Shown piece by piece: positions 1-32,074 of a stretch of 32,074 bases of DNA (its first letter is position 1; every line of letters starts with the position of its first letter). The position numbers were made by a program, and so were the translations under genes. This stretch comes from Thermoplasmatota archaeon. GTDB taxonomy: Archaea; Thermoplasmatota; Thermoplasmata; Thermoplasmatales; Thermoplasmataceae. The DNA lies in contig JAMDAM010000018.1 in assembly GCA_023484805.1 (NCBI GenBank), positions 1-32,074 of the forward strand, given 5' to 3'. The notes under the pieces were generated by a model. That model was not told the origin of the DNA and ran no database searches. It was given only the letters and a program-made list of their open reading frames with translations.

Positions 1-48
1 GGGGCCAAATCTACCTGCTGCCCCAACCTTTAATGTTCTCTTGCTCAT
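1..48 (-). CDS. rpl37ae: Ribosomal protein L37Ae (partial, N-terminus only)
   Basis: The minus strand reads 16 codons from an ATG at 48-46 to the window edge: MSKRTLKVGAAGRFGP. This matches the start of archaeal/eukaryotic L37Ae (eL43), which begins with a basic KRT-KVG-GR-GPRYG segment and continues into a zinc-ribbon. The rest of the gene, including the zinc ligands, lies outside the window. The start is 5 nt after the Rrp42 stop (TGA at 56-54), so it is the next gene of the exosome operon; L37Ae after Rrp42 is a common archaeal gene order. Identification rests on 16 residues plus gene order. Confidence 0.85.
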   Translation of the reverse strand, partial: MSKRTLKVGAAGRFGP

Positions 49-53
49 TTAGA

Positions 54-836
54 TCACTTCAGGTATTTTTCCCTGATTATGCTACCCGTATCGCTGCTCA
101 TTTTTATAGCTTTTCTAATTTCATCAATCTCGAAATAACCAAGATCCCCTTTTTGCATGGCACGTATGTGCCCATCTTCCGTGGTGGTTATTGTAACTCT
201 TGTAGTGGACATCTGTTCCTCCTCCAGGTCAGGATCACATACCATAACATCATCCAGTTTCACTATGGTAACTGAAACTGGCGTATTGTTGATCGGTAGC
301 AGAGTATCCTTTCCTCCATACTTTGAACCTGGGACTACAGCAGTCTTGAGTGCAGCAACCGCTCCGTAGCTGCATGCATCGAAGAGATTTCCGTCGTAGT
401 CTAGCACATTGATATCAACAAACACAACCCAGACCTTTTTCCCCGGCTCTATAACAAGCTTCTCAAAATCCACCATCTTAGATTCTCTTATGCCTCTGTC
501 AACTACCCTTGCTACTTCTATGGACATCTCGTTTGGGGGGCCAGACTCAAAGGTCGGGAAAGCCATTGGCAAAAGTTCGACGTTTGTGGTGAAAACTCCC
601 AGATTTGGAGTGTCCGGGAACGGCTCGCCTGCATCTATCTTTACTCCAACAAGTATCTTTGTCTTTCCCAGTTCAACAAGTGCTGATCCATTGGCCCTTG
701 GCACATAATTTGTCTGAATCCTGAGTTCTCTGTACTCATCCGGCTTCCGGCCATCGCCTCTTCTTCCTTCCTTTATCTGTTTCGTTATGAAGCTCTTCTT
801 AATTTCAGAGAGAACTCCAAGTGCATCTTTAGGCAT
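54..836 (-). CDS. rrp42: Exosome complex component Rrp42
   Basis: This is the non-catalytic RNase PH-type subunit of the archaeal exosome; with Rrp41 it forms the hexameric ring for phosphorolytic 3'-5' RNA degradation and tailing. The N-terminal segment GRRGDGRKPDEYRELRIQTN and the following PH-domain strands (GSALVELGKTKILVGVK) are typical, and the length (~260 aa) fits the family. A GTG at 845 is possible, but I prefer the ATG at 836: it lies one base after the Rrp41 stop and has a GGTGA ribosome-binding site (847-843) 6 nt upstream, inside the end of rrp41. This tight arrangement suggests translational coupling and equal subunit production. Confidence 0.95.
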   Translation of the reverse strand: MPKDALGVLSEIKKSFITKQIKEGRRGDGRKPDEYRELRIQTNYVPRANGSALVELGKTKILVGVKIDAGEPFPDTPNLGVFTTNVELLPMAFPTFESGPPNEMSIEVARVVDRGIRESKMVDFEKLVIEPGKKVWVVFVDINVLDYDGNLFDACSYGAVAALKTAVVPGSKYGGKDTLLPINNTPVSVTIVKLDDVMVCDPDLEEEQMSTTRVTITTTEDGHIRAMQKGDLGYFEIDEIRKAIKMSSDTGSIIREKYLK

Positions 837-837
837 T

Positions 838-1578
838 TTACTCACCCTGTTCCTTTTGTTGAATCTCGTATTTTTTTGTAAGAGCTTCCCTCTGGATCTG
901 AGCGATTCTCTTGGTCGCCTTCATTATCATTGAAGTCGCCTGCTCAAACTCTTCCACCGACAGGTCACCATCCATCTGCATGAGGACTACCCTGTCACTT
1001 TTGGGGAGAATTCCCATTGGCAAATCAGCCTGTCCAAAATTATCCTCTTCCTTTGAAAGATCAAGGACGATCTTGTTTCCGACCTTTCCAGCAGTGCATC
1101 CCACAACCATATCTCTCATTGGTATTCCAGCAGCAGCTACAGCAACAGAAGCGGCCGTAAGTCCTGCTATTCTGGTGCCGGCATCTGCCTGCAACACTTC
1201 AATAAACACGTCTATCTGCGCCCTCGGAAACAGTTCTACCATTATTGCGGCCTCAAGTGCCTCCGAGACAACCTTCGAGATCTCCACAGACCTTCTGTCT
1301 GGTCCAGGTCGTTTTCTTTCGTCCACGGAAAATGCGGCCATGTTATATCTCGCCTTGACTATAGCCTTGTTGATATCCTGGTTGTGTTTAGGATAAGCTT
1401 CTCTTGGTCCATAAACTGCAACCATTATCTTATTCCCTCCCCACTCTATAAATGAAGATCCATCTGCCCGGTTCAGTACGTTTGTCTCTATCTTTATTGG
1501 TCTTAACTCATCCGGCCCTCTTCCGTCGAGCCTGATGTTATTTTCGTCTATTAACTTTATATCACTTGCTGTTCCCAT
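838..1578 (-). CDS. rrp41: Exosome complex exonuclease Rrp41 (catalytic RNase PH subunit)
   Basis: Catalytic phosphorolytic subunit of the archaeal exosome. The 246-residue protein has the N-terminal RNase PH signature ([18 protein letters not shown]), the RNA/phosphate-binding segment [17 protein letters not shown] and the C-terminal acidic active-site block [16 protein letters not shown], whose Asp is the expected metal/catalytic residue. Its start (ATG 1578) overlaps the end of rrp4 by 17 nt and has a GGTGA site at 1588-1584. It is the middle gene of the overlapping rrp4-rrp41-rrp42 set. No truncation is seen. Confidence 0.96.
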
Positions 1579-2251
1579 CTATTTCACCCTTCTTCGATTC
1601 CAGATACGCTTCCATTCTGTCTGTAAGGCCAACGGTATGCGCTTCGTTCTCAACCATCTTTATTGCGTCAATGGCAATCATAATGTTCTTCGGGATTCCG
1701 TCCAGCCATATCAGCCCATTCTGGCCCACTACTATGCGCGTGCCGGTTGCATCCTTTATCATATTTACCATCGATCCGCCTTTTCCAATTATTCTTGGTA
1801 CCTTTGGCGCAGGTATTGAGATTATGTGGCCACCCTCAAGCTTTCTCAATCCAGCATCTTTAAGTGTTACCCAACTCTCCCTCAGTTCATTTATGCTCAT
1901 TATTTTTCCGTATATATAGTCCCCAATTGCCAGATACCTCTTGATATCTCCGGCTGATGTTCTCCAGGGGGTGTCGTTCATGTGCAGCAGGGAATGATAT
2001 GGAGAATTAATATCAACAGTCCACATGGACGGGCCGATTTCCAGTATCTTTCCTATTATCTTATCATCTTTTCTTGGAAAATATGGGCCAGTGAAAGGAA
2101 CTATATCAATAAACTGATCATTTCGCTGCACTATACCAAAGTACTCCGAGCAGTATTTATCCTGTCCACACTTATAGGCGCCATTTCGAACCTTTTCATT
2201 GGTCCTTTCTATTTCGTCTCCCGGTATAACTATCTGTTTGGTTTCTGTCAT
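1562..2251 (-). CDS. rrp4: Exosome RNA-binding cap subunit Rrp4
   Basis: RNA-binding cap protein of the exosome, placing S1 and KH domains over the entry pore of the Rrp41/42 ring. The 229-residue protein shows an N-terminal beta domain, an S1 domain at about residues 63-130 ([20 protein letters not shown]) and a KH domain from about 147 with the GxxG loop in [13 protein letters not shown]. The ATG at 2251 has a perfect GGTGA site 4 nt upstream (2260-2256). It starts the three overlapping exosome genes. About 200 bp separate it from SBDS upstream, with a TATA-like sequence in between, so it may have its own promoter. Confidence 0.95.
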
Positions 2252-2405
2252 TGCTTCACCTTTATTTATCGCCTCAGACCACAGACTTACTCCATCACGT
2301 GCATGGCAATGAGGAAAACAGAATGACTCTGCTTCACTTAAAGCGCTCTACAAAGTGGTCCGGCAATATTTTTCAATTCTCTCTCTGTTCTAAAACATAG
2401 TTAAA

Positions 2406-2420
2406 CAATATATATTTCTT
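2406..2420 (-). promoter_or_regulatory. Putative internal promoter for the exosome genes
   Basis: Between SBDS and rrp4 the minus strand carries an A+T-rich TATA-like element (AAATATATATT, about 2417-2407). Transcription from it would begin near 2386 and give a leader of roughly 135 nt before the Rrp4 ATG. The 202-bp gap (2252-2453) holds no convincing gene or RNA fold. Confidence 0.4.
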
Positions 2421-2453
2421 GCTACGTATCATTTTTATCCGTTCTGGGAAAAT

Positions 2454-3149
2454 TCATTTTTTCACAATTCTGATATCTATATTTCCTTTGGCTTTTCTTG
2501 AAAGATTGCTCATAATTTCTCCCTGCATCCCTGCAGGCACTTCAATCACGCCCATCCATGATCCGTCATTCCCCCACTCCTCCTTTATTATATATCCGCT
2601 TCTGGCCAGGTCTCCATAAACCTTTCCGTATGCGTCTCCCGTGAGTTTCACCGCCAACTTTGCCTTTTCCATCCTAATGGGTATGATTGGCTTGAGGAGT
2701 TTAAGCACGCCGTTCAATTGATCCTCGGCAGATTTGAAAGGGTCAATGTGAACTTTCGCATCCTCCATTGCCTGGGCAATTCTCAAGGGCGGGTGGGGAG
2801 CATTTGTCTGTGGGTTTATCGACTCTCTTGATATCATCTCTATAATCTGCTTTGTCCTTTTCTGGAGCATTTCTTTTCGCTGCTCGGTCGTTAACTGAAT
2901 CTGTCCTTTTTTCACTATCTCCGATGCAATTTCCTTGATATCTGTTGTTCCGAAGACTTCGATGAGGGATTCATCTCCAACCTTATCTCCCTTTCTTGCA
3001 TCCTTAAAGACGGTGTCACTTGCAAGGTCGACATTAAGGTCAAAGTCACCTGATTTTATTCGATCAGTGGCGTTTGGATCTACCAGAATTTCAAATTTGT
3101 GCCCGTGGGATTCAAATCTGGCCACTATTGAGTCTTCAACCTTGACCAT
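2454..3149 (-). CDS. sdo1: Ribosome maturation protein SBDS homolog
   Basis: Archaeal SBDS/Sdo1, the factor that with EF-2-like GTPases helps release aIF6 from the large ribosomal subunit. The 231-residue length matches archaeal members. Domain I occupies about residues 1-90 (YLDVN-like start here as [20 protein letters not shown], then [20 protein letters not shown]). The helical middle domain contains [20 protein letters not shown] and [19 protein letters not shown], a strong family signature, and the ferredoxin-like domain III ends at IDIRIVKK. It lies between the GINS gene and the exosome operon, the conserved archaeal proteasome/exosome neighbourhood. Confidence 0.95.
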
Positions 3150-3169
3150 ATACAGTGGATATTATGTAA

Positions 3170-3178
3170 ATATAAAAA
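3170..3178 (-). promoter_or_regulatory. TATA box of SBDS
   Basis: On the minus strand TTTTTATAT is centred about 25 nt before the SBDS ATG (3149), with no ribosome-binding site between them. This geometry predicts a leaderless transcript. Confidence 0.5.
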
Positions 3179-3251
3179 GTTCCTTAAGAATCTGATATAC
3201 AACTATCTCCTAACATCTCGGCACAAATTATCGTAAACGCAGCCCAAGGTT

Positions 3252-3899
3252 CTAGATATTTATCCTTACCGCTGATCCCCTTTTTATGAGAAGGTTGGCA
3301 AAACTCTCATTGAGATATATGATATCATTGGATCTCAGGTAATAATTTCTGTCTGGCTGGGCGATCGGTGGTTGATCTTCTGTTATCCTGACAGGAACCA
3401 TGTTCTGCGCTCTTGTCGCATCTTCCTTAATCTGGGATTTGCTTTCATGCTGGGGAACAATAACCTCATTTGCGGGTGCAGTTTCCGGAGCCATTTCTGT
3501 CTTTTTCTCCTCGGTTTTCTGCAGAATCCGGTTGAATTCATCCTGCATGCCAACGTGGAGCTTGGTTAGAAAATCCCTCTCCTCTGGAGTAAGTAGTTCA
3601 ATAAGATCAAGGCCTATGTCATAAATTGACAGAACAGCTATTTTCTCAAACCTCTTCTCAAAGAATGCCTTAAAGTCGCTCTCGATATTCTTAATCCTCT
3701 CATTGACCTTGATATAGTTCGTGATATCATTGGAGTGGAGGTATCCATCAGCTTCGAATCTCAACGAGGTAAGAACCTCAACAAGTCCCTTGTAAAAACC
3801 ATGATCCAGTTTCTTGATCTTCCTCGATTTTGTCTCAACCCTAAGCATAGATTTCAATTCCTCCGTGAATTTATCTACCTGTGCCTGGGTAAGGGACAT
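3252..3899 (-). CDS. gins51: GINS replication complex subunit (Gins51/Gins15 type)
   Basis: Subunit of the archaeal GINS complex, which joins MCM helicase and GAN/RecJ-like protein in the replicative CMG-type helicase. The 215-residue protein has an N-terminal alpha-helical A domain (about 1-115), a Glu/Pro/Ala-rich linker (about 118-165) and a C-terminal B domain of small beta strands (VPVRITEDQPPIAQP, then YYLRSNDIIYLNESFANLLI, ending in GSAVRINI). The A-then-B order defines the Gins51 class rather than Gins23. Thermoplasma is known to use Gins51 alone as a homotetramer. No RBS is seen; a TATA box lies 25 nt upstream, so this gene may be leaderless and head the SBDS-exosome set. Confidence 0.85.
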   Translation of the reverse strand: MSLTQAQVDKFTEELKSMLRVETKSRKIKKLDHGFYKGLVEVLTSLRFEADGYLHSNDITNYIKVNERIKNIESDFKAFFEKRFEKIAVLSIYDIGLDLIELLTPEERDFLTKLHVGMQDEFNRILQKTEEKKTEMAPETAPANEVIVPQHESKSQIKEDATRAQNMVPVRITEDQPPIAQPDRNYYLRSNDIIYLNESFANLLIKRGSAVRINI

Positions 3900-3917
3900 A
3901 CATGACCATAATAGGGA

Positions 3918-3928
3918 TTTATAAATAT
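3918..3928 (-). promoter_or_regulatory. TATA box of the GINS gene
   Basis: ATATTTATAAATCC on the minus strand is centred 24-25 nt upstream of the ATG at 3899 and is one of the best TATA boxes in the window. It predicts a leaderless mRNA. Confidence 0.55.
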
Positions 3929-3993
3929 GTTAGGTGAAAATCAAAAGGGCTTCTGCCTGAAACAATATGTTTCTTGCATCTAGCATAAATCCA

Positions 3994-4827
3994 TCAGGCC
4001 AGTTGGTCCGTACCATAAACCCTTGAAGGCAAATTGGTGAAGATGTTGTAAAAGATCTCTTCCCAGTTCTCATTTTCTGCCTTTATCATCATCGCCCTTT
4101 TCGGCACAGAATCTGCGGGAATCACCTTGTCCGGCTTACTGCGGTCGTCGACATAGTCTGTTTCAAGCATAAAGGATTTGCCGAATCTCAAAGCCTCGTG
4201 TACATTCCTTCTGCTTGCCAGTATGGAAGCTGTAACTCCAGAATTCCATGCAAGGTTCTCCGGCTTCTCGTGATGCTTGACAAGGCGGTGGCTGTCCATC
4301 CCAGCGCTGTATGCCATTTCTTCCAGCTGCCTGAGGGAATTCTTATCAAGATCTTCAGTGTGGAGCACCACTGCGCAGCTGACATCTTTTGCTGTTTCAA
4401 TTGCATATCTGATCATACTGTTGCAATCGTCAACAATGCGCTCAGGTACAGGGAAATGTGGCCTTCCAATTTCTCCAATTGCATTAGCCATCCCTTCCTG
4501 AATAAGCTTTGATGCAAGGTCTATCCCCCCCATCATTTCTTCAACAGGGTCCATGCCTGCCTTTTCAAAGTAGAAATAGTCAAGGGGGTAAGGTCCTATT
4601 GTTACGAGGGAAAAAATTGAAGATTCTCTCATAACTATATCTGCTAGCCTTATGGTTTCTGAAAATATTGAATTATAATATCCGCTAGGAGGCAATGAGT
4701 AATCTGGAAGATTCACGAGATTGAAAGCGGTTCCACCCGCGCTCTCAAATTTGTGGACAGCCTCCATCAGGAAGCCATCTTTCCTGAGATGCATGTGATC
4801 ATCAAATATGGCACTCAACGAAAACAC
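3994..4827 (-). CDS. TatD/COG1099-like metal-dependent TIM-barrel hydrolase
   Basis: Predicted metal-dependent hydrolase of the amidohydrolase/TatD superfamily; substrate unknown. Visible metal-binding features are the first-strand DDHMH motif, the Glu in NAIGEIGRPHF, a His in VVLHTED, a His in RLVKHHEK and the Asp in FMLETDYVDD. This order fits COG1099 proteins, which are common in euryarchaea. An ATG at 4923 would add a 32-residue N-terminal extension that does not look like the family, whose members start just before the DxHxH motif. The GTG at 4827 or TTG at 4818 is therefore preferred, but this is unsettled. The gene is divergent from psmA. Confidence 0.75.
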   Translation of the reverse strand: MFSLSAIFDDHMHLRKDGFLMEAVHKFESAGGTAFNLVNLPDYSLPPSGYYNSIFSETIRLADIVMRESSIFSLVTIGPYPLDYFYFEKAGMDPVEEMMGGIDLASKLIQEGMANAIGEIGRPHFPVPERIVDDCNSMIRYAIETAKDVSCAVVLHTEDLDKNSLRQLEEMAYSAGMDSHRLVKHHEKPENLAWNSGVTASILASRRNVHEALRFGKSFMLETDYVDDRSKPDKVIPADSVPKRAMMIKAENENWEEIFYNIFTNLPSRVYGTDQLA

Positions 4828-4940
4828 ATTGGGCGTATCCTTATGAAATTTGCCAATATGCAGGGCATGGCATTCAATTATGATGGACCGTTTGCACGGA
4901 GGAAATAAATAAAGGCACGCCATGCGAAAAATATGAAAAA

Positions 4941-4976
4941 GGTTTATTATTGGAATATCCTATGGGGATAAGGTGA
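4941..4976 (+). promoter_or_regulatory. psmA promoter and ribosome-binding site
   Basis: TTTATTAT (4943-4950) is a TATA-like box and GGTGA (4972-4976) a good ribosome-binding site 5 nt before the psmA ATG. The same box read on the other strand (AATAATAAAC) sits about 22 nt before the ATG at 4923, so it could also serve the longer form of the divergent hydrolase. Confidence 0.5.
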
Positions 4977-4981
4977 ATTAA

Positions 4982-5683
4982 ATGCAGCAGGGACAGATGG
5001 CATATGACAGAGCTATCACGGTGTTTTCGCCGGATGGTAGGCTGTTTCAGGTTGAATACGCAAGGGAAGCCGTTAGAAAAGGCTCCACCGCACTAGGCAT
5101 AAAATTTAGCAACGGGGTAGCACTGATCTCGGATAAGAAAATCAGGAGTAGGCTGGTTGAACAGAATTCTCTAGAAAAGATTCAGTTTATTGACGATTAT
5201 GTTGCCTCAGTAACATCTGGACTGGTCGCAGACGCAAGAGTGCTTATTGATTTTGCAAGAATGACTGCCCAGCAGGAAAAAGTAACTTATGGATCGCTGG
5301 TCAACATTGAAAACCTCGTTAAGAAAGTAGCTGATCAGATGCAGCAGTATACTCAATATGGCGGAGTGAGACCATACGGTGTCTCCATGATTTTTGCTGG
5401 AATGGATAACCTTGGCCCAAGACTCTTTGACTGTGACCCTGCTGGAACTATAAATGAGTACAAAGCAGTTGCCATAGGTTCCGGAAGAGACCAGGTTGCA
5501 AGCTATCTTGAAAAGGAATACAAGGAAGATATGAACGAGACACAGGCAGTTGCGCTTGCCATAAAGGCACTGAAACAGGCGCTTGAAGAGGAAGGCGGGC
5601 TGAAATCGCCTGAGATCGCCACAATTTCCGCTTCGAAGAAATTCAGGCTCTACACAAAGGAAGAGTCAGATAAGCTCCTTTGA
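4982..5683 (+). CDS. psmA: 20S proteasome subunit alpha
   Basis: Outer-ring, non-catalytic subunit of the cytoplasmic 20S proteasome, which gates substrate entry and docks the PAN or VAT ATPase. The 233-residue protein begins [20 protein letters not shown], followed by [20 protein letters not shown]. This is the alpha-subunit signature with the YDR gate motif, essentially the Thermoplasma form. Conserved later blocks are [20 protein letters not shown] and [15 protein letters not shown]. The length is normal. The gene is monocistronic by appearance: the next gene on this strand begins 176 nt downstream and has its own promoter. Confidence 0.98.
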
Positions 5684-5859
5684 ACGCATAATTTTTCTGC
5701 AATTCCCGATAGATTACATGGGGGGGTTACCCCAAAGAAAATTTTTGTCCATGAGGTCTTCCACGAGCTAGTGAATTCCACATATAGGTAGTAGATAAGC
5801 TACTCCTGACTGACTGTTTGGTTCGAAAAATTCATTAATTATAAAGGATATCACCAAAG

Positions 5860-6348
5860 ATGGAACGAAACAATCTCATGGCCGTAGGTGCCTTCGTCGT
5901 AATTTCAATTTTACTGGTTGGGGGGCTTGAATTCTACAACATTAACGAAAAGCCTGCCGCCGATCCTATAACACTTTCCGGCGTAGTGGTCGACCAGTCA
6001 TGGCTTCACTACGATAAGGCTAATTCTACAGTATATGCAAACATGACGTCCATGGAGAGTTTCATAAATATTACCCTTACATTAAACGGTACTGTTGCCA
6101 ATGGTACGCTGATAGTGGTTCCACCCTCAATATATAATGCAACTGCAAATGTCACTTTTTCTGCATTCAATAACTATGCTCAGAACTTCACTTTCATAAA
6201 GGGAACCTTCAGCCAGACCCTTAGTTTTGCAATAAATACCTCCGTATACAATAACATGACGCTTAACAAAGCTTATGCGGCGAACATTGATGTAGAAAGT
6301 GGATCATTCGGAGCAAATGTGCTTAGCATTTTCATAGTGCGGTCCTGA
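5860..6348 (+). CDS. Membrane-anchored, sequon-rich extracytoplasmic protein
   Basis: No family recognised. The 162 residues begin with a short polar stretch and one hydrophobic helix (about residues 7-25, MAVGAFVVISILLVGGLEFY), a signal anchor or uncleaved signal peptide. The rest is soluble, rich in Thr, Val, Asn and Ser and probably beta-structured, and would face outside. It contains ten N-X-S/T sequons (NST, NMT, NIT, NGT twice, NAT, NVT, NFT, NTS, NMT), which points to a heavily N-glycosylated surface protein. Such proteins form the glycocalyx of wall-less Thermoplasmatales. An A+T-rich box (5835-5846) precedes the start, so the transcript may be leaderless. The function is inferred from composition only. 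Confidence 0.7.
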   Translation: MERNNLMAVGAFVVISILLVGGLEFYNINEKPAADPITLSGVVVDQSWLHYDKANSTVYANMTSMESFINITLTLNGTVANGTLIVVPPSIYNATANVTFSAFNNYAQNFTFIKGTFSQTLSFAINTSVYNNMTLNKAYAANIDVESGSFGANVLSIFIVRS

Positions 6349-6357
6349 TCCTTACCG

Positions 6358-6370
6358 TTAATAATAAATT
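6358..6370 (+). promoter_or_regulatory. TATA box of the RNase P RNA gene
   Basis: TTAATAATAAATT is centred about 26 nt before the predicted RNA 5' end (~6391), the usual archaeal spacing. Confidence 0.5.
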
Positions 6371-6390
6371 CCCGTGTTTAATCCTTTAAT

Positions 6391-6706
6391 GAACAAAAGC
6401 CCGAGGGCAACTTACGCTCGAAAGAGTGAGGAAAGTCCCCCCTCCTCGACAGGTTCCAATCAACTCAAGTTGATATCCCGAGAGGGATGGTAAAGAGAAA
6501 AGAAATTGACGGTTTCAGGAGCAGGATGACTCGCAAAGACGACGTTCCCTGAAGTGCCGATGGGAACTCTTCCTGGATGGAGCAAGTCTAAAGTGACCCT
6601 ATGAGACTGTTGTGAGGGTCGGGTAAGACGCATGCCCCGCTGGGGCAGAAGTCGAATGTTGCCAACCGTAAAAGCGGCCAACAGAAGGGGGCTTATTCCG
6701 GGCATT
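6391..6706 (+). ncRNA. rnpB: RNase P RNA
   Basis: Catalytic RNA of RNase P, which removes tRNA 5' leaders. Conserved blocks are in the right order: GAGGAAAGTCC (about 6428-6438, CR I), the internal GGTAAGACGC and CAGAAGTCGAAT segments, and ACAGAAGGGGGCTTAT (6681-6696, CR V). GCCCG at 6399-6403 pairs with CGGGC at 6699-6703 to close helix P1. The stretch 6425-6438 and the CR V block correspond to the P4 core. Length (~315 nt) fits archaeal type A RNAs. Ends are estimated from P1 and the upstream TATA box. It sits alone between two short plus-strand protein genes. Confidence 0.9.
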
Positions 6707-6828
6707 TGTTCTCAATCGATATTGTGTGTTTACTGTACAAATTACCTCAGGTAATAAAACAATGTCCGTAGTATTATTAGGAACCCGTTCCAAAATGTTT
6801 ATTAAGTGCTCTTATAATATATAGTATT

Positions 6829-7341
6829 ATGAACATTGACGCTGCGGGTGGAAAATCTTCTCTTTCAGGCAGGGATTTCAGAAAAGTCAGGGAAGACATA
6901 CTAATGAAGACTATTAGGATGAAGGAGAAGATTGGTAACAGGTATACCACGATGTCAAACGAGTCAAATCTTGATAACGTGAAAAGTATCCTGAGAAACC
7001 TTGCACAGCAGGAACTTGAGGACAAAGCCATGATAGAGAGACTAATAAGGACTGGTAAAACCGCATCAAATGCTCCGTTGGCGGAAGTCAGGGACTATGA
7101 GATGCTTGACCACCTCATATCCGATGATCTGGAACAGGTGAACGCCAATGATCTAAACGGGGTTCTGCTATCTGCCATAAAGACAACCAAGGATCTTCAT
7201 AACCTGCTTCAGCTTATGTCCAAGGAGTACAGCGAGCCTGAAATCAGTGGTGTTCTCAGTCTTCTTGCCCAGCACGAACTCAAGAACAAGGGAAAAATAG
7301 AAGAACTTTACGAAGAATTTGTAAACAAGAATTACTGGTAA
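6829..7341 (+). CDS. Ferritin-like/rubrerythrin-fold helical protein, degenerate metal site
   Basis: A wholly alpha-helical 170-residue protein that looks like a four-helix bundle of the ferritin-like kind (COG1633-like), by pattern only. Two segments 88 residues apart are similar: LRNLAQQELEDKAMIERL (55-72) and LSLLAQHELKNKGKIEEL (143-160), with 10 of 18 positions identical. They fit helices 2 and 4 of an internally duplicated bundle. In true rubrerythrins these helices carry ExxH iron ligands; here a Glu is kept but the His position is Lys in both halves, so iron binding is doubtful. A TATA-like TTTATTAAG (6798-6806) lies 26 nt upstream of the ATG, suggesting a leaderless mRNA. Function unknown. 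Confidence 0.65.
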   Translation: MNIDAAGGKSSLSGRDFRKVREDILMKTIRMKEKIGNRYTTMSNESNLDNVKSILRNLAQQELEDKAMIERLIRTGKTASNAPLAEVRDYEMLDHLISDDLEQVNANDLNGVLLSAIKTTKDLHNLLQLMSKEYSEPEISGVLSLLAQHELKNKGKIEELYEEFVNKNYW

Positions 7342-7537
7342 TGACCCAGACCTACAGAATGAGTGTTTTGAATATTCTCAAGAAAATAACTAAAAGATAG
7401 AAATTTTTGAGCATAAGGCGCCATTTCATTGATACATTGGCACAGGTAAAATGGAAAAGTATACTTATAAATGGATAATCTCCAAGCATGCACGCTTCGC
7501 TTGCTCCATCTGCAGATGAATTCCGGGGGTTTCCATA

Positions 7538-9106
7538 GTGGCATCCGGAGAGCACTCTGCGCTACCTGGGGGAATAAGGAGAAGAGAGCTGAAGGCTTTG
7601 TTCACACTTTATCCAGTCTTCCGAAGGTATTCGCGTGACCGCAAGAAAACACGAGAGGAAAAAGACGGAGAGTGGAACTACCGGAGGCAGAGAAATGGTG
7701 AACGTGCCGTTGATGCCTTCATCAAGCTGGGACCGACGTTCATAAAGCTTGGCCAGGTTATTTCTGCTAGGCCGGATCTTCTTCCAAGGGAATATCTAGC
7801 TGCCTTCGAGAAGCTTCAGGACAGTGTTCCACCGGCTGATTTTGCACTGGTAAAGCCAATCATAGAGCGGAATATAGGGGACATTGACACAGTTTTTGAT
7901 ACTTTCAATGAAGATGCAATATCTGGTGCTTCACTGGGCCAGGTCTACAGGGCAGTTTATCGGGGAAATGATGTTGCAGTCAAGGTGAACAGGCCCGGTG
8001 TGAAGGAGAATCTCAAGATAGACCTGATAGTCATAAAGAGGCTGCTCAAGACAGGTAAAAGATTCATTGAGAACTTTTTGTATTTCAGCATAAGCAATGT
8101 TATTGAGGATTTCAGTTCCAGGATTTTTGACGAAGCTAATTATTTAAAAGAGGCAGAAAACATTCGCAGGATACGTGAAAATATCAGCAACCGCGAAGAC
8201 GTGTTCATTCCGTACGTAATCCCCGAGATCAGTACAGAGGAGGTGATGGTCATGTCCTACATATCGGGAATAAAGATAACAGATATCGATTCCCTGAAGA
8301 AGGGGAATGTAGACACGAAGCGGCTCGCATGGAAACTGGACCTCCTTTTCATGAGGATGCTGCTTCGTGACGATATCTTTCATGCTGATCCGCACCCTGG
8401 AAATCTTTCCGTGACCGTGGACGGGAAGATCATACTCTACGATTTCGGGATGATCGGAAGCCTTGACAAAAATACCAGGTTCCAGCTTCTCTCCCTCTAT
8501 GACGGTCTGGTATCAGAGGATCCGGACGCAATTATAGACGCTTTACTCGGTCTTAATGCCCTATCTCCGGCTGCGAACCGGGGAGTTATCAGGCAGAGCA
8601 TGAACATGATAATAGCCGGGATGCAGGGAAAGAACCCAAATGAGATGGAGATAAGGGAGTTGCTTGAGATTGCTAACAGCGTTATATTTGAATTTCCATT
8701 CAAGCTCCCCAGATCTTTGGTACTTTACATGAGGATGTCGTCACTGCTTGAAGGAATCTGCATGCAGCTTGATCCGGATTTCCAGTTTGTCAAGATCCTC
8801 AGGGAAATGCTTTACAATGAAGGGCTGTTGCAGGAACTCTACAGGAACCAGATCGAGATTCTTGCGGGAAAGGCCGTGAAAGCCATTGAAAAGGGGATGG
8901 ACGCAATACCGCTCCTAAAAAGGCAGCTTGAGGATATGTCCGTTCCAGTAAAACAGAGGGATACGTCAAGGCGAATATCTGCCTCGCTCTTCCTGGGATT
9001 TGTTCTGCTCGCGTCAGGAATCTTCTACCCCCGGTTTCCCCTCTTGTCAGGTGTTATCATTGTGCTTGATCTCGTGGCGTTCGCTGCGGTAATTCTGAAA
9101 AAATGA
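7538..9106 (+). CDS. ABC1/UbiB/AarF-family kinase-like protein
   Basis: Atypical protein-kinase-like ATPase of the UbiB (ADCK/COQ8) family, linked in other organisms to isoprenoid quinone synthesis; Thermoplasmatales contain menaquinone-type quinones. The 522 residues show the KxGQ motif (FIKLGQ, 68-73), the Ala-rich loop as ASLGQV (131-136), the ATP-binding lysine in VAVKV (149), the catalytic loop FHADPHPGN and the metal-binding YDFG. Two hydrophobic helices at the C-terminus (from about residue 478) anchor it to the membrane. The start codon is GTG; no in-frame ATG precedes it after the last stop. It converges with the Hsp20 gene, leaving only 19 bp between stops. Confidence 0.9.
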   Translation: MASGEHSALPGGIRRRELKALFTLYPVFRRYSRDRKKTREEKDGEWNYRRQRNGERAVDAFIKLGPTFIKLGQVISARPDLLPREYLAAFEKLQDSVPPADFALVKPIIERNIGDIDTVFDTFNEDAISGASLGQVYRAVYRGNDVAVKVNRPGVKENLKIDLIVIKRLLKTGKRFIENFLYFSISNVIEDFSSRIFDEANYLKEAENIRRIRENISNREDVFIPYVIPEISTEEVMVMSYISGIKITDIDSLKKGNVDTKRLAWKLDLLFMRMLLRDDIFHADPHPGNLSVTVDGKIILYDFGMIGSLDKNTRFQLLSLYDGLVSEDPDAIIDALLGLNALSPAANRGVIRQSMNMIIAGMQGKNPNEMEIRELLEIANSVIFEFPFKLPRSLVLYMRMSSLLEGICMQLDPDFQFVKILREMLYNEGLLQELYRNQIEILAGKAVKAIEKGMDAIPLLKRQLEDMSVPVKQRDTSRRISASLFLGFVLLASGIFYPRFPLLSGVIIVLDLVAFAAVILKK

Positions 9107-9125
9107 GAATGCGGCCCTAACCGGG

Positions 9126-9515
9126 TCACTCAACTTTTACAGTCTTTATTCCCTTTACGGGTATCTTTATGGTTAAAACCCCTTCCTCGTACTTTGCCGT
9201 GTAATCCACTGCATAATCGATTTCCAGAGGGAGTGATATTCTCTTGTGAACACTTTCGGGTCTCTGATCCATGTACGTCATTCCGGACCTGTTCAGTTCC
9301 CTCCGTGCTGATATCGACAGAGCGTTCTTTTCCAGGACAACCCTGATATTGTCCTTCTTGAAACCGGGAAGATCTGCCTCTATAACTATCTCTCCAGATT
9401 CTTCATACATTGTCACTGGAGGATAAACAAAACTCATCACTTCCTTTACACGGTTTCCAACGCCTTTCATGAATTCGTCAGCATAAAACTTAAGCGGTGC
9501 ATCCATTCCTGCCAT
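9126..9515 (-). CDS. Small heat shock protein, Hsp20/alpha-crystallin family
   Basis: ATP-independent holdase chaperone. The alpha-crystallin domain runs from about residue 35 to the end, with VIEADLPGFKKDNIRVVLEK and the conserved G-V-L motif EEGVLTIKIP near the C-terminus. The tail ends KGIKTVKVE, so the classic I-x-I oligomerisation motif is present only in a weak V-x-V form. The ATG at 9515 is chosen over a TTG at 9524 because a TATA box (9533-9543, minus strand) is centred about 25 nt upstream, giving a leaderless mRNA. The ~130-residue length is usual. Confidence 0.93.
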   Translation of the reverse strand: MAGMDAPLKFYADEFMKGVGNRVKEVMSFVYPPVTMYEESGEIVIEADLPGFKKDNIRVVLEKNALSISARRELNRSGMTYMDQRPESVHKRISLPLEIDYAVDYTAKYEEGVLTIKIPVKGIKTVKVE

Positions 9516-9532
9516 ACAAAACAATTCAAATA

Positions 9533-9570
9533 GTTTATTTAAATTTTAGCACATGTGATCGGGAATTCCC
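9533..9570 (-). promoter_or_regulatory. Hsp20 promoter with adjacent palindrome
   Basis: Minus-strand TTTAAATAAA (about 9542-9533) is a TATA box 25 nt before the Hsp20 ATG. A perfect 10-bp palindrome GGGAATTCCC (9561-9570) lies just upstream of it. It could be an operator, but it also abuts the presumed left end of the decayed transposon, so its role is open. Confidence 0.4.
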
Positions 9571-10884
9571 CTTTCGCAAGACAAGGGTCGAAAGCAGACA
9601 GAAAAACCTATAATTTACAGCAGGATGAAGAAGGAGAAAGTTCGTGAAAACATATAAATTCGGGATATATCCCACGGATTCCTAGGCGACCGGCCTGAAC
9701 AGCACGCTTGATCCGTGCCGTGAACTGTACAACGCAATGTTACAGCAGAGGATATACGTCCATAGGATGGGAAAGAGTATCTCTTAATATTCTCGGTAGA
9801 ATGAAATACCGGATATGAAGAGAACCTTTCCTGAATTCAACCATGTACATTCGCAGGTACTGCAGGACGTTGCCCGAAGAGTGGATAAAGCCTTTGATAG
9901 TTTCTTCCGCAGAATCAGAGAGAGAAATAACGGAAAACAGTTAAAGGCAGTGTTTCCACGATTCAAATCCAGAGACAGGTACAGTTCCATCACATACACG
10001 CAGTCGGGATTCAGGATACTGGATAACGGCCATGTGTGGCTCTCCAAGCTAGGGGAAGTGAGGATGTTCATGCACCGATCCGTCATGGGAGATGTCAGGA
10101 CGCTTTCAGTCAAGCGTGATTCCGTGGGAGACTGGTTCATTACATTGACAGTTGAGGCAGATAGTAAACCGGATAAACCAGAAGAAGACGAAACCCTGCA
10201 GGATTCACAATTTCAACCCGTCAAGCCGGTTGGCATAGACATGGAGCTGAAATCCATCATAACCACCAGTGACGGGATGCAGATCGATCCTCCCCGTTTC
10301 CTGGGAAAATCAGAGAAGAAACTCGAGAAGGCGCAGAGGAACCTATTCAGGAAGAATAACGGATCTGGAAAGCGAACGAAGGCGAAGAAAAGGGTCACAA
10401 TAATCGACAGGAAGATAGCTAGGCAGAGGGATGATTTCTCACATAAGATTTCCGGACAGCTTGCCGATGAACACGATCTGATTGCGCTTGAGGACTTGAA
10501 CATAGCAGGAATGGTGAAGAATCACCACATGGCAAAGAGCATAGGAGATGCGTCATGGGGACGCATTGTCCAGTACACAACGTACAAGGCTGAAAGTGCC
10601 GGTGCTGTTGTTCTAATGGTAAATCCCATGCACACGTCACAGAAATGCTCAAAATGCGGAAACATCAAGCATGATCTGAAACTATCAGATCGCATATACC
10701 ACTGCAACTCATGCGGCCTGATCATTGATCGGGACCTGAACGCCGCAATAAATATCCGGAATGCCGGATTGAACGCTGTAGGGAGGGGCACTCCCGAATT
10801 CACGCCCGTGGAGATCGGAGCTCTGCCAATGGCAACTCCGGTCGTTGAAACGGGAAGCCCCTGCGTTAGCTGGGGGAGGATGCC
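9569..10884 (+). mobile_element. Decayed IS200/IS605-family (IS1341-type, TnpB-only) element
   Basis: The element encloses a broken tnpB and no tnpA. Its right end is recognisable: CGGGAAGCCCCTGCGTTAGC followed by TGGGGGAGGATGCC (10851-10884). CCCC (10858-10861) pairs with GGGG (10872-10875) and GC with GC around a GUUA loop, matching the subterminal hairpin and GGGAGGATG tail seen at such ends. A similar end recurs alone at 25520-25556. The left end is less certain: CCCTT (9569-9573) and AAGGG (9583-9587) could form the left hairpin. It lies between the Hsp20 promoter and the meaB stop, 15 nt from the latter. Confidence 0.6.
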
Positions 10885-11068
10885 ACCATTCCCTGCAACT
10901 ACAAACCTGCTTTTCCTGACCTCAGAATTTTCATTGCTGCAGAATAAGGATCTATCTTCTCTCCGGAGAATCTGGCAATTGCATCCTTGCTTTTCAGCAG
11001 TTCCCTTGCTTCAAGGAGATACTGTCTCCTTATCTCGGCCTGAAGGGCCATTTCAACCTCTTTCATGA
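9644..11068 (+). pseudogene. tnpB: TnpB RNA-guided nuclease, N-terminus interrupted by three stop codons
   Basis: TnpB is the RuvC-type nuclease of IS200/IS605 elements. From a GTG at 9644 one frame reads VKTYKFGIYPTDS, then TAG (9683), then a typical region with DPCRELYNAMLQQRIYVHR and GKSIS, then TAA (9785), YSR, TAG (9797), NEIPD and the open frame from the ATG at 9815. All three stops are in the same frame with no indel. The RuvC half is intact: VGIDMEL (Asp), LIALEDLNIAGM (Glu), the CSKCG/CNSCG zinc finger and DRDLNAAINI (Asp). The normal stop is also gone: the frame runs through the element's right end and 170 nt into meaB antisense, adding about 60 unrelated residues. An N-truncated protein from 9815 is possible but should lack the wedge start. 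Confidence 0.85.
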
Positions 11069-11846
11069 ACCTGTCCAGCCTGATATTCGGCCTGCTGCCA
11101 TTGAATTCCCCGTGCTTCATTATCTCTGAAACAAGCTCATCGTATCCTTTCCCTTTGAGGCTATCCAGCCCGATAACCGGCACCTTCCACTCCTTCTGCG
11201 GAGTCATGGCAAGTGAATCCTGTATGTCCTTCATCGCCAAGAATGATCCATCCCTGTCCATCTTGTTGACGACGAATATGTCTCCTATCTCCATTATGCC
11301 GGCCTTGATAGCCTGTATTTCGTCCCCCAATCCTGGTCCAAGCACGACGATCACAGTATCCGCAAGGTCAACGATGTCCAGATCTGCCTGGCCTGCTCCC
11401 ACAGTCTCGATTATTATATAGTCATTCCCGGCTGCATCAAGTATCTTCACGGCGTCCCATGTTGAACGGGATAAACCTCCATTCATTCCACGATTGGCAA
11501 GGCTCCGCATGAATATTCCGTTCTCGGTGAGGGATTCCTGCATACGTATGCGGTTTCCGAGAAGTGACCCTCCTGAAAAGGGGCTCGAAGCATCTACAGC
11601 AATCACGGATACCTTCTTGTTTCCATCAGATAGAATTCTTGCTAGCCTGCCGATCATTGTGCTCTTTCCTATGCCTGGTGGGCCGGTGATACCGATGACA
11701 TGGGCCCTGCCTGTATGATTGTATATCCCCTTTATAACCTCCGAGGACTCGATGACCATTTCATCATCCTCAACGATGGAGATTGCCCTCGCAATGCTTC
11801 TTCTGTCTCCGTTAAGAATCCCATTGATAATGTCTTGGATTTTCAA
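10899..11846 (-). CDS. meaB: MeaB/ArgK-family G-protein chaperone of the B12-dependent mutase
   Basis: P-loop GTPase that gates adenosylcobalamin loading and protects B12-dependent acyl-CoA mutases. The 315 residues contain Walker A GPPGIGKS (55-62), the family block DASSPFSGGSLLGNRIRM (85-102), the switch region ETVGAGQ (147-153) and the guanine-specificity motif NKMD (194-197). The start is TTG at 11846, with GGTG (11856-11853) about 6 nt upstream, overlapping the stop of the mutase small subunit. It is the last gene of the mutase operon, and its 3' end is overlapped antisense by the runaway tnpB frame. Old ArgK 'arginine kinase transport' labels do not apply. Confidence 0.93.
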   Translation of the reverse strand: MKIQDIINGILNGDRRSIARAISIVEDDEMVIESSEVIKGIYNHTGRAHVIGITGPPGIGKSTMIGRLARILSDGNKKVSVIAVDASSPFSGGSLLGNRIRMQESLTENGIFMRSLANRGMNGGLSRSTWDAVKILDAAGNDYIIIETVGAGQADLDIVDLADTVIVVLGPGLGDEIQAIKAGIMEIGDIFVVNKMDRDGSFLAMKDIQDSLAMTPQKEWKVPVIGLDSLKGKGYDELVSEIMKHGEFNGSRPNIRLDRFMKEVEMALQAEIRRQYLLEARELLKSKDAIARFSGEKIDPYSAAMKILRSGKAGL

Positions 11847-11854
11847 GACCGCAC

Positions 11855-12319
11855 CTATTGCATCTTCCTGGATCGGGCCTCAGATGCCCTTGCGGTTATG
11901 TGATCCACAATTGTTGATAACGGGGTTCCCGGACCATAGTTTCCAGTAATCCCAAGCTTTTCAAGCTTTGGCTTGTCCCCGTCAGGGATTGTACCGCCCC
12001 CAACAACTGCTATGTCATCTATCCCGCGCTTCTTCAGAAGTTCAGATATTTTCCTGAAAACCGTCAGGTGTGCGCCGTTCAGGAGGCTGAGAGCTATCAC
12101 GTCCACATCCTCATTTATGGCAGTGTCGACGACTTCCTCCGGCGTTGGTAGAAGACCTGCATAGAGCACTTCCATGCCGGCATCCCTGAACGCCTTCGCA
12201 AGCACAAGCACTCCCCGGTCATGGCCATCTATTCCTGGCTTGGCGAGCAGCACCTTGATAGGCTTGTCCTTAAACAAGGACAGGTTCTTTCCATCCACCA
12301 AATACATTCCTCCCGACAT
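11855..12319 (-). CDS. B12-binding small subunit of an acyl-CoA mutase
   Basis: Stand-alone cobalamin-binding domain that pairs with the large subunit encoded just upstream. The base-off/His-on motif DxHxxG is DGHDRG (Asp31, His33, Gly36), in which the His ligates cobalt. The SLL in IALSLLNGAHL and the GGGTIPDGD loop are the other B12-binding parts of the Rossmann-like fold. The first ATG (12319) overlaps the large-subunit gene by 50 nt. A second ATG (12307) and TTG/GTG codons at 12301/12298 lie near a strong GGGAGG site (12314-12309), so the true start may be one of the latter. A separate small subunit fits the split isobutyryl-CoA mutase or archaeal methylmalonyl-CoA mutase layout. Confidence 0.92.
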   Translation of the reverse strand: MSGGMYLVDGKNLSLFKDKPIKVLLAKPGIDGHDRGVLVLAKAFRDAGMEVLYAGLLPTPEEVVDTAINEDVDVIALSLLNGAHLTVFRKISELLKKRGIDDIAVVGGGTIPDGDKPKLEKLGITGNYGPGTPLSTIVDHITARASEARSRKMQ

Positions 12320-14030
12320 TAGATATCTCTTCCAGAGTAGCGTATGATTCTACTGCTCTTATTATGTATGGCATTGAGTTTTCTTCAGGGTTTCGCAGGG
12401 CGTTCTCCAGTTCCGAAAGTGCTTCCATTACCTTTTTCTCGTCCCTCTCCTGCTTCACGGAAAGCAGTTTGGATAACTGGGACTTCTGGGCCCTCCTGCT
12501 GATTCTCAATATGTTTATTGGCTTTTCATTGCTTTCGGCATACTTGTTTACCCCGACCATCACTTCCTTTCCCTGTTCAATTCTTATCTGCCTGCGATAT
12601 GAAGTGGCAGCTATTTCCTTCTGGATATAGCCAGTCTTGACTGCCTGAAGTATTCCACCCATCTTTTCTATTTCACTGAAATACTTGAACGCTTCCTCTT
12701 CCATTCTGTCGGTAAGCCATTCCAAATAATATGATCCTCCAAGTGGGTCTATGGTATCCGGTATGCCGGTTTCCTCAGCTATAATCTGCTGTGTCCTGAG
12801 AGCAACCTTTACTGCCTGCTCGGAAGGTAACGCCCAGGCCTCATCATACGAGTTTGTGTGAAGGCTTTGTGTTCCGCCAAGCACGGCTGCCATAGCCTCT
12901 ATCGTTGTCCTAACAATATTATTCAGTGGCTGCTGCCAGGTCAGGGTATAGCCTGATGTCTGGGTATGGAACCTGAGATAGAGGCTTCTCTCATTGCGGA
13001 CTCCGTATTTCTCCCTGAGTACCGTGGCCCATATTCTCCTTGCAGCCCTCAACTTGGCTATTTCCTCAAAGAAATTTATGGATGAATTGAAGAAAAAGGA
13101 GAGCCTTGGAGCAAATTCTGCAGGATCCAGGCCAGCATCTATTCCCATGTCAACATAGTGGAACCCATCTGCAAGTGTGAATGCGAGTTCCTGCGCGGCG
13201 CTTGAACCAGCCTCTCTGATATGGTATCCTGAGATGCTGATATAGTTCCATTTTGGCACATTCTTCGTGCAATAGACCATCATGTCTCTTATAAGCCTCA
13301 AATGAGCCTCGGGCGGGTATATCCACTCCTTCTGGGCTATATATTCCTTTAGTATGTCGGCCTGTACCGTTCCGGAAATCCTGTCAAGAGGTACGCCCTG
13401 CTTCTTTGCCACTGCTATGTACATGGCAGTCAGGACAGCGGCTGGAGCGTTGATGGTCATGGATGTGCTCACCTCTCCAAGGTCAATTCCAGAAAGGATA
13501 TCTTCCATATCTCTCAGGGAAGACACATTCACGCCGCATCTTCCAACTTCCCCGTCCGCTCTCTTGTTGTCGCAATCATATCCATAAAGCGTGGGCATGT
13601 CAAAAGCTATGCTTAGGCCGGACTCACCGTGTTCTATAAGATATTTCAGCCTCTTGTTTGTGTCCTCCGGAGTCCCAAACCCAGAAAACATTCTCATGGT
13701 CCAGAGTTTTCCCCTGTACATGTTCGGATATATCCCCCGCGTGAACGGGTATGTTCCGGGTAGTCCAAGATATTTATCCTCAAAATTCTTCCTCAGATCT
13801 TGACTGGTATAGATCTCATCTATCTTTATGCTGGACGAGTTGCTGTATTCCCTATCTTCGTACTTTGTTCTGGAATTCCAGGGTTCCAGCACATCTTTTC
13901 GCCATTTTCCAATCCGATCCCCCTTCTTTCCCGAGGCTTCTCTAAATTCGGACAGTTTATTCTCCCAGTAATTCTCTTTCACTCCGTCCATCATTTCAAT
14001 AGTCCACACTCGAATTAAAATTTTTTCCAA
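12270..14030 (-). CDS. Acyl-CoA mutase large subunit, isobutyryl-CoA mutase-like
   Basis: Substrate-binding TIM-barrel subunit of an adenosylcobalamin-dependent acyl-CoA mutase. Family marks include YPFTRGIYPNMYRGKLWTMR, GLSIAFDMPTLYGYD, ISISGYHIREAG (His270) and FHTQTSGYTLTWQQPLNNIV. It is usually annotated methylmalonyl-CoA mutase, but the two residues that bind the methylmalonyl carboxylate are changed. Tyr89 of the Propionibacterium enzyme is Phe115 here (RMFSGFG), and Arg207 is Gln233 (KEYIAQKEWIYPP). Phe/Gln is the published isobutyryl-CoA mutase pair. I therefore expect isobutyryl-/butyryl-CoA isomerisation, linked perhaps to valine or fatty-acid carbon. The ATG at 14030 overlaps the glycosyltransferase gene by 16 nt; ATGs at 13994/13991 are alternatives. 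Confidence 0.88.
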   Translation of the reverse strand: MEKILIRVWTIEMMDGVKENYWENKLSEFREASGKKGDRIGKWRKDVLEPWNSRTKYEDREYSNSSSIKIDEIYTSQDLRKNFEDKYLGLPGTYPFTRGIYPNMYRGKLWTMRMFSGFGTPEDTNKRLKYLIEHGESGLSIAFDMPTLYGYDCDNKRADGEVGRCGVNVSSLRDMEDILSGIDLGEVSTSMTINAPAAVLTAMYIAVAKKQGVPLDRISGTVQADILKEYIAQKEWIYPPEAHLRLIRDMMVYCTKNVPKWNYISISGYHIREAGSSAAQELAFTLADGFHYVDMGIDAGLDPAEFAPRLSFFFNSSINFFEEIAKLRAARRIWATVLREKYGVRNERSLYLRFHTQTSGYTLTWQQPLNNIVRTTIEAMAAVLGGTQSLHTNSYDEAWALPSEQAVKVALRTQQIIAEETGIPDTIDPLGGSYYLEWLTDRMEEEAFKYFSEIEKMGGILQAVKTGYIQKEIAATSYRRQIRIEQGKEVMVGVNKYAESNEKPINILRISRRAQKSQLSKLLSVKQERDEKKVMEALSELENALRNPEENSMPYIIRAVESYATLEEISNVGRNVFGGWKEPVLV

Positions 14031-14830
14031 TTATGCGTCGGCCTTTTCCCAAAAAGGATACAGCTTAGATAACCGGTAGCTGCAGATATGGAACGGATCA
14101 AATAAAGGGGGGTCATGCCTGTGCCAACAACTTTCTCAGTATTGAGATGTGACCACGATTCCGGATGTTTCCATGCAAGCTGTTTTCTGCCATATCCGTT
14201 CCAAAAAGCCTGTTTTATGACACCGTGCAGTGTGTCACGTGTTCGGTTCATTACTATGCACTGATCGCAGACGGCAATCCTGGCGCCGGATTTGACGCAC
14301 CTGATGTTGAGATCTATGTCTTCAGCGGTGATAAACGACTCGTCAAAACCACCCAGCTTAACAAATAGATCCTTGCTGTATCCAAGATTTGCAGAGGGCG
14401 CTGTTACCTCATAGCCATTGTATATGAGCTCTACCCTGTTCAACGTTCTGAATCTTTCATTGCCCACCTGGAGAACTCTCCCGATAACCATTTCATAACC
14501 AAGGGAAATGAATTTCCGCATGGATTTTATCCACTCCGGATCGGCTATGGCATCCCCGTCCGTGAACGCGACAAAGTCATATCTGGCCTTGCTGACGCCT
14601 ATGTTTCTTCCACCGCCGCGGCTGCACCTTATACTGAAATACCTGATTTCCTTATTTTCACCAGCATATCTCGCCAGTATGTCAGAGGTGCCGTCTGTGC
14701 TCATGGAATCCACAACAACGATCTCTTTCGGCCCTTCCTGCAAAAGGAGGCTATCAAGCAGTTCTGAAATTGAACTCGCGTTGTTGTAAACGGTGATAAC
14801 GATAGATACCCCTGGAGGTTCCGTATTCAT
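14015..14830 (-). CDS. Family 2 glycosyltransferase
   Basis: GT-A fold nucleotide-sugar transferase. The N-terminal strand VSIVITVYNNASSISELLDS, the VVDSMSTDGT turn and the metal/nucleotide motif TDGDAIADPEWI (a DxD) are diagnostic. A hydrophobic segment near the C-terminus (TPLYLIRSISAATGYLSCIL) may hold it to the membrane. A longer frame opens at 14947, but its first 39 residues overlap the zinc-finger gene and are Arg/Lys-rich noise; the ATG at 14830 directly precedes PPGVSIVITVYNN and lies 7 nt after the previous stop. The acceptor sugar is unknown; surface or lipid glycosylation is likely. Its place inside a B12-mutase operon is unexpected. Confidence 0.88.
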   Translation of the reverse strand: MNTEPPGVSIVITVYNNASSISELLDSLLLQEGPKEIVVVDSMSTDGTSDILARYAGENKEIRYFSIRCSRGGGRNIGVSKARYDFVAFTDGDAIADPEWIKSMRKFISLGYEMVIGRVLQVGNERFRTLNRVELIYNGYEVTAPSANLGYSKDLFVKLGGFDESFITAEDIDLNIRCVKSGARIAVCDQCIVMNRTRDTLHGVIKQAFWNGYGRKQLAWKHPESWSHLNTEKVVGTGMTPLYLIRSISAATGYLSCILFGKRPTHNWKKF

Positions 14831-14837
14831 ACGGTGT

Positions 14838-15029
14838 TCAGACCCAGTCCATTCTCTTGATTTCCCTCTCCTTTTTCGTGTTTCTCTTGTATTCCTTGTA
14901 ATGTTCCTTGCACAGGTGTACCTTTGTTTTCTTCTCCTTGAGTTCAAACACCTTGGATGCCAGATCCGCTTCTACCGTCTGAAAACTCTCCTTATCACAG
15001 CCAACCACGTCACATATCTTTTCTTTCAT
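14838..15029 (-). CDS. Small zinc-finger-like protein
   Basis: Unrecognised 63-residue basic protein. Likely zinc ligands are Cys6 and Cys11 (ICDVVGCDK) and Cys40 with His43 (HLCKEHYKEY), giving C-x4-C ... C-x2-H, a treble-clef-like pattern. The C-terminal third is Lys/Arg/Glu-rich and helical. A TATA box (TTTATAC, 15059-15052) is centred 26 nt upstream of the ATG, so it appears to be the leaderless first gene of the operon that continues into the glycosyltransferase, mutase and MeaB genes. It could be a nucleic-acid-binding regulator, but nothing shows a target. Confidence 0.7.
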   Translation of the reverse strand: MKEKICDVVGCDKESFQTVEADLASKVFELKEKKTKVHLCKEHYKEYKRNTKKEREIKRMDWV

Positions 15030-15049
15030 ATCTGGGAATAATTGTCAGT

Positions 15050-15059
15050 AAGTATAAAG
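15050..15059 (-). promoter_or_regulatory. TATA box heading the mutase operon
   Basis: Minus-strand TCTTTATACT is centred 26 nt before the ATG at 15029. No comparable box precedes the next four minus-strand genes, which are spaced by 8 nt or less or overlap. Confidence 0.5.
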
Positions 15060-15113
15060 ATTGTCTATGCAAGCCTGTGCAAAAGCTTAATGTTTTATTG
15101 CCATGACCAAAAT

Positions 15114-15764
15114 ATGTTAGTATCCCCTTCAATAATATCGGCAAAGCTGTATGATCTTCAGGGTGAGATAGGTCAATGCGAGGATGCAGGGGCATCTTCC
15201 TTTCATCTGGACGTGATGGATGGGCACTTTGTCCCGAACCTTACCATTGGGCCTGATTTTGTGAAAGCAGTAAAACACTCTTCCCATGTTCCACTGGAGA
15301 CGCACCTTATGATAGAGAGGCCTGACAAATACTACAGATCCTTCGTTGAAGCCGGATCGGATGTGCTGATGGTTCATTATGAGTCTCCCATCGATCTGGG
15401 TACATTATTTCACAAGATGGATCAGGAGGGGATCAGGAGGGGTCTGGTTGTGAATCCTGAAACAAATATCAGCGAGGTTGAAGACCTGATTCCGGGGTGT
15501 CACTCGCTTCTGATAATGTCTGTTCATCCCGGGTTCTCTGGCCAGAAATTCATAACGGATTCCCTAAGGAAGATAAGGGAGGCAAGAAAATTCATTGATT
15601 CTAACGCTCCAGACACGCTGCTTGAGATCGATGGAGGAATAAATCTGGAGACAGGCAAACTGTGCGCAGAAGCCGGGGTTGATGTACTGATATCAGCTTC
15701 GTACATCTTTGGGAATGACATCGGGAAATCCATAGGATACCTGAAGGCGCTTGGAAAGCACTAA
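15114..15764 (+). CDS. rpe: Ribulose-phosphate 3-epimerase
   Basis: Interconverts ribulose 5-phosphate and xylulose 5-phosphate in the non-oxidative pentose phosphate pathway. The TIM-barrel metal site is complete: SPSIISAKL at the start, FHLDVMDGHFVPNLTIGP (His and Asp ligands), THLMIERP (His), SVHPGFSGQKF and LEIDGGINLETG (Asp and the phosphate loop). The frame is open from 15042, but the family starts at MLVSPSIISA, so the ATG at 15114 is chosen. The ~216-residue product has the normal length. It converges with the oxidoreductase gene and overlaps its stop by 4 nt. Confidence 0.95.
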   Translation: MLVSPSIISAKLYDLQGEIGQCEDAGASSFHLDVMDGHFVPNLTIGPDFVKAVKHSSHVPLETHLMIERPDKYYRSFVEAGSDVLMVHYESPIDLGTLFHKMDQEGIRRGLVVNPETNISEVEDLIPGCHSLLIMSVHPGFSGQKFITDSLRKIREARKFIDSNAPDTLLEIDGGINLETGKLCAEAGVDVLISASYIFGNDIGKSIGYLKALGKH

Positions 15765-16738
15765 TTTTCCAGGATTATTCTGCCACCAATCTTAGTTTCG
15801 AAGAATGCCATTGCTGCTTTCAGATCGTATAGGCTGAATTTCTTTGCGATCCTTACCTTGAATTGTTTCCTTTCTGACAGCCTGATAAGATCCATAAGTT
15901 CCTTTCTATTTCCCCCGGTCGATCCTATGATCCGGATTTCTCGGGTATATAGATCTCCAATATCCAGCCTGGATTCCCTTCCAGTCTGGACGCCGAAAGA
16001 AACAATTGATCCGCCATTTGCCACGTGCCTGACAGAATCCTCCCAGAAAGATGATCCCAGTGAATTTATTACTATATCAGCCTTGAAACCGGCCGGCACA
16101 CCGTCATGCGTGAATATGCCAGATGCGCCGAATTCTCTCACCCAACTGTTTCTGGATACGGCATAAACCTCAATTCCCATAGAATCCGCAATCTGCATGG
16201 CGAAAGTGCCGGTGTTCCCGGAGGCACCATACAGTAGCAAACTCTGTCCGGGTACAGCTCCAGCTCGCTGCAGGGCATGGTATGCGGTGAGCCCACCTAT
16301 TGGCAAGCTAACTGCAATGTCCTCATCCATCTGCTGGTTCAACTTGAATAGCTGTTTCTCAGGGACGGAAACGAAATCGGAATATCCGCCATTTGTAACC
16401 ACACCCCAGATTCCGCCATGCGGGCACAGGTACTCTCTTCCACTGAGGCAGTATTCGCATGTGCCATCAAACACACGGGGATAGATGATTACCCTGTCTC
16501 CAGTCTTCACGTATTTCCCGTCCGTCTCCACTATTCCGTAAATTTCAGACCCTGGAACGTGCGGGATCGGCGCCAGGTTATACAGTATCCTGCCGTTGAT
16601 CAGGTTATAATCAATGGGGTTAAGGCCAGCCTTCCTGACTCTTACAGTGACATTCCCCTCCTCTTTCAACGGCATATCCATTTCCTCTATCTTCAGGTTA
16701 TCCTTTCCAAAGGGTGGCGATATCATGAAACTTTTCAT
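15761..16738 (-). CDS. Zinc-binding-type MDR alcohol dehydrogenase/oxidoreductase
   Basis: Medium-chain NAD(P)H-dependent dehydrogenase/reductase; substrate unknown. It has the GroES-like N-terminal domain (KAGLNPIDYNLING, VPGSEIYGIVETDG), a structural-zinc loop GTCEYCLSGREYLCPHG and the Rossmann glycine motif YGASGNTGTFA. The structural loop has three Cys; the usual first Cys position is Asp. The catalytic-zinc Cys of classical ADHs is replaced (GLNPID, like quinone reductases), so a reductase acting without catalytic zinc is possible. The ATG at 16738 is preferred over GTG at 16744 because CTTTTTATGCC is centred about 25 nt upstream. It overlaps rpe by 4 nt tail to tail. Confidence 0.9.
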   Translation of the reverse strand: MKSFMISPPFGKDNLKIEEMDMPLKEEGNVTVRVRKAGLNPIDYNLINGRILYNLAPIPHVPGSEIYGIVETDGKYVKTGDRVIIYPRVFDGTCEYCLSGREYLCPHGGIWGVVTNGGYSDFVSVPEKQLFKLNQQMDEDIAVSLPIGGLTAYHALQRAGAVPGQSLLLYGASGNTGTFAMQIADSMGIEVYAVSRNSWVREFGASGIFTHDGVPAGFKADIVINSLGSSFWEDSVRHVANGGSIVSFGVQTGRESRLDIGDLYTREIRIIGSTGGNRKELMDLIRLSERKQFKVRIAKKFSLYDLKAAMAFFETKIGGRIILEN

Positions 16739-16841
16739 TAACACATGAATATCAACGGCATAAAAAGTGTTTCCGAGAGGCGATTATCAAAAACGATCAA
16801 CAAATCTGATATAAAGAATAAGACATGCATGTCAAACATCC

Positions 16842-17687
16842 ATGTCAGAGAATCAGGCTGTAAGGTCATTCGAGTCCTATATGATAGCAGAACGGAAGAG
16901 CAGGTACACGATCAAGGAATATCTATTCCTGGTGAGGCTTTTCCTCAACTATACTAAAAAGGATCTGGCGGAAGTTGATGCAAGGGACGTTGAACAGTTC
17001 AAGAAGTATCTTGCATCAGAAAAGAACTACTCCAAGAGCAGTCAGTATCTTGCAATAAAGGCAATACGGCTTCTCTACAGGTCAAAATCCATCCAGCCTC
17101 CCCTGAATCTTACCCCTCCAAAACGTTCCAGGAAAATGCCTGTCTACCTGAGCGAAGCGGACGCTGGGCAGCTCTTGAAACAGGTCAGCAATAATGGCAG
17201 GAACCTGGCAATTGTATCTCTGCTGCTCTACACTGGAATGAGGGTAGGCGAGTTGTGCAAACTGGATATTGATGATGTCGACACCGACTCCGGCATCGTA
17301 AGGATCATGGCAGGCAAGGGAGACAGGGACCGCATAGTTATTATCTCAAGGGAACTCTCGCAGCTTCTGGACAGCTACATCAGTTCAAGGCTGGCGGTGG
17401 AAACAGAATCCAAGGCATTATTCATCAGTGGAAGGAAGGGAAGGTTTGACACTTCATCCGTGGAGAGAATAATACGGAATGCCGGAGAAAAGGCTGGAAT
17501 CGCAAAGAAAGTAACACCGCATGTCCTGAGGCACACATTCGCAACATCTGTTCTCAGGAACGGCGGAGACATAAGGTTCATCCAGCAGATACTCGGGCAT
17601 TCAAGTCTCGCTACCACCCAGATATATACGCACATCGATGAAACCGTGTTGAAGGAAATGTATAATAAATTTGGCCCGAAATTCTAG
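16842..17687 (+). CDS. xerA: Tyrosine recombinase XerA
   Basis: Site-specific recombinase that resolves chromosome dimers at dif in archaea. The 281 residues have the SAM-like N-terminal DNA-binding domain (about 1-90) and the catalytic domain with all expected residues: Arg134 (TGMRVGEL), Lys159 (MAGKGD), His227 and Arg230 (HVLRHTFA), His253 (LGHSS) and the nucleophile Tyr262 (TQIYTHI). The length matches stand-alone chromosomal XerA rather than phage integrases, and no attachment repeats or phage genes are nearby. I could not identify a dif site in the window. It converges with the prenyl synthase gene and overlaps it by 4 nt. Confidence 0.92.
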   Translation: MSENQAVRSFESYMIAERKSRYTIKEYLFLVRLFLNYTKKDLAEVDARDVEQFKKYLASEKNYSKSSQYLAIKAIRLLYRSKSIQPPLNLTPPKRSRKMPVYLSEADAGQLLKQVSNNGRNLAIVSLLLYTGMRVGELCKLDIDDVDTDSGIVRIMAGKGDRDRIVIISRELSQLLDSYISSRLAVETESKALFISGRKGRFDTSSVERIIRNAGEKAGIAKKVTPHVLRHTFATSVLRNGGDIRFIQQILGHSSLATTQIYTHIDETVLKEMYNKFGPKF

Positions 17688-18736
17688 TTCTTTCTGCTGA
17701 CCAGATAGTCAGCAAACCAGTCGAGAAATTTTTTCACGTCAGGATTCCCTCTTATCCTGTGCAGGTGGTTCTTTGCCTCCTTTACAAGCTTCGCGGCCAT
17801 TTCCGTTGAATAGTCAAGGGACCCTGTGCTGACTACAATGTTCCTAAGTCTCTCAAAATCTGTGTCCGATACGTTTCCGCTCTTAAGGCACTCCTTCAGA
17901 AATGCTGCATCGGCAACAGTCGATCTTTCAATGGCTTTCAGCATGAGCAGCGTCTTCTTCCCCTCATTAACGTCACTCTTCACAGACTTTCCGGTGACGG
18001 ACTCCTCCCCAAAAAGGCCTATTATGTCATCATGCAGCTGGAAAGCAACCCCAAGGGAGTCACCATACGCAAGCAGGTCACTTATATCCTCCTCCGTTCC
18101 GCCCAGTATGGCACCAATCCTGAGTGGGCCTTCTACGGTATATTTCGCGGTTTTCCAGAGATGTAGCTTCATCAGGCTCTCCTCATCGAAAGCGTCGTTA
18201 AACGGTGATTCTATATCGATGAGCTGCCCGTATCCGGTTTTCTCGATGATGTTTGTAAGCTCCAGGGATGCAAGGTAAGCCTGTCTGAATGGAACTCCAG
18301 ACTCAAGTATCGCCTGGTGAGCGTAGCTCTCTGCAAGGTCTCCAGCAACTATGGCAAGATTCTCTGCAATTCTCCTAGCATCCCCTGTCCTTTTTGCAAG
18401 CAAAGCCTCAACCTGCTTGTGATAACTTGGTCTTCCTCTCCTGTAGTCACTCTGGTCTATGATGTCATCGTGTATGAGGAGGTAGGTCTGCAAAATTTCA
18501 ATGCTCGCTGATGCCATCACCACACCCTCCTGATCCCTGCTGTAAAGGTCGTGCCCCATCTGAATAAGGATCGGTCTCACTCTCTTTCCGCCATTCAATG
18601 TAAAATCCCTGATCTTTGTCACGATGTCCACGATGAAGGGATCGGATATTCCGGCAAGCTTGTTGCGGAAGAATTCCGAAAGTGAATCCTCAACTATTTT
18701 CTTTTTTTCCAGCATTATGGTGCTATAATCTGCCAA
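17684..18736 (-). CDS. Geranylgeranyl diphosphate synthase (polyprenyl synthase family)
   Basis: Chain-elongating prenyltransferase supplying C20 diphosphate for archaeal ether lipids. The 350-residue protein has the first Asp-rich motif HDDIIDQSDYRRGRPS and the second as FQLHDDIIGLFGEE. A Tyr sits five residues before the first Asp-rich motif, the position of the bulky chain-length-limiting residue in archaeal GGPP synthases, so a C20 product is likely. NGGKRVRPILI is the usual substrate-binding segment. The start is TTG at 18736, with an ATG at 18715 as alternative; an A+T-rich box (about 18762-18776) lies upstream. Confidence 0.92.
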   Translation of the reverse strand: MADYSTIMLEKKKIVEDSLSEFFRNKLAGISDPFIVDIVTKIRDFTLNGGKRVRPILIQMGHDLYSRDQEGVVMASASIEILQTYLLIHDDIIDQSDYRRGRPSYHKQVEALLAKRTGDARRIAENLAIVAGDLAESYAHQAILESGVPFRQAYLASLELTNIIEKTGYGQLIDIESPFNDAFDEESLMKLHLWKTAKYTVEGPLRIGAILGGTEEDISDLLAYGDSLGVAFQLHDDIIGLFGEESVTGKSVKSDVNEGKKTLLMLKAIERSTVADAAFLKECLKSGNVSDTDFERLRNIVVSTGSLDYSTEMAAKLVKEAKNHLHRIRGNPDVKKFLDWFADYLVSRKN

Positions 18737-18909
18737 ACCTTACCACTCTAGTTCCACTATCATTGTATTTTTTCATATAACACTTTTGCACTTACCCATT
18801 TTTGGTTCATTACAGAAATAAATGCACTTCTCTCCAGAAAACCGTATCCTTTTACCATAAAAACAATGAGAAAGTTTGATTAACACCGTACCTCTGGCAT
18901 CATCTGGAA

Positions 18910-19536
18910 ATGATTCAGTGCGGCATAGATGAAGCGGGCAGAGGTCCGGTGATAGGACCAATGGTTATAGCGCTGGTGTGTGGAGAGAAGGAGACTCTAA
19001 GATCCATGGGCGTGAAAGACTCAAAACTGCTTACTCCAAATGGGAGAGAGAGGCTTTTCCATCTCATTGAGAGATCTGCCTGTAAGGTGTCTGTTGACAT
19101 AATACAATCCTCGACGTTAAACGAAATGATGAGGCAAATGTCCCTCAACGAAATTGAATATATCCACTATTCAAAACTCATCACACAGGCAGAAGGTGAT
19201 ATATTCCTTGACTGCTTTGACCCGGTAACGGAAAGGGCAGAAAGGCGGTTCAAATCGGAAACCGGGAAAAGCGTAGTATGCGAGCATAAGGCAGATGCAA
19301 AATATCCGGCCGTTTCAGCGGCATCCATAATTGCCAAGGTTACGAGAGACAGGGAGATCGATAAGATAAAGGAAAAATATGGAGAAGTGGGATCAGGATA
19401 CCCTTCAGATCCATACACAATAGATTTTCTGAAACGGGAAATATCAAGAGGCACAGACATTTCCGGCATAGTAAGAACGGAATGGGCCACGTTCAGGCGC
19501 ATCAGGAATGAAGCTGGCAACAGGCGCCTGATCTGA
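18910..19536 (+). CDS. rnhB: Ribonuclease HII
   Basis: Removes RNA from RNA-DNA hybrids and misincorporated ribonucleotides. The 208-residue length fits archaeal RNase HII. The active site shows Asp7 and Glu8 in GIDEAGRGPVIGPMVIA, Asp101 in FLDCFD and Asp129 in HKADAKYPAVSAASI, with KVTRD following. The GRG of the first motif senses the 5'-RNA-DNA junction. The gene is divergent from the prenyl synthase (173 bp apart) and is followed by a TPR gene with its own promoter. Confidence 0.96.
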   Translation: MIQCGIDEAGRGPVIGPMVIALVCGEKETLRSMGVKDSKLLTPNGRERLFHLIERSACKVSVDIIQSSTLNEMMRQMSLNEIEYIHYSKLITQAEGDIFLDCFDPVTERAERRFKSETGKSVVCEHKADAKYPAVSAASIIAKVTRDREIDKIKEKYGEVGSGYPSDPYTIDFLKREISRGTDISGIVRTEWATFRRIRNEAGNRRLI

Positions 19537-19554
19537 GAGCCAAGGGTTCTGTTA

Positions 19555-19566
19555 TTACTCGAGTAA
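19555..19566. promoter_or_regulatory. Perfect palindrome TTACTCGAGTAA before the TPR gene
   Basis: A 12-bp perfect inverted repeat lies between the RNase HII stop and the TATA-like CTTAAAAT (19573-19580), which is centred 25 nt before the GTG start of the TPR gene. It could be an operator upstream of the promoter or part of the rnhB transcript end. No regulator is known. Confidence 0.35.
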
Positions 19567-19601
19567 AAAAGACTTAAAATAGAGCATGGGGATCAACCAG
19601 A

Positions 19602-20300
19602 GTGGCAAACGATTTCATATTACAGGATAAAACAGAGCAGGCTGACGACTACAATGAAAGGGGGATATCGTATTTCAACCTGATGAAGTATCCTGAAGCT
19701 ATTCAGCAGTTTACTAAAGCTATAAAGATTAACGGCAAGGATCCGGACTACTATTTCAACAGGGGACTCACATATTACTCGATGAAGATGCTTGAGCAGT
19801 CCATATCCGATTATAAAAAGGCAATTGAACTCTTCGGGGAGCATTCAGACTACCACAACGCACTTGGATCCGCACTTGAAGATCTCGGTAAAATGGATGA
19901 GGCCATGGCAGAATTCAACGAAGCAATCAAGATTGAAAATGATGTTCCGGATTACTATTACAACAGAGGAAATGTATTCTGGAAACTGAAGAATTACGAC
20001 GAAGCCCTGAAGGACTATAGCAGGGCAGTGGACCTGAATTCTGCTGACCAGATTTTCATCTACAAGCGATATCAGGCATACATGGAACTGAAAAACTATG
20101 AGAAAGCCCTTCTTGATATCGACTCTGCCCTGAAGCTTGTACCGGAGGGTTATCTTTACAAGATGGAGAAAGCAAACCTTCTTGTGAAACTGTCCCGAAG
20201 GAATGAGGCCATTGAAATTCTTGAGTCAATAAAGGATAAGGCTCCGGATGCAACGGTGATCCAGGACAGGATAGACGAAATCAGGGCAAACAAGCCATGA
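19602..20300 (+). CDS. Tetratricopeptide repeat protein
   Basis: Scaffold made of about six TPR units covering nearly all 232 residues. Each follows the W/Y-L-G-Y-A-F-A-P pattern, for example YNERGISYFNLMKYPEAIQQ, then YYFNRGLTYYSMKMLEQSIS, then YYYNRGNVFWKLKNYDEALK. No other domain, signal peptide or membrane segment is visible, so it is a cytoplasmic protein-protein adaptor whose partner cannot be told from the sequence. The start is GTG, 25 nt after a TATA-like box and without an RBS. The gene converges with the PAC2-family gene with 2 bp between the stops. Confidence 0.9.
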   Translation: MANDFILQDKTEQADDYNERGISYFNLMKYPEAIQQFTKAIKINGKDPDYYFNRGLTYYSMKMLEQSISDYKKAIELFGEHSDYHNALGSALEDLGKMDEAMAEFNEAIKIENDVPDYYYNRGNVFWKLKNYDEALKDYSRAVDLNSADQIFIYKRYQAYMELKNYEKALLDIDSALKLVPEGYLYKMEKANLLVKLSRRNEAIEILESIKDKAPDATVIQDRIDEIRANKP

Positions 20301-20302
20301 TA

Positions 20303-21058
20303 CTACCTGTACATCGTTTCTTCTGAAACCTTCCCCACTTTCTTGCTCTGTGCGTCTGTGTACTGCTTTATGACAGCGGCCATCTCTTCATGCATCTTGT
20401 TGACGCTGTCCTGCAGAAGTTTTGTGTCAATCTTCAATCCGGTCTTCAGTGTTATAGCCTGGATCAGGGAAAGCGCAGATCCCGGATCGGGAATCTCCAC
20501 GGAGCATGGGGTTATGAGTGAACTCCCCTTGAAACCCTTGACGAGGCATTCGTTCAGAAGACTTCCGCCAATTCCTGTTATGATGGCCGACTGTGCTCCG
20601 GGAATCCCGTTCTTTATGCATTTTGCCAGTTCATCACTTTCAGCTATGCAGTAAGATTTTCTTGTCTCCAGCACCTCGTCAACAGGTATTCCGTCAAGAA
20701 CCACAATTTCAGATGCTCCTATATTCTTGGCCCATTCTATGATTGAGGCAGATATCTCATAAAGTCCCAGGTCGCTGATGGGGACTTCGCTTATTATGGC
20801 CATCACATCGCCCTTCTTGTTGCTGTATATCCTGAAAGGGTGCCTGAGCTTGTTTCCGACAAACACTGCCACAGGGGGGATGTATGGGGATTTCACATGG
20901 GCAACCTGGTGCATTCCAAGCTGTTCAATGAGGTATCCTACGGATAGCAGTCCGGCCATGGTGCTGCCTGCGAACCCACCTATAATGATCGGGTGATCAT
21001 ACTCGCGCTTCTCGATCTCCACCACTGCGGTTGAAAATAGCTCATCCTTTCCTGCCAT
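20303..21058 (-). CDS. PAC2-family protein (proteasome assembly chaperone 2-like, COG2047)
   Basis: Member of the archaeal COG2047/PAC2 superfamily, related in fold to eukaryotic proteasome assembly chaperone 2; the archaeal role is not established. Visible features are PIIIGGFAGSTMAGLLSVGY, the VAHVKSPYIPPVAVF segment, IVVLDGIPVDE, IITGIGGSLLNECLVKGFKG and the helical C-terminus. The frame is open from 21154, but the ATG at 21058 (MAGKDELFSTAVVEIEKREY) fits the family start, and the extra 32 residues look unrelated. It is divergent from the XPD gene. Confidence 0.85.
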   Translation of the reverse strand: MAGKDELFSTAVVEIEKREYDHPIIIGGFAGSTMAGLLSVGYLIEQLGMHQVAHVKSPYIPPVAVFVGNKLRHPFRIYSNKKGDVMAIISEVPISDLGLYEISASIIEWAKNIGASEIVVLDGIPVDEVLETRKSYCIAESDELAKCIKNGIPGAQSAIITGIGGSLLNECLVKGFKGSSLITPCSVEIPDPGSALSLIQAITLKTGLKIDTKLLQDSVNKMHEEMAAVIKQYTDAQSKKVGKVSEETMYR

Positions 21059-21168
21059 TATTCCACAAGTATTAATGTCGAGCAGAATAATTAAATGTTG
21101 CCCATATTTTTCGGGGATCAAAAGGGTAATGTTATTACGAGGAACAATAATCAAGAAGAAGTGATTTT

Positions 21169-23028
21169 GTGCAAAGTGCCGTAGAACTAAGGGGCTACCA
21201 GAAAGGCATCATTGACTTCATTACCGAAAACGTCAGGAAGCATGGATCGGCTGCAGTAGAATCGCCGACAGGGTCCGGCAAGACACTGATGGGACTGCTC
21301 TCGGCCCTGGATCTCTCGGATAATGGCACAAGGAAGATACTTTACCTCACAAGAACAAACTCACAGCAGGAACAGATCATAAGCGAGATACGGAAAATAG
21401 GCAAATATTTCGGAGTAAAGGCGATACCACTGCAGGGCAGGACAAACCTCTGCGCTCTCTACAGGGAAGTTGAGGATTCTGCTGATTTCACCGCTGAATC
21501 CCTGTCAAGGTTCTGCTCCCTGAGAAAGAGGAAAGTAATGTCTGGAGACCCAACTTCCTGCAGATACTTCAATGACAAAGTCAGGTCAAAGGATGTCCAG
21601 AATTATATCTTCAGCAATAATCCAACTGCAGAGGAATTCTTCGTATACGCGAAGGAAAATGGCTTCTGTGCATACGAGAGCCTCAAGTTCTCGATGAAGG
21701 ATGCGAATCTTGTAATAGCTCCATATGCAATCTTCCTCAACCCTGTCACTTCAGGAAGGCTGATCTATAACTGGGGTGTCGCGCGGGACAAGCTTATTGT
21801 TATCCTGGACGAGGCACATAATCTTCCTGACATAGCAAGGGAATTCTCATCATTCTCCATAAGCGTGAACCAGCTGAACCTTGCAGAAAGGGAGAGCACT
21901 GAATTCGGAGATTTCGAGTTGATGCAGCGGGTGAGGACATCAGATTTCATAGAGATGATCAGGAACGCGATTACTGATCTTGTCAGGGACAAGATAGGCG
22001 AGAGTGGAGAAGCCCGCATCAGGTTTGATGAATTTCGTGAATACATGATGATTGAGAATTCCATTAGTTCAGAGAAATACAGCAGCCTTGTTGACTATAT
22101 GAGCATCTTCGGGGACTACATTGCAGAGAAACGGGAGAAGGAGGGAAGAGTACCAAGAACAGTGATACTTTCCATTGCCGACCGGCTTCGGGCATGGGAG
22201 ACGCTTGACGATGAAGTATACGCGGCTATTGTTTCACGTGATCGCCTTGGAACAATCGAGGCAGTCTGCATGGACCCATCCAAAATACTTGATCCATTGA
22301 GGGAATCGTGGACCATACACATGTCCGGCACACTGGACCCATTTGAGGTCTACAAGAATGTGACCGGGTTTACGGACATGAATCACATGATTGTCCCTTA
22401 CATTTTTCCTGAGGAGAACAGGAAAATAGTATATGATGGCAGCATTACAACAAAATACGATGAATTCGACGATCAAGAAGCTGCCAAAATGCACGACATG
22501 ATAGAGAAGCTCATCAGGACAGCGGGAAGGAACACAATAGTATTTTTTCCCTCATACAGCACCATGGACAAGGTCTCAATGCAAGGATTCAGCTTCCGCT
22601 ACTTTTCAGAGCGCAGGGACATAGATCAGGGATCTCTCATGGAAATGGTGAGGAAGTTCCGAAAAGGGAAGTCTGCTATTTTTGCTGTATCCGGAGGCAG
22701 GATATCAGAAGGCATGAACTTTCCGGGCGTAGAGCTGGAGATGGTCATAATAGCAGGCATTCCGTACCCGAGGCCGGATGCAAAGCAGAAGGCAATCATG
22801 GAATATTATGAGAGGAAATACGGGAACGGCTGGCTCTATTCCGTAATTTTTCCCACAGCCATAAGAATGAAGCAGGCAATCGGGAGGCTCATAAGGAACG
22901 AGAAAGACAGGGGGATGGCAGTAATACTTGACAGGAGAGCGGCGTCGTTCATGAAATACATTCAGGGCCTTGAGCTGTCCACTGACCCTGAAAGGGCGGT
23001 ATCTGATTTCTTTATGAAAAATAAGTAA
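21169..23028 (+). CDS. xpd: XPD/Rad3-family DNA helicase with iron-sulfur cluster
   Basis: Superfamily 2, 5'-3' DNA helicase. The 619-residue length and motifs match archaeal XPD: Walker A ESPTGSGKT (31-39), four cluster cysteines Cys95, Cys116, Cys131 and Cys167, the arch domain between about 230 and 380, Walker B DEAH (214-217), motif V in GGRISEGMNFPG and motif VI QAIGRLIRNEKDRG. Thermoplasma acidophilum XPD is a structural model for the human repair helicase. All motifs are intact. The start is GTG; no strong RBS is seen. In archaea lacking classical TFIIH its pathway role remains inferred. Confidence 0.96.
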   Translation: MQSAVELRGYQKGIIDFITENVRKHGSAAVESPTGSGKTLMGLLSALDLSDNGTRKILYLTRTNSQQEQIISEIRKIGKYFGVKAIPLQGRTNLCALYREVEDSADFTAESLSRFCSLRKRKVMSGDPTSCRYFNDKVRSKDVQNYIFSNNPTAEEFFVYAKENGFCAYESLKFSMKDANLVIAPYAIFLNPVTSGRLIYNWGVARDKLIVILDEAHNLPDIAREFSSFSISVNQLNLAERESTEFGDFELMQRVRTSDFIEMIRNAITDLVRDKIGESGEARIRFDEFREYMMIENSISSEKYSSLVDYMSIFGDYIAEKREKEGRVPRTVILSIADRLRAWETLDDEVYAAIVSRDRLGTIEAVCMDPSKILDPLRESWTIHMSGTLDPFEVYKNVTGFTDMNHMIVPYIFPEENRKIVYDGSITTKYDEFDDQEAAKMHDMIEKLIRTAGRNTIVFFPSYSTMDKVSMQGFSFRYFSERRDIDQGSLMEMVRKFRKGKSAIFAVSGGRISEGMNFPGVELEMVIIAGIPYPRPDAKQKAIMEYYERKYGNGWLYSVIFPTAIRMKQAIGRLIRNEKDRGMAVILDRRAASFMKYIQGLELSTDPERAVSDFFMKNK

Positions 23029-23085
23029 AATGATTTCGCAAACTTGCAAATGCAGGCTTTAAAAATTATATAACATACACGTATA

Positions 23086-23251
23086 ATGTGACGCCACGGA
23101 AAACAACATTAGCGATTTTGCCAGAAAGCTTGATGACTTCATAGCGAAGGGACAGATACGGAAATGGGTCATTGTCGGGATCCTCATAGGAATAGCTGCT
23201 GGCCTTGGGTCATATGCGCTCTATTACGGAATAAAGCTCGTCACCGTAATT
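23086..23251 (+). other. Out-of-frame N-terminal segment of the ClC gene
   Basis: The ClC frame is open back to a stop at 23084-23086 and encodes a plausible N-terminus from codon GAC at 23090: DATENNISDFARKLDD, then a first membrane helix (KWVIVGILIGIAAGLGSYAL). None of these codons is ATG, GTG or TTG. An ATG sits at 23086-23088, about 23-25 nt after an A+T-rich TATA-like stretch (23058-23074), exactly where a leaderless start should be. It is one base out of frame (ATG, T, GAC) and is followed at once by TGA. Confidence 0.7.
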
Positions 23252-24904
23252 ATGTTGACGGGCATTACTGGGTTTACTCCTCCCGTGACCGCTGCATCAG
23301 GCGGATCGCCCACATATGTTATCGGAACCTTTGACAGAATTCTGATCCCTGTATCCACCACACTGGGTGGGCTGATTTCAGGGATAATAATTTTCCGTTT
23401 TGCACCTGAGGCTGAGGGTCACGGCACTGATGCTGCAATTGACGCATTTCACAATAAGAACGGGAAGATCAGGAGACGCGTGCCTCTGGTTAAGACGGTT
23501 GCATCGGCTATAACCATAGGATCTGGAGGAAGTGCCGGGAGGGAAGGTCCCACTGCCCAGATTGCTGCAGGTTTCGGGTCATTTATTGCGGATACATTCC
23601 GGATGGACGATCACGACCGGAGGATAGCCATGGCTGCTGGAATAGGGGCCGGGATTGGAAGTATTTTCCTGGCGCCTCTGGGCGGCGCTTTGCTCAGCAC
23701 GGAAATCCTTTACCGGAGGGACTTTGAAGTGGATGCCCTGATACCTTCAATAATAGCTTCAGTCACTGGGTATATTATTTTTGGATACAACTTTGGTTAC
23801 AGGCCCCTGTTTGATATTCCCGGTTCAGGTGTGCTCGGTTTCGCTCATCCGGAGTCTCTTATACTGTATTCTCTGGTAGGTGTTGTGGCCGGCCTGTTCG
23901 GTGTGTTTTACGTAATCTCATTCTATGGTATCCAGGGTATGTTCCGCAGGATCAGGAGGCTCCCAAAATTCGTGAAACCAGCGATCGGAGGGCTGATCGT
24001 AGGTCTGATAGGAATTTTCTTCCCGGAAATACTTGGCCTTGGATATGGGTGGGTGCAGCTCATATTCTATGACAGGCTCTCTCTCTTCCCCGTCTGGCTC
24101 CTGCTGGCACTCATAATAGCAAAGATAGTTGCAACTTCATTCACAATAGGATCCGGTGGGTCGGGAGGAGTATTCGCTCCCGGTATGGTAACCGGAGCTC
24201 TTGTAGGGGCTCTTATGGGGGTACTTTTTGTGCCATTCTTCCCGTACCTGAACGTAATAGAGGTGACAATCATAGGAATGATCTCGTTTTTCGGTGGCAT
24301 CTCGAAGGCGCCCATTTCTGTCATCATAATGGGGACAGAGATGACCGGAGGTTACACCCTCTTCCTGCCTCTTATGATAGCGACGGTAATCTCGTATTAT
24401 ATATCTGGCCAGAAGTACTCAATCTACAGCAAGCAGTTACCTAACAGGCAAAGTTCTCCTGCGCACAGGCTGGAGTATGAAAGACCGATACTGGATGATA
24501 TAACTGCTTATGAATCAATGAAGAAGGATTATTACTGGGTTTCTCCGGATGCTCCCCTGCGGGAGGCGCTCCAGACAATCAGGCAGAGCAAGACGAAAGG
24601 GGTAGTTGTCCAGGAGAATGGCGTGTTGAAAGGCTTCCTTTCAGTTGAGGCTGTTAAGCCGTCAATGGACATAGACAGTACCAGAGTCAGGGATATCATG
24701 GATACTGACGTCAAATATGTGAAGACCACCGCAACCATGCACACTGCCCTCGATCTCCTTACTACAACAACTACGGGAAAGGTGGTTGTTGTTGACGATG
24801 CAAACCCTCAGATCGTAAGAGGGACGATAGGACTGGCAGATATTGCGGAGGCGTACAACAGGGAGATAAGAAAAATCAAATTGGAGCAATCCAAGATAGG
24901 ATAA
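23252..24904 (+). CDS. ClC-family chloride channel/antiporter with C-terminal CBS pair
   Basis: Multi-helix ClC anion transporter. The ion-pathway motifs are GSGGSAGREGPTAQ (with the gating Glu of GREGP) and GSGGSGGVFAPGMVTGALVG (GxFxP). The first selectivity loop is GHGTDAAIDAF, so the usual Ser of GSGIP is replaced, as in the GHG-type bacterial subgroup. Two CBS domains follow from about residue 425 (YYWVSPDAPLREALQTIR; then VKYVKTTATMHTALDLL), which probably sense adenine nucleotides. 23252 is only the first in-frame ATG: it would delete the first membrane helix, which is encoded just upstream. The gene may be frameshifted at its start or use an unusual initiation. Confidence 0.88.
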   Translation: MLTGITGFTPPVTAASGGSPTYVIGTFDRILIPVSTTLGGLISGIIIFRFAPEAEGHGTDAAIDAFHNKNGKIRRRVPLVKTVASAITIGSGGSAGREGPTAQIAAGFGSFIADTFRMDDHDRRIAMAAGIGAGIGSIFLAPLGGALLSTEILYRRDFEVDALIPSIIASVTGYIIFGYNFGYRPLFDIPGSGVLGFAHPESLILYSLVGVVAGLFGVFYVISFYGIQGMFRRIRRLPKFVKPAIGGLIVGLIGIFFPEILGLGYGWVQLIFYDRLSLFPVWLLLALIIAKIVATSFTIGSGGSGGVFAPGMVTGALVGALMGVLFVPFFPYLNVIEVTIIGMISFFGGISKAPISVIIMGTEMTGGYTLFLPLMIATVISYYISGQKYSIYSKQLPNRQSSPAHRLEYERPILDDITAYESMKKDYYWVSPDAPLREALQTIRQSKTKGVVVQENGVLKGFLSVEAVKPSMDIDSTRVRDIMDTDVKYVKTTATMHTALDLLTTTTTGKVVVVDDANPQIVRGTIGLADIAEAYNREIRKIKLEQSKIG

Positions 24905-24934
24905 AAGGAAAATGCTCATGTCAATCAATTTCAA

Positions 24935-24947
24935 AGCATATATATCC
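24935..24947 (+). promoter_or_regulatory. TATA box before the acetyltransferase gene
   Basis: AGCATATATATCC is centred about 25 nt before the ATG at 24966, predicting transcription from that codon. The acetyltransferase start then lies 92 nt into the mRNA. Confidence 0.5.
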
Positions 24948-24965
24948 TTAACACATGACTTTGAA

Positions 24966-25070
24966 ATGGCAAGACCTGGAATGGATTGCGCAAAGATCTG
25001 CGGCTTAAGGAGAGTCTCCATCGTGAGCGGACTGCCTTTTCCAGGAGTGAGTGAAATATGCCTGCTGTGA
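24966..25070 (+). CDS. Candidate 34-residue leaderless ORF upstream of the acetyltransferase
   Basis: From the ATG at 24966, at the predicted transcription start, a 34-codon frame (MARPGMDCAKICGLRRVSIV, ending in SEICLL) ends at TGA 25068-25070. It overlaps the acetyltransferase start by 13 nt. No family is recognised. It could be a small protein or an upstream ORF that couples translation to the next gene. Support is positional only. Confidence 0.3.
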   Translation: MARPGMDCAKICGLRRVSIVSGLPFPGVSEICLL

Positions 25071-25519
25071 GAGACGCATTGGTTGCGGGGACGAGAAATT
25101 TCAGGCCTGAAGATATCAGGAAGGTAGTGGAAATAGGAAACAGCTCCCTGACTGAATATTATACCGATACACTGCTTCTCGATCTTTATGAGGCCTGGCC
25201 AAACTCCTTCATTGTATATACAGTAAATGAACGCATAGTGGGATTCATTGTAGGATCTAAATTCTCCAGGACCGAGGCTAGGATTCTTCTTCTGGCGGTG
25301 GATGCCAACTTCAGGAGAAAGGGTGTAGGCATGGCCCTGATGAATAACTTTGTGGAAGTGTGCAACCGTGAGAATCTTCTGTCCGTGAGGCTTGAAGTGA
25401 GGACGGACAATGACCAGGCAATAGGTTTTTACAAGGCATTTGGTTTCTCGGTTATCTCTGTAATAAGGGCATATTACAGCGACGCTTCTGATGCCTATCT
25501 TATGTGGAAGCTTCTGTGA
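25058..25519 (+). CDS. GNAT-family N-acetyltransferase, RimI/Ard1-like
   Basis: Acetyl-CoA-dependent transferase, most like N-terminal protein acetylases. The 153 residues show the acetyl-CoA pyrophosphate loop FRRKGVGMALM (Q/RxxGxG/A) and the C-terminal part VRLEVRTDNDQAIGFYKAFG, both characteristic of RimI/Ard1. The ATG at 25058 is the first after an in-frame TGA and has GGAG (25044-25047) 10 nt upstream. In most archaea one such enzyme acetylates many proteins, but the substrate here is inferred. The stop is directly followed by an orphan transposon end. Confidence 0.9.
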   Translation: MPAVRDALVAGTRNFRPEDIRKVVEIGNSSLTEYYTDTLLLDLYEAWPNSFIVYTVNERIVGFIVGSKFSRTEARILLLAVDANFRRKGVGMALMNNFVEVCNRENLLSVRLEVRTDNDQAIGFYKAFGFSVISVIRAYYSDASDAYLMWKLL

Positions 25520-25556
25520 CATCCTCCCACGACTAAAGCCATGGGTTTCCCGTTCA
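25520..25556 (-). repeat. Orphan IS200/IS605-type right end
   Basis: Read on the minus strand, this is GTGAACGGGAAACCCATGGC followed by TTTAGTCGTGGGAGGATG. CCCATGGCT pairs with AGTCGTGGG (nine pairs, two of them G-U) around a TT loop. It shares CGGGAA-CCC, a hairpin and GGGAGGATG with the right end of the decayed TnpB element at 10851-10882, but no tnpB sequence adjoins it: only about 58 nt separate the two flanking stop codons. It may also act as a bidirectional transcription terminator between the convergent genes. Confidence 0.75.
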
Positions 25557-25577
25557 CAATGATAAAAAAAGAGGGGA

Positions 25578-26807
25578 TTAGAAGACTGAAATTTCCCCGT
25601 TGACAAACTTGTTCGTCAGGTCAGATATGTTTTCCAGCCTCTGATCAGCGATCCTTCTAATGTTGGTCCTGTGCTTCGACCTGTCAGCACCGGGCGCATA
25701 AATCAGTTGTATGCTGGCAACGTGAGGTTCGTCTATTGGTCTTCCTATCTGCGAAACTATCCTGACCATGGCCTCCTCAACATCCCCGCCGCTTTCCTTG
25801 ACAACGTCGGCAGCTATGAGGTTGGAAAGCACGTTATAGAGCTTTCCCACATGGGTAACAGGGTTCTTTCCGGCAGCCGCTTCCATGCTCATCGGTCTGT
25901 ATGGCGTGATTATGCCGTTTACCCGATTTCCCCTCCCGACAGAACCATCGTCACCGTTTTCCATGGAAAGTCCCGTAACTGTGAGGTAGTAAACGTTGTC
26001 ATCCTTCAGATCGCCAGTGTTTATGAATATCTTGACGTTCAGTTCGGTCTGCTTCCTGACAAAATCTGTAACGAGGCTTGTCAGCTCTTCCTTTATGGAG
26101 AAATACTCTTCCTTGTCCTTGACAAATTTATCAACGTATGCAGCAGCGATAGTGAGATTGATCGTATCCTTCTGCCTGAACCCCATGACCTTTATATCAT
26201 ATCCGATTGCCGGGAGTTTCTTCTTGATTTCTCCATTCAGGTATCTTTCTGTCTTCAGGACAAGATTCTCTGTGTCGGTGAATGGAGCAAAGCCTACACC
26301 GAATGAAGTGTCATTGGCCTTGTGTTTCCTCGTATCATACAATCCTCTCAGATCTATAGAGCCATGTCCTATCCTGGAATCTATCATCACGTCAGCATCA
26401 AGGTCGAGATGCTTGAAATTGGTTGCAAGGAATTCCTTGGTTGCCTTGACTGATATGGACTTGTAAGGAATTCTCTCTCCATCAATCGTTGTTGTTGCCC
26501 TTCCGCTCAGCAGGATATAAACTGGTTCAAGAACCCTGCCTCCGCCGAATTTTGGTGCAGACTGCCCTCCAACTACTTCTACCTGATCTGTATTGTGGTG
26601 GAGTATCCTGCCATATTCCTTAAGGTAATACCTGCTCAGTCCCCTGCTCACGGCTTCTGCTATTCCATCGCAAACACTGTCAGGGTGACCAACGCCTTTC
26701 CTCTCTACAAGTTCAACTTCCCTCTGGTAAACCGGTGTCTGGTTCAATTCCTCAATTGAAATGTTCCTGTCAGTTCCCTGTTTTTGCTTGACTACAGTTG
26801 TTTCCAT
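25578..26807 (-). CDS. mat: S-adenosylmethionine synthetase (archaeal type)
   Basis: Makes S-adenosylmethionine from methionine and ATP. This is the divergent archaeal MAT family (COG1812), not bacterial Met[41 protein letters not shown] and [20 protein letters not shown] are its typical blocks. The C-terminus includes [15 protein letters not shown]. An ATG at 26831 is possible, but it overlaps the TATA-like TTTATATA (26838-26831); the ATG at 26807 is about 27 nt downstream of that box and fits a leaderless start. It is divergent from purH. Confidence 0.96.
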
Positions 26808-26830
26808 TGATTTATCCTCTGCTGATGCCA

Positions 26831-26938
26831 TATATAAATTATATTAAACATTTTGTCAGCGACAGGGATAAATTACCCACATTCTACTATTATTACTTAA
26901 CGTAATATTTCATTGCGCCGTAGCCAAAACGTTTTATC
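26831..26938. promoter_or_regulatory. Divergent mat/purH promoter region with inverted repeat
   Basis: TTTATATA (minus, 26838-26831) serves mat and TTTTATC (plus, 26932-26938) lies about 27 nt before the purH ATG. Between them TATTAC-TTAAC-GTAATA (26891-26907) is a six-base inverted repeat with a five-base spacer, a possible operator. No known riboswitch fold is seen. Confidence 0.4.
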
Positions 26939-26961
26939 ATTTTTTCCCTTAGGTCTACAGG

Positions 26962-28455
26962 ATGAGAGCACTTGTCAGCGTCAGTGATAAATCAGGGCTG
27001 GTCGAGTTCATAGGGGAATGCGGAAGTTCCATAAGCGAAATATATGCCACAGGCAGCACGGGAGACCATCTGAGGAAGAACGGCATCAAGGCAAGGAGCA
27101 CTTCAGAGCTGACCGGATTCGACGAACTTCTTGGAGGAAGGGTGAAAACTCTTCATCCAAAAATCTTTGCAGGCATACTTGCCGATGGCGAAGCTCGGTC
27201 GAGGAAGGACAGGGATTACCCTGACTTCGACATGGTCATCTGTAACTTCTATCCATTCAGTCAGGTCTCCGGCGGAAATAACATCGAGGCAATGACAGAA
27301 AACATTGACATTGGTGGTGTCTCCCTCGTCAGGGCAGCGGCAAAAAACTACCGGAATGTCATAGTACTCTCGGATCCATCTGATTACGTGGTAGTTGCAG
27401 ATTCACTGAGAAAAGAAGAAAAAGTGTCGGAAAATATCAGGAAAGAACTAGCCCTGAGATCTTTCCAGCGGGTGTCAGATTATGACATCCTGATCTACAA
27501 CTCACTGTTCAGGGTTATGGACGGAGGAATTTCCCAGAGCCTGCTCATCAGCGGGATCAATGGGGAGAAGCTTAGATACGGGGAAAATCCGGACCAGCGG
27601 GGGTATCTGTACTCAGACGGATCTGTATTTGGAGTTGCAAACAGCAGAAAATTGGGCGGGAAAGAACTATCATACAATAACCTCATGGATTCGGATTCAG
27701 CCTTTGCTGCCGTCATGGAATTCGAGAAGCCGGCCTGCGTAATAGTGAAGCATAATACCCCTTGCGGCGCCGCAGTCGGCAAAGATCTTCTGGAAGCATA
27801 TATGAAAGCCCTGGATACAGATAGGGAGTCTGCATATGGATCTGTCATAGCATTCAACAGGGAGGTCGATGAAGAAACAGCTTCCGCTCTTTCACAACTG
27901 TTTGTGGAAGTGCTGGTTGCACCTTCATACGGTGAGAAGGCGCTTGATATAATTAAGAAAAAGAAAAACCTGAGAATACTGGAAATCAAGCCAGAGCAAG
28001 GCAGAGGCGTGAGGGTCAGGTCAATATCCGGGGGTTATCTTCTCCAGGATGAGCTGACTTCACAATTCGGGAAACTGGAATTGAAGACTGTAAAACATGC
28101 CACTCCGGAACAGATGGAGGACCTTGATTTTGCCTGGAAGGTGGTAACACACTGCAGGAGCAATGCGATAGTCCTGGCCAGGAACGGTGCCACGGTTGCC
28201 ATTGGCGCGGGCCAGACATCCAGGGTGGAAGCACTGAGGATTGCCATAGCCAAGGGCGGAAAGAAATGCGAGAACTCTGTGCTTGCTTCCGATGCCTTCT
28301 TCCCATTCTCAGATAGCGTTGAACTCGCCGGTGAAAACGGAATCGCAGCAATAATACAGCCAGGCGGATCCATAAGGGACGGTGAAGTTGTGACCATGGC
28401 GGAACAGAAAGGTATCCCAATGTATTTTACTGGAAAAAGGGTATTTCTCCACTGA
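26962..28455 (+). CDS. purH: Bifunctional AICAR transformylase/IMP cyclohydrolase
   Basis: Catalyses the last two steps of IMP synthesis: formyl transfer to AICAR from 10-formyl-tetrahydrofolate and ring closure. The N-terminal cyclohydrolase domain has ALVSVSDKSGL and LGGRVKTLHPKIFAGIL. The transformylase domain has RYGENPDQRGY, the catalytic KHNTPCGAA and IGAGQTSRVEALRIA, ending in PGGSIRDGEV. The 497 residues make a full-length bacterial-type enzyme. Many archaea use PurP and PurO instead, so a fused PurH implies folate-type C1 carriers and probable ancient transfer from bacteria. The stop is 2 bp from the convergent beta-helix gene. Confidence 0.96.
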   Translation: MRALVSVSDKSGLVEFIGECGSSISEIYATGSTGDHLRKNGIKARSTSELTGFDELLGGRVKTLHPKIFAGILADGEARSRKDRDYPDFDMVICNFYPFSQVSGGNNIEAMTENIDIGGVSLVRAAAKNYRNVIVLSDPSDYVVVADSLRKEEKVSENIRKELALRSFQRVSDYDILIYNSLFRVMDGGISQSLLISGINGEKLRYGENPDQRGYLYSDGSVFGVANSRKLGGKELSYNNLMDSDSAFAAVMEFEKPACVIVKHNTPCGAAVGKDLLEAYMKALDTDRESAYGSVIAFNREVDEETASALSQLFVEVLVAPSYGEKALDIIKKKKNLRILEIKPEQGRGVRVRSISGGYLLQDELTSQFGKLELKTVKHATPEQMEDLDFAWKVVTHCRSNAIVLARNGATVAIGAGQTSRVEALRIAIAKGGKKCENSVLASDAFFPFSDSVELAGENGIAAIIQPGGSIRDGEVVTMAEQKGIPMYFTGKRVFLH

Positions 28456-28457
28456 TT

Positions 28458-29669
28458 CTAGAATGGGAACTCAGGGAGCTTCTCGACCTTCTTTCCAATA
28501 TCTTCAATTTTCATTCCGTTCATGCTTCTTATCCAGTGCCTGTAAAGGCACTTCCCTTTTATTGATGAATTTTTCCACATAGTAATTTCGTCGGCATAGA
28601 CGTTCTTTGCTGAGGTATCGTTCTTCATATGGAGTATGATTGCATAGACGTCCTCTGCAGTCGCACCTCTTGAAAAGATCACCTGGTCGCCATATATCGG
28701 TCCCTTGACAGAGCAGTTCCTTCCGAGCATGATCATGTTCGCCTTCGCTCCTTTTATGGTTTGCAGAACCTTGCCCACCTCGATATTCATCCTGCACTGC
28801 AGCTTTCTGGCACGAATTTCGCCTGCCGCCTCAAGCGTATTGCATTCTATGTCACCGTCGACACTGACAAGCTCACCTGCCCTGATGTCTCCGGTAGCTG
28901 ATATATTGCCGGAAGATTTGATGGAATCTGCCACTATTATCTCATTCGCGATCATGTCTGAACATTCCAGCGACCTTCCCGTCTTTAGTTCGTCCACTTC
29001 AACCAATCCCCTGGCAAGCATATTTCCTCCGATATTCATTGTGTCGCATTTCACACTGTTGAATTCGGCATTCTTTCCGGTTGTGATAAGTGAGCCATCC
29101 ATATGCCCGGTGCTTTCCAGGTTCCCGTCCACGCTTGCGGAGTCAAAAGTTCCTCCCGCAATCCTTGCACTAATTCCGATCCTCAGGTTCCTGCAGTCGA
29201 CGTGATCCAATTCGACCGAGTCTGCCTGTATGTCATCGCACTTGAGATCGCTACCCTTGATCATTCCTCCAACAGAGACAGTCCTGCACTCCATCCTATT
29301 GTCAAATATGATGTCATTTCCAGCTATGGCTTTCTCACAGGATATTGAACCCGCTTCAACTGTTCTGTCAGCGTCCAGGGTCCTCGCTTTTATGTTCCCC
29401 TTAACGGAAAGTGTGCTCCTGGATGCAGTTATTCCATCCATTGCCTCAAGGTTCCCTGCCACATCCAGGTCCGCCTTTAATGTGGCTTTGTGGCAGACTA
29501 TGCTTCCCGGAACCTGGCTCCTGGCTTCAACCAGTAGATCGCCCTTTACGGTGAGGGACATAACAGACGGTGATATTTTCCCACCCTTGAGATAGAGATT
29601 TCCCTCTACGATCTGCTTCTCATAGACCTCTCCGTTCGAGAGTATAATGTCGCCTGCTTGCCTGAACAT
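28458..29669 (-). CDS. Beta-helix (bactofilin-like, polymer-forming) protein with Cys ladder
   Basis: The 403 residues consist almost entirely of short V-x-G-[DN]-[IL] strand-turn units of about 16-17 residues, for example LTVKGDLLVEA, LSVKGNIKAR, SVDGNLEST and VSVDGDIECN. This predicts one long right-handed beta-helix, as in bactofilins and other polymer-forming (DUF583-like) proteins, though much longer. Eleven cysteines (59, 111, 128, 144, 159, 208, 236, 276, 292, 319, 374) recur, often 15-17 or about 50 residues apart, so several should stack. There is no signal peptide or membrane helix; the C-terminal tail (about 378-403) is charged. A role as an internal scaffold in a wall-less cell is inference. 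Confidence 0.7.
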   Translation of the reverse strand: MFRQAGDIILSNGEVYEKQIVEGNLYLKGGKISPSVMSLTVKGDLLVEARSQVPGSIVCHKATLKADLDVAGNLEAMDGITASRSTLSVKGNIKARTLDADRTVEAGSISCEKAIAGNDIIFDNRMECRTVSVGGMIKGSDLKCDDIQADSVELDHVDCRNLRIGISARIAGGTFDSASVDGNLESTGHMDGSLITTGKNAEFNSVKCDTMNIGGNMLARGLVEVDELKTGRSLECSDMIANEIIVADSIKSSGNISATGDIRAGELVSVDGDIECNTLEAAGEIRARKLQCRMNIEVGKVLQTIKGAKANMIMLGRNCSVKGPIYGDQVIFSRGATAEDVYAIILHMKNDTSAKNVYADEITMWKNSSIKGKCLYRHWIRSMNGMKIEDIGKKVEKLPEFPF

Positions 29670-29718
29670 CTACATGGAGAAAAAAATCCAGCTATTAAAT
29701 AATCGCTCTTTGTCAAGG

Positions 29719-29726
29719 TATTTTAT
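29719..29726 (+). promoter_or_regulatory. TATA box of the aldo/keto reductase gene
   Basis: TATTTTAT is centred about 26 nt before the ATG at 29748, which supports that start over the ATG at 29730. Confidence 0.5.
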
Positions 29727-29747
29727 CGCATGACTGCATGTCAATTC

Positions 29748-30677
29748 ATGAACTATAAGGTGATAGGCAAATCAGACATGAAGGTGTCTGAGGTCGGATT
29801 TGGAGCATGGCAGGCAGGAAGGAAGGGCTGGGGATCTGACTATGACGATGAAAGCATTATAGAAGCCATCCGCAGGTCCGTGGATGCAGGACTGAACTAC
29901 ATAGATACGGCAGAAACCTACGGAGACGGGCATTCTGAAGAGGTTGTTGGCAGGGCCATTTCGTCAATACCAAGAGAGGATATCATTATCGCCACAAAGG
30001 TCAAGCCTCCACATTTTACGCACGATGCAGTGATCAAATCTGCCAATGAGAGCATGAGGCGTCTTGGAGTCAAATATATTGATCATTACCAGCTTCACTG
30101 GCCGGATACTTCAGTTCCAGTCAAGGAAACGCTTTCAGCAATGGAAGAACTCGTTGACCAGGGGAAAGTAAGATACATTGGAGTATGCAACTACAATGCG
30201 GAAGAGCTTGAAAATATGATCTCCCTGATGAAAAGACATGAGATAGTATCCGATCAGGTAAAATACAACATAATTGACCATGATCCGGAAAATGGACTCA
30301 TGCAGTTTCTTGCAAGCAGGAGGATGACGCTTGTAGCGTGGAGCCCAATAGCAAAAGGTCTCCTGTCAGGAAAATACACAGCCGAAAATCTGCCAAAGGA
30401 TGATATAAGAAGTCGTGACAGGCTGTTCACAAAGCAAGCTCTGGCTAAAATTCACCCGCTTCTGGATTATCTTCGCAAAGTAGCAGCTCTCAGGGGCAAG
30501 ACCATGTCCCAGGTTTCGCTGAATTATCTGCTTTGCATGGGGGCAGAGGTCATACCTGGAGCAAAGAATGCTGCCCAGGCTCTTGAGAATATAGGCGCAT
30601 CAGGGTGGAGGCTTAACGGAACTGAAATTTCCGAGATAAAAAAACTGGCAACTTCGAGTGACTTATCCGAAGCTTGA
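29748..30677 (+). CDS. Aldo/keto reductase
   Basis: NAD(P)H-dependent carbonyl reductase with a TIM barrel; substrate unknown. The catalytic tetrad is present: Asp and Tyr in YIDTAETYGDGHSEEVVG, Lys in IATKVKP and His in YQLHWPD. The cofactor segment near the C-terminus is the VIPGAKNAAQALENIGAS block. The ATG at 29748 (MNYKVIGKSDMKVSEVGFG) matches the usual family start; the ATG at 29730 adds six residues and lies too close to the TATA box. The gene converges with the presenilin-like gene. Confidence 0.93.
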   Translation: MNYKVIGKSDMKVSEVGFGAWQAGRKGWGSDYDDESIIEAIRRSVDAGLNYIDTAETYGDGHSEEVVGRAISSIPREDIIIATKVKPPHFTHDAVIKSANESMRRLGVKYIDHYQLHWPDTSVPVKETLSAMEELVDQGKVRYIGVCNYNAEELENMISLMKRHEIVSDQVKYNIIDHDPENGLMQFLASRRMTLVAWSPIAKGLLSGKYTAENLPKDDIRSRDRLFTKQALAKIHPLLDYLRKVAALRGKTMSQVSLNYLLCMGAEVIPGAKNAAQALENIGASGWRLNGTEISEIKKLATSSDLSEA

Positions 30678-30705
30678 ATTATGATTTTTCTGTAAATTCC
30701 AGCTT

Positions 30706-31623
30706 TCAGTGAGAAAAGAGTATGAAAGCGGCCAGGAATCCAAGTATCGCCCCGGTGTTTATGTATGGCAATCCAGGAGCAGGCTTCTCAACGTTGGTGA
30801 AAAATAACAGGAACATTGCAGCCAGCACGCCTATCATAGTGAAGAGCACAAAGTAGAACCAGTTGACAGGATAGCTGTATGTGAAAGCTGATACAACAAG
30901 TATGCTCGGCATTGCTATATCTCCAAATCCAAGCATCATCGCACCATGTTCTCCCCTTCCCGCGAATGTTATGTCATTTAGTTTTGTACCCCTTCTCGAA
31001 GGTATGACGAAGAGCAGCGGCAGGTTTTCGTCAACTGCAGCTTCGGCAAGAGCTATCATATGCTTGGTCTTGTAAACGGATATGTAGTCATATACGGCGA
31101 ATATTATAAGGAGTGCAACAGCCGCCCATATGCCGACGATCACTCCCCATACGGATGATACTCCAGCGACAAGCATGATGCCTGAGGCATCGACAACATA
31201 CCATTCATTCCGGAACGCCAATAGGTAGAGAAACAGGAGCGGAAGTACAATGACGATTGCAAGGGAAATCACGTTGAACTCAAACAGTGTGTCAGCGATG
31301 TAGGCTGCGATAGGCACTGAAATTATTAGTGACACATAGAAGACAACGTATGTTACCATGAGTATGAATATCCACTTAAGGAACCGTACTTTTCTCTTTC
31401 TTGCAAGAAATATAACTGCAAATGAAAACACTATTATTAGCGGTATGAAAATCAGAACATTGCCTATGCCGCCGGTTGTGCTGGTTGCCTTGATTCCTGC
31501 ATCCTGTATTATAAGCTGTTCAGAGACATATATTGCAAACAGGGAAGACGCGACGAATATGATCATCGCGGAGATCTCAGGAACTATTCTTCTTATTTTT
31601 CTCACCCTTTTTCTTCTTTCCAT
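30706..31623 (-). CDS. Presenilin/signal-peptide-peptidase-family intramembrane aspartyl protease
   Basis: Predicted GxGD-type intramembrane protease. About nine hydrophobic helices span the 305 residues after a very basic N-terminus (MERRKRVRKIRR). The catalytic aspartates are Asp179 in AVYDYISVYKTKHM and Asp235 in MLGFGDIAMPS. The third motif, normally PALP, reads PGLP (283-286) in KPAPGLPYINTG. Substrates are probably membrane-anchored stubs left after signal or sheddase cleavage, by analogy. The ATG at 31623 overlaps the end of topA by 47 nt; a GTG at 31605 or ATG near 31566 are alternatives. The overlap suggests co-transcription with topA. Confidence 0.88.
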   Translation of the reverse strand: MERRKRVRKIRRIVPEISAMIIFVASSLFAIYVSEQLIIQDAGIKATSTTGGIGNVLIFIPLIIVFSFAVIFLARKRKVRFLKWIFILMVTYVVFYVSLIISVPIAAYIADTLFEFNVISLAIVIVLPLLFLYLLAFRNEWYVVDASGIMLVAGVSSVWGVIVGIWAAVALLIIFAVYDYISVYKTKHMIALAEAAVDENLPLLFVIPSRRGTKLNDITFAGRGEHGAMMLGFGDIAMPSILVVSAFTYSYPVNWFYFVLFTMIGVLAAMFLLFFTNVEKPAPGLPYINTGAILGFLAAFILFSH

Positions 31624-32074
31624 TATATTCGCAGTCTATCTTTGGGCAGAATTTCCATTTCCTTCCCTTTCCTGTCATTATTATCAGAGGAGCTGAGCAA
31701 TATGGGCATTTTTCCCCAGTCAACGAAAGAACGCCCATCTGGGGAAGGGCGTAAGTAACCTTGCAGTTAGGGTAATTGGAGCATCCAAGGAACCGCTTTC
31801 CGTATCTAGACTGCCTGACAACAAGGCTTCCCCCGTCCGAGGGGCATTCCCCAAAGGAATCCTTGGTCCTGTTGAAATCACATTTCGGGTTGATGCATCT
31901 GATATCCGGTGACTGTCCCTTCCTTATGACCTTTATCTTGGGGAGTGAGCAGATTGGGCATCTATCTTCCAGCAGTTGTATGAGGGACCTTCCAGGCATG
32001 TTGAAGTTTATCCTGCAGCTCTCATCCTCGCACTTTACTGTGTAGAAATCCCTGTTCTTCAATAGTATGATATT
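31577..32074 (-). CDS. topA: DNA topoisomerase I, C-terminal zinc-ribbon region (partial)
   Basis: Only the C-terminal ~165 residues of a type IA topoisomerase fall in the window; the frame is open through the right edge (codons NIILLKNRDFY), so the catalytic part lies beyond it. Three zinc-ribbon units are visible: one built on VKCEDESC, RCPICS and CINPKCDF, a second with GECPSDGG and RFLGCSNYPNCKVTYALP, and a third with KCPYCSAP and FCPKIDCEYN. The second lacks one Cys (CPSD for CPxC). The tail is Lys-rich (KKKKGEKNKKNSS). The RFLGCSNYPNC motif is typical of TopA. The end overlaps the presenilin-like gene. Confidence 0.88.
   Translation of the reverse strand, partial: NIILLKNRDFYTVKCEDESCRINFNMPGRSLIQLLEDRCPICSLPKIKVIRKGQSPDIRCINPKCDFNRTKDSFGECPSDGGSLVVRQSRYGKRFLGCSNYPNCKVTYALPQMGVLSLTGEKCPYCSAPLIIMTGKGRKWKFCPKIDCEYNGKKKKGEKNKKNSS

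Follow-up and report, generated by a model that had tools for sequence, protein, structure and literature searches.

An elongated bactofilin variant with a probable cysteine-rich inner corner in a genus of the Thermoplasmatales

The locus described here raises the question of what kind of protein carries a recurring series of cysteines along what looks like a single long beta-helix, and whether those cysteines do more than hold the fold together. The window, meaning the whole stretch of DNA analyzed (32,074 nucleotides), contains the gene as a real open reading frame with a 403-residue product.

28458..29669, minus strand: elongated bactofilin-family gene, 403 codons plus stop, supported by the ORF, Pfam and orthologs

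The gene adjoins purH (26962-28455) tail to tail, and a divergent aldo/keto-reductase-like ORF begins upstream at 29730; both names are what we take these neighbors to be from their sequences. In two related genomes (G004 and G006) the ortholog still lies tail to tail beside purH and an S-adenosylmethionine-synthetase-like gene, and a viral origin was set aside because this position is kept. Upstream of the ortholog in G004 (L040, approximately 10180-15755), in the place taken in the window by the aldo/keto reductase side, there are ORFs that we presume to be transposase-like.

Assignment to the bactofilin family comes first from Pfam. The comparison with bactofilin profiles proposed in the original prediction places the protein inside the family (PF04519; score 40.3 bits, cut-off 27.9, E 3.9e-10), and two orthologs also score above the cut-off (L003, 28.9 bits; L004, 30.1), so that all three proteins of this long form (A-type) that were scanned pass; single stretches scored in six-frame translation fall below it (21.1 bits in G000). 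At E<=1 the window protein had Pfam matches to Bactofilin and FapA alone: the FapA beta solenoid model (PF03961) missed its cut-off (22.7 vs. 31 bits), and the Toastrack models (DUF2154/DUF4097/DUF2807) gave no match. An NCBIfam search found nothing near any cut-off, and PDB sequence searches with the protein and with its ortholog profile A1 yielded no bactofilin, just a weak TamB match. Bactofilin structures are likewise missing from the Foldseek results discussed below; their absence from these searches does not count against the family assignment.

The predicted architecture differs from that of a standard member. Bactofilins are described in PMC12364344 as a core of about 100 residues with variable tails on both sides, whereas here a continuous solenoid is predicted across most of the 403 residues, with strands from residue 8. 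Because it is the architecture that fails and not the homology, we regard the protein as a family variant rather than a typical member. The description of it as longer than ordinary bactofilins stands against its relatives of ~215 and ~300 aa in the order, but not against other Thermoplasmatota frames with Bactofilin matches (413, 417, 497 and up to 2140 aa). Open frames of ~2000-2140 aa with Bactofilin-profile matches were seen at L051 and other places on one contig (G255:C1), all in one genome.

The N-terminus resembles the bactofilin membrane-targeting peptide in part.

29658..29669, minus strand: N-terminal MFRQ, partly resembling the membrane-targeting peptide of bactofilins, from the ortholog alignment

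All four orthologs start with MFRQ or MFKQ (MFKQ in the most distant), and share with the consensus F2 and one basic residue only; BacA begins MFSKQAKS, and the membrane-targeting consensus is MFSKKKK (PMC12448750). The maximum 19-residue hydropathy is 0.94, leaving no hydrophobic stretch fit for a transmembrane helix or signal peptide.

An AlphaFold2 model built from a two-sequence input has strands nearly throughout residues 8-332 (pTM 0.65). Ten-residue blocks over residues 21-180 have pLDDT values of 80-97, compared to 37-77 over approximately 190-403, and the C-terminal 219 residues folded alone gave a poor model (mean pLDDT 54). A continuous beta-helix is predicted with confidence for roughly residues 20-180, and the prediction is weak after about 190. 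Helices modeled at 338-350 and 370-382 are probably wrong, since the repeats of a shorter relative's profile (C-type, see below) align up to residue 373 and the fragment model does not reproduce these helices.

28461..28508, minus strand: conserved C-terminal tail, residues 388-403, from the ortholog alignment; ~388-395 forms a short helix in both models, at low confidence

Foldseek against the PDB returned nothing at E<=0.001 for the model. A structural second look (VIA) retrieved mostly long beta-helices, including tapirin (6n2c; Z 15.9, 2.9 Å) and HMW1 (2odl; Z 14.0, 3.2 Å), both of which we take to be right-handed; the bactofilin fold is itself a right-handed, three-sided beta-helix. Its top row was 2pig, with Z 19.1 at 11.9 Å, and hexapeptide transferases rank alongside at 11-12 Å or more. 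These results bear on the alternative that the protein merely resembles a bactofilin and is an enzyme or surface adhesin with a beta-helix fold: the weak top Foldseek matches are indeed hexapeptide-helix acyl/acetyltransferases and adhesin or tapirin beta-helices. We consider this highly improbable, given the rmsd of the hexapeptide matches, the Bactofilin scores of all the A-type proteins scanned, and a sequence in which nothing could serve as a transmembrane segment or signal peptide.

Two families of shorter bactofilins in the order help to place the long protein. B-type proteins have 275-313 aa and a SHOCT-like N-terminus (profile A4, 12 rows); C-type proteins have 213-215 aa (profile A5, 9 rows). 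Searched against the PDB, the C-type profile picks up the bactofilins 6ria from Thermus (E 0.0048) and 2n3d, which is BacA (E 0.42), although its best match is a tail fibre protein (E 3.1e-4). Both profiles align to the window protein, the B-type one over three successive segments.

29214..29549, minus strand: segment 1, residues 41-152, matching the B-type (~300 aa) bactofilin profile A4
28896..29204, minus strand: segment 2, residues 156-258, matching B-type profile A4
28578..28940, minus strand: segment 3, residues 244-364, matching B-type profile A4
28551..29057, minus strand: residues 205-373, hhalign alignment to C-type bactofilins (213-215 aa) from related families (probability 95.6, E 1.3e-8)

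Residues 130-251 also align with the B-type profile (probability 90.3), and the two halves of the protein are alike (29% over ~82 residues, E 2.5e-4). Three successive A4-matching segments together with the similar halves suggest growth by internal duplication; the protein apparently elongated in this way from an ancestor like the order's shorter bactofilins. Taken together, the Pfam matches of the protein and its orthologs, the AlphaFold2 model and, for the relatives, the match of the C-type profile to a known bactofilin support the original reading of a bactofilin-like beta-helix, for which a scaffold role would be expected and a cytoskeletal one is plausible by family membership.

Full-length orthologs were found only within the genus, in all four of the genomes examined for it; identity to the window protein is 92% in G005, 74% in G004 and 53% in G006. 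Outside the genus, 113 genomes of the order were searched and 16 of them have partial matches at E<=0.001; a close relative is present in the public Thermoplasmata MAG DX4.bin16. Profile A4 matches 49 and profile A5 47 of the order's 117 genomes, some of them incomplete; within the window's genus, neither profile matches anything but the long gene in any of the four genomes. Members of the order lack a cell wall, and the protein had been put forward as a scaffold for wall-less cells. A general role of that kind is not supported, because a bactofilin is detectable in less than half of the genomes of the order. Across the phylum, PF04519 has matches in 119 of 389 genomes, 93 of them above the cut-off. 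By far the strongest Pfam match among those listed for the phylum (E 1.7e-23) is a 127-134 aa bactofilin starting MFQSDNK in G385 (L050), possibly acquired from bacteria.

The cysteines themselves number 11 (residues 59, 111, 128, 144, 159, 208, 236, 276, 292, 319 and 374), as originally counted and in the contexts originally quoted. They are enriched relative to the 28 other ORFs of the window, some of which are possibly overlong (11/403 residues, 2.7%, vs. 75/9130, 0.82%; p=6e-4). Successive gaps are 52, 17, 16, 15, 49, 28, 40, 16, 27 and 55 residues. A spacing of 15-17 residues or multiples of it is therefore partly right: four of the ten gaps fit directly, and two more, 52 and 49, come close to 3 x 16.5, but 28, 40, 27 and 55 are poor fits to any multiple. 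Phase tests over periods of 14-19 were not significant (p=0.07), nor were those with draws limited to hydrophobic or hydrophobic-x-X positions (p 0.07-0.08), and a global periodicity of the 11 cysteines was rejected on the former value. The irregular gaps likely come from unequal coils around 208-236 and 236-276, judged by eye. One run falls in the confident part of the model.

29193..29339, minus strand: Cys111, 128, 144 and 159, probably on consecutive coils (gaps 17, 16, 15)

Context proved more telling than distance. The cysteines were said to sit in similar strand-end contexts, and nine of the 11 have V, I, L, M or F at position -2 (p=4e-4), the remaining two being exceptions. Position -1 is polar in 10 of 11, and +3 is hydrophobic or Ala in eight (six hydrophobic, two Ala). 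Because residues alternate in the hydrophobic-x-Cys context, we infer that the cysteines face inward where strands end. At the level of sequence it is this context, rather than the spacing, that is the firm result.

Conservation in orthologs, which the original prediction had named as a critical test, points the same way: 10 of the 11 cysteines are invariant across the four orthologs, down to 53% identity; for the protein as a whole the figure is 180 of 403 positions (p=0.002, cysteines versus all others). The exception, Cys128, is Gly in G006, which instead has a cysteine at 298 in the same context. Context and conservation support an inward cysteine ladder. Compared with Ala, Gly or Ser occupying the equivalent slot, cysteines are not significantly more conserved (invariant 10/11 vs. 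9/15, p=0.09), although the somewhat higher value would allow them a function besides packing.

We then counted residues in the slot defined as hydrophobic-x-@-x-x-hydrophobic, using three A-, nine B- and six C-type proteins chosen from 4, 12 and 9 to limit near-duplicates. Cysteine is enriched there 8.9x in A-type, 9.8x in B-type and 6.9x in C-type proteins, and Ala 3.6x, 5.1x and 4.7x, respectively; the A-type figure for cysteine is circular, because the pattern was drawn from the window protein's own cysteines, and the B- and C-type figures, coming from homologous families, are not wholly independent. Neither residue is enriched in 17 other proteins of the window (Cys 0.5x, Ala 1.0x). For 27 bactofilins from outside the order (28 less the giant frame L051) the slot value for cysteine is 1.2x, and Gly, Asn and Ala are favored. 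Total cysteine content is 2.73% in A-type, 1.61% in B-type and 2.29% in C-type proteins, and 1.13% outside the order. The hydrophobic-x-Cys context is common to the order's shorter relatives and absent in the phylum's other bactofilins examined. Within the B-type alignment, columns with cysteine have Ser, Thr, Ala, Gly or Val in other members; in the C-type set, four cysteine columns are invariant across 9/9 relatives. L052 (G429), a SHOCT-like bactofilin belonging to a different family of the class, has cysteines at 98, 115, 132, 149 and 166, a constant step of 17 residues; their context, SG[SA]C[DE], is unlike that of the window protein. This series, the four-cysteine run and the conservation in orthologs suggest that cysteine has been repeatedly chosen for such corners.

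What the thiols do there can be read in two ways. They could form a functional array in which stacked cysteines bind soft metal ions or form inter-coil disulfides and thereby switch the stiffness or assembly of the scaffold in response to redox state or metal load. The enrichment and invariance of the cysteines, the probable adjacency of the 111-128-144-159 coils and the four invariant C-type columns are all compatible with such an array, which we nevertheless judge unlikely: related columns hold Ser, Thr, Ala, Gly or Val, the window protein contains no CxxC, the positions point inward, and the protein is presumably cytoplasmic. Disulfides are not expected by default in a cytoplasmic protein. 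The original suggestion of metal binding, disulfides or control of polymerization found no positive evidence, the replacements in relatives, the missing CxxC and the p value of 0.09 weighing against it. Generalized to Thermoplasmata bactofilins, a thiol stack at the inner corner that binds metal or changes redox state, and so switches scaffold assembly in wall-less cells, seems very unlikely. We keep a redox or metal switch as a minor alternative because the data do not tell packing from metal or redox function.

The neighborhoods of the B-type genes introduce a different possibility. In all nine B-type loci examined, the flanks encode a winged-HTH protein of 132-156 aa whose helical tail is SHOCT-like; its gene is in most cases adjacent to the bactofilin gene and in L089 lies about 2 kb away.

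L023:2028-2435: winged-HTH gene beside a B-type bactofilin
L011:2024-2422: winged-HTH gene beside a B-type bactofilin
L082:7726-8172: winged-HTH gene beside a B-type bactofilin
L083:8920-9327: winged-HTH gene beside a B-type bactofilin
L085, L086, L088, L089 and L090: further B-type loci with the winged-HTH protein

No such protein was found in the flanks examined of three C-type and two A-type loci. Given the shared SHOCT-like tail, the regulator and the scaffold could bind each other, and their pairing suggests a regulatory connection for some archaeal bactofilins; in the open-licence literature we found no paper combining bactofilin and SHOCT. By extension, the window protein might be a Toastrack-like signaling platform beneath the membrane, forming no filament, with the flat surfaces of its long solenoid docking partner proteins. 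An idea of this kind has been proposed for SHOCT-Toastrack proteins with HTH partners (PMC11237479), and besides the HTH genes it can draw on the SHOCT-like N-terminus of B-type proteins (L023; E 4.4e-4, below the Pfam cut-off) and on a weak DUF2807 match in one C-type relative (E 0.043, also below cut-off). For the window protein we find it rather doubtful. The A-type gene has neither a SHOCT N-terminus nor an HTH neighbor, the HTH profile finds only partial and weak matches in the genus among those listed (best E 5.3e-9, positions 5-85 of 136), and Bactofilin and FapA are the only Pfam matches of the window protein at E<=1.

We therefore consider it fairly probable that the gene encodes a cytoplasmic, elongated bactofilin scaffold near the membrane, with cysteines that act as reduced core-packing residues. 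The protein would form one beta-solenoid of roughly 22 coils (its length divided by ~16.4 residues), perhaps 10 nm long, and would self-associate or dock partners at the inner face of the membrane independently of nucleotide; bactofilins polymerize without nucleotide into non-polar assemblies. The N-terminal Met-Phe-Arg/Lys may contribute to holding it there; counting against this, the membrane-peptide candidate abuts the first strand, with no flexible tail. Most cysteines would point inward at strand ends, in a small-residue slot filled by Ala, Ser or Gly in other coils, where as reduced thiols they would pack the core and stabilize the stack of coils. The C-terminal helix (~388-395) might cap one end of the solenoid and could block filament growth, in which case dimers or short rods would be favored over long filaments; for CcmA, too, a C-terminal helix that caps the domain has been modeled (PMC9507126).

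This is a real, conserved and elongated bactofilin variant with what is probably a cysteine-rich inner corner. Specific to one genus and built of roughly three segments, it offers a test case for buried cysteines in a self-assembling beta-helix. The archaeal bactofilins we found in print, within the open-licence literature, are the haloarchaeal halofilins; nothing relevant was found there on Thermoplasma and bactofilin together, and by title none of the papers listed for bactofilin, cysteine and disulfide concerned a cysteine ladder.

Compared to the characterized bactofilins (PF04519), C. crescentus BacA (2n3d) and T. thermophilus TtBac (6ria), the window protein shares the Pfam profile, the predicted beta-helix, the lack of a membrane helix and an N-terminal M-F plus basic residue, but it is some four times as long as the core domain, lacks long flexible tails and has repeated cysteines in inward slots. 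Halofilins of Haloferax volcanii, which citing papers describe as archaeal bactofilin homologs with a part in cell shape, are fellow archaeal members of the family. Toastrack/SHOCT proteins of PSP-linked systems (PMC11237479) share the beta-helix, and their SHOCT-like helices and HTH partner recur in the B-type relatives; the window protein itself differs from them in having no SHOCT part, HTH neighbor or Toastrack Pfam match. A parallel to the cysteines is in the beta-helix of the fucoidan lyase FdlA, where PMC9410043 describes an interior ladder of five cysteines as stabilizing. There too cysteines recur at one junction of successive coils, with burial and a stabilizing role described; FdlA differs in being an enzyme and not a bactofilin, with larger coils and cysteines mostly 19-24 residues apart.
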